The translations under genes were made by a program, and so were the position numbers. DNA of 64,000 bases, taken from Nitrosomonas halophila (GTDB lineage: Bacteria; Pseudomonadota; Gammaproteobacteria; Burkholderiales; Nitrosomonadaceae). Below are positions 1 through 64,000 of this stretch, piece by piece (position 1 is the stretch's first letter; every line of letters begins with the position of its first letter). The notes beneath the pieces are model-generated. The model saw only the letters and a program-made list of their open reading frames with translations. It searched no databases and had not been told where the DNA came from. The stretch spans positions 1-64,000 of the forward strand of contig NZ_FNOY01000003.1 of assembly GCF_900107165.1 (NCBI RefSeq). Direction: 5' to 3'.

Positions 1-150
1 GACTTAAAAAAACGCTACTGGGGGCGCCATTTTTGGGCGCGAGGATACTTTTGTGTAACATCAGGAGAACTGACAGAAGAAATGATTCAAAACTATTTGG
101 AGCATCATTTTGAACCTAAAGGTGATGATAATTTCAGAACCGAAAGCTAA
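1..150 (+). mobile_element. tnpA: IS200/IS605 TnpA transposase, C-terminal part
   Basis: The first 49 codons of the window, ending in TAA, encode the C-terminus of an IS200-type Y1 (HUH) transposase. The motif YWGRHFWARGYF is followed by a helix MIQNYLEHHF whose tyrosine fits the catalytic Tyr of this family. The two His of the HUH site would lie upstream, outside the window. These enzymes move single-stranded DNA using subterminal hairpins, and such a hairpin follows directly. The gene is complete at its 3' end only. Confidence 0.85.
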
Positions 151-216
151 ACGGGTCTTAAGACCCGTATCCTGACTTTAGTCATTGTCACTAACCCACC
201 AGCTTTAGCTGGTGGT
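151..216 (+). mobile_element. IS200-type right end with subterminal hairpin
   Basis: A perfect 18-bp palindrome (ACGGGTCTTAAGACCCGT, 151-168) follows the tnpA stop. A second hairpin at 196-215 has arms CCACCAGC and GCTGGTGG around a TTTA loop. An imperfect hairpin of this kind near the right end is how TnpA of this family recognises its DNA. The exact cleavage site cannot be fixed without an empty site. The element appears to have cut into the gene that follows. Confidence 0.65.
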
Positions 217-614
217 TGTTTAGTAAAGATAATATCAAACCGATTCAAGTGGATAGTGAAGAGTGCTATGAAATTAGGGAAGACGCAGAGCCCGAAGTAT
301 TAAGTATTTTTGGACACTTTAGGTTTTCTATTCTACATCTCTCAAAAACCGACATGTCTACGATCGCTGATATCAATGGATTTAAGGACTTGCTAGAACG
401 AACTTGGTTTTGCCATTCGCCAACCCGTAATAATGAACCTTGTGGGATATGTAATCCGTGCGGATATGCGATTCAGGAGGGTATGGCTTATCGGGTGCCT
501 ATGAAAAGCCGATTTTTATATTATTTGAACCAGCTCAGCAACATTATGGCACGACCCATTCCCAAGCGGATTCGGCAACGTATTTTATTTTTATATTCAA
601 AAATGCGGCAATAG
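216..614 (+). pseudogene. QueC-like (7-cyano-7-deazaguanine synthase-like) protein, 3' remnant
   Basis: The open frame runs from inside the IS200 right end; its only in-frame start is a TTG within the element, so the N-terminal PP-loop ATPase domain has been lost. The remaining 132 residues carry a Cys cluster, FCHSP then PCGICNPC, like the zinc site at the C-terminus of QueC proteins. QueC-like paralogues occur in surface-polysaccharide loci, where their role is unclear. The kinase gene and the tyrosine phosphatase gene downstream support such a locus. The remnant is probably non-functional; the family assignment rests on the Cys motif alone. Confidence 0.55.
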
Positions 615-655
615 ATTCTTTTATCGCTTCTTCTGAGAACACGGGGTATTAGATC

Positions 656-1360
656 ATGCACAATAAAACAATTGTGGAATTCATTGGTGTTTCCGGTTCC
701 GGAAAAACGACTTTAGCAAGCGCCTTATTCCACAGATTATCTTCGTGCTATACCGCTGTATTCCCGCAGCGTGGCGAGTATCGTCAAATTGATCTCACTT
801 TTTCCAGAAAGCTTAGTATTGATCTGCGTTACCTGCCGATACTGTTTCCTTATCGCTTGCGCCGGATGATTTATGAGGTAGAACATACCGGCTTTAGTCT
901 TACCGCTATCAGGAATGGGTGGGCGCGATCTCGCTATCCAGCAGTATTTTTTGATCTGTCCAAAGGTTGGGATGCGGGATTGTTCATTCTTGATGAATGG
1001 TTGGTGCATAGAACCATAGATGAGGATATACATTTTTACCGGACCGGGTTTGACTACGTCAGGAATTTTTATCTTGCACCGCTCATGCATATAAACAGCA
1101 TTATTTTCGTGCGGGTTGAGGTCGATCCGAAAATTGCGTTTCAGCGGATCCTGCATGACAACCAGCCATACAGGCGTTTTGCGCTGAATAAAAATAAAGC
1201 CTTGATTAGAAAAATTCTAGCGGAATGGGAACAGGATGTTGCACAGGTGAGCGCAGCGCTCGAAGCGATGCAGGTTCCATTATTTACCATTAATGGAAGT
1301 GGTCCAGTAGACAAGAATGTTGAAATTCTGATGGCTTCACTTCGTCAGCATATACACTAA
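656..1360 (+). CDS. P-loop nucleotide kinase-like protein
   Basis: The 234-residue protein begins with a strand and a clear Walker A motif, GVSGSGKTT (residues 11-19). A DEW motif near residue 120 may be the acidic Walker B-like site. The layout resembles thymidylate or deoxynucleoside kinase-like proteins found beside capsule and O-antigen genes. The substrate cannot be read from the sequence. It lies 41 bp downstream of the broken QueC-like gene on the same strand, so the two probably shared a transcript before the IS insertion. Converges with the LMW phosphatase gene. Confidence 0.6.
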   Translation: MHNKTIVEFIGVSGSGKTTLASALFHRLSSCYTAVFPQRGEYRQIDLTFSRKLSIDLRYLPILFPYRLRRMIYEVEHTGFSLTAIRNGWARSRYPAVFFDLSKGWDAGLFILDEWLVHRTIDEDIHFYRTGFDYVRNFYLAPLMHINSIIFVRVEVDPKIAFQRILHDNQPYRRFALNKNKALIRKILAEWEQDVAQVSAALEAMQVPLFTINGSGPVDKNVEILMASLRQHIH

Positions 1361-1879
1361 TTATCGATATTTCTTGCCGGCTAGTTGTTGTGTATTGATT
1401 AGATGCTGCAGCAATCCCTGACTGGCACTCTCGACCAAATCCAGCACTCTTTCAAAACCATGGCTGCCGCCGTAGTAGGGGTCGGGCACTTCCTGGTGGG
1501 TGTGCCAGTGGCTGCTGTATTGTAGAAACAGGCTCAGCCGACCGGCATGTTGCGGCGGGCATTCTTGTTGCAGTAGTTCGAGATTGTAGCGATCCATCGC
1601 CAGGATATAGTGAAATAGGGTGAAGTCTTCCTGTTCGACTTTGCGCGCGCGCAGGCCCTGCATGCTGTAGCCCCGTTTCAGGGCCGCCTGTTGGGAGCGC
1701 CGGTCGGGTGGGTGGCCGATGTGGTAGGCATGTGTGCCAGCGGAATCGATGTGGATCAGCTGTTCCAGCCCTGCATTCCTGACATGGTGCCTGAAGACTG
1801 CATCCGCAGTGGGGGAACGGCAAATATTGCCCATGCAAACAAACAATACATTGATTTTTTCTGGTTTAGACTGTGCCAT
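1361..1879 (-). CDS. low-molecular-weight protein-tyrosine phosphatase
   Basis: The 172-residue product contains the P-loop signature VCMGNICRSPTAD with the nucleophilic Cys and Arg close to the N-terminus, and the general-acid loop DPYYGG near the C-terminus. These are the defining parts of LMW-PTPs such as Wzb, which dephosphorylate Wzc-type tyrosine kinases that control polysaccharide export. The frame stays open 59 codons further upstream, but that extension runs through repeat-bearing intergenic DNA, so the internal ATG giving MAQSKPEKINVLF is preferred. It fits the polysaccharide-edge context; the partner kinase is not in the window. Confidence 0.85.
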   Translation of the reverse strand: MAQSKPEKINVLFVCMGNICRSPTADAVFRHHVRNAGLEQLIHIDSAGTHAYHIGHPPDRRSQQAALKRGYSMQGLRARKVEQEDFTLFHYILAMDRYNLELLQQECPPQHAGRLSLFLQYSSHWHTHQEVPDPYYGGSHGFERVLDLVESASQGLLQHLINTQQLAGKKYR

Positions 1880-2030
1880 ATGCCTTGCTGCGATAACCGA
1901 TAATAAAAACATGATTATACCGCCGATAGTCGTGAAGCAGAATCTGCCCGTGAACGTTTTCAGTGACGGTTCAGGTATTGCGATAATTACGGCGGCTATT
2001 GCTGGTAAATTTACTGTCCGTGGTGCAGCT

Positions 2031-2062
2031 ATCGGTGGAACGGTGCACAGGTGCACCCTACA
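2031..2062 (+). repeat. REP-like palindromic repeat, copy 1
   Basis: Core GGTGCACAGGTGCACCCTAC, preceded by ATCGGTGGAAC. The arms GTGCAC and GTGCAC flank a short centre. Related copies occur at 2146-2178 and 4269-4300. Confidence 0.7.
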
Positions 2063-2145
2063 GTGGCCGTTGTGCTGGGTGTGGTGGATCAGGTGCCGGC
2101 AATCATGGTTGCCATTGCCAGGAAAACCGCCATCCGTGGCATAGT

Positions 2146-2178
2146 ATCGGCGGATCGGTGCACAGGTGCACTCTACGG
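2146..2178 (+). repeat. REP-like palindromic repeat, copy 2
   Basis: Core GGTGCACAGGTGCACTCTAC, preceded by ATCGGCGGATC. It matches copy 1 with few changes and lies 83 bp from it in the same orientation. Confidence 0.7.
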
Positions 2179-2364
2179 GGAGTGGAAAGGTTCTGGTTTT
2201 GAGGGTGGTGGGGTGCGATAATTTTTTTGGCTACGCCAATACTTGCGATAATTCGATGCCTGGTATTTGATTTCAAATCTGTCTGTGCGAGTATTCGAAC
2301 AGGCCGAGCCCAAAATAATTTAGTGGCATCCATCACAATCGTCGTTTCAATCTTTCCTGCCTGA

Positions 2365-4128
2365 ATGATCAAGAATCTGTTTATTACCAGTCGCCGCTGG
2401 CAAGCTGTCAGGAAGATGGCTGCTTATGTCGCGCCTTACAAAGGGCCGCTTGTTTTCAGTCTGATCGCGCTGTTATTGACTGCCGGAATTACGCTGTCGA
2501 TCGGGCAGGGTATCAGGTTGCTGATCGATCGCGGTTTTGCCACCCAATCGCCTGCCTTGCTGACCCAGTATGTGCTGATTTTTTTATTGTTGGTCGGGCT
2601 GCTGGCGCTGGGCACGTTCACGCGTTATTACTGGGTGACCTGGCTGGGTGAGCGGGTGATTGCGGATATTCGGCGTCAGGTTTTCGCGCACCTGGTCGAG
2701 CTGCATCCGGGATTCTTCGAGGCCAACCGCAGTCTGGAGATCCAGTCGCGCCTGACTGCGGACATGACTTTGCTGCAGTCGGTGGTGGGATCTTCGGTAT
2801 CGGTGGCATTGCGCAACCTGATCATGCTGGCAGGCGGGGTGATCTGGCTGTTCATTACCAATGCCAAGTTGACTGCCATTGTGATGCTCAGCATCCCCTT
2901 GGTGATTGTGCCGATCATGCTGTTCGGCCGGCGCGTGCGGGCATTGTCGCGCCAGAGCCAGGACCGGGTGGCGGCAGTGGGCGCTTATGTGGGCGAGGTG
3001 CTGGGGCAGATCAAGACTGTGCAGGCCTACAACCATCAGGCGACGGACAAAATGCGTTTCGACCAGCATGTGGAGGATGCATTCGCCATTGCCCGCCAGC
3101 GTACCCTGCAGCGTGCCAGGCTGATCGGGGTGGTGATTGTGCTGGTGTTTGGCGCGATCGGCATGATGCTGTGGGTGGGGGGCATGGATGTGATCGCGGG
3201 CAAGATCAGCGGCGGGGAGCTGGCTGCGTTTGTGTTCTACAGCATTATTGTCGGGTCGGCGGTCGGTTCGATATCCGAGGTGTATGGCGAATTGCAGCGC
3301 GCGGCCGGGGCAGCCGAACGGACGATGGAGCTGCTGGAAGCGCCGAACCAGATCCGCTCGCCGTTGCATCCGCAGGCATTGCCGCCGGTGGTGGGCAATA
3401 TCGCCTTCGAGCAGGTGTGCTTCGCCTATCCTTCCCGGCCGGAAGTTTGGGTGACCGATCATTTTTCGTTATCTGTGCGTCCCGGTGAAACACTGGCGCT
3501 GGTCGGGCCTTCGGGTGCGGGCAAATCGACTCTGTTTGATTTGATGCTGCGTTTTTTCGATGTCCAGTCCGGTTGCATCAGGCTTGAAGGCGTGGATATC
3601 CGGCAGCTCGATCTGGTCGCGCTGCGCCGTTGCTTTGCGCTGGTCTCGCAACACCCGGCCTTGTTTCACGGCACCATCGGGGAGAATCTGCGTTATGCCT
3701 GCCCGGATGCCAGCGATGCGGCCGTGGAGGCAGCGGCCAAAGCTGCATTTGCGCATGATTTCATTCAGGCCCTGCCTCAGGGTTATCAGACCCGGCTGGG
3801 GGATGCCGGTCTGGGTTTATCGGGTGGACAGAAGCAGCGGCTGGCGATCGCGCGCGCGATTCTGGCCGATGCGCCGATTTTGCTGTTGGACGAGGCAACC
3901 AGTGCGCTGGATGCACAGAGCGAATACTGGGTGCAGCAGGCACTGGCTAGATTGAGTGCCGACCGGACGACGATTGTGATCGCGCATCGCTTGAGCACGG
4001 TCATGTCATCTGACCGTATTGCGCTGCTGCAGCATGGACGGTTGCAGGCGCTTGGCACGCATGCCGAGCTGATGGCGACCAACGAATTGTATGCGCGTCT
4101 GGCGGCATTGCAGTTTCATGCTTCCTGA
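2365..4128 (+). CDS. MsbA-related ABC exporter (permease-ATPase fusion)
   Basis: The 587-residue half-transporter has an N-terminal six-helix membrane domain (about residues 20-320) followed by an ATPase domain. The ATPase motifs are Walker A GPSGAGKST, signature LSGGQKQRLAIARA, Walker B ILLLDEATSALD and H-loop IAHRLST. Two such chains form one exporter in the inner membrane. Members of the MsbA-related group carry lipids, lipid-linked sugars or drugs; the substrate is not readable here. The position next to polysaccharide-type genes suggests an envelope substrate, which is an inference. It converges with moeB across a 167-bp gap that holds a REP-like repeat. Confidence 0.85.
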   Translation: MIKNLFITSRRWQAVRKMAAYVAPYKGPLVFSLIALLLTAGITLSIGQGIRLLIDRGFATQSPALLTQYVLIFLLLVGLLALGTFTRYYWVTWLGERVIADIRRQVFAHLVELHPGFFEANRSLEIQSRLTADMTLLQSVVGSSVSVALRNLIMLAGGVIWLFITNAKLTAIVMLSIPLVIVPIMLFGRRVRALSRQSQDRVAAVGAYVGEVLGQIKTVQAYNHQATDKMRFDQHVEDAFAIARQRTLQRARLIGVVIVLVFGAIGMMLWVGGMDVIAGKISGGELAAFVFYSIIVGSAVGSISEVYGELQRAAGAAERTMELLEAPNQIRSPLHPQALPPVVGNIAFEQVCFAYPSRPEVWVTDHFSLSVRPGETLALVGPSGAGKSTLFDLMLRFFDVQSGCIRLEGVDIRQLDLVALRRCFALVSQHPALFHGTIGENLRYACPDASDAAVEAAAKAAFAHDFIQALPQGYQTRLGDAGLGLSGGQKQRLAIARAILADAPILLLDEATSALDAQSEYWVQQALARLSADRTTIVIAHRLSTVMSSDRIALLQHGRLQALGTHAELMATNELYARLAALQFHAS

Positions 4129-4268
4129 GGCGGGCGGGACCGGGCAGTCATCAGGGGTGTGCTCGCGTACCATAAATTCGATGATGGATTATGACCGTGG
4201 CACATGCTCATCATTCACGAAGCTGGAAAGCACGAAGTCAGGCTTTTTCCGGACGATTGTAATTTAAC

Positions 4269-4300
4269 ATCGGTTGGATGGTGCGCAGGCGCACCCTACA
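4269..4300 (+). repeat. REP-like palindromic repeat, copy 3, overlapping the moeB stop
   Basis: Core GGTGCGCAGGCGCACCCTAC; base changes relative to copies 1 and 2 are compensated in the opposite arm, so the stem is kept. The TAG stop codon of moeB (minus strand, 4296-4298) lies inside this repeat. Confidence 0.7.
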
Positions 4301-5081
4301 ACGATTGAATGGCAACCTGGCTGCGCCGGGTCCGGTTTGGACCGCAGGCTGGACAGGCGGGATCCTTTTGCAGTTTGAGGGAACGCCATTGCATGTTGAG
4401 ACCATTCAGGAGCAGGAGACGGCCATTGAGTGTTTCACCCATGCCGATTAATACTTTGATGGTCTCGGCCGCCTGCACGCAGCCGATGATGCCGGCCAGC
4501 GGCGAGAAGACGCCCATGAGGGCGCAGTTGGGATCCTCGCTTTCCCCCGATTCCGGGAACAGACAGTGGTAGCAGGGGCTTTCCTGCTGGCGCAGGTCAA
4601 AGACGGTGACTTGTCCGTCAAAACGCATGACTGCGCCGGATATCAAAGGTTTGCGGTATTTCAGGCAAACCTGGTTGATTGCATAACGGGCTGCGAAGTT
4701 GTCGCTCGCATCCACCACGGCATCGACTTCGTAGACTTCCTTGGTCAACAGACCGATGGAGGCGCGTTGCGGGAGGGAAACAATCTCGATATCGGGGTTG
4801 ATACGCCGCAGCGTATCTTGGGCGGAATCGGCTTTCAATCTGCCGATGGCGGCGGTTTCATGCAGGATTTGGCGTTGCAGGTTGGTCAGGTCGACCCGGT
4901 CATGATCGCAGATGATCAATTTGCCAATGCCACTGGCGGCAAGATAAAGCGCGGCCGGTGAACCCAGCCCACCGGCACCGACGATCATGACCCTGGACTG
5001 CATCAGCTTGTCCTGGCCAGAGAGATCGATTTCAGGGAGCAGGAGATGGCGGCTGTAGCGCAATAACTGTCTATCATTCAT
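4296..5081 (-). CDS. moeB: MoeB/ThiF-family sulfur-carrier adenylyltransferase
   Basis: The 261-residue protein shows the E1-like nucleotide site VGAGGLGSPAALYLA (residues 35-49), the R-Q motif in LTNLQRQ, a DASDN motif, and two zinc Cys pairs (CYHC, CPAC). Such proteins adenylate the C-terminal Gly of MoaD (molybdopterin) or ThiS (thiamine). The length fits MoeB without a rhodanese domain. No moaD or thiS is adjacent, so the partner is undetermined; thiD and thiE lie about 48 kb away. It is the last gene of the gpmA-envC-ctpA-moeB run on this strand. Confidence 0.85.
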   Translation of the reverse strand: MNDRQLLRYSRHLLLPEIDLSGQDKLMQSRVMIVGAGGLGSPAALYLAASGIGKLIICDHDRVDLTNLQRQILHETAAIGRLKADSAQDTLRRINPDIEIVSLPQRASIGLLTKEVYEVDAVVDASDNFAARYAINQVCLKYRKPLISGAVMRFDGQVTVFDLRQQESPCYHCLFPESGESEDPNCALMGVFSPLAGIIGCVQAAETIKVLIGMGETLNGRLLLLNGLNMQWRSLKLQKDPACPACGPNRTRRSQVAIQSL

Positions 5082-5124
5082 TACGATATGCCTCTATCTC
5101 TGCTCGCTGGCTGTCAGTGCCGGA

Positions 5125-6540
5125 TCAGCCTTGTGCCTTGCTGGTCTGGATTTCCGGTTGCTGGATGAGCGACTTCAGGTGGTCGATTGCTCTGACCAGC
5201 AGGTGATCGTCGCTGGAACCAAACTCCATCGGTCCTTCTTTTTTCTTGTCGTGTTTTTTCTTGGGCGATTTGCTGGCAGACGGTTTGTCAGCTTTTTTGG
5301 TGGCTGTTTTTTCGTCTTCCTTGCCATTGCTCAAATGACGGCTCAGATCAGCCTCACGCAACAGGCGCGAGTTGCTGCTGGTTTCTTCGTCCAGAATATC
5401 CGGCGTGATGCCTTTGGCCTGGATCGATTGGCCATTGGGCGTATAGTAGCGCGCCGTGGTCAGTTTGATGGCAGTATTGTTGCCGAGCGGCAGGATGGTC
5501 TGGACCGATCCCTTGCCAAAGGTTTGCGCACCCATGACGACTGACCGTTTGTGATCCTGCAGGGCGCCAGCGACAATTTCCGAAGCCGAGGCGGAGCCGC
5601 CATCCACGAGTGTGATCATTGGGATGGTTTTGATATCGGCTGGTAAATTTGCCAGAAAATCCCGGCCGGAGCTGCGCAGATAGTATTCCGGGCTGGCGCG
5701 CAGCTGCATTTTGGCATCGCTGGTCCGGCCTTCGGTGTATACCACCAGTGCGTCGCTTGGCAGGAAGGCCGCTGATACGGCAACCGCGCTGTTCAACAGT
5801 CCACCCGGGTCACTGCGTAAATCCAGTACCAGGCCTTTCATGGGAATTTCGCTTTCCTGATAGAGCTTGGTAATGGCTTCGGCCAGGTTCTCTCCTGTGC
5901 GTTCCTGAAATTGGGTGATGCGCACGTAGCCGTAACCGGGTTCAACCAGTTTGGATTTGACACTTTCGATTTTGATGATGGCGCGAACCAGTTCAAACAT
6001 CAGTGGATCGGTTTCGCCCTCGCGCACGATGGTCAGCTCGATGGAGGTGTCCGGTTTGCCGCGCATGCGTTTGATTGCGTCGCTGAGCGTCATGCCTTTG
6101 ACCGCGGTGTTATCGATCTTGATGATCAGGTCGCCGGTTTTGATGCCGGCCCGGAAGGCCGGTGTATCCTCGATGGGTGAAATGACCTTGACCAGGCCAT
6201 CTTCCATGGTGACCTGAATGCCCAGGCCGCCAAATTCGCCTTGCGTGCCGATTTGCAGTTCCTTGTATTCTTCGGTATCGAGGAAGGCTGAATGCGGATC
6301 CAGCCCCACGAGCATGCCGTTGATCGCTTCGGTAATCAGTTTCTTGTCTTCTACCGGTTCCACATAGTCGCTCTTGATGCGGCCGAAAACTTGCGAAAAT
6401 GCCCGCAATTCCTCGATCGGGAGGGTGTGCAGTTCATCCCTGATTTGTTTGTCGGCTATGGCAGAGAAATTGAGACTGACCATGATTCCGGCAACCATGC
6501 CGACAAAGATTAAACTGGTTTTTTTCATAAAATTACGCAT
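5125..6540 (-). CDS. ctpA: C-terminal processing peptidase, S41 family
   Basis: From the chosen start the protein has 471 residues: a signal-anchor (MRNFMKKTSLIFVGM onward), a PDZ domain (around QGEFGGLGIQV), and an S41 serine protease domain. The catalytic Ser is in GGSASASEIVAGA and the Lys in AQTFGKGSVQ. The C-terminus is rich in Lys and Ser. It acts in the periplasm, trimming proteins at their C-termini. The frame extends 25 codons further upstream, but the ATG at 6540 has a GGAG ribosome site and directly begins the signal peptide. It is downstream of the envC-like gene, as in many betaproteobacteria. Confidence 0.9.
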   Translation of the reverse strand: MRNFMKKTSLIFVGMVAGIMVSLNFSAIADKQIRDELHTLPIEELRAFSQVFGRIKSDYVEPVEDKKLITEAINGMLVGLDPHSAFLDTEEYKELQIGTQGEFGGLGIQVTMEDGLVKVISPIEDTPAFRAGIKTGDLIIKIDNTAVKGMTLSDAIKRMRGKPDTSIELTIVREGETDPLMFELVRAIIKIESVKSKLVEPGYGYVRITQFQERTGENLAEAITKLYQESEIPMKGLVLDLRSDPGGLLNSAVAVSAAFLPSDALVVYTEGRTSDAKMQLRASPEYYLRSSGRDFLANLPADIKTIPMITLVDGGSASASEIVAGALQDHKRSVVMGAQTFGKGSVQTILPLGNNTAIKLTTARYYTPNGQSIQAKGITPDILDEETSSNSRLLREADLSRHLSNGKEDEKTATKKADKPSASKSPKKKHDKKKEGPMEFGSSDDHLLVRAIDHLKSLIQQPEIQTSKAQG

Positions 6541-6638
6541 TGTATTCGCTCCGCGCTGGGTATCTTTTGGAAAATTACGAGTGTGCTGGTTATATTCAAT
6601 GTTCATTGGACTCATGGATTGTTGATGAATTCACCGAA

Positions 6639-7865
6639 TCATTCTATTTTTGCCCAGGTCAATGGGTCAAATGGTTTGCCCTGGTATCTCAATTCAAAGT
6701 ATAGACCGGTTTCTGCATTGCCCCCGCTATTTCCGACTGCTGCAATGGTATCACCGGTTTTGACCTTGTCGCCCACGCGCTTGTAAATTGCTTCATTGTT
6801 GCCGTACAGACTCATATAGTCACCACCGTGGTCCACTATCAGCAGATTGCCGAAGCCACGGAGCCAGTCGGCAAACACAACCTGGCCGTTTGCAATGGCC
6901 TTGACCTCGTTTCCGCCGCGAGCGCGGATGAACAAGCCTTTCCACTTGACGCTGCCTTCACGTGGACTGCCGAAGCGATTGACAAGTTCCCCACGCACGG
7001 GCAGGCGTAGCTTGCCTTTGAGGGAAGCGAACACGCCGCGCTGCTTGCCGGCATCGGGCAGCTGTTCGTTGCGCAGGCGGGGAGATTTGCTGCTTTGCTT
7101 GGCCGCTGCGGCAGCAGCAGCAGCGGCTTTTCTTTGCGCCAGCAGTTTGTTGATTTGTGCAATCAGCTCGGTCAGGCGCTGTTCATCCTGCCTGAGTGTG
7201 GTGATTTCATTGCGCTGCTGTTCGATTGCTTCTGAGAGTTTGGCCAGTAACGCTGCCCGCTTGGTTTTTTCCTGCTCGAGTCGGTTCTTCTGGCTGAGCT
7301 GGGCCTGCTGAATGCGTTCCAGTTTCCGTTGCTTGGCGAGACTTTCCTTGGTCAGGGCATCGAGCTCATGCATCTGGTCACGCAGGGAGTCAATATGCTC
7401 TGAGCGTGCGCGAACCAGGTAACCGTAGTAATGCAGCTTGCGCATGAGTGCATTCGGATCCTGCTGCTTGAGCAGTAACGGCAAATGCTCTTCGCGCCCA
7501 GTCAGATGCTGGTGATAGATTAGTTGGCCGAGTTGTGCCTGCTTAAGGCTAATCTGCTGTTCGAGTTGCGCGGATTGCGCTTGCAGTTGGGCCAGTTGTG
7601 TTTGTACATTTTGCCGCTGCTTGGCAAGCTTGACGAGTTGGCGCTGGATATCGCTGATTGCCCGCTCGGAATCACGGAGCGCATCGGCGGCCTCATTCTT
7701 GGAGGATTCTTTTTGCGCTAAATCCTTCTGCAGGGTTGAAATGCGTCCCTGCAGGTCCCGAAGCTGCTTTTTGTTGTCCTGATTGGATTGCGCGGCAGCA
7801 GACGAGAGGATGCAGCACGGGTTCAGCAATAGCAGTAGCGAGAGGACTTGGGGCAGCAGTCGCAC
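6639..7865 (-). CDS. EnvC-like murein hydrolase activator (degenerate M23)
   Basis: The 408-residue protein has a signal peptide, a long coiled coil rich in Gln, Leu and Lys (about residues 30-240), an Ala run, and a C-terminal LytM/M23 domain. The LytM domain lacks the usual His-x-x-x-Asp and His-x-His zinc ligands (WKGLFIRARGG and YFELRYQG stand in their place). This is the pattern of EnvC, which does not cut peptidoglycan itself but activates amidases at division. It lies between gpmA and ctpA in a same-strand run. Confidence 0.85.
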   Translation of the reverse strand: MRLLPQVLSLLLLLNPCCILSSAAAQSNQDNKKQLRDLQGRISTLQKDLAQKESSKNEAADALRDSERAISDIQRQLVKLAKQRQNVQTQLAQLQAQSAQLEQQISLKQAQLGQLIYHQHLTGREEHLPLLLKQQDPNALMRKLHYYGYLVRARSEHIDSLRDQMHELDALTKESLAKQRKLERIQQAQLSQKNRLEQEKTKRAALLAKLSEAIEQQRNEITTLRQDEQRLTELIAQINKLLAQRKAAAAAAAAAKQSSKSPRLRNEQLPDAGKQRGVFASLKGKLRLPVRGELVNRFGSPREGSVKWKGLFIRARGGNEVKAIANGQVVFADWLRGFGNLLIVDHGGDYMSLYGNNEAIYKRVGDKVKTGDTIAAVGNSGGNAETGLYFELRYQGKPFDPLTWAKIE

Positions 7866-8255
7866 TTTATTATAGGGTTAATGGTTGGATCAATTTGATG
7901 ATTCGGTAGGATCTGTCCGCAACCCGGATGACAGTATTAATATTGGGCATCTGCAGTCGATTGGTGGTCGTGTGTTCCATGGGTCATATGATTCGTTCAC
8001 GCTTAAATTTGGACGAAAGCCCGATTGCAGAACATTATATGCTTCTGAGTAGACATAGGGGGCGTTTCATTTCTCATGATTCCGAACAGTGCCAGCCGAT
8101 GTGCTGTGCAAACAGGGACGGTTTTTTTGCCGTGCCCTGCGCGCGTCGAATGGTTGCCATTGGCAGAGGGCAGGGCACACCGATGATGCTCAATCAGGGG
8201 AGGGTTCCGGATTGTATGATAACTACATACACCCACGCCCCTGGATGACGATGGT
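7866..8255. other. 390-bp intergenic region between gpmA and the envC-like gene
   Basis: No convincing gene is seen; the short frames here lack ribosome sites and family features. One hairpin is possible between GTGCCCTGC (around 8144) and GCAGGGCAC (around 8170), just downstream of gpmA in its direction, but it has no U-run. Confidence 0.4.
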
Positions 8256-9005
8256 TCAGGCCTTGACCTTGCCCTGATTGGCGACTGTGAACATGGCTTG
8301 TTCGACCGCGGCCGTTTCGCCCAAGTAGTAGTTTTGAATGGGCTTCAAGTCATCATCGAGCTCGTAGATCAAAGGGATGCCGGTCGGGATATTGTAGTTC
8401 AGGATATCCTGATCGGAGATCTGGTCGAGATGCTTGATCAAAGCGCGTAGGGAGTTGCCGTGTGCGACGATGATGACATTTTTTCCGGACCGGATTTGCG
8501 GCGCTATGACTTGATCCCAGTAGGGTAGGAAGCGCGCGACTGTGTCCTTGAGACTTTCGGTGAGCGGGATTTCGTTTTTCGCCAGGTCTTTGTAGCGCGG
8601 ATCGAGTCCGGGGTAGCGCTTGTCATCAGCTGTCATTGCTGGAGGTTGTGTGTCGTAGCTGCGCCGCCAGATCAGAACCTGCTCGTCGCCGTATTGTTGG
8701 GCGGTTTCTGCCTTGTTCAGGCCTTGCAGTGCGCCATAATGGCGTTCGTTGAGCCGCCAATTGAGTTCGACGGGTGTCCACATCCGGTCCATTTCGTCGA
8801 GGGTAATCCAGAGTGTGCGAATCGCACGCTTGAGGACGGAGGTGTGAGCGATATCGAACGCGAAACCGTGATCACGCAGCAGTTTGCCAGCAGTTTGGGC
8901 TTCTTCGATGCCTTTGGGTGTCAGATCTACATCTGTCCAGCCGGTGAAACGGTTTTCTTGATTCCAAGTGCTTTCTCCATGTCGCAGGAGAACGAGTTTT
9001 TTCAT
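8256..9005 (-). CDS. gpmA: 2,3-bisphosphoglycerate-dependent phosphoglycerate mutase
   Basis: The 249-residue protein opens with [20 protein letters not shown], which carries the phospho-accepting His11. It also has the RRSYD segment and the second catalytic His in [15 protein letters not shown]. This is the full dPGM pattern and length. The enzyme interconverts 3- and 2-phosphoglycerate in glycolysis and gluconeogenesis. It is divergent from tpiA, another enzyme of the same pathway, across 172 bp. Confidence 0.95.
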
Positions 9006-9177
9006 GTTGGCCTTAAAAACAAAAGCGTACTTTATAAAATAACCAGCCGGCTATTTTATTATATTTTGGCATTACGCGCAGCATCTCGACGGAACTTGGG
9101 GCATGCAGGCATTGACGCAACCCCGATTCACGGGTAGGATCCTCGGGTTTTACAGACTTGATTTGATGGGAGAGAAA

Positions 9178-9933
9178 ATGGCGCGCGCAGGGCTGGTGGC
9201 AGGTAACTGGAAAATGCACGGAAACCTGGAGCAGAACGAGGCTTTGCTGGCAAAGGTTGTCGCGGGGACACGTGCGCTGCAGAATGCGGGCTGTGCTGTC
9301 TGCGTGCCTTTCCCATATTTGGCACAGGCTGGTGCCTTGCTGAGCGCGACAAATGTCGCCTGGGGTGCGCAAAATGTCAGTCAGCATGAACAGGGTGCCT
9401 ATACTGGGGAAGTTTCTGCCAGTATGTTGACCGACCTGGGTTGCCGCTACGTGATTGTGGGGCATTCCGAGCGGCGCGCGTACTATGACGAAACCAGCGA
9501 ACTGGTCGCAGACAAGTTCAGGATCGCACAGTCACATGGTTTGACCCCCATTCTATGCGTCGGAGAGACGCTGGCTCAGCGCGAGGCGAGCGAAACCGAG
9601 CGGGTGGTGGCTGAACAGCTCGACGCGGTCATTAATACTGCTGGCATCGAAGCTATTGCGCGATCAGTCATTGCCTATGAACCGGTGTGGGCAATTGGCA
9701 CCGGCAAGACGGCTACGCCCGAGCAGGCACAGGAAGTGCATGCGTTCATCCGTAACAGGCTGGCCAGTAATAATGAGGCAGTGGCCGCAAAGGTGCAGAT
9801 ACTCTATGGTGGCAGTGTCAAGGCAAATAATGCCAATGAATTGTTTGCCATGTCGGATATTGACGGCGGACTGATTGGTGGCGCATCGCTGATTGCCGAG
9901 GATTTTATTTCAATTTGTCTGGCGGCGCAGTAA
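9178..9933 (+). CDS. tpiA: triosephosphate isomerase
   Basis: The 251-residue enzyme shows GNWKMHG with the active-site Lys, the electrophilic His in VGHSERR, the catalytic Glu in [12 protein letters not shown], and the phosphate loop YGGSVK. The frame is open further upstream, but the ATG at 9178 follows a GGGAGAG ribosome site by a few bases and gives the family N-terminus. It is first in the tpiA-secG-tRNA-Leu-nuo array, an order common in Betaproteobacteria. Confidence 0.95.
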
Positions 9934-9961
9934 TCGCAAAAATTATTGAGGGTGAGAGATA

Positions 9962-10333
9962 GTGGAAACACTTGTTTGGTCTTTGCATATCATCGCTGCG
10001 GCGGTGATGATTGTCTTAATCATGTTGCAGCAGGGAAAAGGCGCGGATATGGGGGCTGCTTTCGGTGGCGGTGCCTCGGGCAGCGTGTTTGGCGCGAGCG
10101 GTTCAGCCAATTTCCTGAGCAGGATGACCGCCATGGCGGCAACAGTGTTTTTTATGACCAGCCTTTCGCTGGCGTATTTATCCGGTGACCAGGTTGAGCT
10201 TGACAGTGTGATGCAAAAAATAGAACTGGATGCAACCGAAGCGGCTGTGACTGGAGAGCCGGGTGATGGCGTGCGGCAGCCGGAAACCGAAGAGGATGAT
10301 GCTGCTTCACGGGCGCGGAAAATTCCCGAGTAA
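9962..10333 (+). CDS. secG: protein translocase subunit SecG
   Basis: The 123-residue protein has two hydrophobic segments (about residues 3-20 and 53-72) separated by the Gly/Ser/Ala-rich loop typical of SecG (GADMGAAFGGGASGSVFGASG). The C-terminus is acidic. It begins with GTG behind a GAGGGTGAGAG ribosome site. SecG supports SecYE in protein export. It lies 28 bp after tpiA and 36 bp before a tRNA gene. Confidence 0.92.
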   Translation: METLVWSLHIIAAAVMIVLIMLQQGKGADMGAAFGGGASGSVFGASGSANFLSRMTAMAATVFFMTSLSLAYLSGDQVELDSVMQKIELDATEAAVTGEPGDGVRQPETEEDDAASRARKIPE

Positions 10334-10369
10334 TCAATCCAGGTTGAGTTGGACTGCAGCAAGTAATAT

Positions 10370-10454
10370 GCCGACGTGGTGGAATTGGTAGACACGCCGT
10401 CTTGAGGGGGCGGTGGCGAAAGCCGTGCGAGTTCGATTCTCGCCGTCGGCACCA
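10370..10454 (+). tRNA. tRNA-Leu (anticodon GAG)
   Basis: The 85-nt sequence folds with acceptor arms GCCGACG and CGTCGGC, D-arm region GTGGAATTGGTAGACAC, anticodon stem CCGTC/GGCGG with loop TTGAGGG, a long variable arm typical of class II tRNAs, the T arm GCGAGTTCGATTCTCGC, and an encoded ACCA end. The anticodon GAG is at 10404-10406 and reads CUC and CUU. It lies between secG and nuoA. Confidence 0.97.
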
Positions 10455-10518
10455 GTGAATGCAATGAACTCGGAAAGTACATCGAAAAAGTCTCGATGCG
10501 ATTAATTTAGGAATCAAA

Positions 10519-10887
10519 ATGTTGGACACCATGCTTGGAAATTATTTTCCGATCCTGCTGTTTATTCTGATAGGGCTGTCGATTGGGGTATTGGCAATGC
10601 TGGCCGGGTGGTTGCTGGCGCCAAACAAGCCGGATGCAGAAAAGCTGTCTCCCTATGAATGTGGATTCGGTGCATTTGAAGATGCGCGCATGAAGTTTGA
10701 TGTGCGTTATTACCTGATTGCGATTTTATTTATTTTATTTGATTTGGAAATTGCGTTTCTATTTCCCTGGGCAGTCGTTCTGAACGAGATAGGTTGGTTT
10801 GGTTTTGCTGCCATGCTGGTGTTTCTCAGCATACTTGTGGTGGGTTTTATCTACGAGTGGGTGAAAGGCGCATTAGAATGGGATTGA
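10519..10887 (+). CDS. nuoA: NADH-quinone oxidoreductase subunit A
   Basis: The 122-residue protein has three membrane helices and the family motif [20 protein letters not shown] in the loop after helix 1; this loop lines the quinone entry. The length is normal. It starts the 14-gene complex I operon and is followed 3 bp later by nuoB. No promoter could be placed between the tRNA and this gene, so transcription may start upstream of secG or tpiA. Confidence 0.95.
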
Positions 10888-10890
10888 GCG

Positions 10891-11367
10891 ATGAGTATTG
10901 AAGGTGCGCTTGACAAGGGGTTTGTTACAACCAACCTCGATTCCCTGATTAATTGGGGACGTACGGGCTCAATGTGGCCGATGACGTTTGGTTTGGCGTG
11001 TTGTGCGGTGGAAATGATGCAGACCGGTGCCTCACGCTACGATCTGGATCGGTTCGGTATCGTTTTTCGTCCAAGCCCTCGCCAATCGGATGTGATGATT
11101 GTGGCGGGCACCCTGTGCAACAAGATGGCGCCTGCGTTGCGCAAGGTGTATGACCAGATGGCCGAGCCCAGATGGGTGATTTCCATGGGGTCATGTGCGA
11201 ACGGAGGCGGTTACTATCATTATTCCTACTCGGTGGTGAGGGGGTGTGATCGTATTGTTCCGGTCGATATTTATGTGCCAGGCTGTCCGCCCACGGCGGA
11301 AGCTTTGCTGTACGGCATTATTCAACTACAAAACAAAATCAAGCGCACCAATACTATCGCGCGCTAG
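10891..11367 (+). CDS. nuoB: NADH-quinone oxidoreductase subunit B
   Basis: The 158-residue subunit carries the four Cys ligands of cluster N2, the last [4Fe-4S] centre before quinone: Cys37 and Cys38 in [10 protein letters not shown], Cys102 in GSCANGGG, and Cys132 in [11 protein letters not shown]. The product sits at the foot of the peripheral arm. It is separated by 9 bp from nuoC. Confidence 0.96.
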
Positions 11368-11376
11368 AATCCAGAA

Positions 11377-11997
11377 ATGACAAATAGTCGTCTTGATAAA
11401 CTTGCTGCGGATTTGCAGCAGGCATTGGGTGATCAGTTGGCTGATGTCAGCCAGGCGTTGGGAGAGCTTACGATTCGAGTCCGCCCCGACGATCTGCTTG
11501 GTGTGGCTCAAACACTGCAGAGTCATCCTGACTTGAGCTTCGAAACGCTGATCGATTTATGTGGCGTCGATTTCAGCGAATATACCACTGATACCTACGC
11601 TGGACGCGGTCGGGAAGGCAGGCGCTTCGCTGTGGTCTATCACTTGCTCTCGGTCACGCACAACTACAGATTGCGCATGCGCGTCTTCGTGGAAGATAAC
11701 GAATTGCCTATGGTTGATTCAGTCGTGAACATATGGCCTTCAGTCAATTGGTTCGAACGCGAAGCCTTTGATTTATACGGCATCGTATTCAGCGGCCATC
11801 CGGATTTGAGAAGAATTCTTACTGATTACGGGTTTATCGGTAATCCGTTCCGCAAGGATTTCCCGTTGTCCGGGCATGTGGAGATGAGTTATGACCCTGA
11901 CCAGAAGCGAGTCGTTTATCAACCAGTTACGATTGAACCGCGCGAAATAACCCCCTATGTGATTCGCGAAGAGCAATATGGCAGGGATGAAGGATGA
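11377..11997 (+). CDS. nuoC: NADH-quinone oxidoreductase subunit C
   Basis: The 206-residue protein matches the 30-kDa subunit, with the signature around [20 protein letters not shown] and [12 protein letters not shown]. It has no redox centre and packs against NuoD near the quinone site. NuoC and NuoD are separate genes here, unlike the NuoCD fusion of E. coli. That is usual for Betaproteobacteria. Confidence 0.95.
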
Positions 11998-12058
11998 CGC
12001 AGATATTGAATCACTGTAGACCGAATGCCGGTTTGCAAGTGCAGGAGTAACCGAAGAA

Positions 12059-13312
12059 ATGGCTGAAATCCGTAATTACACCATGAATTTTGGACCGCAA
12101 CACCCTGCCGCGCATGGTGTCTTGCGTCTTGTGATGGAGCTGGATGGAGAGGTGATCCGGCGTGCCGATCCGCATATCGGATTGTTGCATCGGGCGACAG
12201 AAAAACTGGCCGAAAACAAGACCTACGTCCAATCAGTGCCCTACATGGATCGTCTGGACTACGTGTCCATGATGGTTAATGAGCATGCCTATGTGATGGC
12301 AATCGAGAAGCTGCTGCAGGTTGATGTGCCGTTGAGGGCGCAATACATTCGCGTCATGTTCGACGAAATCACGCGCATTCTCAATCACCTGCTGTGGCTT
12401 GGCTGTCATGCGCTCGATGTTGGGGCGATGACCGTGTTCCTCTACACATTCCGCGATCGCGAGGATCTGATGGATTGTTACGAGGCGGTCTCGGGCGCGA
12501 GGATGCATGCGGCCTATTACCGGCCGGGTGGCGTGTACCGGGATTTGCCGGATAGCATGCCGCACTATCAGCCATCCAGCATACACAACGAGAAGTCGAC
12601 CCGGCAGCGCAATGAAAACCGGCAAGGTTCGTTGCTGGATTTTATCGAGGACTTTACCAACCGATTTCCAAAGTATGTCGATGAATACGAAACCTTGTTG
12701 ACAGATAACCGCATCTGGAAACAGCGGCTGGTCGATATCGGTGTCGTCAGCCCGGAACGCGCCAAAGCGCTGGGTTTTACCGGGCCGATGTTGCGGGGTT
12801 CCGGCGTGGAATGGGATTTGCGCAAAAAACAACCCTATGAAGTCTATGACCGGGTGGAATTCGATATCCCCGTGGGCGTCAATGGCGACTGCTACGATCG
12901 TTACCTGGTGCGTATGGAAGAGATGCGTCAGGCCAACCGGATCATCAAGCAGTGCGTCGATTGGTTGCGCAACAATCCCGGCTCGGTGATTACCGACAAT
13001 CACAAGATTGCACCGCCCTCGCGTCTATCCATGAAGCAAAACATGGAAGAAATGATTCATCACTTCAAACTCTTCACCGAGGGTATGCATGTGCCACGTG
13101 GCGAGGCCTATGTCGGGGTGGAGCATCCTAAAGGCGAGTTTGGAATTTATATTATCTCCGATGGGGCCAATAAGCCTTATCGCTTGAAGATCCGCGCGCC
13201 GGGTTTCGCTCATCTGGCAGCATTGGATGAGATGACCCGGGGACACATGATCGCCGATCTGGTGGCGGTCATCGGTACGCAGGATATCGTATTTGGCGAA
13301 ATAGACAGATAA
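12059..13312 (+). CDS. nuoD: NADH-quinone oxidoreductase subunit D
   Basis: The 417-residue 49-kDa subunit begins with a beta hairpin containing the quinone-site His ([14 protein letters not shown]). It contains [11 protein letters not shown] and [12 protein letters not shown], and ends in the conserved DIVFGEIDR. It forms the quinone cavity with NuoB. It follows nuoC after 61 bp and precedes nuoE by 8 bp. Confidence 0.96.
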
Positions 13313-13320
13313 GTAAACCA

Positions 13321-13797
13321 ATGTTAAGTGCTGAAGCCCTGAAAAAAATAGACCGGGAGATTGCAAAATATCCCAGCGATCAAAAGCAGTCTGCGGTGAT
13401 GTCTGCGCTAGCCATCGCACAGGATGAGAAAGGCTGGTTGGCAACCGAAACCATGGATTTCGTTGCGCAATACCTGGACATGCCTGCCATTGCCGTCTAC
13501 GAGGTGGCAACGTTCTACAATATGTATAACTTGCAGCCCACCGGTAAATATAAAGTGACGGTGTGTACCAATTTACCCTGCGCCCTGTCGGGTGGGAACC
13601 AGGCAGCAGACTATCTCAAGCAAAAACTCGGAATCGATTTCAATGAAACCACCGCCGACGGCAAATTCACCCTTAAAGAGGGTGAATGCATGGGGGCTTG
13701 TGGCGATGCTCCGGTCATGCTGGTCAACAATAGGCAAATGTGCAGCTTTATGACTAACGACCAAATAGACCGGTTACTTGAGGAATTAGATAAATGA
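13321..13797 (+). CDS. nuoE: NADH-quinone oxidoreductase subunit E
   Basis: The 158-residue 24-kDa subunit has a thioredoxin-like C-terminal half with the four Cys ligands of the [2Fe-2S] cluster N1a, in [11 protein letters not shown] and [12 protein letters not shown]. It is part of the NADH-oxidising module. Its stop overlaps the nuoF start by 4 bp (ATGA), suggesting coupled translation. Confidence 0.95.
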
Positions 13798-15071
13798 CTC
13801 AATCCGTTCAGACGATCATGGCAGGGGTTGATCCTGCCGATCCCGATAACTGGAAACTGAAAAGCTATCTGAAGCGCGACGGTTATGCAGCGCTGAAAAA
13901 GATTCTGTCCCAGAAAATATCTCCCGAGGAAGTGATCGAGGAGGTCAAAAAATCCGCATTGCGCGGCCGTGGCGGGGCCGGTTTTCCGACAGGTTTGAAG
14001 TGGAGCTTCATGCCACGCCAGTATGAAGGGGAAAAATATCTGGTCTGCAATTCGGATGAGGGTGAGCCAGGTACTTTCAAGGATCGGGATATCATGCGTT
14101 ACAACCCGCATATTCTGATCGAAGGGATGCTGATTGCGGCCTATGCGATGGGTATTCGCACTGGCTACAACTATATACACGGCGAAATCTGGGCAACCTA
14201 CGAACGCATGGAAGAAGCCGTCGAAGAGGCCCGTGCTGCCGGATTTCTGGGCGACAATATCCTGGGTTCCAATTTCAGTTTTCAACTGCACAACCATCAT
14301 GGCTATGGTGCGTACATTTGCGGGGAAGAGACCGCTCTACTCGAATCGATAGAAGGCAAAAAAGGCCAGCCACGATTCAAGCCGCCATTTCCAGCCAATT
14401 TTGGTTTGTATGGCAAGCCGACCACGATCAACAATACAGAAACATTCGCTGCGGTGCCGTGGATCATTCGTCACGGTGGAGAGAAATATCTCCAGCTTGG
14501 CCGCCCCAACAACGGTGGAACCAAGATATTTTCCGTTTCCGGGCATGTCAACAAGCCCGGCAACTATGAAATTCCGATGGGAACGCCTTTCGCCACATTG
14601 CTGGAGATGGCTGGGGGCATGCGCGGGGGCAGAAAGCTCAAAGGCTGCATTCCCGGCGGCTCATCCATGCCAGTGCTGCCCGGCGATGTCATGATGGAAA
14701 CCGACATGGATTATGATTCCATCGCCAAAGCCGGCTCTATGCTGGGTTCCGGCGCCGTGATCATCATGGATGATACGACTTGTATGGTGCGCGCATTGGA
14801 GCGGTTGTCCTATTTTTATTACGAAGAATCCTGCGGACAATGCACGCCGTGCCGTGAGGGCACCGGCTGGCTTTATCGAATTGTTCATCGTATCGAGCAT
14901 GGCAAGGGCCGTCCTGAAGACTTGGATTTACTGGATAATCTGGCAGACAATATTCAGGGCCGTACCATTTGCGCTCTCGGTGATGCGGCAGCCATGCCGG
15001 TTCGCGCGATGTTGCAGCATTTCAGAGATGAATTCAGCTACCACATCGAGCATAAGCAATGCATGGTGTAG
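13794..15071 (+). CDS. nuoF: NADH-quinone oxidoreductase subunit F
   Basis: The 425-residue 51-kDa subunit binds NADH, FMN and cluster N3. It shows [13 protein letters not shown] (nucleotide site), [14 protein letters not shown], and the [4Fe-4S] motif [12 protein letters not shown] with a fourth Cys in [10 protein letters not shown]. It accepts hydride from NADH and passes electrons to NuoG. The length and motifs are complete. Confidence 0.96.
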
Positions 15072-15138
15072 GTCATGCGCGAACGGTTTCATGCGCACGT
15101 ATTTTTTTGACGTTCAATAATCCGAGAGTTTTCGGCCG

Positions 15139-17538
15139 ATGATTAATATTGAAATTGATGGTAAGCAGGTAACCGTGCCCAAGGGCAGTACCGTGATGGA
15201 AGCTGCCAAGCAGGTTGGAATTTACATACCGCATTTTTGCTATCACAAGAAATTATCCATTGCTGCCAATTGCCGGATGTGTCTGGTAGAGGTGGAAAAG
15301 GCACCCAAACCCCTGCCTGCCTGTGCGACACCCGCTGCGGATGGCATGAAGGTGTCGACGCAATCTCAGCAGGCTGTGACTGCGCAAAAAGGCGTCATGG
15401 AATTTTTGCTTATCAATCATCCGCTCGATTGCCCCATTTGTGATCAGGGGGGGGAATGTCAGCTGCAGGATCTGGCGGTAGGCTATGGCTCCAGCGGCTC
15501 CCGCTATCAGGAAGCCAAGCGAGTTGTCACCAATAAAAACCTGGGCCCGCTGATTTCAACCGACATGACGCGCTGCATTCATTGCACGCGCTGTGTACGC
15601 TTTGGTCAGGAGATCGCCGGGATCATGGAGCTGGGTATGGCTGGCCGCGGCGAGCATTCCGAAATTTTGTCTTTTGTTGGCAAGACGGTCGATTCGGAAT
15701 TGTCCGGCAATGTGATCGATCTGTGTCCGGTGGGCGCGTTGGTGAGCAAGCCTTTCCGTTATTCGGCCCGTACCTGGGAGTTGTCGCGCCGGAAGTCGAT
15801 CAGTCCGCATTGCGGGCTGGGCAGCAATCTGGTTGTCCAGGTTAAGCAGGATCGAGTCATGCGTGTATTGCCGCGAGACAACGAGTCGATAAATGAATGC
15901 TGGTTATCGGATAAAGACCGGTTCGCCTACGAAGGTCTGAATTCGGATGATCGCTTGAGAACACCCCTGATCAAACGCGACGGACAATGGCAGGCGTGTA
16001 ACTGGCAGGAAGCACTGGCCTTTGCCGTGGATGGCGTACAGAAGGTGATTCAAAAACATGGCCAGCAAGCTATCGGCGCACTGGGCTCTCCTCATAGCAC
16101 GCTGGAAGAACTCTATCTGCTGCAGAAACTGGTGCGCGGGCTGGGTAGCCAGAACATTGATCATCGTATCCGTCAATCCGATTTCCGGGCAGATACGGTC
16201 ATGCCGGGCATTCCCTGGCTGGGGACGCCGATTGCCAACGTTTCAGAATTGAAGGCCATGCTGGTCATTGGCAGCACTTTGCGCAAGGATCATCCATTGC
16301 TGGCGCAACGGATGCGGCAAGCTGTCAAGCAGGGCGGTCAATTGAGTCTCATCAATCCGGTCAATGACGATCTGCTGACCAAGGTTGCGCATCGTGCCAT
16401 CGTTGCACCTTCGGCGATGGCGGGTGTTTTGGCACAGGTTTTGAAAGCGGCTGCTGACATCAAGGGTGCGCGCATTCCGTCAAATGTACAGGCCGCAGTT
16501 GAATCGGTCGATGTATCCGAAACCGCACGAGCCATGGCTGGCAGCCTGATTGAACAGACGCCGGCAGCGATCTTCCTCGGAAATCTCGCACAGCACCATC
16601 CGCAATATGCTGATTTACTGGCGCTGGCAGAAGCCCTGTCCACGATAACCGGCGCCAGCTTTGGTGTATTGGGCGAAGCGGCAAACAGTGTCGGAGCATT
16701 TGTAGCGGGTGCCGTACCGTGGATGAATACTACCCAGACAGCCGCTGACAGCGAATCTTCGCCGACGGGAATGAATGCCGGTCAAATGCTCGGCTGGGCA
16801 GCATCCAGCCAAGAGGGTTGCCGGGGTTATATTCTGATGAATCTCGAACCCGAGCTGGATAGTTATGATACCCAACGCGCGATACAGGCTCTGAGCAAAG
16901 CGGATTTTGTCGTTTCCCTGAGCAGCTATCAGGGAAACGTACCCAACTACGCGCATGTCATTCTGCCGATAGCACCCTTTACTGAGACTTCGGGGACTTT
17001 TGTCAATACTGAAGGACGCTTGCAAGGTTTCAATGGTGTCGTGCCGCCACTGGGCGAGACGCGTCCAGCATGGAAGGTATTGCGTGTGCTGGGGAATCTG
17101 CTGCAACTGGATGGATTCGATTATGAGACATCGGAGCAGGTGCGCGCCGAAATTGTGCCGGATGGTCAGCAGCTGAGTCAGCTATTGAATAATTCTCTCG
17201 CCACGTATGCTGTCAGTATCCTGCACCCTGTTAAAAGTATCGAGCGAATAGGTGAAGTACCGATTTACCAGGCAGATCCAATTGTGCGGCGTGCTGCATC
17301 ATTGCAAGCGACACGCGACGCGGCGCTGCCGGTCGCATTCATTTCAACTGGATTGCTCGATAAGCTGGGTCTGCAGGCAGGTGAAGCGGTCAGGATTAAA
17401 CAAGGTGAGCAGGCAATTCAAGTGACCACCACCCGCGATGACAGTCTGCCTGACAACTGTGTGCGGCTCGCCTGTGCATATCCGCAAACTGCTATGTTAG
17501 GCGCGATGTTCGGTGAAATTGAGCTGGAAAAATTATAA
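15139..17538 (+). CDS. nuoG: NADH-quinone oxidoreductase subunit G
   Basis: The 799-residue 75-kDa subunit has an N-terminal ferredoxin domain (CRMCLVEVEKAPKPLPAC), a His/Cys cluster region (CPICDQGGECQLQD), and two further cluster motifs (CIHCTRCVRFGQEIAG and VIDLCPVGAL). A molybdopterin-oxidoreductase-like domain without cofactor follows. It carries electrons through the peripheral arm. It follows nuoF after 67 bp and precedes nuoH by 22 bp. Confidence 0.95.
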   Translation: MINIEIDGKQVTVPKGSTVMEAAKQVGIYIPHFCYHKKLSIAANCRMCLVEVEKAPKPLPACATPAADGMKVSTQSQQAVTAQKGVMEFLLINHPLDCPICDQGGECQLQDLAVGYGSSGSRYQEAKRVVTNKNLGPLISTDMTRCIHCTRCVRFGQEIAGIMELGMAGRGEHSEILSFVGKTVDSELSGNVIDLCPVGALVSKPFRYSARTWELSRRKSISPHCGLGSNLVVQVKQDRVMRVLPRDNESINECWLSDKDRFAYEGLNSDDRLRTPLIKRDGQWQACNWQEALAFAVDGVQKVIQKHGQQAIGALGSPHSTLEELYLLQKLVRGLGSQNIDHRIRQSDFRADTVMPGIPWLGTPIANVSELKAMLVIGSTLRKDHPLLAQRMRQAVKQGGQLSLINPVNDDLLTKVAHRAIVAPSAMAGVLAQVLKAAADIKGARIPSNVQAAVESVDVSETARAMAGSLIEQTPAAIFLGNLAQHHPQYADLLALAEALSTITGASFGVLGEAANSVGAFVAGAVPWMNTTQTAADSESSPTGMNAGQMLGWAASSQEGCRGYILMNLEPELDSYDTQRAIQALSKADFVVSLSSYQGNVPNYAHVILPIAPFTETSGTFVNTEGRLQGFNGVVPPLGETRPAWKVLRVLGNLLQLDGFDYETSEQVRAEIVPDGQQLSQLLNNSLATYAVSILHPVKSIERIGEVPIYQADPIVRRAASLQATRDAALPVAFISTGLLDKLGLQAGEAVRIKQGEQAIQVTTTRDDSLPDNCVRLACAYPQTAMLGAMFGEIELEKL

Positions 17539-17560
17539 GGTCTAAACTCGGGATCTGTTA

Positions 17561-18661
17561 ATGGATAACTCGCAACAATTATTTGAACAATTATTCGGCC
17601 CGGAATGGGGGGCGCCACTCTATTTGGTGGTGAAGAATGTGATGCTGATCCTGGCAATTGTGACGCCGCTGTTGTTGGCAGTGGCGTATCTTACATTTGC
17701 CGAAAGGAAAATTATCGCCTATATGCAGGTTAGGGTAGGGCCTAACCGGGTGACCTTCTTCGGTATTCCCTGGCTGCGCGGCTGGGCGCAGCCGATTGCC
17801 GATGCAGTCAAGGCGTTGATGAAGGAAATCATCGTGCCGACCGGTGCGAACAAGTTCCTGTTCCTGCTGGCTCCGATTCTTACCCTGGGGCCTGCCTTGG
17901 CAGCCTGGGCGGTCGTACCGTTCTCGCCCGAACTAGTCCTGGCCGACATCAATGCCGGTTTGCTCTATATTCTTGCGATGACCTCGCTCGGGGTGTATGG
18001 CGTGATCATTGCCGGCTGGGCATCCAATTCAAAATACGCTTTTCTTGGTGCCATGCGTTCTGCGGCGCAGGTTGTTTCCTATGAGCTGGCAATGGGATTT
18101 GCCCTGGTATGCGTACTGATGATGGCATCCAGCCTCAATCTTGGCGATATCGTGGCCGGCCAGCAGGGGGGCAGCTTCCTGAACTGGTACTTGATCCCCT
18201 TGTTCCCGATGTTTCTGGTGTATTTCATCTCGGGTGTGGCAGAAACCAATCGTGCACCCTTCGATGTAGCCGAGGGTGAATCGGAAATTGTGGCCGGATT
18301 CCACGTGGATTATTCCGGTATGGCTTTTACCGTTTTCTTCCTGGCGGAGTATGCCAATATGATTCTGGTGGCAACCCTGGCCAGCATCATGTTCCTGGGT
18401 GGGTGGTTACCGCCGGTTGATATCGCACCATTCAATCTGATTCCCGGCATGATCTGGCTGTTGTTGAAAATTGGTTTCATGCTGTTTTTCTTCCTTTGGT
18501 TTCGGGCGACATTTCCCCGCTACCGTTATGATCAGATTATGCGGTTGGGTTGGAAGATTTTCATACCGGTCACCCTGATCTGGATCGTAGTGCTCGGTGC
18601 GGTCATGCAGCTGCCGGAGACGGTCAGGCTCGCATTCCCACTCAATCTCTGGTTTAGCTGA
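17561..18661 (+). CDS. nuoH: NADH-quinone oxidoreductase subunit H
   Basis: The 366-residue membrane subunit has about eight helices and the conserved [17 protein letters not shown] loop and a Glu-rich segment ([12 protein letters not shown]) that face the quinone chamber. It joins the peripheral arm to the proton-pumping membrane arm. The ATG is used; spacing to nuoI is 11 bp with a GAGGAGA ribosome site. Confidence 0.96.
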
Positions 18662-18672
18662 GAGGAGACAGA

Positions 18673-19164
18673 ATGATGGAACGTATCAAGCAGTTTTTTA
18701 AAACCTTTCTGTTATTTGAATTGCTGAAAGGTATGAAAGTTACCGGACGCTATTTGTTCGCACCCAAAATCACGGTGCATTATCCGGAGGAAAAAACACC
18801 CCAATCTCCACGCTTCAGAGGATTGCATGCCTTACGCCGCTATCCCAATGGCGAAGAACGTTGTATCGCGTGCAAGCTTTGCGAGGCGGTGTGTCCTGCG
18901 ATGGCGATCACGATAGAATCCGATCAGCGCGAAGACGGTACTCGCCGGACGACCCGCTATGATATTGATATGATCAAGTGCATTTTTTGTGGATTCTGTG
19001 AGGAAGCCTGCCCGGTCGATGCGATTGTCGAGACCCGTGTGCTGGAATATCACGGTGAGATTCGAGGGGATCTGACCTATACCAAGGATATGCTGTTGGC
19101 GGTAGGAGACCGCTATGAAGAACAGATAGCTCAAGACAGGGCGGCGGATGCGCCTTACCGTTAA
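18673..19164 (+). CDS. nuoI: NADH-quinone oxidoreductase subunit I
   Basis: The 163-residue 8Fe ferredoxin-like subunit has two CxxCxxCxxxC motifs, [12 protein letters not shown] and [12 protein letters not shown], holding clusters N6a and N6b. An amphipathic N-terminal helix lies along the membrane. It passes electrons from NuoG toward NuoB. Confidence 0.96.
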
Positions 19165-19182
19165 ACCAATGGTTGTGATTTC

Positions 19183-19788
19183 ATGAATTTCCAGGATTTT
19201 ATTTTTTATAGCTTGGCAAGTGTACTGGTCATTTCTGCACTTGGCGTGATTACCTTGCGTAATCCGGTCCACTCCGCATTACTGCTGGTGCTGGCTTTTG
19301 TCACGTCTTCCGGATTATGGTTGTTGCTGGAAGCCGAGTTTTTGGCGATCACGCTGGTGCTGGTCTACGTGGGTGCGGTCATGGTGCTGTTTCTGTTTGT
19401 AGTGATGATGCTGGATATCAATCTGGATCGCTTGCGCGAGGGTTTCTGGAAATGGTTTCCGTTCGGGGCAGCACTCGCCTTGGTGATGGCGGTTGAAATG
19501 AGCATGGTGTTGATGGGGCAGCAGTTCGGATCCGATAATATGCCGGCACCCACGCCCAAAGCGGCCGATTACAGCAATACCAAGGAGTTGGGGCGCTTGC
19601 TCTATACCGACTATGTTTATGCATTCGAGCTTGCAGCTGTGATTCTGCTGGTGGCCATGGTCGCTGCCATCGCCATAACCTTGCGCTCTCGAACCGATAA
19701 GAAGTCCCTGAATATTTCCAAACAAATTGCGGTTCGGCGGAATGATCGGATCAGAGTCGTATCCATGCCAGCCGAGAAGAAAGAATAA
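19183..19788 (+). CDS. nuoJ: NADH-quinone oxidoreductase subunit J
   Basis: The 201-residue membrane subunit has five predicted helices, including the segment VLVYVGAVMVLFLFVVMML that carries the pi-bulge helix of the E channel. The C-terminus is charged and cytoplasmic or periplasmic. It follows nuoI by 18 bp and precedes nuoK by 58 bp. Confidence 0.94.
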   Translation: MNFQDFIFYSLASVLVISALGVITLRNPVHSALLLVLAFVTSSGLWLLLEAEFLAITLVLVYVGAVMVLFLFVVMMLDINLDRLREGFWKWFPFGAALALVMAVEMSMVLMGQQFGSDNMPAPTPKAADYSNTKELGRLLYTDYVYAFELAAVILLVAMVAAIAITLRSRTDKKSLNISKQIAVRRNDRIRVVSMPAEKKE

Positions 19789-19846
19789 TAGCGCTGGTTA
19801 GAACCTTCGACCATTTCATATTTACTCCACCTAAGAGGTAATCGTC

Positions 19847-20152
19847 TTGGTATCGTTGTCACATTATCTTGTGCTTGGCGCAGTGTTGTTTGGCATAGGG
19901 GTTGTCGGTATTTTTCTCAACCGCAAGAATGTCATTATTCTGTTGATGTCAATCGAGCTGATGCTGTTGGCCGTTAATATGAATTTCGTGGCTTTTTCAC
20001 ATTATTTGCAGGATACGGCCGGACAGATATTCGTGTTCTTCATTCTGGCTGTCGCAGCGGCGGAAGCGGCGATTGGTCTGGCCATTCTGGTCGCGTTGTT
20101 CCGGAATTTGCGTACCATCAATGTGGATGATCTCGACGAGCTCAAGGGCTAG
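19847..20152 (+). CDS. nuoK: NADH-quinone oxidoreductase subunit K
   Basis: The 101-residue protein has three helices and the two conserved membrane Glu of this subunit (in [10 protein letters not shown] and [11 protein letters not shown]). It starts with TTG at 19847, about 10 bases after an AAGAGG ribosome site; there is no upstream ATG, and the resulting length equals the family norm. TTG is unusual among the genes of this operon. Confidence 0.93.
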
Positions 20153-20229
20153 GCATCTGCTTAACCCGGAACTCTGAGCCTGCTATCACAGGCCGTTTGT
20201 TAACCGAAAACTGTTAATTCATAATTTAG

Positions 20230-22176
20230 ATGGAAAAACTTTATTTGCTGGTTCCGATGGCGCCTTTACTGGGTGCAATCATCGCAGGATTATTTGGACA
20301 GCGGATCGGTCTGGTCTGGAGTCACCGCACGACGATTGCATTGGTGGCGTTGTCACTCTTCGCCTCCATCGTAATTTTTATTGATGTACTCCAGGGTAAT
20401 ACCTATAACGGTAGTGTCTACACCTGGATGACATCTGGGGAAACGGTCTTTGAAGTGGGCTTCCTGATCGATACGCTGACGGCTACCATGATGGTGGTTG
20501 TGACCGGTGTTTCGCTCATGGTGCATGTCTACACTATTGGCTATATGCATGGGGATCCGGGCTATCAACGCTTTTTCAGCTATATCTCGCTGTTCACCTT
20601 CTCCATGCTGATGCTGGTGATGTCCAATAATTTCCTGCAATTGTTCTTCGGTTGGGAGGCGGTTGGACTGGTTTCCTACTTGTTGATCGGATTCTGGTAT
20701 ACCCGTCCGACTGCCACTTATGCAAATTTAAAGGCCTTTCTTGTCAATCGAGTGGGGGATTTCGGCTTTCTGCTCGGCATTGGTCTGGTGCTCATGCATT
20801 TCGGTACACTCGACTATGCGCTAGTTTTCTCGCATGCCGGCCATATGTCGTCGCAGTCGATCGAGATCATTCCTGGCGAATCCTGGATGCTGTTGACCGT
20901 TATCTGTCTGCTGTTGTTTGTCGGGGCAATGGGTAAGTCGGCGCAATTTCCACTGCATGTCTGGTTGCCTGATTCGATGGAGGGTCCGACACCCATTTCA
21001 GCCCTGATCCATGCGGCCACCATGGTGACTGCCGGTATCTTTATGGTGGCGCGCATGTCACCTTTGTTTGAATTCTCGGAAACAGCCTTATCCACTGTCC
21101 TGGTGATCGGCGGTATCACGACCTTGTTCATGGCGCTGGTTGCGGTGGTGCAGAACGATATCAAGCGCGTGGTTGCCTTTTCCACCTTGTCGCAGCTGGG
21201 CTATATGACAGTAGCGTTGGGTGCCTCGGCGTATTCGGTCGCGATCTTTCATCTGATGACGCATGCTTTCTTCAAGGCACTGCTGTTCCTGGGTGCCGGC
21301 TCGGTCATCATCGCCATGCATCACGAGCAGGACATGCGCAAAATGGGGGGGCTGAAGCAATATATGCCGATCACTTTCGCTACCATGTTTATCGCAGCGC
21401 TGGCCAGTGCGGGCGTGCCCGGTTTCTCGGGCTTCTTTTCCAAGGATGCGATTATCGAGGCAGTACATTTTTCAGAGATTCCCGGTGCGGATTTTGCCTA
21501 CTTCTGTGTGTTGAGTACGGTTTTCGTGACGGCCCTGTACACCTTCCGCCTGATGTTCATGACCTTCTACGGCCAGCCACGTATGGATAGCCATACGCGT
21601 GAGCATTTGCACGAATCACCGCGAGTGGTCACGTTGCCGCTGATTGCATTGGCGGTACCGACAGTGGTCGCTGGCTGGTTCATCGGCCCTATGCTCTTCG
21701 GCGATTATTTCGCTGACGTGATCCATGTCCAGGCCCAACATGATGTGGTGGCCAGGATGGGCGAGGCCTATACCGGCATTTTCGGTATGATCGGCCATGC
21801 ATTCGTGACACTGCCTTTCTGGTTGGCCGTTGCGGGCATATTCACAGCCTGGTTCTTGTATCAATATAAAACCGGGTGGCCAGCCAAAATCAGGAAAATT
21901 GCCGGTCCTGTCTATACATTGCTCGACCGCAAGTATTACATCGACGAGCTTTATTCATGGTTGTTTGCGCGTGGATCACGCGCATTGAGTTCCCTATTGT
22001 GGAAATATGGAGATATCAAACTCATCGATGGATTTTTCGTGAATGGCTCGGCCCGGGCAGTGGCGTGGTTTGCAACCATAGCGCGCCGGTTTCAGTCAGG
22101 GTATATCTACCATTACGCGTTTAGCATGATTGTAGGTGTTTTTATTTTGATGAGTCTGTGGCTGTTCCATTTTTAG
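20230..22176 (+). CDS. nuoL: NADH-quinone oxidoreductase subunit L
   Basis: The 648-residue antiporter-like subunit has about sixteen helices. It carries the conserved membrane Glu in GWEAVGLVSY, the pump Lys in GAMGKSAQFP, and the motif HAATMVTAGIFMVAR. Its C-terminal part forms the lateral helix along the membrane arm. It is the distal proton-pumping unit. Confidence 0.95.
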   Translation: MEKLYLLVPMAPLLGAIIAGLFGQRIGLVWSHRTTIALVALSLFASIVIFIDVLQGNTYNGSVYTWMTSGETVFEVGFLIDTLTATMMVVVTGVSLMVHVYTIGYMHGDPGYQRFFSYISLFTFSMLMLVMSNNFLQLFFGWEAVGLVSYLLIGFWYTRPTATYANLKAFLVNRVGDFGFLLGIGLVLMHFGTLDYALVFSHAGHMSSQSIEIIPGESWMLLTVICLLLFVGAMGKSAQFPLHVWLPDSMEGPTPISALIHAATMVTAGIFMVARMSPLFEFSETALSTVLVIGGITTLFMALVAVVQNDIKRVVAFSTLSQLGYMTVALGASAYSVAIFHLMTHAFFKALLFLGAGSVIIAMHHEQDMRKMGGLKQYMPITFATMFIAALASAGVPGFSGFFSKDAIIEAVHFSEIPGADFAYFCVLSTVFVTALYTFRLMFMTFYGQPRMDSHTREHLHESPRVVTLPLIALAVPTVVAGWFIGPMLFGDYFADVIHVQAQHDVVARMGEAYTGIFGMIGHAFVTLPFWLAVAGIFTAWFLYQYKTGWPAKIRKIAGPVYTLLDRKYYIDELYSWLFARGSRALSSLLWKYGDIKLIDGFFVNGSARAVAWFATIARRFQSGYIYHYAFSMIVGVFILMSLWLFHF

Positions 22177-22270
22177 GCTCCAGGGAGCTGACCGCCGAGG
22201 CCGTGACTGGCTGGGCTGAACCCCTGGAATAACTTATACGCATTGATATGCAATTCGAGACGAAAAAATC

Positions 22271-23752
22271 ATGTTGTTTGGATTTCCGCTGTTAAGTCTG
22301 ATTATCTGGTTACCGATTATTTTTGGCCTGGTTGTGCTGGTGATGGGTGACCGTAATTTGAAGGTAACCCGTTGGCTTTCGCTGGTTGGAGCTGTGGCTG
22401 GCTTCTTGGTGGCGCTCCCGCTTTATGGCGGCTTTGACTCATCCGTTAGCACGATGCAATTTACCGAACGCAGTGTATGGTTCGAGCGGCTCAATGTGTT
22501 TTACGATCTTGGCGTGGATGGCATATCGATGCCATTGATTCTGTTGAACTGTTTCACGACACCGCTGGTCGTTATCGCTGGCTGGGAAGTCATTCGTGAA
22601 CGCGTTTCGCAGTATATGGGCGCGTTTTTGATCATGTCCGGCATCGTCAACGGTGTCTTCGCCTCGCTCGATGCGGTGCTGTTCTATACCTTCTGGGAAG
22701 CCTCGTTGATTCCGATGTTCATCATCATCGGTGTCTGGGGTGGGCCTAACCGGGTTTACGCGGCGATTAAGTTCTTCCTCTACACCTTGCTGGGCTCGTT
22801 GTTGATGCTGGTGGCGCTGATTTACCTATATCAGACTTCGGAAGGCAGTTTCTCGATCCTGGATTACCACCAGCTCCCGATTCCAATGACCGCTCAGATT
22901 CTGATCTTCATTGCCTTTATGTTGGCTTTTGCGGTCAAGGTGCCCATGTGGCCGGTTCATACCTGGTTGCCGGATGCGCATGTGGAAGCGCCTACTGGTG
23001 GATCCGTGGTTCTGGCGGCTATCCTGCTCAAGCTGGGCGGCTACGGTTTCCTGAGATTTTCCTTGCCCATCACGCCTGATGCCAGTCAGGAGCTGGCTTG
23101 GTTATTGATTCTTCTGTCGCTGGTTGCGGTCGTTTATATTGGCTTGGTGGCATTGATGCAACAGGACATGAAAAAGCTCATTGCCTATTCGTCGGTTTCG
23201 CATATGGGATTCGTGACGCTGGGCTTCTTCCTGTTCAATGCCTATGGTCTGGAAGGCGCGATGGTGCAAATGATTTCTCATGGCTTTATTTCAGGCGCCA
23301 TGTTCTTGTGCGTCGGGGTCTTGTATGACCGCATGCACTCCCGCCAGATTTCGGATTACGGTGGGGTGGTAAACAAAATGCCGGTTTTTGCCGCATTTTT
23401 TATGTTGTTTGCGATGGCCAATGCCGGATTACCCGGCACCAGCGGATTTGTCGGTGAGTTTATGGTGATCATGGGGTCGATCGAGGTCAATTTCTGGTAT
23501 GCCTTTTTTGCAGCCCTGACGTTGATCTTTGGTGCGGCCTATACACTCTGGATGTACAAACGGGTCATATTTGGAGCGGTCGCCAATCAGAAAGTGGAAG
23601 GATTGCAGGATATTTCCAGGCGCGAGTTTTCAATATTGGCGATACTGGCACTGGCTGTATTGTTGCTGGGCATTTACCCACTACCCTTAACGGAAGTGAT
23701 GCATGTCACGGTTGATAACTTGCTCGAACATATCGCTCGTTCCAAGCTATAA
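22271..23752 (+). CDS. nuoM: NADH-quinone oxidoreductase subunit M
   Basis: The 493-residue antiporter-like subunit has about fourteen helices, with the conserved Glu in FYTFWEASLIPMF, Lys in AFAVKVPMWPVHTWLPDAH and the EAPTGGSVVLA motif. It follows nuoL by 94 bp and translocates protons in the membrane arm. Confidence 0.95.
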   Translation: MLFGFPLLSLIIWLPIIFGLVVLVMGDRNLKVTRWLSLVGAVAGFLVALPLYGGFDSSVSTMQFTERSVWFERLNVFYDLGVDGISMPLILLNCFTTPLVVIAGWEVIRERVSQYMGAFLIMSGIVNGVFASLDAVLFYTFWEASLIPMFIIIGVWGGPNRVYAAIKFFLYTLLGSLLMLVALIYLYQTSEGSFSILDYHQLPIPMTAQILIFIAFMLAFAVKVPMWPVHTWLPDAHVEAPTGGSVVLAAILLKLGGYGFLRFSLPITPDASQELAWLLILLSLVAVVYIGLVALMQQDMKKLIAYSSVSHMGFVTLGFFLFNAYGLEGAMVQMISHGFISGAMFLCVGVLYDRMHSRQISDYGGVVNKMPVFAAFFMLFAMANAGLPGTSGFVGEFMVIMGSIEVNFWYAFFAALTLIFGAAYTLWMYKRVIFGAVANQKVEGLQDISRREFSILAILALAVLLLGIYPLPLTEVMHVTVDNLLEHIARSKL

Positions 23753-23816
23753 GAGTATTAATCCGGTTTTTCAAACATATAAGTATTTATTCCCTTTAGG
23801 AAACTGAGGACAATTC

Positions 23817-25262
23817 ATGGATTTCCTGTCACCTGACTTTGCGCCTGCTTACCCGGAGATTTTCTTACTGGTCATGGTGTGTGTGGTCATGCTTGCGGAT
23901 TTGTTTGCTGGTGAAAAACATCGCTATTTGGCATTTTTCCTGGCATTGTTTGCGCTTGCTGGTGCCGCGGTGTTGACTTACAGTACATTCTCTACCGAGG
24001 TCAGTTATACCTTTTCCGGCATGTTTGTCGATGATGCCCTGTCAGATACCCTCAAGTTGTTGATGTATCTTACGGTTGCAACAGTCTTGATCTATTCTCG
24101 CGTGTACATCAGCAAGAGAGGGCTGCTGCGTGGCGAGTTTTTCAGTCTGGCATTGTTTGCCACACTCGGCATGATGGTGATGGTTTCTGCCAGTCATCTC
24201 TTGACTTTGTATTTGGGACTGGAGCTGTTGTCACTGGCGCTTTACGCCATGGTCGCGTTGCAGCGCGATTCATCGGTCGCGACCGAAGCTGCTATGAAAT
24301 TCTTTGTGCTGGGTGCCTTGGCTTCCGGTTTCCTGCTGTATGGCATGTCCATGATCTACGGCGCGACGGGCACCTTGCATACACCCGAGCTTACGGCCGT
24401 CATACGCTCGGGCGTGATGGACCATGCTGTGCTGGTGATTGGGCTGGTGTTCGTGGTGGCCGGCATCAGTTTCAAAATGAGCGCCGTCCCATTTCATATG
24501 TGGGCGCCGGATGTCTATGAGGGTGCGCCCACGGCAGTGACGCTGTTTATCGGTTCGGCACCCAAACTGGCAGCATTCGGATTTGTCATGCGTTTGCTGG
24601 TTGAAGGGCTGGGAGAAATGGCTGCCGACTGGCAGGGTATGCTGGCATTGCTGGCGATCGCTTCCATGGCGGTGGGTAATATCGTGGCTATTGCCCAGAG
24701 TAATATCAAGCGCATGCTGGCTTATTCGACGATTTCACATATGGGATTCGTATTGCTGGGCTTTCTTGCCATCAACGAGAATGGCTATAGTGCTGCGATG
24801 TTTTATGTGATCGCCTATGTGCTCATGACGGTCGCAGCTTTTGGAATCATCATGCTGCTCTCTCGTGAAGGCTTCGAAGCCGATGCGATCAGTGATTTCA
24901 AGGGACTCAATCAGAGAAATTCTTGGGTTGCCCTGATCATGATGGTCGTCATGTTGTCAATGGCAGGTATTCCTCCCATGATTGGTTTCTATGCGAAGCT
25001 GTCTGTCCTGCAGGCGGCCCTAGAGGCAGGTTATTTATGGCTGGTGATATCAGCTGTGGTGCTATCTCTGATTGGTGCGTTCTATTACCTGCGCATTATC
25101 AAATTCATGTATTTCGATACACCTGAAATTACCCAGCCCATCGTATTCAAACCCGATGTCAGACTTTTGATCACTGTCAATGGTCTGGCTGTCGTCATGC
25201 TGGGCATCTTCCCACAAATGCTGATGGGCCTGAGCTTGTTCGCGATACAGCATTCAATGTAA
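23817..25262 (+). CDS. nuoN: NADH-quinone oxidoreductase subunit N
   Basis: The 481-residue antiporter-like subunit closes the operon. It has the conserved Glu in YLGLELLSLALYAM, Lys in SFKMSAVPFHMWAPDVYEG and a further Lys in QSNIKRMLAYSTISHMGF. With NuoL and NuoM it makes the three antiporter-like pumps. A GAGG-type ribosome site precedes the ATG. A stem-loop terminator lies about 220 bp downstream. Confidence 0.95.
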   Translation: MDFLSPDFAPAYPEIFLLVMVCVVMLADLFAGEKHRYLAFFLALFALAGAAVLTYSTFSTEVSYTFSGMFVDDALSDTLKLLMYLTVATVLIYSRVYISKRGLLRGEFFSLALFATLGMMVMVSASHLLTLYLGLELLSLALYAMVALQRDSSVATEAAMKFFVLGALASGFLLYGMSMIYGATGTLHTPELTAVIRSGVMDHAVLVIGLVFVVAGISFKMSAVPFHMWAPDVYEGAPTAVTLFIGSAPKLAAFGFVMRLLVEGLGEMAADWQGMLALLAIASMAVGNIVAIAQSNIKRMLAYSTISHMGFVLLGFLAINENGYSAAMFYVIAYVLMTVAAFGIIMLLSREGFEADAISDFKGLNQRNSWVALIMMVVMLSMAGIPPMIGFYAKLSVLQAALEAGYLWLVISAVVLSLIGAFYYLRIIKFMYFDTPEITQPIVFKPDVRLLITVNGLAVVMLGIFPQMLMGLSLFAIQHSM

Positions 25263-25479
25263 TATTTGTCGATCAGGGTTTGCAGCCACTGTTCCTGTGA
25301 GGAGGCGGTTGTAAATTCTGATTGGGCGCCAGTCGCTTCCTCGTCCAGTGGGATTATAATTGGCTTGTTTCTGACTCCCTCGCAGGGTGCACTTGCGCAG
25401 CACCACCACGCTAACGATTGATTATTCCGGGCAGCCTGTGGTCCCTCCTTGAAACGATTTGGAGGCCCATGATCAATCG

Positions 25480-25505
25480 CACACCTTCGAAGGTGTGGAT
25501 TTTTT
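25480..25505 (+). terminator. rho-independent terminator after the nuo operon
   Basis: A perfect 18-bp palindrome CACACCTTCGAAGGTGTG (25480-25497) with a stable TTCG-type apex is followed by GGA and a run of six T. It lies downstream of nuoN on the same strand. Confidence 0.8.
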
Positions 25506-25536
25506 ACACAGCGGCAGGTCTTGTAAGCGGTTATTA

Positions 25537-25581
25537 GGAGCCGTGAAGGAATAAGTGTTACAGTTATTTATGAGCGACTCC
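25537..25581. mobile_element. family A MITE, internally deleted copy (A1)
   Basis: This 45-bp copy joins the two ends of the longer elements at 32694 and 37611 with the middle missing: GGAGCCGTGAAGGAATAAGT is the complement of their right end, and CAGTTATTTATGAGCGACTC the complement of their left end. It is flanked by TTA on both sides (25534-25536, 25582-25584), a 3-bp target duplication. Confidence 0.75.
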
Positions 25582-25602
25582 TTAGTTCAAGAATTTATTG
25601 GA

Positions 25603-25639
25603 GATCTTGGCAGATCTTGATGAAAATTCTGCCAAGATC
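25603..25639. repeat. perfect 11-bp inverted repeat
   Basis: GATCTTGGCAG (25603-25613) and CTGCCAAGATC (25629-25639) can form a stem with a 15-base loop. It lies about 40 bp past the stop of the minus-strand sugar dehydrogenase gene, so it may end or protect that transcript. There is no clear U-run. Confidence 0.5.
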
Positions 25640-25679
25640 CTAGATTTAAGACACAATACGACAAATACGACAGATCCTG

Positions 25680-26813
25680 TCAATTGTCTTCATCTTGTCC
25701 GATTGCAGTTTCATCGTAGCTAATGCGGTAAATTGCACCCGTCGTGTCGTCTGAAACCAGCAATGCGCCGTCTGGCATGACCAACACATCCACTGGGCTT
25801 CCCCAAGCCTGGTTTTGTTCTGCTATCAGCCAGCCTTCGGCAAAGACTTCCTTGCTGACCACTTGATCCGCTTCTAGCTGTACGAATAACAACCGATGGC
25901 CCACTTTCACGCGGCGGTTCCAAGAGCCGTGTTCTGCCATGATGATCTGGTTGCGGTAGCGTTCCGGAAACAGACTGCCTGTATAAAAGCGCATGCCCAT
26001 CGGCGTGACATGAGGATCGAGCTCTGCAGCGGGCGGCGTGGATTTGTTGCAACCGCGCTTGGCCCCGAATTTGGGATCAAGGAGCGTACTTCCATGACAG
26101 TAGGGAAAGCCGAAATGCAGGCCCGGCCTGGGTGCATGATTCATTTCATGCGGCGGCAGATCCTCTCCCATCCAGTCGCGGTTGTTATTGGTGAACCAAA
26201 TATCCCCGGTGACGGGGTGCCAATCAAAACCCAACGAGTTACGTACGCCCTGGGCAAATACCTCGCGCTCTGAACCATCCGGCCGGATGCGTGAAATAAT
26301 GGCAAACTCAGTCGGATCGGCCTCGCAGACATTGCAGGGTGAGCCAATCGATACATACAACCAGCCATCCGGCCCGGCGGCGATATAGCGCTGCGCATGA
26401 ATCGTCTCGCTGGGATAATCCGCGTTTATAATATGCGGTGCTGCGGGTTTATCAAGTGTATTTTCGATATTGTCGATACGCAGGATTTTATCGACTGCTG
26501 CGATATACAGCGCACCCTCATGGAACGCGATACCGGTTGGCATTTTGAGTCTATCGGCAATGACGCGTACTTGCCGCTTGCCTGATTTTTCCGTGATGGC
26601 GTAAACATTGCCGGCTGATTTTGAGCCGACGAATACTGTGCCATCGTCCCCCAGCGCCATGGCGCGCGCATCCGGGACTTCTGCCCAGACACTGATGGAG
26701 AATCCTGGAGGTAATTGGATGTTTTCGAGCGGCAGTGCGGTTTGCTGGTCGCTCTTTGCTGATGTTGATATGCAAAACAATACTATCAGGTTGAAAATGG
26801 GTAGAAATTTCAT
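25680..26813 (-). CDS. PQQ-dependent sugar (sorbosone) dehydrogenase-like protein
   Basis: The 377-residue protein has a signal peptide (MKFLPIFNLIVLFCIS) and then a six-bladed beta-propeller of the GDH/sorbosone-dehydrogenase group. Typical segments are LPPGFSISVWAEVPDARAMA, MPTGIAFHEGALYIA, VRNSLGFDWHP and the C-terminal GSPVDVLVMPDGALLVSDD. The family oxidises sugars or related alcohols in the periplasm with PQQ; whether this protein binds PQQ, and on what substrate, is not readable. It stands alone, divergent from htpG. Confidence 0.75.
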   Translation of the reverse strand: MKFLPIFNLIVLFCISTSAKSDQQTALPLENIQLPPGFSISVWAEVPDARAMALGDDGTVFVGSKSAGNVYAITEKSGKRQVRVIADRLKMPTGIAFHEGALYIAAVDKILRIDNIENTLDKPAAPHIINADYPSETIHAQRYIAAGPDGWLYVSIGSPCNVCEADPTEFAIISRIRPDGSEREVFAQGVRNSLGFDWHPVTGDIWFTNNNRDWMGEDLPPHEMNHAPRPGLHFGFPYCHGSTLLDPKFGAKRGCNKSTPPAAELDPHVTPMGMRFYTGSLFPERYRNQIIMAEHGSWNRRVKVGHRLLFVQLEADQVVSKEVFAEGWLIAEQNQAWGSPVDVLVMPDGALLVSDDTTGAIYRISYDETAIGQDEDN

Positions 26814-26874
26814 ACGTCTAAAGAGAATAATTTGAAAGCTTGCGGTGACGGCAGAGCCATCATCGATAGGATGG

Positions 26875-26905
26875 CTTGAAATTGCCTAATCTGACCGCAC
26901 AATAT
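26875..26905 (+). promoter_or_regulatory. possible heat-shock (sigma-32) promoter of htpG
   Basis: CTTGAAA at 26875-26881 matches the sigma-32 -35 box exactly. A -10-like CGCACAATAT begins 14 bp later, a spacing the factor uses, but matches the CCCCATNT consensus only in part. It precedes a heat-shock gene by about 30 bp. Confidence 0.35.
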
Positions 26906-26930
26906 TAACGCATTTTTTAAGGAGGAAAGT

Positions 26931-28853
26931 ATGCAAACAGCAGAAAACGTCGAACATATGAGCTTTCAGGCTGAGGCGAAACAACTTCTGAAGTTGATGA
27001 TTCATTCGCTCTACAGCAACAAGGAAATATTTTTGCGTGAATTGATTTCCAATGCATCCGATGCCGCTGACAAGCTCCGGTTTGAGGGACTGTCTGACGC
27101 AGCCCTGTATGAATCCGATCCTGACCTGAAAATTCGTGTTGCCTATGACAAGCAGGCACGCACGATTACCATCAGCGATAACGGAATCGGGATGTCCAGA
27201 CAGGAGGTCATCGACAATGTGGGGACTATCGCCAAATCCGGTACCCGGGAATTTTTCAATTCATTGACCGGCGATCAGGCCAAGGATGCACACCTGATTG
27301 GCCAATTCGGAGTCGGTTTTTATTCGGCTTTCATTGTCGCAGACAAAGTCACCCTGACCACACGCCGTGCGGGGCTGACCGCTGAGCATGGCGTACGCTG
27401 GGAATCGAAAGGGGAGGGCGAATTCACACTTGAAACGGTGACGAAGCAGGACCGTGGTACTGAAGTCGTGCTGCATTTGCGCGCTGAGGAGGATGAATTC
27501 CTGAATGGCTTCAAACTGCATTCAATCATTCGCCGCTATTCGGACCATATCACTTTGCCGATCGTGATGAAAAAAGAGGAGTGGGACGAAGAGAGCAAGG
27601 ATTACCGTATCGGCGACGAAGATGAAACCATTAACCAGGCCAGTGCGATCTGGGCGCGGCCCAAGAATGAGATCACGCCGGAACAGTATGATGAGTTCTA
27701 TAAACATGTCGGACATGATTTCGAGCCGCCACTCGCTTATGTGCATGCCAAGGTAGAAGGCAAGCAGGAATATACCCAGTTGCTATATATTCCCTCCCAC
27801 GCGCCATTCGATTTATTCGACCGGGAACACCGTCACGGTGTCAAATTGTATGTCAAGCGTGTGTTTATTATGGACGATGCCGAGAAACTGCTGCCCGGCT
27901 ATTTGCGTTTCGTGCGCGGCGTTATCGATTCCAATGATCTGCCTTTGAATGTTTCGCGCGAAATCCTGCAGGAATCCAAGGATATCGACAGCATCCGGGC
28001 GGGTTCGGTCAAGAAAATACTGGGATTGATCGAGGAATTGGCCAGCAGTGATCAAAGCGAAAATCAGGAAAAATTCAGAACCTTCTGGAAGGAGTTCGGC
28101 CAGGTTCTGAAAGAAGGCGTGGCGGAAGATTTTGCCAATCGCGAACGAATTGCCAAGCTGCTGCGGTTTGTCTCGACCCATGATGAACGGGCAGAGCAGA
28201 TGGTATCGCTGGATGATTATATCGCCCGCATGAAACCGGAGCAGGATAAAATCTATTACATCACTGCAGATGGTTTGAAAGCTGCCCAGAGCAGCCCGCA
28301 TCTTGAAATCTTCCGCAAGAAGGGGATCGAAGTGCTGCTCTTGTGCGATCGTATCGATGAGTGGCTGGTTGCCCATCTGCATGAGTATGCTGGCAAGCCG
28401 CTGCAATCGGTGGCCAAGGGTGATCTCGATCTGGGCAAGCTCGCCGACGAGGAAGAGAAAAAGGCACAGGAAAAAGAGGCCGGCGATTTCCAGGACTTGG
28501 CAACAAAAATGAAAGAAATTCTGAGCGAACAGGTCAAGGATGTGCGAATTACATTCCGTCTGACCGAATCGCCTGCCTGCCTGGTGGCCGATTTGCATGA
28601 TATGGGTGGTAATTTGGAGCGTCTACTCAAATCAGCCGGTCAGAAGGTTCCAGACAGCAAACCGATCCTGGAAATCAACCCACATCATCCGATGGTGCAG
28701 CGATTGAAATACGAAGAAGCCAAGTTTTCAGACTGGAGCCGGATTTTGTTCGACCAGGCGCTGCTGGCCGAAGGGGGGCAGCTTGAAGATCCGGCTAGTT
28801 TTGTCAAGCGATTGAACGATCTGCTGCTGCAGAACGTGTTGAGCGACAATTAG
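26931..28853 (+). CDS. htpG: chaperone HtpG (Hsp90)
   Basis: The 640-residue protein has the N-terminal GHKL ATPase domain: [14 protein letters not shown] with the catalytic Glu, DNGIGMS, and [15 protein letters not shown]. It continues with the middle domain ([12 protein letters not shown]) and the C-terminal dimer domain. The length equals E. coli HtpG plus a few residues. It folds client proteins in the cytosol and is heat-shock induced. A strong AAGGAGG ribosome site precedes the ATG. Confidence 0.97.
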
Positions 28854-28964
28854 TAAGCATTTCCAGCCTGCTGGATAATGGCCACCAGTGCCATGTGATC
28901 CCGGGCGCCTTGGCTGGATGCTTGACTGGCACAAGCTGGCCCGGATGCCAACCAGTGGCGTGCA

Positions 28965-29008
28965 ATTGGGGACGACCTCAATTTTTCGATATCGGCCGGG
29001 ACGACCCG
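28965..29008 (+). promoter_or_regulatory. guanidine-II (mini-ykkC) riboswitch
   Basis: Two small hairpins with ACGA loops stand 14 bases apart: ATTGGGG-ACGA-CCTCAAT (28965-28982) and CGGG-ACGA-CCCG (28997-29008). Paired hairpins with ACGR loops define the mini-ykkC class, which binds guanidinium and switches on exporters. The 3' arm of hairpin 1 plus the following T run (CCTCAATTT) is nearly complementary to AAATTGTGAGG, which includes the ribosome site (29018-29027). Ligand-stabilised hairpin 1 could therefore free the ribosome site. The exporter starts 27 bp downstream. Confidence 0.85.
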
Positions 29009-29034
29009 TGCAACCCAAATTGTGAGGACAATCA

Positions 29035-29355
29035 ATGGCCTGGTTTATACTTGTGCTGGCGGGTTTGTTTGAAGTCGCCTGGGCGATCGGCTTGAAATAC
29101 ACGGAGGGTTTCAGTCGGCTGTGGCCCAGTGTCTGGACGGTGCTGGCGATGATTGTCAGTATCTGGTTACTGGGAATCGCCATGAAATCGCTGCCTGTCG
29201 GGACCGCTTACGGGATATGGGTCGGGGTCGGCGTGGTGGGCACGGTTATCTTTGGCATGCTGCTGTTTGGTGAGCCGGTGAATGGCATGCGAGTATTCAG
29301 CATTGCACTCATCGTTGGCGGTATTATCGGTCTCAAGTTTGCAACGCCTGCCTGA
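29035..29355 (+). CDS. sugE: guanidinium exporter, SMR family (Gdx/SugE)
   Basis: The 106-residue protein has four membrane helices, the central Glu of SMR transporters in LAGLFEVAWAIGLKY, and the Gdx-type motif GTAYGIWVGVGVVGT rather than the EmrE pattern. Gdx proteins exchange guanidinium for protons as dual-topology dimers. The guanidine-II riboswitch upstream supports guanidinium as substrate. The ribosome site GAGG is at 29024-29027. Confidence 0.9.
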   Translation: MAWFILVLAGLFEVAWAIGLKYTEGFSRLWPSVWTVLAMIVSIWLLGIAMKSLPVGTAYGIWVGVGVVGTVIFGMLLFGEPVNGMRVFSIALIVGGIIGLKFATPA

Positions 29356-29386
29356 TGGTGTTGCAGACTGTGGCGGGCCGGAAGAT

Positions 29387-30469
29387 TCATCTTCGCTTGC
29401 TGGACCCGATGCAGGTTGAAGCAGTCTGCCGGCTGCGGGAGTCGGCCGGAACCGGTCTTTGTTGAACGATCTGGCGCAGCAGTCGCCCCAGGATATCGGA
29501 GCCTGTGATGATATGCCTTCTTGCCTTGCCCCATACCAAAATGAGGTCTTCATCGATGACATCATCACCTGGCCGCTCCGGACTTACGGTCAAACGAGTC
29601 AGTGTCTGGCCGAGTGGCAGCTGGGGATTGCGTACGACCAAGGGATGGTGACAGAATTGCGCGGGATCAAACGATTGGTCGTCGAAGAGCGCAGCTCGCA
29701 ACAATGCGGGCGCATTGACCACCAGGCGAGGCTCTTCCGCCTCATCCACCAATACAACCCATTTTTTGCCGCTTGCAGCAATGCGCTGCAGGAACGGATC
29801 TGCCACATTACAGGAAATTTCTGGAAATACCGGCCGTCCGTTCTGAAAGGTCAGACAGATCACGCTTTGAGGATCGAGCAATTCGCCTTCCAGCCCGACC
29901 GGCAAATCATCCAATGCCAGGAAATTGATCGCACCCGCAGCCTCGACCTGGCTGATTTCGGTATCCAGGTCGCGGGCGTGTTGTTCCAGCATTTGCTTGA
30001 GCTCGCGCTCACGCAACCAGGGAATACCTTCCGGACCGATCCAGATATCGAGCAGCTTGCTCGAAGGCCAGGCAACCGGCCACAACAGTATCCGATACAA
30101 GTGCAACAACGGGGTGAGTCGTGATGCGACCACCAGTGCATGCCGAGAAAAATAGGCTTGAGGAAGAATTTCACCGGCAAAAGTGATCACGACGGTAGAG
30201 AAAAAGAAGGCGCTCAGACCCATCAGAACGGAATCGGCCAGCAGGGTCAGCAGGACATTGATCGAAACATTTCCCCACAGGATGGTCGTCAGCGTGTAAT
30301 TGGCATTTTGCCGCAACATCAGAACCTTCTGCGCATCGTGATCGCCATTTTCGGCGGCTATTTGCAGCCGTAAACGGCTGAGACTGAACACGGCCAGGTT
30401 AAGTCCGGAAAATATGGCCGACTGCGTCAGGCATAGGGCAATGCCGACCCAAGTGAGTAATTCGTTCAT
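29387..30469 (-). CDS. CNNM/DUF21 (CorC/HlyC-type) membrane protein
   Basis: The 360-residue protein begins with a DUF21 domain: three to four membrane helices (about residues 5-140) with SAIFSGLNLAVFSLSRLRL and FAGEILPQAYFSRHA. A cytoplasmic part follows with weak similarity to a CBS pair. Family members act in magnesium or metal efflux or resistance. The CBS region lacks clear motifs, and the C-terminus is basic and probably disordered. It converges with sugE; the stops are 31 bp apart. Confidence 0.75.
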   Translation of the reverse strand: MNELLTWVGIALCLTQSAIFSGLNLAVFSLSRLRLQIAAENGDHDAQKVLMLRQNANYTLTTILWGNVSINVLLTLLADSVLMGLSAFFFSTVVITFAGEILPQAYFSRHALVVASRLTPLLHLYRILLWPVAWPSSKLLDIWIGPEGIPWLRERELKQMLEQHARDLDTEISQVEAAGAINFLALDDLPVGLEGELLDPQSVICLTFQNGRPVFPEISCNVADPFLQRIAASGKKWVVLVDEAEEPRLVVNAPALLRAALFDDQSFDPAQFCHHPLVVRNPQLPLGQTLTRLTVSPERPGDDVIDEDLILVWGKARRHIITGSDILGRLLRQIVQQRPVPADSRSRQTASTCIGSSKRR

Positions 30470-30662
30470 GATATAGAGTCCATTGTATCTCCGGCTATGG
30501 AACTAAATATCAGTCCATGATCCTGGCAAATCTTCGCCAGGCAGGATGTGCCACATGATCCGATCGAAGCAATGAAAAAATCGAATGTCTCCTTTATGGT
30601 CATTTCCTGTCACAGGTCGAATGGCGTGGGGCTTGATCATCCCATGCACACGCTGATTGGAG

Positions 30663-32300
30663 TTATTGATCCAAAGTGTTTGCCAGCAGATCTATGGGTT
30701 TAATGTTATCTCCCTTGGCCTCAATCATATGTTCCTCAGCAAGATAGTGGCAAAGCCGCCAGGTATGATAAGCGACGCGCTCCAGCCACCGTACAGTATC
30801 TAATGCATCCAGCGCATCGAATGGACTGCGTCGGCCTGCTGCGGTTTGACGGAGAATTCCCAGGCGCTCATCGCGCCGCAAGTCAGCCAGAACCATTGCC
30901 TGCTGTTCCATCTGAGTCAGCCAATCGGCTGGCGCACGACCCAGTAATCCTTGGCGTGCCAGAGCGAGTGTTGCGCGCGTTTGCCTAAGTGCAAGTTGCA
31001 TGGATGGCTGTGCCAGTGCCTTACGTGCAGTGGCTGACAGATTCAGGCGGGTCAGCAAGCGCGCTAAATGATCAATGGCATGTAACTGTACAACCCGCTG
31101 GTGGGAGAGAGGTTCGTCATCCGCAATCGATGGAATCTTTGTAAAGAAGCGTTGTGTGGTTTCCAATGCGCCTTTGACTTCTGTACGTTGTGTTTCGTTA
31201 ACCTGGCCCACCGCACTGCTTAACAACTGCTCGAGCAGATTGATGACTTCCAAAGTGGTATCTACCAGAGTGCGCCGGGTGGATTCCAGTGCAACGGCTG
31301 GCACCTGCAGTAAGGAATCATCGAGATGACGGGTCAGTCTCGGTCCGTGTTCAGGCAACAGGTGCTCGATCCAGCGTGCAAAAGGCTTGGTGAAAGGCAG
31401 GAAAATCAAGACACCCAGTACGATGAACAGGGTGTGGAAAGCAGCCAGACTGATGGCGCCGGGTTCGAGATGCATTTGCTGTTGCGCGAATTCCAATCCT
31501 CCCAATAGAACTGGCAGCATCAGTAGCGCTATGATGCCAGTCGCCAGATTGAACAGCACGTGAGCGAGGGCGGTACGCTTGGCAGAGACACTGCCGCCAA
31601 TCGCTGCCAACGGCCCCTTGATCGTGGTGCCGATCGCTGCACCGATTACCAACAAGGCGGCTTGATCGAAGTTGACAGCGCTGGCGTGCAGGGCGGTCAG
31701 TGTGGTGGCGACCGCTGCGCTGGAAGATTGCATCACGATTGTCATCAGTGCGCCGATTGAGACAACCGCCAGATAACCAATCAGACCAGTCGAAGGCAGC
31801 AGCGCCAAGTCAAAGGCGCCCGCCAGATCCTGCATACCGGTTTGCAGGGTGTCGATTCCAACGAAGATCAGCCCGAAACCTCCCAGTGCCAGACCCAGCG
31901 AGCGCCAGCGTCCGCGGGTCAGCAGCCGCATGAGCGCACCAACTCCCACCAGCGGCAAGGCATAAAATCCCAGGCTTATTTTCAGTCCAAGCACCGAGAC
32001 TAGCCAACCGGTGCCGGTTGTACCCAGGCTGGCTCCCAGCACGACCCCCAGTGCCTGAGGAAAAGTGAGCAGGCCGGCACTGACGAACCCGATCAAGGTC
32101 ACGGTCGTGGCACTGGATGATTGCACCATCAGTGTGACCAGGGTACCGGATGCGAAGGCCTTGTAGGGTGTTCCCGTGAAGCGTACCAGCGCACGACGCA
32201 GCGCTTCACCGGTCAAGGATTTCAGGCCGTCGGTGAGCAATACCATACCCATGAGGAACAGGCCGATGCCGCCCATCAGTTGAAAAATCATGGCAGTCAT
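30663..32300 (-). CDS. Na+/phosphate cotransporter family protein with PhoU-like domain
   Basis: The 545-residue protein has an N-terminal transporter domain with two repeated QSSSA motifs (VQSSSATTVTL and MQSSSAAVATT), the mark of NptA/PNaS symporters. A helical C-terminal half (from about residue 340) resembles PhoU. The family imports phosphate with sodium; the PhoU-like part may regulate it. No phosphate-control site was recognised upstream. It is followed on the same strand by the CNNM gene after 193 bp. Confidence 0.85.
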   Translation of the reverse strand: MTAMIFQLMGGIGLFLMGMVLLTDGLKSLTGEALRRALVRFTGTPYKAFASGTLVTLMVQSSSATTVTLIGFVSAGLLTFPQALGVVLGASLGTTGTGWLVSVLGLKISLGFYALPLVGVGALMRLLTRGRWRSLGLALGGFGLIFVGIDTLQTGMQDLAGAFDLALLPSTGLIGYLAVVSIGALMTIVMQSSSAAVATTLTALHASAVNFDQAALLVIGAAIGTTIKGPLAAIGGSVSAKRTALAHVLFNLATGIIALLMLPVLLGGLEFAQQQMHLEPGAISLAAFHTLFIVLGVLIFLPFTKPFARWIEHLLPEHGPRLTRHLDDSLLQVPAVALESTRRTLVDTTLEVINLLEQLLSSAVGQVNETQRTEVKGALETTQRFFTKIPSIADDEPLSHQRVVQLHAIDHLARLLTRLNLSATARKALAQPSMQLALRQTRATLALARQGLLGRAPADWLTQMEQQAMVLADLRRDERLGILRQTAAGRRSPFDALDALDTVRWLERVAYHTWRLCHYLAEEHMIEAKGDNIKPIDLLANTLDQ

Positions 32301-32690
32301 TGTCCGGATACCTCAGAGGAATAAGCAAAGAGTTCCCGCATCGAATGGCTTTGATGATTTATCAGTTGTGTGGCGAAATTGATATATGGGTTGATGATAG
32401 CCGGCATGATGCGATTGTTGAGTGGATGACAATTACAGTAAAAGCCCCTTATTTCATCGGGAGAAGCATGGTAAGTGAAAGTGAAACATCAATGTAATAT
32501 TTTTATAGTTTAACGTATCGCTTGCGGTGCCAAGGGATGGGATGGGAATTGTTCTGCCGGTGCTAATACTTCTATAAGTTTGGAGATGGTCTTGTGGACC
32601 TGCTGTAGGGAGGTCAGTTTGAGCGGATAGGGGGTACATTTTGGCTGCCGCTACCCGCGCATATGGGCGGGCACAGCCGCGATACTGATC
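32301..32690. other. intergenic region between metE and the Na/Pi cotransporter gene
   Basis: About 390 bp without a supported gene before the MITE at 32694. One hairpin is visible around 32655-32673 (CCCGC and GCGGG arms), lacking a U-run. The promoter of the cotransporter gene should lie in the left part, but none could be placed. Confidence 0.4.
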
Positions 32691-32693
32691 TAA

Positions 32694-32851
32694 GGAGTCG
32701 CTCATAAATAGCTGTAACATTTGAATCGCATCTGGCGGGCGCACTGCGGCGTTACTCGTCGTCGCCATAGCCTTGCTATGACTCCTCCTCTCGCCTTGCA
32801 TTGCATCCCGCCAGACGCGCCCAAATGTCACACTTATTTCTTCACGGCTCC
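32694..32851. mobile_element. family A MITE, long copy (A2), just after metE
   Basis: The 158-bp element begins GGAGTCGCTCATAAATAG and ends TATTTCTTCACGGCTCC, imperfect terminal inverted repeats, with further inverted pairs inside (CATAGC and GCTATG; TCTGGCGGGCGC and GCCAGACGCG). It is flanked by TAA on both sides (32691-32693 and 32852-32854). It has no coding capacity. The right TAA directly abuts the metE stop codon. Confidence 0.85.
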
Positions 32852-32854
32852 TAA

Positions 32855-35128
32855 TCAGGCTTTCAGTAAATTGCGCATGGTTCTGGCGCAGTCCACCATC
32901 TTGCTCAATGCGGCGGCAGTCTCGGACCAGTTGCGCGTTTTCAGGCCGCAATCCGGATTGACCCATAAATGCTGCGGGTCGATATGCCGGACTGCTTTCT
33001 TGAGCAGATCCAGCATTTCCGAAGCATTGGGCACGCGGGGTGAATGAATATCGTAGACGCCAGGTCCGATTTCGTTCGGATAGGCAAACTCCACAAAGGC
33101 ATCCAGTAATTCCATGCGGGAACGTGAGGTTTCAATCGTGATGACATCTGCATCGAGGTTGGCGATTGCTGGCAGAATGTCATGAAACTCCGAATAACAC
33201 ATATGCGTATGAATTTGCGTGTCGTCCTTGACGCCTGAGCTCGCAATGCGGAAAGCTTTGACTGCCCACTCCAGATAATGCGCCCAATCCGACCGCCGCA
33301 GCGGTAATCCTTCGCGGAAGGCCGGCTCATCGATCTGGATCATCCCGATGCCGGCACGTTCCAGGTCGCTGACTTCATCACGAATCGCCAGCGCGAGCTG
33401 TAAGGCAGTGTCTGCTTGGGGCTGATCATCGCGCACGAATGACCACATCAGCATCGTGACCGGTCCCGTCAACATGCCTTTGACCGGCTTGCTCGTCAGG
33501 CTTTGTGCATATTTGATCCATTCCACGGTCATCGCTTCCGGCCGATAGACATCGCCATAGAGAATCGGGGGCTTGACGCAGCGTGAGCCATAGCTCTGGA
33601 CCCAGCCATGTTCGGTGAATGTGTAGCCCCACAATTGTTCGCCGAAATATTCCACCATATCCCCGCGCTCGGGTTCGCCGTGAACCAGGACATCCAGCCC
33701 AACCTGTTCCTGTTTGGTAATAATGTCCTGGATTTCGGCGCGCATGGCCGCCAGATATTCGAGATGACTCACACGGCCTTTCTTGAAAGCCGCGCGTGTT
33801 TGGCGAATCTCGCTGGTTTGTGGGAAGGAACCGATCGAGGTTGTCGGCAACAGAGGCAGACGAAAGCGTTGCTGCTGGAGTGGGCGCCTGAATGCAAACG
33901 ACTGCTGGCGTTGTGCGTCATGCGCATTCAGGTTCTGGATTCGCTGTGCGACGACCGGGTTATGGATGCGGCTGGATTCCCGCCTGGCGCGGCAGGCTTG
34001 ATCGGAAATTGTCAGTGATGACTGGATCGATGCCCTGCCTGCATTCAAGCCTTGCCCGAGGATGGTCACTTCTGCCAGTTTCTGTACCGAGAATGCCAGC
34101 CAATTGCGGATTTCCTGGTCAAGTTGCGTTTCTTGTGTGAGGTCGACCGGACAATGCAGGAGCGAACAGCTGGGCGCAATCCAGAGCCTGTTTCCAAGTA
34201 CGGTATGCGCATGTGTCAGCATGTCGAGCTTGTTCGAAAGATCCGCGCGCCAGATATTACGGCCATCGATCACACCCAATGACAGCGTTTTGTTCGCGAA
34301 CGCCTGGCCCAGAAAAGCTTCAAGTTGTTCCGGTGCGCGGCATAGATCGAGATGGAGTCCATCGATAGGTAAAGCGCTGAGTTGCGACAGGTGGTGCTCG
34401 ACTGTGCCGAAATAGGTCGTCAACAATAGCCGGCATCCGTTGTGCTGCAGGGCGTGATAAGCGGTCTGCAGGCCCTCTAGCCAGTTCTGATCCAGATCGA
34501 GCGCAAGTATTGGCTCGTCAATTTGCACCCACTGTACGCCCAGCGTGGCGATACTGGACAGGATTTCTTGATATGCTGGCAATAGCCGGGACAGCAATTG
34601 AAGTTTGTTGAAACCTGGCGTTGTCTCCTTGCCTAAGTACAGATAGCTCAGGGGGCCGAGCAATACGGGTTTGGGGGTTATTCCAAGCGCTTGCGCTGCT
34701 GCAATTTCCTGAAACAAACGATTGGATGCGAGCCGGAAAACAGTCGCTTCATCGAATTCAGGCACAATGTAATGGTAGTTGGTATTGAACCATTTGGTCA
34801 TTTCCATTGCCGGCTGATCGGCTGTGCCGCGCGCCATGGCAAAATACAGCTCGAGGGAGATTTCATCGGTGACTGGCCCGAAGCGGTGCGGCACCGCGCC
34901 GAGCAATACGGTCATGTCGAGCACATGGTCATACAAGGAGAAATCGCCGACCGGAATCCAATCCATGCCTGCCTGTTGTTGAGTGTGCCAATTGGCGGCA
35001 CGAATTGCATCGGCTGTCGTCAATAATTGCTCGGCACTGATTTGTTGCTTCCAGTGGGCTTCGAGTGCTTTTTTCAATTCACGTTGCGGACCGATTCTTG
35101 GGAAACCGAGATTATGTGTCAATACCAT
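32855..35128 (-). CDS. metE: cobalamin-independent methionine synthase
   Basis: The 757-residue enzyme transfers a methyl group from methyltetrahydrofolate polyglutamate to homocysteine. It starts [20 protein letters not shown]; the C-terminal catalytic half has the zinc ligands: His in the [10 protein letters not shown] segment, Glu just after it, and Cys in NPDCGLKTR. The ATG at 35128 is preferred over a TTG two codons upstream. It is divergent from metR-type sequence, with a MetR box in between. Its first 42 codons are present a second time as a dead copy at 36445-36567. Confidence 0.95.
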
Positions 35129-35216
35129 TATCAAGCTCTTTTTATCTAGATTGAAGGAGCTATCATTCTGTTGAATACTTTACAATGAATCAAATGAAAG
35201 TTTTTATGACATATTA

Positions 35217-35229
35217 TGAATAACATTCA
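35217..35229. promoter_or_regulatory. MetR box between metE and the metR remnant
   Basis: TGAATAACATTCA fits the MetR consensus TGAA-N5-TTCA exactly and lies 88 bp upstream of the metE start. MetR with homocysteine activates metE in enterics; the same role is inferred here. Confidence 0.7.
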
Positions 35230-35234
35230 TAATC

Positions 35235-35547
35235 GTGCTGGAATGTCATACCTGCTTTGACTGGCTGATGCCGATCATGGATACATTCCGTGCCGATTGG
35301 CCCGACGTGGAACTCGATCTGCTATCCGGGTGTTACAGTGATCCCGTGCATTTGCTCGGGCATGGCGCTGCGGATGTGGTCATCGGATCGGAGTTCAGGT
35401 TGCGGTCTGGCATCGAACATTCTCCCTTGAGCCGCTTCCAGATCCTGGCAGTGCTTGCGTCTGGTCATGAGCTGGGCAGGAAACGCGTGCTCTAGACCCG
35501 GGAAGGTGTCAGGCCATTGCGGGCGGCCAAGCAGTGGAATAGGTGAG
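35235..35547 (+). pseudogene. metR remnant with two internal deletions
   Basis: The sequence matches intact metR (36668-37603) at about 90% over residues 98-183 and again over the last codons. The first deletion removes 96 codons exactly in frame, between two CTGGAAT direct repeats, so the whole helix-turn-helix is lost. A GTG at 35235 opens an 86-codon frame for part of the effector domain, ended by TAG at 35493-35495. The second deletion removes roughly residues 187-295. It cannot bind DNA as MetR; expression of the 86-residue piece is possible but unproven. Confidence 0.85.
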
Positions 35548-35628
35548 ATTTAAGGAATGACCGGGTGGTTTGCCAGTCTTGCCGACTGGTGCCACCCGGT
35601 CACGCTGAACTGCCAGTCGAAGCGGGTC

Positions 35629-36372
35629 TTAATGCAGGGTTACGGCAGATTTATCCTCGCATTCGAGATCGGCGCAGTAGGTTTGGTGCACACCGTCCAG
35701 GAACTTCCAGAGTGCGTCACATGCTCGGCGTGTCGCGGCTAGCACTTCGGCCTGTTTCTCTGGCGTGTCGGCAAATTTTTCAATGATGGCCCATTCAGCC
35801 TGTGAATGATAAACATCCGCTTTTTGGTGGACCGAGAAAAATTCATAATCCTGGGGATTGTTCATGCCATAGAATTTGGCCAGGCCATCAATCTTGACGG
35901 CAGCAATATCGGGCACTTGTGATTCGAATGCGTGCAGGGCGGCCAGACCGGCATAGAACGGCTGGTTCAGGCAAATGTCACGGAAAGTGGAAACCAGATT
36001 CTGCGTTTCCGGCAGAGCATCGGCTTTCGCCAGGCTGGCATCGTCGGCACCTAGTGCGAATGCAAACGTTTTCCAGAGTGCAGGATGGTTTTTCTCGCCA
36101 TGCTCCTCGTCGATCAGGTTTTTCAGGACTTCCTGGCGTACGCTGATATCGCCACTGTTGCGCGTATCGTGGAAATGCGGTGTGTTGAAATGCACCGCGC
36201 TCAGGTAGGTCGGTTCAGCCAGAACGTTGTAAAAATATTGTTCGGCGTAATGGCGCAGCTGCTCTTTGGTGAGTTTGCCTTCCGTCCAGGCAATGTAGAA
36301 GGGGTGTTGCAGCAAATGTCTGCTTTGAATGATGGCATTGACCTGTTGCTTAAGTGTTTCGTTTGTGGCCAT
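35629..36372 (-). CDS. CADD-type para-aminobenzoate synthase, copy 1
   Basis: The 247-residue heme-oxygenase-like protein (PqqC/TENA superfamily) matches CADD of Chlamydia and the N. europaea protein shown to replace pabABC in pABA synthesis. By alignment from memory, Glu89, His96, Glu150, His182, Asp186 and His189 (HQKADVYH) are the dimetal ligands. Tyr26 (HPFYIAW) fits the tyrosine that CADD cleaves into pABA, and Lys160 (AAVKIDG) the lysine that supplies the amine. The ribosome site AGGAG precedes the ATG. It differs from copy 2 at four bases in the coding region, with one residue changed (Val244 against Ala). Confidence 0.88.
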   Translation of the reverse strand: MATNETLKQQVNAIIQSRHLLQHPFYIAWTEGKLTKEQLRHYAEQYFYNVLAEPTYLSAVHFNTPHFHDTRNSGDISVRQEVLKNLIDEEHGEKNHPALWKTFAFALGADDASLAKADALPETQNLVSTFRDICLNQPFYAGLAALHAFESQVPDIAAVKIDGLAKFYGMNNPQDYEFFSVHQKADVYHSQAEWAIIEKFADTPEKQAEVLAATRRACDALWKFLDGVHQTYCADLECEDKSAVTLH

Positions 36373-36444
36373 GATAGCTCCTATGAGTATAAATAGAGTG
36401 GATTAACAAGATATTTTGGGCAATGGTTTATTATCATCGCTAAT

Positions 36445-36567
36445 ATTGTGTCGGCTGTCGTCGATAATTGCTTGGTACTGATTTTTTCTTTCAGTGGGCT
36501 GCCAGTGTTTTTTTCAATTCACGTTGTGGACTGATTCTTGGGAAACCGAGATGATGTGTCAATACTA
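36445..36567 (-). pseudogene. metE 5'-end remnant
   Basis: About 123 bp match the first 42 codons of metE (35004-35128) with roughly 15% differences. The start codon equivalent has changed from ATG to ATA, and nothing follows beyond codon 42, because the duplication ended there. It is a by-product of the tandem duplication and makes no protein. Confidence 0.85.
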
Positions 36568-36649
36568 TTACCAAGCGCTTTCTATCTAGGAGCTAGCATT
36601 TTGTTGAATACTTTATAATGAATCAAATGAAAATTTTTATGATCAACTA

Positions 36650-36662
36650 TGAACACTATTCA
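36650..36662. promoter_or_regulatory. MetR box directly upstream of metR
   Basis: TGAACACTATTCA fits TGAA-N5-TTCA and ends 5 bp before the metR ATG. No clear ribosome site exists in this gap, so bound MetR would cover the initiation region, consistent with self-repression. Confidence 0.65.
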
Positions 36663-36667
36663 TAATT

Positions 36668-37603
36668 ATGCTGGAATTGCGTCATTTGCGCACACTGCAG
36701 GCCTTGCATGAAACGGGGAGTGTTTCGCGCGCGGCAGCGCGCGTGCATTTGACCCAGTCTGCCCTGTCTCATCAGATCAGAGTGTTGCAGGCGCATTATC
36801 AGTCGCCGATCATTCAACGCCATGGACATGCTGTGCAGTTAACCGAGGCGGGCAGGCGCTTGGTGCAGCTGGCAGAAAAAATTCTTGGAGAGATTCGGGC
36901 AGCAGAACGAGATCTGGCCAAAATCTCGCAGAAAGCCACGGGCAGTCTGCGCATCGTACTGGAATGCCATACCTGCTTTGACTGGCTGATGCCGATCATG
37001 GATACATTCCGTGCCGATTGGCCCGACGTGGAACTTGATCTGGTATCCGGGTTTCACAGCGATCCCGTGCATTTGCTCAGGCATGGCGCTGCGGATGTGG
37101 TCATTGGATCGGAACCCGGGCTGCAGCCTGGCATCGTGCATTTTCCCTTGTTCCGCTTCGAGATCCTGGCGGTGCTTGCGCCTGGTCATGAGCTGGGCAA
37201 GAAACGCGTGCTCGAGGCCCAGGATTTTTCCCGCGATATGCTGATTACTTATCCGGTGCCCGATGAACGAATTGATTTGATCCGCCAGGTATTGATCCCT
37301 GCCAATGTCACTTGGCAGCGGCGCACGGCTGAACTTACCGTGGCCATTCTGCAACTCGTGGCCAGCCGGCGGGGTATCGCCGCACTCCCTGGCTGGGGGA
37401 TCACCAACTATCTGGATTATGATTACGTGATTGCCCGCCGCATCGGTAGGCGCGGGTTGTGGAGCGATTTGTATCTTTCAGTGCGGGAGGAAACCGCCAC
37501 TTTGGGTTATCTGCAGGATTTCCTGGCAACGATTCGCCAAGTCTGCTTTGCCAAGCTGGAAGGTGTCAGGCCATTGCGGGCGGCCAAGCAGCGGAAGAAG
37601 TGA
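36668..37603 (+). CDS. metR: LysR-family regulator MetR
   Basis: The 311-residue protein has an N-terminal winged helix-turn-helix (LRTLQALHETGSVSRAAARVHLTQSALS region, residues 8-35) and a LysR effector domain from about residue 92 (TGSLRIVLECHTCFDWLMP), which matches MetR. MetR controls metE and other methionine genes with homocysteine as co-effector. The gene sits beside a metE 5' remnant, while the functional metE is 1.5 kb away behind the first duplication arm, so regulation of metE is now in trans. A MITE lies 7 bp after the stop. Confidence 0.9.
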   Translation: MLELRHLRTLQALHETGSVSRAAARVHLTQSALSHQIRVLQAHYQSPIIQRHGHAVQLTEAGRRLVQLAEKILGEIRAAERDLAKISQKATGSLRIVLECHTCFDWLMPIMDTFRADWPDVELDLVSGFHSDPVHLLRHGAADVVIGSEPGLQPGIVHFPLFRFEILAVLAPGHELGKKRVLEAQDFSRDMLITYPVPDERIDLIRQVLIPANVTWQRRTAELTVAILQLVASRRGIAALPGWGITNYLDYDYVIARRIGRRGLWSDLYLSVREETATLGYLQDFLATIRQVCFAKLEGVRPLRAAKQRKK

Positions 37604-37610
37604 GATTTTA

Positions 37611-37764
37611 GGAGTCGCTCATAAATAACTGTAACACTTGGATCGCATCTGGCGGGCGCACTGCGGCGTTGCTCGTTCGTCGCCATAGCCTTGCTATGAC
37701 TCCTCCTCTCGTCTTGCATCCCACCAGACGCGTCCAATTGCCACACTTATTCCTTCACGACTCC
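37611..37764. mobile_element. family A MITE, long copy (A3), just after metR
   Basis: The 154-bp element is about 90% identical to A2, beginning GGAGTCGCTCATAAATAAC and ending TTCCTTCACGACTCC, with TTA target copies at 37608-37610 and 37765-37767. Arm 1 of the duplication carries the unoccupied site (GAGATTTAAGGAATG, around 35545-35559), so insertion came after the duplication, or the other copy was lost precisely. Confidence 0.88.
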
Positions 37765-37844
37765 TTAAGGAATGACCGGGTGGTTTGCCAGTCTTGCCGA
37801 CTGGCTGCCACCCGGTCACGCTGAACTGCCAGTCGAAGCGGGTC

Positions 37845-38588
37845 TTAATGCAGGGTTGCGGCAGATTTATCCTCGCATTCGAGATCGGCGCAGTAGGTTT
37901 GATGCACACCGTCCAGGAACTTCCAGAGTGCGTCACATGCCCGGCGTGTCGCGGCCAGCACTTCGGCCTGTTTCTCTGGCGTGTCGGCAAATTTTTCAAT
38001 GATGGCCCATTCAGCCTGTGAATGATAAACATCCGCTTTTTGGTGGACCGAGAAAAATTCATAATCCTGGGGATTGTTCATGCCATAGAATTTGGCCAGG
38101 CCATCAATCTTGACGGCAGCAATATCGGGCACTTGTGATTCGAATGCGTGCAGGGCGGCCAGACCGGCATAGAACGGCTGGTTCAGGCAAATGTCACGGA
38201 AAGTGGAAACCAGATTCTGCGTTTCCGGCAGAGCATCGGCTTTCGCCAGGCTGGCATCGTCGGCACCTAGTGCGAATGCAAACGTTTTCCAGAGTGCAGG
38301 ATGGTTTTTCTCGCCATGCTCCTCGTCGATCAGGTTTTTCAGGACTTCCTGGCGTACGCTGATATCGCCACTGTTGCGCGTATCGTGGAAATGCGGTGTG
38401 TTGAAATGCACCGCGCTCAGGTAGGTCGGTTCAGCCAGAACGTTGTAAAAATATTGTTCGGCGTAATGGCGCAGCTGCTCTTTGGTGAGTTTGCCTTCCG
38501 TCCAGGCAATGTAGAAGGGGTGTTGCAGCAAATGTCTGCTTTGAATGATGGCATTGACCTGTTGCTTAAGTGTTTCGTTTGTGGCCAT
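37845..38588 (-). CDS. CADD-type para-aminobenzoate synthase, copy 2
   Basis: The 247-residue product is identical to copy 1 except Ala244 for Val. All proposed metal ligands and the sacrificial Tyr26 and donor Lys160 are kept, so both copies should be active. The four coding differences all fall in the last 100 bases of the gene; the remaining 640 bases and the ribosome site are identical. Its 3' end faces metR and MITE A3; its start is divergent from glyA across 195 bp. pABA and GlyA both feed folate-dependent one-carbon metabolism. Confidence 0.88.
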   Translation of the reverse strand: MATNETLKQQVNAIIQSRHLLQHPFYIAWTEGKLTKEQLRHYAEQYFYNVLAEPTYLSAVHFNTPHFHDTRNSGDISVRQEVLKNLIDEEHGEKNHPALWKTFAFALGADDASLAKADALPETQNLVSTFRDICLNQPFYAGLAALHAFESQVPDIAAVKIDGLAKFYGMNNPQDYEFFSVHQKADVYHSQAEWAIIEKFADTPEKQAEVLAATRRACDALWKFLDGVHQTYCADLECEDKSAATLH

Positions 38589-38783
38589 GATAGCTCCTAT
38601 GAGTGTAAATAGAGTGGATTAACAAGATATTTTGGGCAACAGTTTATTATCATCGCTAATTCACGAAATGAAGTCAAATTGATCCGATGCCCCGACATAA
38701 CAAGAAAACCGTACAATCACAGCTTAGCAGGCTGCGCGATGATAGAATGTTTGTTTCAAATAAAAAACTAGAGAGCGGATGTT

Positions 38784-40034
38784 ATGTTTTCACAGAAAGT
38801 GACAATCGGACAGGTTGATCCTGATTTATGGCAGGCAATTCAAGGGGAAATACAGCGACAGGAAGATCATATCGAATTGATTGCTTCGGAAAATTACGCG
38901 AGTCCGGCGGTCTTGCAGGCGCAAGGCTCGGTCTTGACCAACAAATACGCGGAGGGCTACCCCGGCAAACGTTACTATGGTGGCTGCAAATATGTGGATA
39001 GGGTTGAGCAACTTGCGATTGACCGGCTCAAAGCCTTATATAATGCCGAATATGTCAATGTGCAGCCGCACTCCGGTTCCCAGGCGAATGCCGCTGTCTA
39101 TTTATCGGCCCTGAAGCCCGGCGATACGCTTCTGGGCATGTCGCTCGCGCATGGCGGCCATCTGACGCATGGGGCGGCTGTCAGCATGAGTGGCAAAATT
39201 TTCAATTCAGTGGCTTACGGACTCGATCCCGCTATCGAAGAGATCGATTATGACGAGGTGGAACGGCTTGCGATGGAGCACCGACCACGCATGATCGTTG
39301 CCGGCGCTTCTTCCTATGCAAGAATCATCGACTGGAAACGGTTCCGAAAAATTGCCGACAGCGTAGAGGCCTACTTGTTTGTCGATATGGCGCATTATGC
39401 GGGTTTGATTGCAGCCGGCTTCTATCCCAATCCAGTCGGGATTGCCGATTTTGTGACGAGCACTACGCATAAAACACTGCGTGGGCCGCGTGGCGGGGTG
39501 ATCATGGCAAAAGCCGAGTATGAAAAATCACTCAATTCCGCGGTATTCCCGCAGACTCAGGGCGGCCCGCTCATGCATGTGATCGCCGCCAAGGCGGTGG
39601 CCTTCAAGGAAGCTGCCAGCCAGGAATTCAAGGATTATCAGGAGCAGGTAATTGAAAATGCACGCGTCATGGCCAAGGTGCTGCAGCAGCGAGGTTTGCG
39701 GATTGTTTCCGGCAGTACCGACTGCCATATGTTCCTGGTCGACTTGCGCGCCAAGAATCTGACCGGCAAAGAGGCTGAGGCTGCGCTGGAAGCATCGCAT
39801 ATTACCGTCAATAAAAATGCGATCCCGAATGATCCGCAGAAGCCATTTGTCACCAGCGGTATTCGCATCGGCACACCGGCTATTACCACCCGTGGTTTCA
39901 AGGAGCTGGAAGCCGAGCAGCTGGCCAATTTGGTGGCAGATGTGCTGGATGCGCCGAATGACTCCAAAGTCCTGGAGCAGGTGGCTCAGCAGGCGCAAGT
40001 ATTATGCGCAAAATTTCCCGTTTATGGCGAGTGA
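38784..40034 (+). CDS. glyA: serine hydroxymethyltransferase
   Basis: The 416-residue enzyme has the PLP-binding Lys in [14 protein letters not shown], the N-terminal [16 protein letters not shown], and full family length. It converts serine and tetrahydrofolate to glycine and methylene-tetrahydrofolate. It lies next to the pABA synthase gene and metR, forming a folate and methionine block, and is followed by nrdR after 79 bp, a common pair in Betaproteobacteria. Confidence 0.97.
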
Positions 40035-40113
40035 TTGGGCGCATCGTTAACCAGCAATTTTCCTTTCTGACAAGTCCGGAGCCATTCACTGGCTCTGGCG
40101 ACAGAATTCAGCT

Positions 40114-40581
40114 ATGAGATGTCCATTTTGTGGTGCTGAAGATACCAGCGTCATCGATTCGCGCGAGAGCGAGGAGGGGACGAGGATCAGGCGCAGGCGG
40201 CGTTGTACCGCCTGTGAGAAGCGCTTTACTACCTACGAAACAATTGAATTACGATTTCCGCAGGTCATCAAGCAGGATGGCAACCGTGTCGAATTTGACC
40301 GGAACAAACTTTATACCAGTTTTACGCGGGCATTGCATAAGCGTCCGGTCCCGACCGAGCAGGTCGATGCGGCCTTGGAGCGAATTTTACAAAAACTCTT
40401 GAGTACGGGGGTCCAGGAAATTACCTCCCGCACCATCGGTGAATGGGTCATGCAAGAGCTCTATTCCCTGGATAAAGTCGCCTATATCCGTTTTGCCTCG
40501 GTCTACAGAAGCTTTGAAGACATAGGCGACTTTCAGGAAGTCATCCGGGAGGTTCAGTCACCTCCATCTGACAAGCAATGA
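40114..40581 (+). CDS. nrdR: transcriptional repressor NrdR
   Basis: The 155-residue protein starts with a zinc ribbon ([20 protein letters not shown], then CTACEKRF) followed by an ATP-cone domain ([16 protein letters not shown]). NrdR senses ATP/dATP and represses ribonucleotide reductase genes. The length is standard. It follows glyA and converges with the NeuB-like gene, 23 bp away. Confidence 0.97.
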
Positions 40582-40604
40582 ATGATGCGCGGCCAGTGAT
40601 CGCC

Positions 40605-42113
40605 TTACCAGCTTTCCAGAATGGTTTTGCGTTGCATCGGGTCCAGCTCTGCGATTTCCGGGTGCGCATAATAGGAATCCCCCACGATGCTATGGGTGGA
40701 AACTTCGGCAAAAATAGCGCCTGATCGGGTGGCAAAATCATGCATGGTGCCCCGCGGCACCAGCAATTTGTCGCCGGGTTTCAAATTGACCGACTCCTGC
40801 GTGTCTTGCTGGTGCAGATTGACCGACAGATCGCCCCACAACATGCAAAAGGTTTCCTCCTTCTGTTTGTGCATATGCGGCGGATGTTTCTGTCCGGGCA
40901 GCATGATCAGCAGTTTGTAGCAATACTCCCGGTTGATCAGGTTGACCAGAATACAGCCTGTTTCCCGGAAGCGGGGGAGGCCATAGTGATGCGAGATTTC
41001 AACCGTATAGTCATCGCCGAGAGAAATGCCTGCCTCATATAACTGACCTTTCGCATCATGCAGGATCCCCCGGATGAGCCGCATGGCATCTTGCTTGGGC
41101 GCTTCGAATACAGCCGAGCCGGTCACGTAATCGCGGGAGGCAACAAAATGCGCACGCAACTGACCGAATTCCCCGCTTGTCAGCTGTCCCTCTGCGCAAG
41201 GCATGGCGAAGAATACATCTTCTGACCGGATTTCTTCTCCCTGTGCGATGTTGCGTTTGACGAAAACTCCTCGCTGCAGCTCGCGCAGCGAGTCCTTTTC
41301 ATTTTGTATGACATGTTTCTCTTCACTCGCCCCGCAAATGGCGCGCATGCGCTCGGCAGCAGCCACCCACTGGTCAGCCTGCTCTGGATCCAGCGAGTAA
41401 GTGTTGAGTTGGATGTCGGGCGTTGCCACCCCGATGTGGCGCTCAAGCAAGCGCGCGCCCTTGGCGATGGCTGCCATGGCCACTTCGAGATTATCGGGTG
41501 CCTCATGGCCGGAATATCCGACTGACACATAGGGGTAACGGCGCATGATCTTGTTCAGGAAATTCATGTGAATGCGTTCGTTCGGCGTGGGGTAGAGCGA
41601 GACACAATGCATCAGTGCAAAAGCAGGTGCTCGTTTGTGCAGATAACTGACCAGATTGTCGATGTCATAGATGCTCAAGCCGCCAGTTGAAGCAATCACC
41701 GGCCGGTTGGCATCCGCGATGGCTGAAATCAACGGCCAGTCGGTTGCCGAGCAACTGGCAAGCTTCAATACCTGCACACCCAAAGCCTGGCAGGTTTGTA
41801 CCGACTGCTCATCGAACGGCGTGGCTACCGTGACCAGCCCCTGCTCACGGATCGCTTCCACCAACCGCTGAAAATCATCCATGGTCAAACGGGTGCTTTC
41901 AAAGCGGCCAATATGCTTGACGTCCGTGCGGCCCTTGTAATCTGGATGAATAAAGGTATCCAGTTCGCGCAGTTGCAACTTGACCGCCGCTTTGATCTGA
42001 TGTTTCCGGGCAATTTTGGCAGTTGCATCAATGATTTTCAGACCATGTTCCACGCTGCCCTGGTGGTTGTTGGCCATTTCAAAAATATACAATTGGTCTA
42101 ACAGTGTCTTCAT
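40605..42113 (-). CDS. NeuB-family nonulosonate synthase fused to SAF and cupin domains
   Basis: The 502-residue protein has a NeuB TIM-barrel domain (FEMANNHQGSVEHGLKII at the start; KLASCSATDWPLI; GYSGHE; LERHIG, residues 1-270), an SAF antifreeze-like domain (about 285-360, RGVFVKRNIAQGEEI), and a C-terminal cupin (about 385-490, HPPHMHKQKEETFCMLWGD) with metal-type His and Glu. NeuB enzymes join phosphoenolpyruvate to an amino sugar to give sialic acid-like nonulosonates. The added cupin may be an epimerase, an isomerase or a sensor. It is the last gene of a four-gene minus-strand cluster. Confidence 0.85.
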   Translation of the reverse strand: MKTLLDQLYIFEMANNHQGSVEHGLKIIDATAKIARKHQIKAAVKLQLRELDTFIHPDYKGRTDVKHIGRFESTRLTMDDFQRLVEAIREQGLVTVATPFDEQSVQTCQALGVQVLKLASCSATDWPLISAIADANRPVIASTGGLSIYDIDNLVSYLHKRAPAFALMHCVSLYPTPNERIHMNFLNKIMRRYPYVSVGYSGHEAPDNLEVAMAAIAKGARLLERHIGVATPDIQLNTYSLDPEQADQWVAAAERMRAICGASEEKHVIQNEKDSLRELQRGVFVKRNIAQGEEIRSEDVFFAMPCAEGQLTSGEFGQLRAHFVASRDYVTGSAVFEAPKQDAMRLIRGILHDAKGQLYEAGISLGDDYTVEISHHYGLPRFRETGCILVNLINREYCYKLLIMLPGQKHPPHMHKQKEETFCMLWGDLSVNLHQQDTQESVNLKPGDKLLVPRGTMHDFATRSGAIFAEVSTHSIVGDSYYAHPEIAELDPMQRKTILESW

Positions 42114-42303
42114 GATCGCCCTTGAACAATATTTTTACTTGAGAGTCTGGAAACAATTCGTCTGTGTGACAGAGTGACGAGTAAGCGTGGGCTGATGCTT
42201 CGTTTATCGGGCGGAATATCTGATGGTTGGATCAGGTTGGTCACGGCACGGTCCGTGAGCGGGTTTTTATCTGGATGTGGTAATACAAAAGCATGCATGT
42301 CCA

Positions 42304-43365
42304 TCAACAATGCTGTAACGCCTCTTGTAATGTGATCAGCCGATCGTCGATATAATAATCCGCTGCAGGCTTGCCAAACTGCAGGGCATGAAAGCGCACC
42401 TTCCAGTCAGTCATCTGTTTGCGGGTCACATCCTGCCAATCTATGCCGGTGGCCGAGCCGCGTGCAGTAAACAAAATAATCCTGTGGCCCGCTTCATACA
42501 ATCGATTGATGATGGCAATATTTTCCTGTATGGGCTCGCTCAGCGTGTAATCGTTATTGGCGACCAATGATGCCAGTACGCCATCGATATCCACCACGAA
42601 GGTTTTGAACGGTGCCGCTGCACCTTCCTGGCGTACTCTCAGCTGGGGAGCATGCTGGCTTGCTTGCTTGTTCAGCAAGCATTCTGCCTGGTCGAGATCG
42701 TCTTCGCTATCGATGCTCAGCATGGGCGTGTCAATCACGACTGCTGCGCTGCGCGCGCCCATGAGCGCAGACTGGGTGAGCAGACATGCACGGGTCAGGG
42801 CATAGGCTGCGCCATTTCGATGGTATACAGGCTTGAGCTGCTGGCGGGCGATAATGTCTGCGCCACGCTGATCCCATAACCCGAGCATGGCATCATCATC
42901 CAACGCCAGCTGTTTGAGCGGATGATATTTGAGATCGGTCGGACTGACTGTCCAGACGGCATCAAAGTTGCCTTGCACCAGTTTCTCGACTGTTGCGGCC
43001 ACATGTTCCGGCAAGCGCAGGGGGGAAGTCGGTTGCAGCATGAGAATGATGTCATATTCGCAGCCATCGATCGATTCCATCGCCTGTAAAGCATGTTGCA
43101 ATACCGGAATGTCACCAATCCGATCCCCGGAAAGTTCGGCCGGCCGCCAGAATGGCGCGGCGAGGCCAGCTTGCTCGGCGGTTCGGGCGATTTCCGGATG
43201 ATCGGTGGAGACGACCGCGCGATCGATCCAGCCCAGTTCGCGCACCAGTTGTCCGACATGCCCGACCAGGGAAGTGCCGCCAATTTTGCGTAAATTTTTC
43301 AATGGCACGCCCTTGCTGCCTCCGCGGGCAGGTACGACAGCCAGTACTTTTCTTTGTGCGTACAT
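42304..43365 (-). CDS. NeuA-like cytidylyltransferase fused to HAD phosphatase
   Basis: The 353-residue protein starts with a CMP-nonulosonate synthetase-type domain (VVPARGGSKGVPLKNLRKIGG, residues 10-30; MLQPTSPLR), about 230 residues. A HAD-like domain follows (VVDIDGVLASL near residue 255; LFTARGS; a final DDR). Together these would activate a nonulosonate with CTP and remove a phosphate. Fusion of a cytidylyltransferase to a HAD domain is known in sialic acid-type pathways. It is separated by 190 bp from the NeuB-like gene, a gap without a supported gene. Confidence 0.85.
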   Translation of the reverse strand: MYAQRKVLAVVPARGGSKGVPLKNLRKIGGTSLVGHVGQLVRELGWIDRAVVSTDHPEIARTAEQAGLAAPFWRPAELSGDRIGDIPVLQHALQAMESIDGCEYDIILMLQPTSPLRLPEHVAATVEKLVQGNFDAVWTVSPTDLKYHPLKQLALDDDAMLGLWDQRGADIIARQQLKPVYHRNGAAYALTRACLLTQSALMGARSAAVVIDTPMLSIDSEDDLDQAECLLNKQASQHAPQLRVRQEGAAAPFKTFVVDIDGVLASLVANNDYTLSEPIQENIAIINRLYEAGHRIILFTARGSATGIDWQDVTRKQMTDWKVRFHALQFGKPAADYYIDDRLITLQEALQHC

Positions 43366-43383
43366 ATGCGAGGGTTCAGGCGG

Positions 43384-44481
43384 CTACTGCAGCGAGTCTG
43401 GACCGTAGGGACGACCATAATCAATTTTAACCACGCGTCCGGTTGCGTGCGAGCGGAGCGCAGCTGCGATCACCAGCATGGTTTCCATTCCCTGCTGGAG
43501 GGAGATGGGTGAAATTTGCCCTGGATTTGTGAGCAGATCGCCGACATGCGCAATTTCGGGCTGAAAATCATCTGGCCTGGTTTTTTCGAAGTATTGCAAT
43601 TGTTCGGGTTTGCCCTGCAATTGCAGCTTGACGGCATCCATGCCCGGCTTGAGATTGATAAACCAGTCTATGTAGCCATTCTCGCCTTGCAGCCGCAATT
43701 GCTTGTCAGCCGGCTCTGTGATGACATCCTGGACCAATAAGCCGGTCAGGCCACTTTCGGTGCGCAGATTGAGTTGCGCCAATCGATCATAGCAGGCGCC
43801 ACGTTCCTCGACCATATCGAGCATCGCTGACACCTCGACAATCCGCCCATGACCACTGAGATGCGCAAAATGCTGCCAAATGGCTAATCCATGCGAATGC
43901 TCGCCAAGTGCGCCCCCCCCGCGTTCGGTATAGCCAAGATAGGTTTCTTCCGGGCCGGAAATCCAGGGATGGGCTTTGAAAATGCCTTGCCAGTGTTCTC
44001 TAATCTGGGCGTGAATGGTTAATATCTTGCCGAGCGAACCGGCCTGCAGCCATTGTTCTGTCAGGCGCGTGTTGGGCGTCAGGGTATGGTTGTAACCGAC
44101 CAGAACCTGAACGCCCAATGATTCTGCCCGGCTGCGTAATTGTTCGCAATCAGCCAGGGAAGGGGGGCATAATGGTTTTTCGATCAAAAGCAATTTTGGT
44201 GGGCGCTGTTTCAGGATGTCGAGCGCTATTTTGATATGTGTGTCGGGCGGCGTGCCGATGATGACGACATCAAAATTTTCTTCGCTCATAGCTTCGGGAT
44301 GCGCCAGTCGAATGGTTTCATCCCAGCGACCATAACGGTTGGGATAGATTTCCGTGCGGGTACGCTCGAGTGCAGCCGGATCGATATCGCACAGCACAAC
44401 TTCCCAGTCCTGCTGCCGGCATCCATATGCGAGATGATTGCCGATTGAACCGGCTCCGATAATTTTTACTTTAGTTTTCAT
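43384..44481 (-). CDS. Gfo/Idh/MocA-family oxidoreductase
   Basis: The 365-residue protein has an N-terminal Rossmann fold (KIIGAGSIGNHLAYGCRQQ), the EKP motif (LLIEKPLCPP) with the usual catalytic Lys, and a C-terminal alpha/beta domain with GGGALGEHSHG. Such enzymes oxidise, reduce or epimerise sugars with NAD(P). In this cluster it probably modifies the nonulosonate or its precursor; the exact reaction is not readable. It lies 18 bp upstream of the NeuA-like gene. Confidence 0.8.
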   Translation of the reverse strand: MKTKVKIIGAGSIGNHLAYGCRQQDWEVVLCDIDPAALERTRTEIYPNRYGRWDETIRLAHPEAMSEENFDVVIIGTPPDTHIKIALDILKQRPPKLLLIEKPLCPPSLADCEQLRSRAESLGVQVLVGYNHTLTPNTRLTEQWLQAGSLGKILTIHAQIREHWQGIFKAHPWISGPEETYLGYTERGGGALGEHSHGLAIWQHFAHLSGHGRIVEVSAMLDMVEERGACYDRLAQLNLRTESGLTGLLVQDVITEPADKQLRLQGENGYIDWFINLKPGMDAVKLQLQGKPEQLQYFEKTRPDDFQPEIAHVGDLLTNPGQISPISLQQGMETMLVIAAALRSHATGRVVKIDYGRPYGPDSLQ

Positions 44482-44576
44482 AGCCTAGAGGTAGTGCGAA
44501 TTTTATAATGAGTAATCTCTAATTTTGGGTGTGTCCGAGCAGTGCGCTGGCCATCCATCGCCACTTCCGTTTACTG

Positions 44577-45950
44577 TCACTGAATCATAAACACATTTTC
44601 GGTCAGCTCCTTGATGCGCAGCTTCTGAAAGCGGCCCAGCTGACTGCCCATGCGTTGTATTTGATATTCGACATCTGCGCTAGAGGTAAGTGGAAACATA
44701 TGCCGCAGATAGTTGGTATTATTGCGATGCCCCGGTAATTGGGCTTCAATGCGTTTCTTGATCGCTTTGCGCCAGTAAGCCGTGCTCAATCCTACCGCCC
44801 GCGTCAGCAGCGGAGGGCGACTCTGCACGGACTGTTTTTTCAGCTGATGAATGACCGATACCAGCCGTTCGCATGATGTTGTGCCGTCATACGAGGCCAG
44901 ATGATGGCGGGCCAAGTCCTTGCGTTGCTGAATATGCTGCGCATCCAGTGCTGTGCTGTCGACCAGCGCCTGCTTGATCCAGTCCAATAGGGTGGACAGA
45001 TTCTGGCATTGAATGCTGAGATTGTTGGGCAGTGGATGGTCATAGGCTTCGGCGGTTACCGGGCAATAGGCCAAGGCGGTGCGATCGAGCAGGAAAGATT
45101 CGACTGCTGTCGTGCAACTATTGTGAACGGTTACGGCTGCCGCCATCAACCAGGGAACGACATTGCCTTCATAAAGCACCCGTACGTTGCTGCAATGGCG
45201 GGTCGCCTCGATCCAGGTGGCGTGATTCTCGGACGGATGCGGGCGAATCACAACTGTGATTTCGGGAAACGCTTCGCCCACCGCTGCCACCATTTTCAGG
45301 AAATGCTCGAAAATCGTCTTTTTATGGATGGCCATACCGAGCTTGGGGTCGCTGGGTTGTCCCTGCTTGTGTTTCTGGGCTTCGAGCAGATTGAGTAGAT
45401 GACTTTCACCCGGATAGTAATGATTGATCCGGGAGAAATTGGTATTGATCAACACAAATTTACCATAGCGCGCACGCAATTCATCCGTCTGCTGGTTGAA
45501 AAGTCCGCGCAGCGCTGGCCGGAGCAGATCTGTGCGTGGATTGCCGGTCAAATGCAGTGGCGCGTTGGTGAAGCTGGGATGGTCGCGGATGGCCGCTGCA
45601 TTGGCCTCTCCCCAGGCAAAGATGCATGAAGGTTCCCGAAGTGCGTGGGCATCCAGTTTTGTCAGGCGATACAGTTCGGGTGTGGCCCATACCAGTCCTT
45701 CCTCATCCCAGGCCGTGACGGTGAAGCCTAACCGCCGCAGCATGCGCAAAACAGTTGCGCTGCGCACAGTCATGCTCTTGCCAATGTAGAGGCCCCGCGG
45801 CAGGGATGTGGCCATTTTGTCGATCACTTTTTTGGCGCCAACGATAGTGGGCAGACCGCTTTCGGCAAGATGACAGGCGAGCAGTAGTTTGGCATCGAAT
45901 TCACGCGCTCGCGTTTCGCAGGGGAGTATTACGATATCATCATTCATCAT
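44577..45950 (-). CDS. surface carbohydrate biosynthesis protein, likely GT-B glycosyltransferase
   Basis: The 457-residue protein resembles the surface carbohydrate biosynthesis family found with sialic acid-like operons. It has a Rossmann-like N-terminal half and a C-terminal nucleotide-sugar half with VVIRPHPSENHATW and VHNSCTTAVESFLL, a pattern like that of transferases and polymerases of capsule sugars. The last 80 residues are basic. It heads the four-gene cluster; the predicted job is transfer of the CMP-sugar made by its neighbours. Donor and acceptor are unknown. Confidence 0.7.
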   Translation of the reverse strand: MMNDDIVILPCETRAREFDAKLLLACHLAESGLPTIVGAKKVIDKMATSLPRGLYIGKSMTVRSATVLRMLRRLGFTVTAWDEEGLVWATPELYRLTKLDAHALREPSCIFAWGEANAAAIRDHPSFTNAPLHLTGNPRTDLLRPALRGLFNQQTDELRARYGKFVLINTNFSRINHYYPGESHLLNLLEAQKHKQGQPSDPKLGMAIHKKTIFEHFLKMVAAVGEAFPEITVVIRPHPSENHATWIEATRHCSNVRVLYEGNVVPWLMAAAVTVHNSCTTAVESFLLDRTALAYCPVTAEAYDHPLPNNLSIQCQNLSTLLDWIKQALVDSTALDAQHIQQRKDLARHHLASYDGTTSCERLVSVIHQLKKQSVQSRPPLLTRAVGLSTAYWRKAIKKRIEAQLPGHRNNTNYLRHMFPLTSSADVEYQIQRMGSQLGRFQKLRIKELTENVFMIQ

Positions 45951-45985
45951 GGGTATTAGTGATCCTGCAACGGCGTTAGTCTGCC

Positions 45986-47194
45986 TTATTCGGGTAAAAG
46001 TGTGACTTTGGCAAACTTGCGTTTGCCAATCTGAACAATGATGGAGGCATTCAGCGGGATGGTCATCGATTTGTCCACAATTTTGTTGCCATCCAGTTTC
46101 ACGCCGCCCTGTCCGATCATACGCAAGGCCTCGCTGGTGCTGGCAGTCAGCGATGCGAGCTTGAGCAACTGCGCGATTGGCAAGGCATTGCCCTGGATGT
46201 ATAGGGTTTTCTCCGGGATATCATCGGGCAGCGCCCCTCTGCTGAAACGGGCCTCGAAATCGGCCAGCGCCTGATTGGCATCAGCCTGACTGTGGAAACG
46301 TGCGACGATCTCCTGGGCAAATTGTACTTTGATTTCGCGTGGATTGCGTCCCGCTTCGACTTCTTGCTGCCACTGATGCACTGTGTCCAGTGATTCAAAG
46401 GAGAGCAATTCAATATAGCGCCACATCAAGGTATCGCTGATCGACATCAGCTTGCCAAAAATCTCTCCCGGGGGCTCGGTAATGCCGATATAGTTATTCA
46501 ATGATTTGGACATTTTCTGGACGCCGTCGAGTCCTTCCAGCAGAGGCATGGTCAGGATGCATTGCTGGGCTTGGCCAAAATGTTTCTGTAATTCGCGTCC
46601 CATTAACAGATTGAATTTCTGGTCGGTGCCGCCCAATTCAAGATCGGCTTTTAATGCCACTGAATCATAGCCCTGGATGAGCGGATAGAGAAATTCATGT
46701 ATGGCTATCGGCTGATTGTTGCGATAACGTTTACTGAAGTCATCCCGCTCCAGCATGCGCGCCACGGTATGAGAGGCAGCAAGCCGGATCAAGTCGGCTG
46801 CGCTTAGCTTGTCCATCCAGGTGGAATTGAATACGACCTCTGTTTGATCGGGTCTGAGTATTTTAAATACCTGTGTGGTATAGGATTCGGCATTGGAGGC
46901 GACTTGCTCGCGTGTCAAGGGTGGACGTGTCGCATTCTTGCCACTGGGATCACCAATCATGCCGGTAAAGTCGCCAATCAGAAACAAGACATGATGTCCC
47001 ATATCCTGAAGCAGGCGCAGTTTATTCAGCAAGACAGTATGCCCCAGATGCAAGTCAGGCGCCGTGGGGTCGAATCCCGCCTTGATTCTCAGCGGTATTC
47101 CCTGAGCGAGTTTATGCGCAAATTCCTCTTCAATCAGCAGTTCCTGGCAGCCGCGCTTTATGGCTGCCAGTTGTTGAGCGATGGTTTTAGCCAC
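45986..47194 (-). CDS. tyrS: tyrosyl-tRNA synthetase
   Basis: The 402-residue class I synthetase has the HIGH-type motif [10 protein letters not shown], the GGTDQKFN tyrosine site, the KMSKS loop ([10 protein letters not shown]) and a C-terminal S4 RNA-binding domain. The sequence type is the shorter TyrRS common in Betaproteobacteria. It is divergent from the peptidase gene across 94 bp, an arrangement often seen with the anmK and erpA genes that follow. Confidence 0.96.
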
Positions 47195-47288
47195 GGCGAA
47201 TCAAAGATAAATCAGTCGTCATCATATTGGAGTATTTCCATGCTAGACTACAAAAGTTTTAATCAGTGAACAGGAGTGATGACATCTG

Positions 47289-48620
47289 ATGTATTACCAA
47301 TCACCCCCGAAAAAAACGAGCATTCTAGCGCAAAAACTTAGCTTTCTTGCACAAAAAAAAGTACGTTGGATTACTATTTTATCCAGTGTACCCTTATTTG
47401 GCATGGTTACCGCATTTGGAATCGTCCCCGACGCCTCGTTGCAGGAGGTATCCACGCAGCGGATCGTTCGCTCACTGCCTCTTCCTGAAAAATTTGCTTC
47501 ATCCGATCCCGATATGACTTTCTGGCATCAGGAAAGCATACGTCGTGGCGACACAATCGCGGCCATACTTGCCCGGCTCGAAGTCAATCAGGCAGACAGG
47601 ATCAGTTTTTTGGATACAGCGCGCGACAGTCAGGCCATGCGCCGGCTCAAACCCGGCGAGGTCGTTCATGCCGAGACCAAGCCGAATGGCGAATTGTTGA
47701 AACTGCGTTATTTCTACGGAAATGGCGAGCAGTTTTTAATGGAAAAAATCGATGGTGCCTTTGAGCTGCGCGAACAGCCTGTTGAACATCATGCGCATAT
47801 CCGAGTGGGCTCGGGCGTTATCAGTAGTTCTCTGTTCGCAGCAGTTGATAAGGCCGGTCTGCCGAGTGCGATTGCTTCGCAGATTTTTGATATTTTTTCC
47901 AGCCATATCGACTTTCATCGTGACTTGCATAAAGGTGACCGTTTTACGGTTGTTTATGAATCGGGACAGGATGAAAGCGGCAAGACACAAATAGGCCGGA
48001 TACTCGCGGCAGAATTTTTCAACAAGGGTAAGGCCCATCGTGCGGTTTACTTCCAGATGGAGGATGGAGAAGGCGATTACTATACCCCTGCAGGCGAGAG
48101 CTTGCGCAGACCCTTCCTGCTGGCGCCATTGAAGTTTTCCCGGATCAGTTCCGGTTTTACCAAGGCCCGCTATCATCCAATCCTAAAGAAATGGCGTGCC
48201 CATCGAGGAATTGATTATGCCGCACCGACCGGCACCCCCATCATGGCGACTGCAAATGGTATCGTGGAGTTCAAAGGCTGGCAGAATGGTTACGGCAATC
48301 TGGTCATTCTGAAGCACGATGCTCAGTACAGCTCTGCCTATGGGCATCTATCCAAGTTCAGCAAGCATTTGCAACCCGGGAAACGAATCAAACAGGGGGA
48401 TGTGATTGGCTATGTCGGTGCAACGGGCATGGCGACTGGCCCCCATCTTCACTATGAGCTGAGGGTCAATGGCGTCCAGCGTGATCCATCCAAAATCGTT
48501 ATGCCGGCTGCGCAACCGATCGGCAAGAAATATCGAGCGGTATTCCATCGACAAACCAAGACCTTGTTGACGCAGTTGGATCTGTTGCGCAACACGGGGT
48601 TTGCGGCACTGAACAACTGA
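47289..48620 (+). CDS. M23 murein endopeptidase, MepM-like
   Basis: The 443-residue protein has an N-terminal signal-anchor (about residues 27-48), a LysM/OapA-like region (SIRRGDTIAAILARLEV), and a C-terminal M23 domain with intact zinc ligands: His and Asp in AHRGIDYAAPTGTP and the HxH pair in GPHLHYELRVNG. It should cut peptide cross-links in peptidoglycan, unlike the degenerate EnvC-like protein at 6639. It is followed by anmK, a wall-recycling enzyme. Confidence 0.9.
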   Translation: MYYQSPPKKTSILAQKLSFLAQKKVRWITILSSVPLFGMVTAFGIVPDASLQEVSTQRIVRSLPLPEKFASSDPDMTFWHQESIRRGDTIAAILARLEVNQADRISFLDTARDSQAMRRLKPGEVVHAETKPNGELLKLRYFYGNGEQFLMEKIDGAFELREQPVEHHAHIRVGSGVISSSLFAAVDKAGLPSAIASQIFDIFSSHIDFHRDLHKGDRFTVVYESGQDESGKTQIGRILAAEFFNKGKAHRAVYFQMEDGEGDYYTPAGESLRRPFLLAPLKFSRISSGFTKARYHPILKKWRAHRGIDYAAPTGTPIMATANGIVEFKGWQNGYGNLVILKHDAQYSSAYGHLSKFSKHLQPGKRIKQGDVIGYVGATGMATGPHLHYELRVNGVQRDPSKIVMPAAQPIGKKYRAVFHRQTKTLLTQLDLLRNTGFAALNN

Positions 48621-48648
48621 CAGGTCGCTGGCTGACGACGGCGGATAA

Positions 48649-49746
48649 TTGAGCGCCACGCATTATATAGGCATCATGTCGGGAACCAGCCTCGATGGAG
48701 TCGATGCGGTTCTGGTGGATTTCACACAATCTTGCCCACTTGAGCACACTTGTTACATGCCTTACGATGCGGCATTGCGGGCAGCGTTACTGGCACTCAA
48801 TCAGCGTAGTGAGGACGAGTTGCATCGTGCCGCCGTGTTGGCCAACCGTATTGCCAGGCTATACGCAGAGTCGGTGAGGCGCTTGCTCGATGAGACTGGC
48901 ATCAATCCGCGGCAGATCGTGGCGATTGGTTGTCATGGGCAGACGGTCAGGCATTATCCGCAACCAGAGAATGGTTACAGTATTCAGTTGGTCAATGGCG
49001 CATTGCTGGCCGAGCTCACTGGTATTGCGGTTGTGACCGACTTCAGGAGCCGTGACATTGCGGCGGGCGGGCAGGGTGCACCGTTGGTACCGGCATTCCA
49101 TCAGGAAGTGTTTGCCCATTCTGCCATTGACCGCTCGATCGTTAATATCGGGGGGATAGCCAATATTACCTGTCTGCCGGTCAATGGGCATGTCACTGGC
49201 TTTGATTGTGGCCCGGGCAATATTTTGCTGGATGCGTGGTGTGCCAGGCATTTGGATACACCTTATGATCGCGATGGTCAATGGGGTGTAAGCGGCAGAG
49301 TCATTCCCAGGCTATTGGAAAACTTGCAGGCTTTTCCCTATTTTTCTCTGCCGCCTCCCAAAAGTACTGGTAGGGAAATGTTCAATATCGACTGGCTGCA
49401 ATCCTATTTGCAAGGCGATGAGGCGGCGCAGGATGTGCAAGCGACTCTGGTGGCCCTGACAGCTACCACGATCGCTCGTGCGGTGTCGGCTTATTTTCCA
49501 GAGGCCGATGAAATTTACTTGTGCGGAGGCGGTGCCCATAACGGCGCGCTCGTCGATCAGCTGCGGCAAGGATTGCCCGCCAGCGATATCAAGTTGACCA
49601 ATGCGCTGGGGATCGATGCTGATTGGGTGGAGGCCTGTGCCTTTGCTTGGTTGGCACAGCGGGCTATCGAGCGGGCGCCGGGCAACCTGCCGGATGTGAC
49701 CGGCGCTAACGAGAGCCGGATTCTGGGTGCCATTTATCCTGCCTGA
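48649..49746 (+). CDS. anmK: anhydro-N-acetylmuramic acid kinase
   Basis: The 365-residue sugar kinase shows the phosphate motif GIMSGTSLDGVDAVL, the catalytic region GGQGAPLVPAFH, and NIGGIANIT, and ends with the conserved ESRILGAIYPA. It phosphorylates anhydroMurNAc released in wall turnover. It starts with TTG at 48649, giving MSATHYIGIMSGTS; no upstream ATG is available. It lies 28 bp after the M23 peptidase gene. Confidence 0.95.
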   Translation: MSATHYIGIMSGTSLDGVDAVLVDFTQSCPLEHTCYMPYDAALRAALLALNQRSEDELHRAAVLANRIARLYAESVRRLLDETGINPRQIVAIGCHGQTVRHYPQPENGYSIQLVNGALLAELTGIAVVTDFRSRDIAAGGQGAPLVPAFHQEVFAHSAIDRSIVNIGGIANITCLPVNGHVTGFDCGPGNILLDAWCARHLDTPYDRDGQWGVSGRVIPRLLENLQAFPYFSLPPPKSTGREMFNIDWLQSYLQGDEAAQDVQATLVALTATTIARAVSAYFPEADEIYLCGGGAHNGALVDQLRQGLPASDIKLTNALGIDADWVEACAFAWLAQRAIERAPGNLPDVTGANESRILGAIYPA

Positions 49747-49877
49747 GCGCCATCGTGGTGCGCCACAGACTGTCTGGCTGCGATGGATCCCGGTGCGCGT
49801 CAGTCGTTGGTCTTGCACCATGCAAGCCTCGGATTTCAGGAGGTATGATACCGCTGCGGCTTTTTCCTGGAGCAGGG

Positions 49878-50243
49878 CTAAACGGAAAAGGAAGAACCGC
49901 AACCACAGGTGCTGGCTGCCGCTGGATTCTTGATGACAAATTGCGCACCCTGAGCGTTTTCCTGGTAGTCGATCTCGGCGCCTATCAAATATTGAAAACT
50001 CATTGAGTCGACAAGCAGTTTCACGCCCTGCTTTTCCATTACGATGTCATCCTCGTTAATGGTCTCATCGAAGGCGAAACCATATTGGAATCCAGAACAG
50101 CCACCACCGCTGACAAAGACTCTCAGTTTCAGTTCCGGATTGGCTTCTTCTTCAATCAGTTCTTTGACCTTGCCGGCGGCGCCGTCGGTAAAAATTAACT
50201 GTGGTTGAACCTCGTTGACTAAATCATGTGTTGATGTGCTCAT
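49878..50243 (-). CDS. erpA: iron-sulfur cluster insertion protein ErpA
   Basis: The 121-residue A-type carrier has the three Cys ligands, one in [13 protein letters not shown] and two in the terminal [11 protein letters not shown]. ErpA delivers [Fe-S] clusters to apoproteins, for example the many centres of complex I encoded here. The ATG at 50243 is preferred over one 13 codons upstream, as it gives the family length. It is convergent with anmK. Confidence 0.95.
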
Positions 50244-50392
50244 ATTTGTCCGTTTGGATGTGTGAATTGTTGTGAATAGCAATTACATAGACTTTCCAGG
50301 AAATCCAAAATTCCGTGTTGCCTGATCAAGTTGCCTGCAACCGGCATATGCAAATGAATGCCGGTCAGCCGTTGGCTTGAGAAATCGGTCTG

Positions 50393-50559
50393 CTAGGAGG
50401 CTGTCCGAGAGTAGACTGATCTACTGCGGATGAACCTGGCAGGCTGGATTTTTCGATCCTTTTCGTTGAATAGTACAACTATTCGCCTCAAATGATAGAA
50501 AAATTCCGCTCAGCCCGCTTCGCCCTCGCTTCGATCGCTATTCTCGGATAGCCTCCTAG
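50393..50559. mobile_element. family B MITE (B1) at the stop codon of the HerA-like gene
   Basis: The 167-bp element, including CTAG at both ends (50393-50396, 50556-50559), has terminal inverted repeats: GGAGGCTGTCCGAGAGTAG and CTATTCTCGGATAGCCTCC. The interior is largely self-complementary and has no coding capacity. The right CTAG holds the TAG stop of the HerA-like gene. The CTAG duplication is like that of IS5-group elements. Confidence 0.85.
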
Positions 50560-52043
50560 CGGCGCCCGTTGCCCAGAATCGAGCCCAGTACCCCTCTTAT
50601 GATGCGCCGCCCGATTTCATTGCCGATTGTGCGGGCGGTCTGTCTGGCAAACGTTTCGATCAGATTGGGTGAAGTACGGTCTGATTGTCTGCTGCTGCTG
50701 GCCTGACTTTGAGTGGGCAGATTCGCCTGTCTGGCCGGGTTTGTCCTGCTGGATTGTTCAGTGCGCGCCTGCAAAATTTCATAAGCGGATTCCCGGTCGA
50801 TGGGCGTTTCATATAGCCCATAAATGGGGGAATTGCGGATGATTGATTGTCGCGCAGGGGCGGGCAGCATACCAATCAGGCTGTGGGGAGGATGAACGCG
50901 GGCAATTTCCACCGGATGAGGGCTGCCCTTGTCGTCCAAAAACGAGACCAAGGCTTCGCCAATGCCCAGCTGGGTGATGGCCGTTTCAACGTCGATGCCG
51001 GGATGGGTGCGGAAAGTTTGGGCAGCTGCTCTGACTGCTTTCTGATCTTTCGGTGTGAAAGCGCGCAAGGCATGCTGGACCCGATTGCCCAGTTGTCCCA
51101 GTACGGCATCTGGAATATCCAGGGGATTCTGGCTGATGAAATAAATGCCCACTCCTTTCGAACGGATCAGTCGTACGACCTGCTCAATCTTGTCAAGCAA
51201 TACCTTGGGGGCATTCTTGAATAGCAAATGCGCTTCGTCGAAAAAAAATACCAGCCTGGGGCGCTCACTATCGCCGGTTTCGGGAAGCTGTTCGAACAGT
51301 TCCGACAATAGCCATAACAATAATGTGGCATAGACTCGCGGCGTGCGGTAGAGGGTTTCCGCAGCTAGAATATTGATTGTGCCATGGCCGTCGCCATTGG
51401 TTTGCATCAAGTCCGTGATATCCAGCATGGGTTCACCAAAAAGATGATCGCCACCTTCCTGGGTAAGCTGCAGCAGGCTGCGCTGAATCGCGCCGACACT
51501 TGCGCGAGCGATATGCCCATATTCCGAGGACAAAATGCGTGTATTTTCCGAGACGTAGGTCAGTATGGCGCGCAGATCTTTGAGATCGAGCAGCAGCAGT
51601 CCGTGGTCGTCGGCAATTTTGAATACGATGGTCAAGATGCCCGTTTGCACGGGATTGAGATGGAGCATGCGCGCCAGAAGCAGTGGCCCCATGTCCGACA
51701 CTGTGGCCCGTACGGGGTGCCCTTGTTCGCCGAACACATCCCAGAAAATAACCGGGTTGTCATGGTAAGCGAAGCCGTTCAGTTCCAGTGCCCGAATACG
51801 TGCGTCGACCGTCTGGTTGCCGCCACCGGGCATGGCCAGACCAGAGAGGTCGCCTTTTACGTCGGCCATGAATACCGGTACCCCTGCCCGGGAGAACTGC
51901 TCGGCCAGAACTTGCAAGGTTACCGTTTTGCCCGTGCCGGTTGCGCCGGCAATCAAGCCATGCCGGTTTGCCATGCGCAGATTGAGGCTGAGCACCTGAT
52001 TGCTGGAGCGGCTGGATTGCGCAATGGTAAGGGAGGTATTCAT
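50556..52043 (-). CDS. HerA/FtsK-like ATPase, DUF853 family
   Basis: The 495-residue protein has Walker [19 protein letters not shown] near residue 30, Walker [14 protein letters not shown] near residue 255, and the DUF853 segment [19 protein letters not shown]. The C-terminus is a Gln/Ser/Arg-rich linker and a short conserved tail. The family (E. coli YjgR) is widespread; its cellular job is not established. The ATG at 52043 has a GGGAGG ribosome site; the longer frame upstream is rejected. Its TAG stop lies in the CTAG of MITE B1. Confidence 0.85.
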
Positions 52044-52057
52044 GATGACGTCAGTTT

Positions 52058-52444
52058 TTATTGTTTTTTCTGAATAAACTCGATTTTGTAACCATCCGGA
52101 TCTTCCACAAATGCAATCACGGTTGTACCATGTTTCATCGGACCCGCTTCCCGAGTGACACGTCCACCGAGTTGCTTGACTTTCTCGCAAGCCTCATAGG
52201 CGTTATCCACTTCGATTGCAATATGGCCAAAACCTGTACCCAGTTCGTATTGATTCGTCTCCCAGTTATGGGTGAGTTCCAATACCGTGCCTTCCGCTTC
52301 GTCTTGATAGCCGACAAAGGCCAATGTGAATTTTCCTTCCGGATAATCCTTGCGGCGCAGCACCCTCATGCCCAATACATGGGTGTAAAACTGGATGGAT
52401 TGCTCGAGATTACCCACTCGCAGCATGGTATGCAGGATGCGCAT
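52058..52444 (-). CDS. gloA: lactoylglutathione lyase (glyoxalase I)
   Basis: The 128-residue protein has the metal ligands of bacterial Ni-type glyoxalase I: His5 in ILHTMLRV, Glu in VLELTHNWE, His in [11 protein letters not shown], and Glu in [10 protein letters not shown]. It converts the methylglyoxal-glutathione adduct to lactoylglutathione. Its ATG overlaps the rubredoxin stop by one base, so translation is probably coupled. Confidence 0.95.
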
Positions 52445-52632
52445 TATATTTGGACCATTTCAAAATCTTCCTTGCGTGCGCCGCATTCCGGGCAGGTCCA
52501 GTTGATGGGCACATCTGCCCAGCGGGTGCCTGCAGGAATGCCATCTTGTGGCCACCCTTCCGCTTCGTCATAGATAAAACCACAAATCATGCACATATAA
52601 CGATGAAAAACCTGGTTGTCCTCAGTAGTCAT
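52444..52632 (-). CDS. rubredoxin
   Basis: The 62-residue protein has the two iron-binding pairs, [13 protein letters not shown] and [14 protein letters not shown], and the normal rubredoxin length. It is a small one-electron carrier. A rubredoxin reductase gene lies about 5 kb away at 57710. It is divergent from thiD, 52 bp apart. Confidence 0.95.
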
Positions 52633-52684
52633 GATGGATAAATATGCTCGCTTAAGTTAAAATGACATTTTACGGTATTATTGC

Positions 52685-53527
52685 ATGTCGCTACCACCTC
52701 CAATTGTATTATCCTTCGCTGCAAGTGATCCGACCGGGGGCGCAGGCATCCAGGCGGATATTCTCACGCTTGCCGGAATGGGCTGCCATCCGCTGACTGT
52801 CGTTACTGCCATCACGGTACAGGATACCACTGGCGTGGAAGATATTTGGCTGCTGGATGCGGAATGGGTCGTTGATCAGGCACGCACCGTACTGCAGGAT
52901 ATGCCTGTCCAGGCCTTTAAAATCGGCATGCTGGGCAGCGTTGAAACCATAGCAGCCATTACTGAAGTCATTTCCGATTACCCGGATATTCCGCTGGTAA
53001 TTGACCCGGTGCTTGCGTCAGGACGCGGCGATTCATTCGCAAACGAAGAGGTCATCATGGCCATGCGCGAAATGCTGTTTCCGCAGGCAACAATCATCAC
53101 GCCCAATAGTCTCGAAGCCAGGCGAATTGCGCTCGAGAACGAAGATGATCCGGACATTCTCAGTTTGCAGCAAAGTGCCGACCGGTTGCTGCAATGGGGG
53201 TGTGGCTATGTGTTGATCAAGGGCACGCATGAGAACACGCCCAAGGTGGTCAATACGTTATACGATATCAACGGTGTGGTGCGATCGGATACCTGGCAAC
53301 GGCTGCCGGGATCGTATCACGGTTCGGGCTGTACCTTGTCTTCAGCCATAGCCGCGTCGCTGGCGCATGGCATATCCGTTGCAGATAGTGTCTATGAGGC
53401 CCAGGATTATACCTGGCATGCGCTCAAGGCAGGTTTCAGGCCAGGGATGGGGCAATATATACCAGACCGTTTTTTCTGGATGGAAAACGGTAATCCGGAG
53501 CAGCCAGATAGCAAAACCGAAGATTGA
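52685..53527 (+). CDS. thiD: hydroxymethylpyrimidine (phosphomethylpyrimidine) kinase
   Basis: The 280-residue ribokinase-fold enzyme shows [19 protein letters not shown] at the N-terminus, the [12 protein letters not shown] segment and the anion hole [16 protein letters not shown] with the catalytic Cys/Gly region. It makes HMP-pyrophosphate for thiamine. Its TGA overlaps the thiE ATG by one base. No TPP riboswitch fits into the 52-bp upstream gap. Confidence 0.95.
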
Positions 53528-54153
53528 TGGCGATGAGCAGATCCGAAATCAGTGGCCTTTATGCCATTACCCCGGATATCACGGATACCGGACGGCTTTG
53601 TCAGATGGTCGAACAGACATTGGCAGGGGGCGTAGGCTGCTTGCAATACCGCAATAAAAGCGCTGATGCCCCGCTCCGCCTCGTGCAATCGAGCGCGCTT
53701 CTTCCGCTTTGTCAACGTTATCAAGTGCCTCTGATTATCAATGACTACCTGGAGCTTGCCTGCCAGATCGGTGCCGATGGCCTGCATGTGGGCCAGGACG
53801 ATAGCACACTCCCGGCGATCAAAGATCGTTTGGCACCGCACAAGCTGATTGGTGTGTCTTGCTACAGTCAGCTAGCCAGGGCTGTCGAAGCGGAAAAGGC
53901 CGGCGCAAGCTACGTGGCGTTTGGTGCTTTCTTTCCCTCGGCAACCAAACCGAATGCGGTTCGCGCTGCAGTCAGCTTGATCAGTGAAGCCAAATCTGTG
54001 TTGTCTGTCCCGGTTGTGGCGATCGGCGGCATTGATTTGAATAATGCAGCCAGCCTGGTTGCGCGCGGATGTGATGCAATTGCGGTCAGCCAGGCATTGT
54101 TCGGGGCCGAAGATATCGAGTTTGCCGCAAAGTGTTTCTCCCGATTGTTTTAA
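53527..54153 (+). CDS. thiE: thiamine-phosphate synthase
   Basis: The 208-residue TIM-barrel enzyme has [34 protein letters not shown] and the phosphate-binding [19 protein letters not shown]. It joins HMP-pyrophosphate and thiazole phosphate. Start choice: the ATG at 53527 overlaps the thiD stop; a second ATG at 53533 is equally possible. Confidence 0.95.
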
Positions 54154-54193
54154 TTCTTCCACTTTTCTATAACTTATCCAGATAAATCCTTTT

Positions 54194-55477
54194 ATGACAA
54201 TCAGTAATCAACAATTGTTTGAACGTTCCCAGCAGTATATTCCCGGTGGTGTCAATTCACCTGTGCGCGCATTCAAATCGGTTGGCGGCACCCCGATATT
54301 TTTCGAACGTGGCCAGGGTGCTTATTTTTGGGATGTAGAAGGCCAGACCTATATTGATTATGTTGGCTCCTGGGGGCCCTTGATTCTCGGGCATGCACAT
54401 CCCGCGGTCGTTGGAAAGGTACAGGAAGCTGCAAGTCTCGGCATGTCTTTCGGTGCGCCGACTCGGGCCGAGCTCGAAATTGCTGAATTGCTCTGTCAGC
54501 TGCTGCCGTCACTGGAACAAGTTAGATTGGTGAGTTCTGGTACTGAGGCCGGCATGAGCGCGATCCGGCTGGCGCGTGGCTATACCGGCAGAAGCCGGAT
54601 CATCAAGTTTGAGGGTTGTTATCATGGGCATGACGATGCGCTGCTGGTCAAGGCCGGATCGGGCGCCCTGACCTTCGGTCATCCCAGCTCGGCGGGTGTG
54701 CCCGCAGAAACGGCCGGGCACACCATGGTACTGGATTACAACGATGTGGCTGGCGCGAAACAGGCTTTCAGTGAACACGGCAGCGAAATTGCGGCAGTGA
54801 TTGTAGAACCGATTGCCGGCAACATGAATCTGGTCCGAGCTGAACCAGCATTTCTGGAAACGCTCAGGGCGCTATGCACGCAGCATGGCAGTTTATTGAT
54901 ATTGGACGAAGTAATGACGGGATTTCGCGTAGGCCTAGAATGTGCACAAGGGCTGTACCAGATCAAGCCCGATCTCACCATACTCGGCAAGGTGATCGGC
55001 GGAGGCATGCCCTTGGCGGCTTTTGGGGGGCGCCGCGACGTGATGCAGTGCCTGGCGCCGCTGGGCCCGGTTTATCAGGCGGGCACGCTTTCGGGCAATC
55101 CGGTTGCTGTCGCGGCCGGATTGGAAACATTAAGACAAATCCAGGCGCCAGGTTTTTTTGACAAGCTGTCTGCGCAAACCCGGCAATTGACCGATGGCCT
55201 GACGGCTGCTGCCAAGAAAAATGGTGTGACCTTCAGTGCGCAAGCAGTAGGGGGCATGTTTGGTCTGTATTTCAGACAGGAGCCGCCCAAAAGTTTCGCT
55301 GAAGTCATGGATAGCGATCGTGAGGCATTCAATCGCTTCTTTCATGCCATGCTGAAGGCGGGTGTCTATTTCGCGCCCTCTGCATTTGAAGCCGGATTCG
55401 TATCCGCTGCACATAGCGATGCGGATATAGCGAAAACCGTCGCGGCAGCCGAGCATATATTCAGCCAAGGTATATGA
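54194..55477 (+). CDS. hemL: glutamate-1-semialdehyde 2,1-aminomutase
   Basis: The 427-residue PLP enzyme has the N-terminal [20 protein letters not shown], the active-site Lys in [16 protein letters not shown] and full family length. It makes 5-aminolevulinate for heme. It follows thiE by 40 bp on the same strand, so thiD-thiE-hemL may be one transcript. Confidence 0.97.
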
Positions 55478-55599
55478 GCGCGCATTTTTGATGAGGGCCT
55501 CAATTAACGATTTGGGTTGCCGTTGGTTTTTTAGTCTGGCAACTTGTTGCACGAGCATCGCTATGGCAATATGAACAATCGATCTCAACAATAACGAAA

Positions 55600-56376
55600 A
55601 TGTCTACCTATCCTCAGAAACTTGTGGCGCTATTATTGACGGGGTGCGCGTTGTCAGGTTGTGCTTCCGTGAACGATCGGCGCGATCCTTTGGAATCGAT
55701 GAACCGCGCCATATTCGCGTTTAACGAGAAGCTGGATGAGGTTGTGCTGGAGCCGGTAGCGAGGGGCTATCGGGCTGTGACACCAGATCCGATCGAGATG
55801 ATCGTCGGGAATTTTTTTTCCAATCTGGATGATGTGGTCATCACGGCCAATTCACTGTTGCAACTGAAGTTTGCGGATGCGGCAGCAAGTTCGACGCGCG
55901 TGCTGATCAATACGACTTTCGGCATGTTGGGAGCGGTTGACCTGGCGAGCCATATCAGCCGCGTGAGCGACGTCGATATCAGCAAACGCAACGAGGATTT
56001 TGGTCAGACATTGGGGCACTATGGGATCGGTAGCGGTCCCTATCTTGTTCTGCCGGTATTGGGCCCGAGCACTGTGAGAGATGCAATCGGCATCGGTGTG
56101 GACAGTAGCTTTATTCATCCTGCGCGGGCGATTTATACCAATTTGGATTTATGGACAGTGCGGGCGCCGGCCTCGACCGGTCAGCTGATCGACCGGCGTG
56201 CGCAGATGCTGGATCTCGATAAAACGCTGGAAGAAGCGGCGCTGGATAAGTACGAGTTTGTCCGCGATGCTTTTCTGCAGCGACGCGCGAGCCTGGTGCG
56301 TGATGGCAGGCCGTTAGCGGATGAAGATTTTGAAGAGTTCAATGATCTCGATGAAGAGTTTATGCTGGATGATTGA
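55600..56376 (+). CDS. mlaA: MlaA (VacJ) outer-membrane lipoprotein
   Basis: The 258-residue protein has a lipoprotein signal with lipobox LSGC (Cys21), then the MlaA domain: DPLESMNRAIFAFNEKLD, VGNFFSNLDDV and GHYGIGSGPYLVLPVLGPS. MlaA removes misplaced phospholipid from the outer leaflet, working with the MlaBCDEF importer, which is not in this window. The C-terminus is strongly acidic. It converges with htpX across a hairpin at 56404-56427. Confidence 0.95.
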   Translation: MSTYPQKLVALLLTGCALSGCASVNDRRDPLESMNRAIFAFNEKLDEVVLEPVARGYRAVTPDPIEMIVGNFFSNLDDVVITANSLLQLKFADAAASSTRVLINTTFGMLGAVDLASHISRVSDVDISKRNEDFGQTLGHYGIGSGPYLVLPVLGPSTVRDAIGIGVDSSFIHPARAIYTNLDLWTVRAPASTGQLIDRRAQMLDLDKTLEEAALDKYEFVRDAFLQRRASLVRDGRPLADEDFEEFNDLDEEFMLDD

Positions 56377-56403
56377 ACCCGGAATCCTCGAATGAAATAA
56401 CCA

Positions 56404-56427
56404 CATGGCAAGGTGTGCCTCGCCATG
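56404..56427. terminator. hairpin between convergent mlaA and htpX
   Basis: CATGGC (56404-56409) and GCCATG (56422-56427) pair, with AGG and CCT extending the stem after one mismatch. There is no U-run; a role in ending either transcript is inferred from position. Confidence 0.4.
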
Positions 56428-56512
56428 CGGCGGCAGAAAATTCCAGGTGGAACAATTGCTGTCTGACTCGACGGATAATGATATGTGCTGAGTCCGGCAG
56501 AGTCAGCCGGGA

Positions 56513-57394
56513 TCAACCGGCGGCACGCAACGCTTCGATTCGCTCTTCAAGTGGCGGGTGTGACATGAATAGACGTCCCAGTTGGCTGCGTTGCCCGGAA
56601 ATTCCAAAAGCCGCAATTTTTTCTGGCAAATGGGAGGGCTCATATTCCTGCTGCAAGCGCTGCAGTGCCGCAATCATCTTGGTGCGCCCTGAAAGTTGCG
56701 CACTGCCGGCATCGGCACGGAACTCACGCTGGCGGCTGAACCACATGACGATAATGGTCGCCAGTATGCCAAGCACTAGCTGAGCGATCAGGCTGGTGAT
56801 GAAATAGGCCGGTCCATGGCCTTCTTCGGTTTTGAAGACGGCACGGTCGATCAAGTGACCGATCACGCGCGACAGGAAAATGACGAAAGTGTTGACGACT
56901 CCCTGAATGAGCGCGAGGGTGATCATGTCGCCATTCGCGATATGGCTGACTTCATGGGCCAAGACCGCCTCAGCCTCATCTTGGCTCATTTTCTGCAACA
57001 AACCGCTACTTACTGCTACCAGTGCATTGTTTTTGTTCATCCCTGTTGCGAAGGCATTGATGTCGGGCGAATCATAAATAGCCACCTCTGGCATACCTAT
57101 TCCCGCTGCCCTGGCCTGCCGGCGAACGGTATCGACCAGCCAGCCCTCGGTCGCATTCGAAGGGATCTCAATGACCATGGCGCCCGTCATGTGTTTTGCA
57201 CTCCACTTCGACATGGCCAGCGAAATGAGCGAGCCGCCAAAGCCGATGACTGCCGAAAAAACTAGCAGGGCATTAAAATTCAGGGCGCTGCCTTCGGCAT
57301 CTAAAATCCGATCCACCCCAAGCAAACGCAGGGTGATGCTTAATACCACTAATATTGCAAGGTTGGTTGCAATAAACAGAAGAATTCGTTTCAT
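56513..57394 (-). CDS. htpX: membrane zinc metalloprotease HtpX
   Basis: The 293-residue M48 protease has two N-terminal helices (residues 5-25 and 35-60), the zinc motif [10 protein letters not shown], two further helices, and the third ligand Glu in [17 protein letters not shown] or near it. It degrades damaged inner-membrane proteins. The length is the family norm. Confidence 0.95.
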
Positions 57395-57709
57395 TGCCGT
57401 GTTCCTTCAAGGTTGGTTGACGAGCATTCAAAAATGTTAAACGGTAATCGATCACAACATGATCCCATATGATGACACATTTCATAATATCAAGTGTGTC
57501 AGCTCACTGTCGGCCAGGGTTGCATTGCCGTGAGCAAATTTGCCTGAGATGCCATTATAATGAACGGTTATTTATTAACGAGCCCTTAGTTCAGGCAGTG
57601 GAATTCTAATCTGTTTGCGGCTATGGCTAATTATTACACTGCGACTACGGAACATTAAAAGGGGAGAAGATTTGTTGATTAATGAAAGCAATACAATGGG
57701 AGATGTAAA
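57395..57709. other. 315-bp intergenic region between htpX and rubredoxin reductase genes
   Basis: The genes are divergent, so two promoters should be here. A TATAAT string lies at 57556-57561 without a well-placed -35 box. An inverted repeat, TGACACATTT (57473-57482) and AAGTGTGTCA (57492-57501), with a 9-base loop, lies 79 bp upstream of htpX and could be an operator. No gene is seen. Confidence 0.45.
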
Positions 57710-58864
57710 ATGCCTCAACAGTCTGTCGTAATCGTTGGCAGTGGGCTGGCAGGTTATGCCGTCGCACGGGAATTGCGGAGACTGAATACTGACATTCAGG
57801 TAACGCTTTTGTCCGCGGATCATGGCGGATTCTATTCCAAGCCCATGTTATCCAATGCCTTGGCAACAGGCAAAACACCTGACTCGATTCTGAATGCGGA
57901 GGCCGGAAAGATGGCCGATCAATTGAATATCGTGATCCGGCCATACACCCGCGTCGATGCGATAGATGCGGTTGAAGAGCGTGTGCTGCTTGAGAATGGC
58001 GAGCGCCTGGGTTACGGCCGGCTGGTATTGGCACTCGGGGCTGATCCAGTTCGTTTGGCGATTCCGGGAGAGGGGGCAGACGAGATAGTGTCCGTCAATG
58101 ATCTGGATGATTATCGGCATTTCCGTGAGCGCATAGAGGGTAAACGGCATATCGCAATCCTCGGCGCTGGGCTGATTGGTTGTGAATTCGCCAATGATCT
58201 TGCTGCCAAGGGCTATCAAGTGAGTGTCTTCGATCTGAGCCCGCAACCGCTTGGCCGTTTGCTGCCCGAACAAGCTGGCCAATTCTTGCAGGAAAAATTG
58301 GCCTTGGCGGGTGTCAATTTTCTGCTCGGAAAAACTGTCGACAAGATAGGTAAAACGGATGGCGGTTACCGGTTATTCTACCAGGATGAGCAATTTGTCG
58401 AGGCGGATGTGGTGCTTTCGGCAATTGGCCTAAGACCTCGAATCGGGCTGGCCGAGGCCGCAGGAATCAGTGTGAAGCGGGGCATTCAAGTGGATCGATA
58501 TTTGCAATCCAGTATCCAGAATATTCATGCACTGGGCGATTGTGCGGAAGTGGACGGTAAAGTGTTGCCATTCATCATGCCCATTACGCATGCTGGCCGA
58601 GCGCTGGCTGCGACATTGGCCGGTACACCCACTCGTCTCCACTATCCGGCTATGCCGGTATTGGTGAAAACCCCCGGCTGCCCAACTGTGGTTTCACCGC
58701 CTGATCCGCACATGGAAGGCGAGTGGCAGATTGAAACCAGTCAGGATGGGGTCAAGGCTTTGTTTCAGGATGCTGCGGGCAATCTGCTGGGTTTTGCCCT
58801 GTTGGGGACAGCAACCAGCGAACGCCAGACGCTGACACCGCGATTACCGCCTATATTGGCATAA
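57710..58864 (+). CDS. rubredoxin-NAD(+) reductase-like flavoprotein
   Basis: The 384-residue protein has an FAD site (VIVGSGLAGYAVARELRRLN), an NAD(P)H site (IAILGAGLIGCEFANDLAAKG, residues 147-167), and the FAD-binding IHALGDCAEVDG. The C-terminal segment matches rubredoxin reductases, which pass electrons from NAD(P)H to rubredoxin; a rubredoxin gene is at 52444. A GGGAG ribosome site precedes the ATG. It is followed by the DUF2863 gene after 17 bp. Confidence 0.88.
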   Translation: MPQQSVVIVGSGLAGYAVARELRRLNTDIQVTLLSADHGGFYSKPMLSNALATGKTPDSILNAEAGKMADQLNIVIRPYTRVDAIDAVEERVLLENGERLGYGRLVLALGADPVRLAIPGEGADEIVSVNDLDDYRHFRERIEGKRHIAILGAGLIGCEFANDLAAKGYQVSVFDLSPQPLGRLLPEQAGQFLQEKLALAGVNFLLGKTVDKIGKTDGGYRLFYQDEQFVEADVVLSAIGLRPRIGLAEAAGISVKRGIQVDRYLQSSIQNIHALGDCAEVDGKVLPFIMPITHAGRALAATLAGTPTRLHYPAMPVLVKTPGCPTVVSPPDPHMEGEWQIETSQDGVKALFQDAAGNLLGFALLGTATSERQTLTPRLPPILA

Positions 58865-58881
58865 ATTAACGCCTATTACCG

Positions 58882-60093
58882 ATGAGAAGACCGTCGTCCC
58901 AGAAAGCAAAATATCCAGGCGCACCAGCCTTGCGTGAGCTTGTCAAGGTAGCCAGAGGACTGGCACAGTCCAGCAGCCGAATCGAGGATGCTTTCTGGGA
59001 GAAGCGGCTGGATGGTGTTGTCCAGTCACTATTGGCCGCTAGCGATGATCAAACGCTACAGTTGGCACTCGACCGGCTGCAGGATCTGGAACCGGAAGTC
59101 TATGCCGAAATACTCTATGCCATCGAGGCGTCGGTCGAGTGTACAAAATGGATGGAGGCGGACCAGGAATACGATGTATTGCTGTTTGCAATGCCGATTC
59201 TGGCCTGGTCACAGAGACAGGATGCCATTCCCTGTGGAATGGTCTCCGATAGCCTTATCGCCGATCTGCAGGCACTGCTGACAACGCTGGTATTCGCCAA
59301 GGGGACCAGGATAACCCTGACCAACTATATGCTGTGTCCGCAACAGATACGGGGGCATTACCATTTTCTGTATGATTTGGCGCAACAATTGCGACCCGTA
59401 GCAGTTGCGGGTCAATCCGTTATGCATTTGGGAGTGCCGGTACCTGGCAAGATTGATGCATCACCAGGAATCAGGTTTGTGGTGGGTGCAGCGGCTACGC
59501 CCCGGGGGGAGGCTATTTTTTGTTGGCAAAACATACGCGGCCATGCGCGGTTGGCAGACAAATTCCAAGTTGACGAACCGGAAATAGAGGGTTGGCAAAC
59601 CGAGGTCGATAAGCTTCTGCAAGCGCTGTTTCCAGACTGTGCGGTACGCTCGGTTATGCCCGATGCCTTTTTTGCTGGCGCCCGCACCGCCGCTCATCTG
59701 ATCCGTCCATTCTCGGTTTATGCTTGTCTCGATTATCTAATAGCCAGCGGTATCGCCATGGATTCATTAACTGCGGTGATAGCTCCTGTTCTGGGAGAAC
59801 TGCACCATGAATACCGCATCAGTTTGATTTGTACCAAGACTGGAGAAGTACTTCATGGCATTATCTGGTCCTTGGCTAACAACGAATCTGCCGGCATGCC
59901 CGTCATCTCGGAAATTCAGGCTATCCTGCACGAGTGTGGTATAACCAGAATGGTTGTCTTGGGCAATATACACGATCTTGAACCTGATTCTGAAACAGAA
60001 TATGCGAGCTGCCTGTTTCCCAACCTTGAAGGGAAAATGGTCAAGAAGAGCCGAATGAGCGATTTCAAAGAACTATCAGGGTACTTACATTGA
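58882..60093 (+). CDS. DUF2863 family protein
   Basis: The 403-residue protein belongs to a conserved family largely limited to Betaproteobacteria, with no known function. It has no signal peptide or membrane helix and no clear catalytic motif. It begins with a basic segment ([15 protein letters not shown]). It lies 17 bp after the rubredoxin reductase gene and 16 bp before yciI-like, so co-transcription is likely; this alone does not reveal its job. Confidence 0.75.
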
Positions 60094-60109
60094 CAAAAGA
60101 GAAAAATAC

Positions 60110-60412
60110 ATGCTCTATTTGATTTACGGGGAGGATGCTCCCAACAGTCTGGCGCAGCGCATGGCGAATCGGCCCGCGCATCTGACACGCTTGCAAGCCT
60201 TGCAGGAAGAAGGGCGACTCCTTTTGGCTGGGCCTTGTCCGGCTATCGATTGTGCTGATCCTGGGCCGGCGGGTTTTTCCGGCAGCTTGATTGTGGCTGA
60301 ATTTTCTTCTTTCGAGGAAGCGCAACACTGGGCTGATGCGGATCCCTACAAATCGTCCGGTGTGTATGCAAAGGTCAGCGTGAAGCCATTCAAGAAAGTC
60401 TTGCCGGAATAA
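60110..60412 (+). CDS. YciI-like protein
   Basis: The 100-residue protein has the YCII ferredoxin-like fold pattern: [35 protein letters not shown] with the conserved His, and the C-terminal [20 protein letters not shown]. Family members may be small hydrolases or lyases; the substrate is unknown. It closes the short operon started by the reductase. Confidence 0.88.
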
Positions 60413-60630
60413 TTTCATGTGTTCAATAATTGTTTATGAACTCAAGCTGGCTCAAGCTCTCCAATCTTGCGAATGCCTGTCGTATCAAATATGGGAGAAG
60501 GCATCCAGGCTGGATTGGCATGGGTGACTCGTGTCTCGTTGTTCACTAAAAAGGATTCATCCGTGCCCTGTTAAGGCATACGCTTATTAAGCCAATTTAT
60601 TAACCTCACTATAAATCCAAAGGTAATTTT

Positions 60631-61428
60631 ATGCGTTTAATCAAATTTATGTTTTGCGTGCCCTTCATTGTCCTGAGCCTGGCCGTTGTGTCGCCCTTGC
60701 ATGCCCAAAGTGGCGGTACGGTTGCTAAAGTCAATGGTGTGGCCATTCCCCAGGCACGTCTCGATCTCATGGTCAAAGCTGCGGTCGCGCAAGGACAACC
60801 GGATACCAATGAAATGAGAAATGCGCTGCGTGAAAATTTGATTGCAGAAGAAATCATTGCGCAGGAAGCGGTAAAGAAGGGTCTGGATCGTGATCCGGAG
60901 GTCGTGACCCAGATCGAGCTTGCGCGTCAAGCAGTCCTGATCAGAGCATTCCAAGCGGATTACATCCGGAACAATACCATCAGTGATGCCGAGTTGCGTA
61001 AAGAATATGAAGCAGTCAAGTCGCAGATGGGGGACAAGGAATATAAAGCACGTCATATTCTCGTGGAAACTGAGAAAGAAGCCAAGGACATCGTTGCCAT
61101 GCTCAAAAAAGGCGGCTCATTCGAAAAATTGGCAAGCGAACGTTCCATCGACAGCGGCAGCAGGGACAATGGCGGGGAGTTGGGCTGGAGCCCATCTGCG
61201 GTATATGTCAAGCCGTTTGCCGATACATTGAAAAATCTGAGGAAAGGGGAGTTGACCAGTCAGCCGGTGCAGACAACATTTGGCTGGCATATCATACAAC
61301 TGGATGATGTGCGGGCTGCTGTGCCACCCACTTTTGAAGAGGTCAAGCAGAATATGCAACAACGCGTGCTGCAGCGCAATTTTGCCGAGCTGGTTGAGTC
61401 GTTGCGTAAAAAAGCCAAGGTACAATAA
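60631..61428 (+). CDS. periplasmic peptidyl-prolyl isomerase, parvulin type
   Basis: The 265-residue protein has a signal peptide ending in LHAQ (about residue 28), a SurA-like helical N-terminal domain and one parvulin domain (KARHILVETEKEAKDIVAML, GGSFEKLASERSID, GGELGW, GWHIIQLDDVR). It helps fold exported proteins. It stands alone and converges with alr; a strong hairpin and MITE B2 separate them. Confidence 0.92.
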   Translation: MRLIKFMFCVPFIVLSLAVVSPLHAQSGGTVAKVNGVAIPQARLDLMVKAAVAQGQPDTNEMRNALRENLIAEEIIAQEAVKKGLDRDPEVVTQIELARQAVLIRAFQADYIRNNTISDAELRKEYEAVKSQMGDKEYKARHILVETEKEAKDIVAMLKKGGSFEKLASERSIDSGSRDNGGELGWSPSAVYVKPFADTLKNLRKGELTSQPVQTTFGWHIIQLDDVRAAVPPTFEEVKQNMQQRVLQRNFAELVESLRKKAKVQ

Positions 61429-61442
61429 GCAACTGGACCTTG

Positions 61443-61472
61443 TCGGGCGCATGGGTCCCTGGATGCGCCCGA
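61443..61472. terminator. strong hairpin after the parvulin gene
   Basis: TCGGGCGCAT (61443-61452) and ATGCGCCCGA (61463-61472) are perfect 10-bp arms around a 10-base loop, 14 bp after the stop. A short T run lies on the minus-strand side, so it may serve transcripts in either direction. Confidence 0.6.
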
Positions 61473-61475
61473 AAA

Positions 61476-61649
61476 CTAGGCGGCTGTCCGAGAATAGCGA
61501 GAGAGACTGATCTACTGCGAACGAGCCTGGCTGGCCGGATTTTCCGATCCTTTGTTGAATAGAAGGACTATTCGCCTCAAATGATCAAAAAATCCTTGCT
61601 CAGCCAGCTTCGCCCTCGCTACGATCGCTATTCTCGGACAGCCGCCTAG
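61476..61649. mobile_element. family B MITE (B2) at the stop codon of alr
   Basis: The 174-bp element, CTAG at both ends, is clearly related to B1 (50393-50559), with ends GGCGGCTGTCCGAGAATAGCG and CGCTATTCTCGGACAGCCGCC, a nearly perfect 21-bp inverted repeat. The shared interior includes CGCCTCAAATGAT. The right CTAG contains the TAG stop codon of alr. Confidence 0.88.
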
Positions 61650-62731
61650 GAACGGGTGACCGATCTTACGCGCGGAGAAAGTGCAGCGAGCAGTTCATAG
61701 CTGATAGTGCCTGCGCTTTCAGCAACGCGCTCAACGGGTAATCCCTCTCCCCATAGCGTCACCGGGCTGCCAATCCTCGCCTGCTCGATACCACTCAAAT
61801 CGACGCTCAACATATCCATCGAAACCCGTCCTATCAGGCGGGTACGCTGACCCTCAACCAGTACCGGCGTGCCTGTGGGTGCATGGCGAGGGTAGCCGTC
61901 CGCATAGCCTGCAGCAACAATTCCAATCCGCATGGGGCGATCTGCCACAAACTGTCCGCCATAACCCAATCTGTCTTGTGGATTGAGGTGTTGGATGGCG
62001 ATGATCTGGCTGGTTAATGTCATGACCGGCCGCAAGCCGAGTTCATCGCCTGTTTTCTCGATCAGCGGGGATGCCCCGTAAAGCAGCAGGCCTGGACGGA
62101 CCCAGTCTGCATGAGTCTGGGGGTAACGCAAGATAGCTGCAGAGTTGGCCAAGGTCCGGGGCAGGCGCTCGGCTCCTTGTGGCTGGAGGGTGATAAAGCG
62201 ATTCAATTGCTGATCGATATCATGCTTTTCCTGCGGGTCGTCAGCACAGGCGAAATGCGTCATCAGCGTAATGCTGCTGACAAAAGCTTGTTGCCTGAGC
62301 GTATCCAGTGCGGTACGGCCTTGTTCGGGTCTGAAGCCGAGCCGGTTCATGCCGGAATTGATTTTGAGAAAAACATCGAGTTTCTCAATTTCCTTGCACG
62401 AGGGCAACATGGCTAATTGCTCATGATGATGGATGACGGTACTTAGCTGATATTGCGCCAATACTTTCAGTTCCGCTATCGAGAAGAACCCTTCCAGCAG
62501 TAGAATGGGTTGCCGGAAGCCGGCTTCCCGCAATTGTACAGCCGCTTCCAGCTCCAATACGGCAAACGCATCGGCATCACTCAGTGCCTGCGCACAGCGG
62601 AGCAGGCCATGCCCATAGGCATCGGCTTTGATGACAGCGATGACGCGTGCATGGCGCACATGCCTGCGAATGACGGAAAAATTATGCCGTAAGGCGGCAC
62701 GATCGATAATGGCGCAAGTTGGACGGTACAT
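61646..62731 (-). CDS. alr: alanine racemase
   Basis: The 361-residue fold-type III PLP enzyme has the PLP Lys35 in AVIKADAYGHG, and the second catalytic residue Tyr in DRLGYGGQFV. It makes D-alanine for peptidoglycan. The frame remains open 77 codons further upstream, but the ATG at 62731 gives the family N-terminus (MYRPTCAIIDRAALRHN). The stop TAG comes from the CTAG shared with MITE B2. Confidence 0.95.
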   Translation of the reverse strand: MYRPTCAIIDRAALRHNFSVIRRHVRHARVIAVIKADAYGHGLLRCAQALSDADAFAVLELEAAVQLREAGFRQPILLLEGFFSIAELKVLAQYQLSTVIHHHEQLAMLPSCKEIEKLDVFLKINSGMNRLGFRPEQGRTALDTLRQQAFVSSITLMTHFACADDPQEKHDIDQQLNRFITLQPQGAERLPRTLANSAAILRYPQTHADWVRPGLLLYGASPLIEKTGDELGLRPVMTLTSQIIAIQHLNPQDRLGYGGQFVADRPMRIGIVAAGYADGYPRHAPTGTPVLVEGQRTRLIGRVSMDMLSVDLSGIEQARIGSPVTLWGEGLPVERVAESAGTISYELLAALSPRVRSVTRS

Positions 62732-63094
62732 TATGCTGTTTGCCGCAGCAAGGAAATAGGGGGTGTGTCGATGATGCAAGCTATCCCGATGGGATTTTTC
62801 GCGTGCATTTGTCCAGCGGGTTGGTCTGGCCATGTGAGTATGCCAGCATACCGGACTGCCGTGAGCTTCGAACGGCTGGAGGAGCGCTTCATCAATTTGG
62901 ACTGCCCGACAAAACCATGGTTGGGAGTCCCGCGCCTGTGTTTGCCCTTGTACGCCTGCCATACACCAGCATTGCGGCTTTGCACCCGGTCTCTTTTGTA
63001 GAAGAACATCGGTGCAGGAATGAGATCAGGAGGGGGCACTGGTGAGGGTAGAGGAGCCGTCTAAATCGAAAGAGATATGGCCGTATTGGTGTTG
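62732..63094. other. 363-bp intergenic region upstream of alr
   Basis: Several frames are open by chance, including the upstream extension of alr, but none has a ribosome site or recognisable family features. No promoter or repeat was identified. Confidence 0.4.
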
Positions 63095-64000
63095 TTAATG
63101 CCGCAGCTGGGTTGTATCTGGCCGGGTGGACGTTGCTCCAGTCAGAGGCTGTGGATCCAGGGTGGCAACCGTTAAAAAGTCATCGATCAGATATTTCTTG
63201 GCGACTTCCTGGACTTGCTTGGCTTGAACTGCCTGCAGTCCCTTTAAAATAGTATCCGCATCCCGATGGGAAAGTCCCGCGCTTTCCAGCCTGCCAATTT
63301 GCATGGCCTGCGAGAACATTGAGTCAAGCTGGTAAACATGGGCCGCTACGACTTGTGCCTTGACGCGGGCGAGCTCTGCCGCCGTGATGCCGGATTCGAC
63401 AATCTGGCTGATTTCAGCCCGTATCGATTGCTCGAGTTCATCAATGGTTTTATCTTCGCTCGGTGTGCCATCAAAATAAAACATGCCGGGGCCACGAGCG
63501 ATCGCGCTGTAACCGGCGCCTACCGAAATGGCGATGCGGGCTTCGCGCACCAGCGCTCTATTCAGTCGCGCGGAAGCGTGGCCATCCAGCACGCCGGCCA
63601 GGATTTCCAATGCATAAGGCTCCCACTCGTTTTGCGGGTCGCTCAGAGTCGGTGCTTTGTATCCCATCAATAGATAAGGCAGTTTTGCGGGCGCCTTGAC
63701 CCGCAGGCGCTTGATGCCAACCTGGGGAGGTTCCGCCTGGGGCTTGCGTTCAGCAATACCCGGTAACGGGCGGGCATTGGCCTTGCCATAGTGCTGTTTT
63801 GTCAATGCGAGTACATTTTCCGGATCCACATCGCCAACCACGACCAGAACCGCATTGTTGGGGGCATACCAGCGGTTGTACCATTCCTGATTGTCGCTGA
63901 CCTGCATATGCTCCAGATCATTCATCCAGCCGATCACTGGCCGCCGGTAAGGATGGGTCTGAAATGCGGTGGCGATCATTTTTTCGTAGAGCAGGGAACG
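63095..64000 (-). CDS. M16-family zinc peptidase, C-terminal part (runs off the window)
   Basis: The visible 301 codons continue to the window edge in frame (RSLLYEK before MIATAFQTHPYRRP). They cover the end of the first M16 domain (YAPNNAVLVVVGDVDPE) and the second, inactive-type domain. The HxxEH zinc site should lie upstream, outside the window. Family members degrade peptides, often in the periplasm; such genes commonly occur in pairs. The C-terminus is complete. Confidence 0.88.
   Translation of the reverse strand, partial: RSLLYEKMIATAFQTHPYRRPVIGWMNDLEHMQVSDNQEWYNRWYAPNNAVLVVVGDVDPENVLALTKQHYGKANARPLPGIAERKPQAEPPQVGIKRLRVKAPAKLPYLLMGYKAPTLSDPQNEWEPYALEILAGVLDGHASARLNRALVREARIAISVGAGYSAIARGPGMFYFDGTPSEDKTIDELEQSIRAEISQIVESGITAAELARVKAQVVAAHVYQLDSMFSQAMQIGRLESAGLSHRDADTILKGLQAVQAKQVQEVAKKYLIDDFLTVATLDPQPLTGATSTRPDTTQLRH

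Follow-up and report, generated by a model that had tools for sequence, protein, structure and literature searches.

Four open reading frames lie intact on the minus strand between positions 40605 and 45950 of the window, by which we mean the whole 64,000-nt stretch of Nitrosomonas halophila DNA that was analysed. They are separated by 95, 18 and 190 bp and occupy a slot between a gene that, from its sequence, we take to be of nrdR type and a codirectional gene that is presumably tyrS, likewise named from its sequence. Since close homologues share this gene order in other genomes, the cassette goes beyond a chance arrangement. A promoter search gave four sigma-70-like matches, fewer than the average of 6.8 for shuffled sequence.

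40114-40581, plus strand: presumed nrdR-type gene, left edge of the slot, conserved in loci L022, L023, L140, L145 and L146
40605-42113, minus strand: NeuB-SAF-cupin protein, 502 aa; by sequence and model, a predicted ulosonate synthase of the PEP-condensing type that carries a ketol-isomerase-like cupin
41319-42113, minus strand: NeuB TIM-barrel domain, residues ~1-265; Pfam NeuB at residues 43-263, model matches to 3g8r, NmNeuB and PseI
41100-41306, minus strand: SAF (antifreeze-like) domain, residues ~270-338; weak SAF HMM, 3g8r structural match through residue 339; holds M304
40608-41099, minus strand: cupin domain, residues ~339-502; D-lyxose-isomerase-like, with H413, H415, K418, E420 and H458
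42304-43365, minus strand: NeuA-HAD fusion, 353 aa; predicted CMP-ulosonate synthetase whose C-terminal part is a HAD phosphatase domain
42670-43365, minus strand: NeuA cytidylyltransferase domain, residues ~1-232; PF02348, 1eyr match and Foldseek ranking
42304-42621, minus strand: HAD domain, residues ~249-353; motifs DIDGV, TARG, GKP and IDDR
43384-44481, minus strand: Gfo/Idh/MocA oxidoreductase, 365 aa, accessory; Gfo/Idh/MocA profile E 9.5e-14
44577-45950, minus strand: TIGR04396 surface carbohydrate biosynthesis protein, 457 aa, first gene of the cassette; 337.5 bits, above the cut-off of 125; candidate ulosonate transferase
45986-47194, minus strand: presumed tyrS, upstream of the first cassette gene at a distance of 35 bp and bounding the slot on the right

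The two fusion proteins

The N-terminal part of the NeuB-SAF-cupin protein (hereafter NeuB-cupin) matches the Pfam NeuB domain (PF03102) at 145.4 bits against a gathering cut-off of 22.1 (E 2.6e-42). The SAF HMM matches under its cut-off (E 0.07), and the NeuB-SAF fold of the predicted model is supported by Foldseek and VIA matches. The best structural match to the model, with which it aligns over residues 6-339, is 3g8r, an SpsE-like protein of Chromobacterium violaceum from the same NeuB-SAF clade (E 6.7e-41, 44% identity); its chain of 350 residues, unlike NeuB-cupin, has no cupin, and the title of the entry is a putative name only. Neisseria NeuB (1xuu) and B. subtilis SpsE share the NeuB-SAF fold and, according to the available text of PMC7439481, the PEP condensation predicted for NeuB-cupin; in the same text, the SpsE legionaminate pathway additionally employs SpsM, C, D and G. 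Against the curated models NeuB-cupin scores well under the cut-offs, with 155 bits for N-acetylneuraminate synthase (TIGR03569, cut-off 399.65) and 133.8 bits for pseudaminic acid synthase (TIGR03586, cut-off 340.25).

The NeuB active site, which the first-pass annotation had singled out for comparison, appears altered. Arg314 of NmNeuB is described as essential and as positioning the N-acetyl group in the available text of PMC6795526, which cites earlier work. The aligned residue is M304, and among 50 relatives this position is Met in 49 and Ile in one, whereas Neisseria NeuB and, by alignment, SpsE keep Arg. Three basic residues of a loop, R49, H56 and R70, do not vary among 50 sequences; correspondence with NmNeuB Asp247, Glu134 and Asn74 was kept out of the evidence.

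The cupin was assigned by Foldseek and sequence, the VIA-align listing consisting mainly of NeuB barrels. Pfam places a cupin at residues 402-464 (E 4.4e-7), and the best PDB sequence matches are the D-lyxose isomerases 7nzo (E 1.7e-14) and 2y0o (6.8e-13), with 7nzp (E 7.2e-12) and 2y0o (8.6e-12) matching the modelled domain in Foldseek. In the sequence search, quercetin dioxygenase cupins (E 1.1e-10) rank above a mannose-6-P isomerase cupin (3.8e-7). The D-lyxose isomerase family PF07385 is matched at 25.2 bits (gathering cut-off 20.8) over profile positions 83-133 of 222 only, and the D-lyxose/D-mannose isomerase model NF051472 at 12.3 bits against an equivalog cut-off of 350. Key positions of the D-lyxose isomerase TsLI (H75, H77, K86, E88 and H143; available text of PMC8378251) align with H413, H415, K418, E420 and H458 of NeuB-cupin, of which the last four are each present in 50 of 50 sequences and the first is His in 44 and Gln in six. 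By sequence and model, then, the cupin is D-lyxose-isomerase-like with its metal and catalytic positions kept, in line with the sugar-changing step that had been guessed for it. The fold and these positions are common to the D-lyxose isomerases of Thermofilum (7nzo) and B. subtilis (2y0o) and the E. coli sugar isomerase 3kmh, which, however, are stand-alone enzymes with no NeuB fusion; the available account of TsLI (PMC8378251) reports a preference for free D-lyxose and less than 2% activity on mannose, other lyxose isomerases being broader.

The NeuA part of the second fusion matches CTP_transf_3 (PF02348, E 5.6e-20), the CMP-Neu5Ac synthetase 1eyr (E 8.6e-41) and the P. parvum CMP-Kdn synthetase 9t4z (E 3.1e-20). 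As Foldseek also places CMP-sialate-type synthetases ahead of KdsB, NeuA is, on sequence and model, nearer to CMP-sialate-type than to CMP-Kdo synthetases. The C-terminal HAD domain matches the 'Capsule biosynthesis protein' structure 9iqw (E 3.3e-11), and in 59 sequences its motif residues are conserved as D (56), D (56), T (58), K (58) and DD (59). The EcbF/BcbF capsule phosphatase model TIGR01689 is a weak match (22.1 bits, cut-off 162), and the domain's profile matches include no Kdn-9-P phosphatase model. The nonulosonate-type pathway originally proposed is supported.

Distribution of the pair and its neighbours

Of 341 relatives the best 80 were kept. Neighbourhoods were counted at 85 distinct NeuB-cupin loci from several phyla. 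At 56 of the 85 loci NeuB-cupin has a NeuA-HAD fusion on its own strand no more than 2 kb away, and at 50 the distance is 500 bp or less. Gfo/Idh is found within 3.5 kb at 22/85 and a TIGR04396 protein nearby at 17/85. The conserved unit is thus the NeuB-cupin/NeuA-HAD pair and not the four genes, so that, while the four-gene set described in the first-pass annotation is intact in this genome, Gfo/Idh and the TIGR04396 protein are add-ons to the core. No NeuA was seen at 11/85 loci, and at 18/85 NeuA lacks this HAD on its chain.

Maf-like and/or flagellin-like genes occur at 26/85 loci, only 11 of which carry the NeuA-HAD fusion. A locus combining Maf, NeuA-HAD and NeuB-cupin is present in the cultured species Anaeromicropila populeti (L079). 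At seven loci NeuB-cupin stands beside a ThDP enzyme with no NeuA within the available stretch, which implies that its product is not always CMP-activated. HAD_2, another HAD type, lies about 5 kb or less from NeuB-cupin at six of these seven and at L033 and L034, its profile having been seeded from six of these eight loci. Cupin-less relatives include 3g8r and open frames in genomes G187 (371 aa) and G427 (394 aa), matched over residues 2-315. No phage or plasmid record had one place spanning 80% of NeuB-cupin; taken by itself, the NeuB part finds matches in 93 plasmid records and in three of four phage records, and the fourth matches the cupin part. Among the literature matches listed, from a search with most subscription journals outside its coverage, none was seen to deal with a NeuB-cupin or NeuB-isomerase fusion.

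A proposed route and its alternatives

The usual early enzymes had been noted as missing from the operon, and a search of its whole own genome (G000), a complete relative (G011) and further relatives, run as the refutation check that the first-pass annotation had set, extends this to four families: PseB, LegC, Epimerase_2/NeuC and NanE. PseB (TIGR03589, cut-off 408 bits) exceeded its cut-off in none of eight genomes, with sub-cut-off matches of 329 bits in G107 and 183 bits in a 652-aa frame of G000. LegC (TIGR04181) was not found in G000, G011 or G107 and was sub-cut-off in G116, G346 and G398. The sole Epimerase_2 protein of G000 and G011 is WecB (310 and 314 bits, cut-off 210), scoring 76 and 82 bits against the NeuC model TIGR03568 (cut-off 236). 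NanE was above cut-off in none of six genomes, with sub-cut-off matches in G000 and G011, and a ManC/AlgA-type mannose-6-P isomerase family protein was present in all six tested.

From the domains, the retained catalytic positions, the conserved pairing and the absence of these early enzymes from the search results, we infer a compact route whose end product is a deaminated (non-N-acylated) ulosonic acid in CMP-activated form; CMP-Kdn made from fructose-6-P would be the simplest case. We hold this reading with about even confidence. The Met at the Arg314 position, the CMP-sialate-type likeness of NeuA and the Maf-like and/or flagellin-like genes at 26 of the 85 loci also speak for it. As NeuB is fused to what appears to be its own sugar isomerase, a direct start from an ordinary sugar phosphate is likely. 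In its simplest form the cupin would turn fructose-6-P into mannose-6-P or, put more generally, isomerise a ketose phosphate to the corresponding aldose phosphate; the NeuB-SAF part of the same chain would condense that aldose phosphate with PEP; from the resulting Kdn-9-P, or a compound much like it, the HAD domain would strip the phosphate, after which NeuA would probably form the CMP-sugar; and the TIGR04396 protein, where encoded, may move the sugar onto a surface glycan, with Gfo/Idh as a possible optional tailoring step. A phosphorylated Kdn route is known from Bacteroides thetaiotaomicron and Prymnesium parvum, in which a synthase, a phosphatase and a CMP-synthetase suffice, starting from the central phosphosugar mannose-6-P (available text of PMC6200933). 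A set of this type is present here as NeuB-cupin plus NeuA-HAD, with conserved motifs and predicted activities. It differs in that the available text of PMC6200933 describes neither a NeuB-isomerase nor a NeuA-HAD fusion, and in that the HAD matches a different HAD model; the product here is putative.

The first-pass annotation, whose guess is largely borne out, took the missing genes to indicate an unusual nonulosonate from a different precursor. The missing genes and the altered NeuB site fit this, but the gap may instead reflect the in-built isomerase and phosphatase with no exotic precursor, since Kdn from a central phosphosugar would suffice. Several observations count against the proposed route: the ManC/AlgA-type protein, with which mannose-6-P needs no cupin; the preference of TsLI for free D-lyxose and the rank of the quercetin dioxygenases; the nearness of NeuA to 1eyr over 9t4z and the weak EcbF/BcbF match; the loci lacking NeuA or this HAD and those of ThDP type; the presence of the NeuA-HAD fusion at no more than 11 of the 26 Maf/flagellin loci; the sub-cut-off PseB-like, LegC-like and NanE matches in some genomes; and the Gfo/Idh step, which is left unaccounted for.

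Some of these points favour the same logic applied to a sugar other than C9, in which a pentose or heptose phosphate (e.g. D-lyxose-5-P from xylulose-5-P, or an aldoheptose-7-P from sedoheptulose-7-P) would yield a C8 or C10 3-deoxy-ulosonate. The cupin is nearest to pentose isomerases, a dedicated isomerase suggests another sugar where mannose-6-P can already be made, the NeuB clade falls far under the NeuB and PseI cut-offs, and the basic loop is invariant. We nevertheless consider this unlikely, given a NeuA nearer to CMP-sialate-type synthetases than to KdsB, and the Maf-like partners in Clostridia loci, such partners being typical of nine-carbon sugars. One Maf does accept Kdo, according to the available text of PMC11339370. 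That the cupin does not feed NeuB at all, and instead makes an epimerase-like change after condensation or is structural, the phosphosugar coming from elsewhere, seems to us quite improbable: cupin functions are diverse, as the dioxygenase matches illustrate, and cupin-less relatives exist, but the isomerase-type H415, K418, E420 and H458 are invariant, and in two Nitrosomonas genomes the NeuB in the same slot bears a xylose-isomerase-like barrel instead. Least probable is ordinary Neu5Ac, legionaminic or pseudaminic acid made with early enzymes encoded elsewhere, set aside as the main reading on the negative PseB, LegC, NeuC and NanE searches (those families only), for in spite of the NeuB and NeuA homology and the sub-cut-off PseB match and WecB-type epimerase of G000, neither G000 nor G011 has PseB or NanE above cut-off or a detected LegC, their epimerase is WecB and not NeuC, and Met stands at the Arg314 position.

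If the pair does make Kdn or a relative, it would define a path by which two proteins convert a sugar phosphate into an activated analogue of sialic acid, with a signature (NeuB-isomerase fusion, no Arg314, NeuA-HAD) by which makers of deaminated nonulosonates could be searched for in genomes, including Clostridia with such flagellar loci. In one granular-sludge study, Kdn ranked second in abundance among the nonulosonates of three out of four extracellular polymer (EPS) samples, and Kdn and Neu5Ac synthases were not separable by annotation (available text of PMC10483923). Only tentatively, and with more doubt than conviction, do we go further and suggest a widespread, undescribed route in which an isomerase-synthase chain and a phosphatase-cytidylyltransferase chain take a central ketose phosphate directly to a nitrogen-free ulosonic acid in activated form. 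This acid might be not Kdn but a C8 or C10 sugar acid that is new, and it would serve on Clostridia flagella and in swappable Nitrosomonas surface-glycan cassettes.

The nrdR-tyrS slot in Nitrosomonas

Across Nitrosomonas the slot holds the NeuB-cupin cassette, an alternative cassette or none. The alternative (L145, L146), which occupies the same slot in genomes G007 and G067, encodes a CBS-NeuB-SAF-AP_endonuc_2 protein, NeuA, Gfo/Idh, an SDR and a TIGR04396 protein. It thus has gene types in common with the NeuB-cupin cassette, including a NeuB fused to an isomerase-like domain, but this domain is a xylose-isomerase-like barrel and not a cupin, NeuA lacks the HAD, an SDR is added and the NeuB proteins are only 26-28% identical. 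A sequence search of the PDB gave no clear relative for the barrel (best E 0.0096), and in the G090 copy of this NeuB the Arg314 position is Ser. The varying contents of the slot suggest surface-glycan switching in ammonia oxidisers.

In one Nitrosomonas (L024) a serine palmitoyltransferase (578 bits, cut-off 500) and a fatty-acyl-AMP ligase adjoin the cassette. A sphingolipid link was considered and rejected, the adjacency being uninformative because the transferase family is present in 116 of 120 genomes of the family. Matching sequence clusters for the two proteins recur in Wenzhouxiangellaceae loci.

A conserved synthase/synthetase pair within the cassette

Between flanking genes that we take to be nrdR-type and tyrS, four intact minus-strand genes were found, exactly at the coordinates given by the first-pass annotation:

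45950-44577, minus strand, TIGR04396 protein
44481-43384, minus strand, Gfo/Idh oxidoreductase
43365-42304, minus strand, NeuA-HAD (353-aa NeuA with a C-terminal HAD domain)
42113-40605, minus strand, NeuB-SAF-cupin (502 aa; NeuB-cupin)

Neighbourhoods were compared at 85 distinct loci, comprising the best 80 of 341 relatives, L023, L033, L034, L035 and the window (not counting L022 and L024, which duplicate L038 and L039, contigs of genomes G116 and G107, respectively). A NeuA-HAD fusion lies near NeuB-cupin in 56/85 loci, always on the same strand and within 2 kb (50 at 500 bp or less), whereas Gfo/Idh occurs within 3.5 kb in 22/85 and a TIGR04396 gene in 17/85. The module is therefore the NeuB-cupin/NeuA-HAD pair rather than the four genes, so that the operon first proposed stands as a set of genes but not as a conserved unit. 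At 18 of the 85 loci NeuA lacks this HAD on its chain, and at 11 no NeuA was found in the stretch covered, the contig ending at some of them.

Maf-like genes were present in 25 of the 85 loci and flagellin-like genes, assigned by eye, in 21, with either or both in 26; the one Maf-like representative checked matched NF050051 at E 1.5e-42, yet with 146 of 670 bits. By title these 26 loci belong to Lachnospiraceae, other Clostridia or an unassigned 'bacterium', and their NeuA is fused to HAD in 11, without HAD in 11 and not seen in 4. Given such neighbours, NeuB-cupin looks linked to flagellin glycosylation in Clostridia. A second NeuB-family gene stands near NeuB-cupin in L082, L085, L092, L093 and L094 (26-31% identity where scored), as if two nonulosonates were produced in parallel.

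Synthase, cupin and phosphatase domains

The window protein scored far under cut-off against both the NeuB model (155 of 400 bits) and the PseI model (134 of 340 bits). Its predicted structure (pLDDT 93.1) is closest to the putative SpsE-like 3g8r (E 6.7e-41), then to Neisseria NeuB and Campylobacter PseI; 3g8r, a C. violaceum protein SpsE-like by putative name only, is itself a member of NeuB-cupin's NeuB clade. Arg314 of the Neisseria enzyme (NmNeuB) is described, with reference to earlier work, as essential and as positioning the N-acetyl group (PMC6795526). Met304 shares its alignment column (the NmNeuB chains aligned being R314A and R314K variants), and SpsE 1vli retains Arg there. The comparison with NeuB called for by the first-pass annotation thus uncovered a difference, Met in 49 of 50 NeuB-cupin sequences and Ile in one, and this replacement of Arg314 would fit a substrate without an N-acetyl group.

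For the cupin, D-lyxose isomerases led the profile search (7nzo, E 1.7e-14, residues 336-490; 2y0o, 6.8e-13), followed by quercetin dioxygenases (1.1e-10) and then Man-6-P isomerase (3.8e-7), and they also came first in Foldseek (7nzp, E 7.2e-12; 2y0o, 8.6e-12; 3kmh, 1.4e-10). The Thermofilum D-lyxose isomerase, described as specific for free D-lyxose in a class with broader members, binds Mn through H75, H77, E88 and H143, and K86 may assist (PMC8378251). The aligned cupin residues are H413 (His in 44 of 50 sequences, Gln in 6), H415, E420, H458 and K418, the last four each conserved in 50/50. Given these matches and the kept metal and catalytic positions, our best guess for the cupin is a ketol-isomerase; the suggested sugar-changing step thereby gains support as a prediction.

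The HAD domain of NeuA-HAD, presumably of the capless class, matches PDB 9iqw (E 3.3e-11), with motif counts among 59 sequences of Asp 56, Asp 56, Thr 58, Lys 58 and Asp-Asp 59. A different type, HAD_2 (Pfam), lies near NeuB-cupin in L033 and L034 and in six of the seven loci with a ThDP enzyme (L035, L130-L135); its profile, seeded from L033, L034, L035, L130, L131 and L134, newly found L132 and L133 and gave weaker or more distant matches in L045, L070 and L105. That different phosphatases accompany the same synthase argues for a phosphorylated intermediate. Against this, NeuA is unfused at 18 loci, 12 of them Clostridia by title, and neither HAD profile found a partner at those 12.

Proposed route and candidate products

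The absence of early enzymes, first noted for the cassette, extends to the whole genome of the window for the four families searched, PseB, LegC, NeuC (by way of Epimerase_2) and NanE, none of which was above cut-off. PseB was above cut-off in 0/8 genomes (G000, the window's own, G011, G107, G116, G346, G398, G090 and G007), with lower matches in G107 (329 of 408 bits) and G000 (183). For LegC (TIGR04181), G000, G011 and G107 gave no match, and G116, G346 and G398 had relatives under cut-off. Seven of the eight genomes, G346 being the exception, encode Epimerase_2 proteins, of which those of G000 and G011 (one each) are WecB (310 and 314 bits, cut-off 210; 76 and 82 bits against NeuC, cut-off 236), and that of G116 likewise types as WecB. 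NanE was above cut-off in 0/6 genomes, with lower matches in G000 and G011 only.

In the route we propose, the cupin would convert a ketose phosphate into an aldose phosphate, which NeuB would join with PEP to form an ulosonate phosphate; HAD would release the ulosonate and NeuA would activate it to CMP-ulosonate, for transfer to a surface glycan by the TIGR04396 protein in Nitrosomonas halophila and by Maf in other bacteria. Starting from fructose-6-P, the route would lead to CMP-Kdn, and would then resemble the phosphorylated Kdn route already described (PMC6200933), with an added built-in isomerase. The product may instead, less probably, be a C8/C10 ulosonate made from another sugar, since Man-6-P has another source, which points to a different sugar for the cupin; a ManC/AlgA-family protein was present in 6/6 genomes and type I Man-6-P isomerase in 0/6. 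NeuA matched 1eyr, a CMP-Neu5Ac synthetase (E 8.6e-41), better than 9t4z, the CMP-Kdn synthetase of P. parvum (3.1e-20), a ranking that would be compatible with Kdn and does not prove it. As to Kdn itself, one study of granular-sludge EPS describes it as ranking second in abundance among the nonulosonates in all the sludges but one, which had little of it, and annotation did not let the authors distinguish Kdn synthases from Neu5Ac synthases (PMC10483923). A small amount is reported from an Accumulibacter enrichment (PMC8053191); neither paper is known to show Kdn production by Nitrosomonas.

Distribution, locus exchange and side families

Full-length NeuB-cupin occurs in 4/120 genomes of the family, namely the window's, G011, G116 and G107. 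In G011 and G116, NeuB-cupin, NeuA-HAD and Gfo/Idh adjoin tyrS and the TIGR04396 gene is absent; G107 carries all four genes on a different contig from its tyrS. A class scan (369 genomes) gave three further matches spanning at least 484/502 residues at E 1e-30 or better, and an order scan (399 genomes) gave 8 at E 1e-110 or better, counting the window and G011. Named genomes yielded 341 relatives, and the best 80 of these, many of them MAGs, belong by record title to Wenzhouxiangella, Myxococcota, Verrucomicrobia, Lachnospiraceae, Cytophagales, other Bacteroidetes, Chloroflexi and others. Because this spread is patchy, it looks like horizontal transfer.

The nrdR-tyrS slot holds the cupin cassette in the window, G011 and G116, and in G007 and G067 a different cassette of five genes: SDR, Gfo/Idh, NeuA, a CBS-NeuB-SAF-xylose-isomerase-like protein of 749 aa and TIGR04396 (as read from the domains of the G090 copy). 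In G090 the slot holds ~0.4 kb and the alternative cassette lies outside it; the copies in G081, G096 and G102 likewise have different neighbours. The two NeuB proteins share 26-28% identity and both bear an isomerase-like C-terminal domain, the alternative one having Ser at the Arg314 column. Exchange at one locus suggests related roles for the two cassettes.

A ThDP enzyme stands beside NeuB-cupin in 7/7 of L035 and L130-L135, loci elsewhere in the class and order at which no NeuA was found in the stretch covered; the L130-L134 proteins are further related (41-43% identity), and CDP-glucose-type genes, named by eye, occur in L035, L131, L133 and L135. The pairing is like that of Shewanella SfmA (NeuB domain) and SfmB (ThDP), described as a flagellin-modifying pair (PMC3765264), and the ThDP enzyme may take the ulosonate as a 2-keto acid donor, forming long branched sugars. 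At L036, a NeuB of the same clade without cupin (39%) adjoins dehydroquinate-synthase-like and ThDP genes, which suggests a carbocyclic sugar pathway.

In one Nitrosomonas (L024, 11487-15707), fatty-acyl-AMP ligase, SDR and serine palmitoyltransferase genes adjoin the cassette, and matching sequence clusters occur in several Wenzhouxiangellaceae loci among L047-L054; this adjacency is probably incidental, as the transferase family is found in 116/120 family genomes. Elsewhere in the window, two near-identical 247-aa genes (35629-36372 and 37845-38588), which we take to be PqqC/TenA-like, lie on either side of a presumably LysR-type gene; relatives L022, L023, L145 and L146 have a single copy at the matching place.
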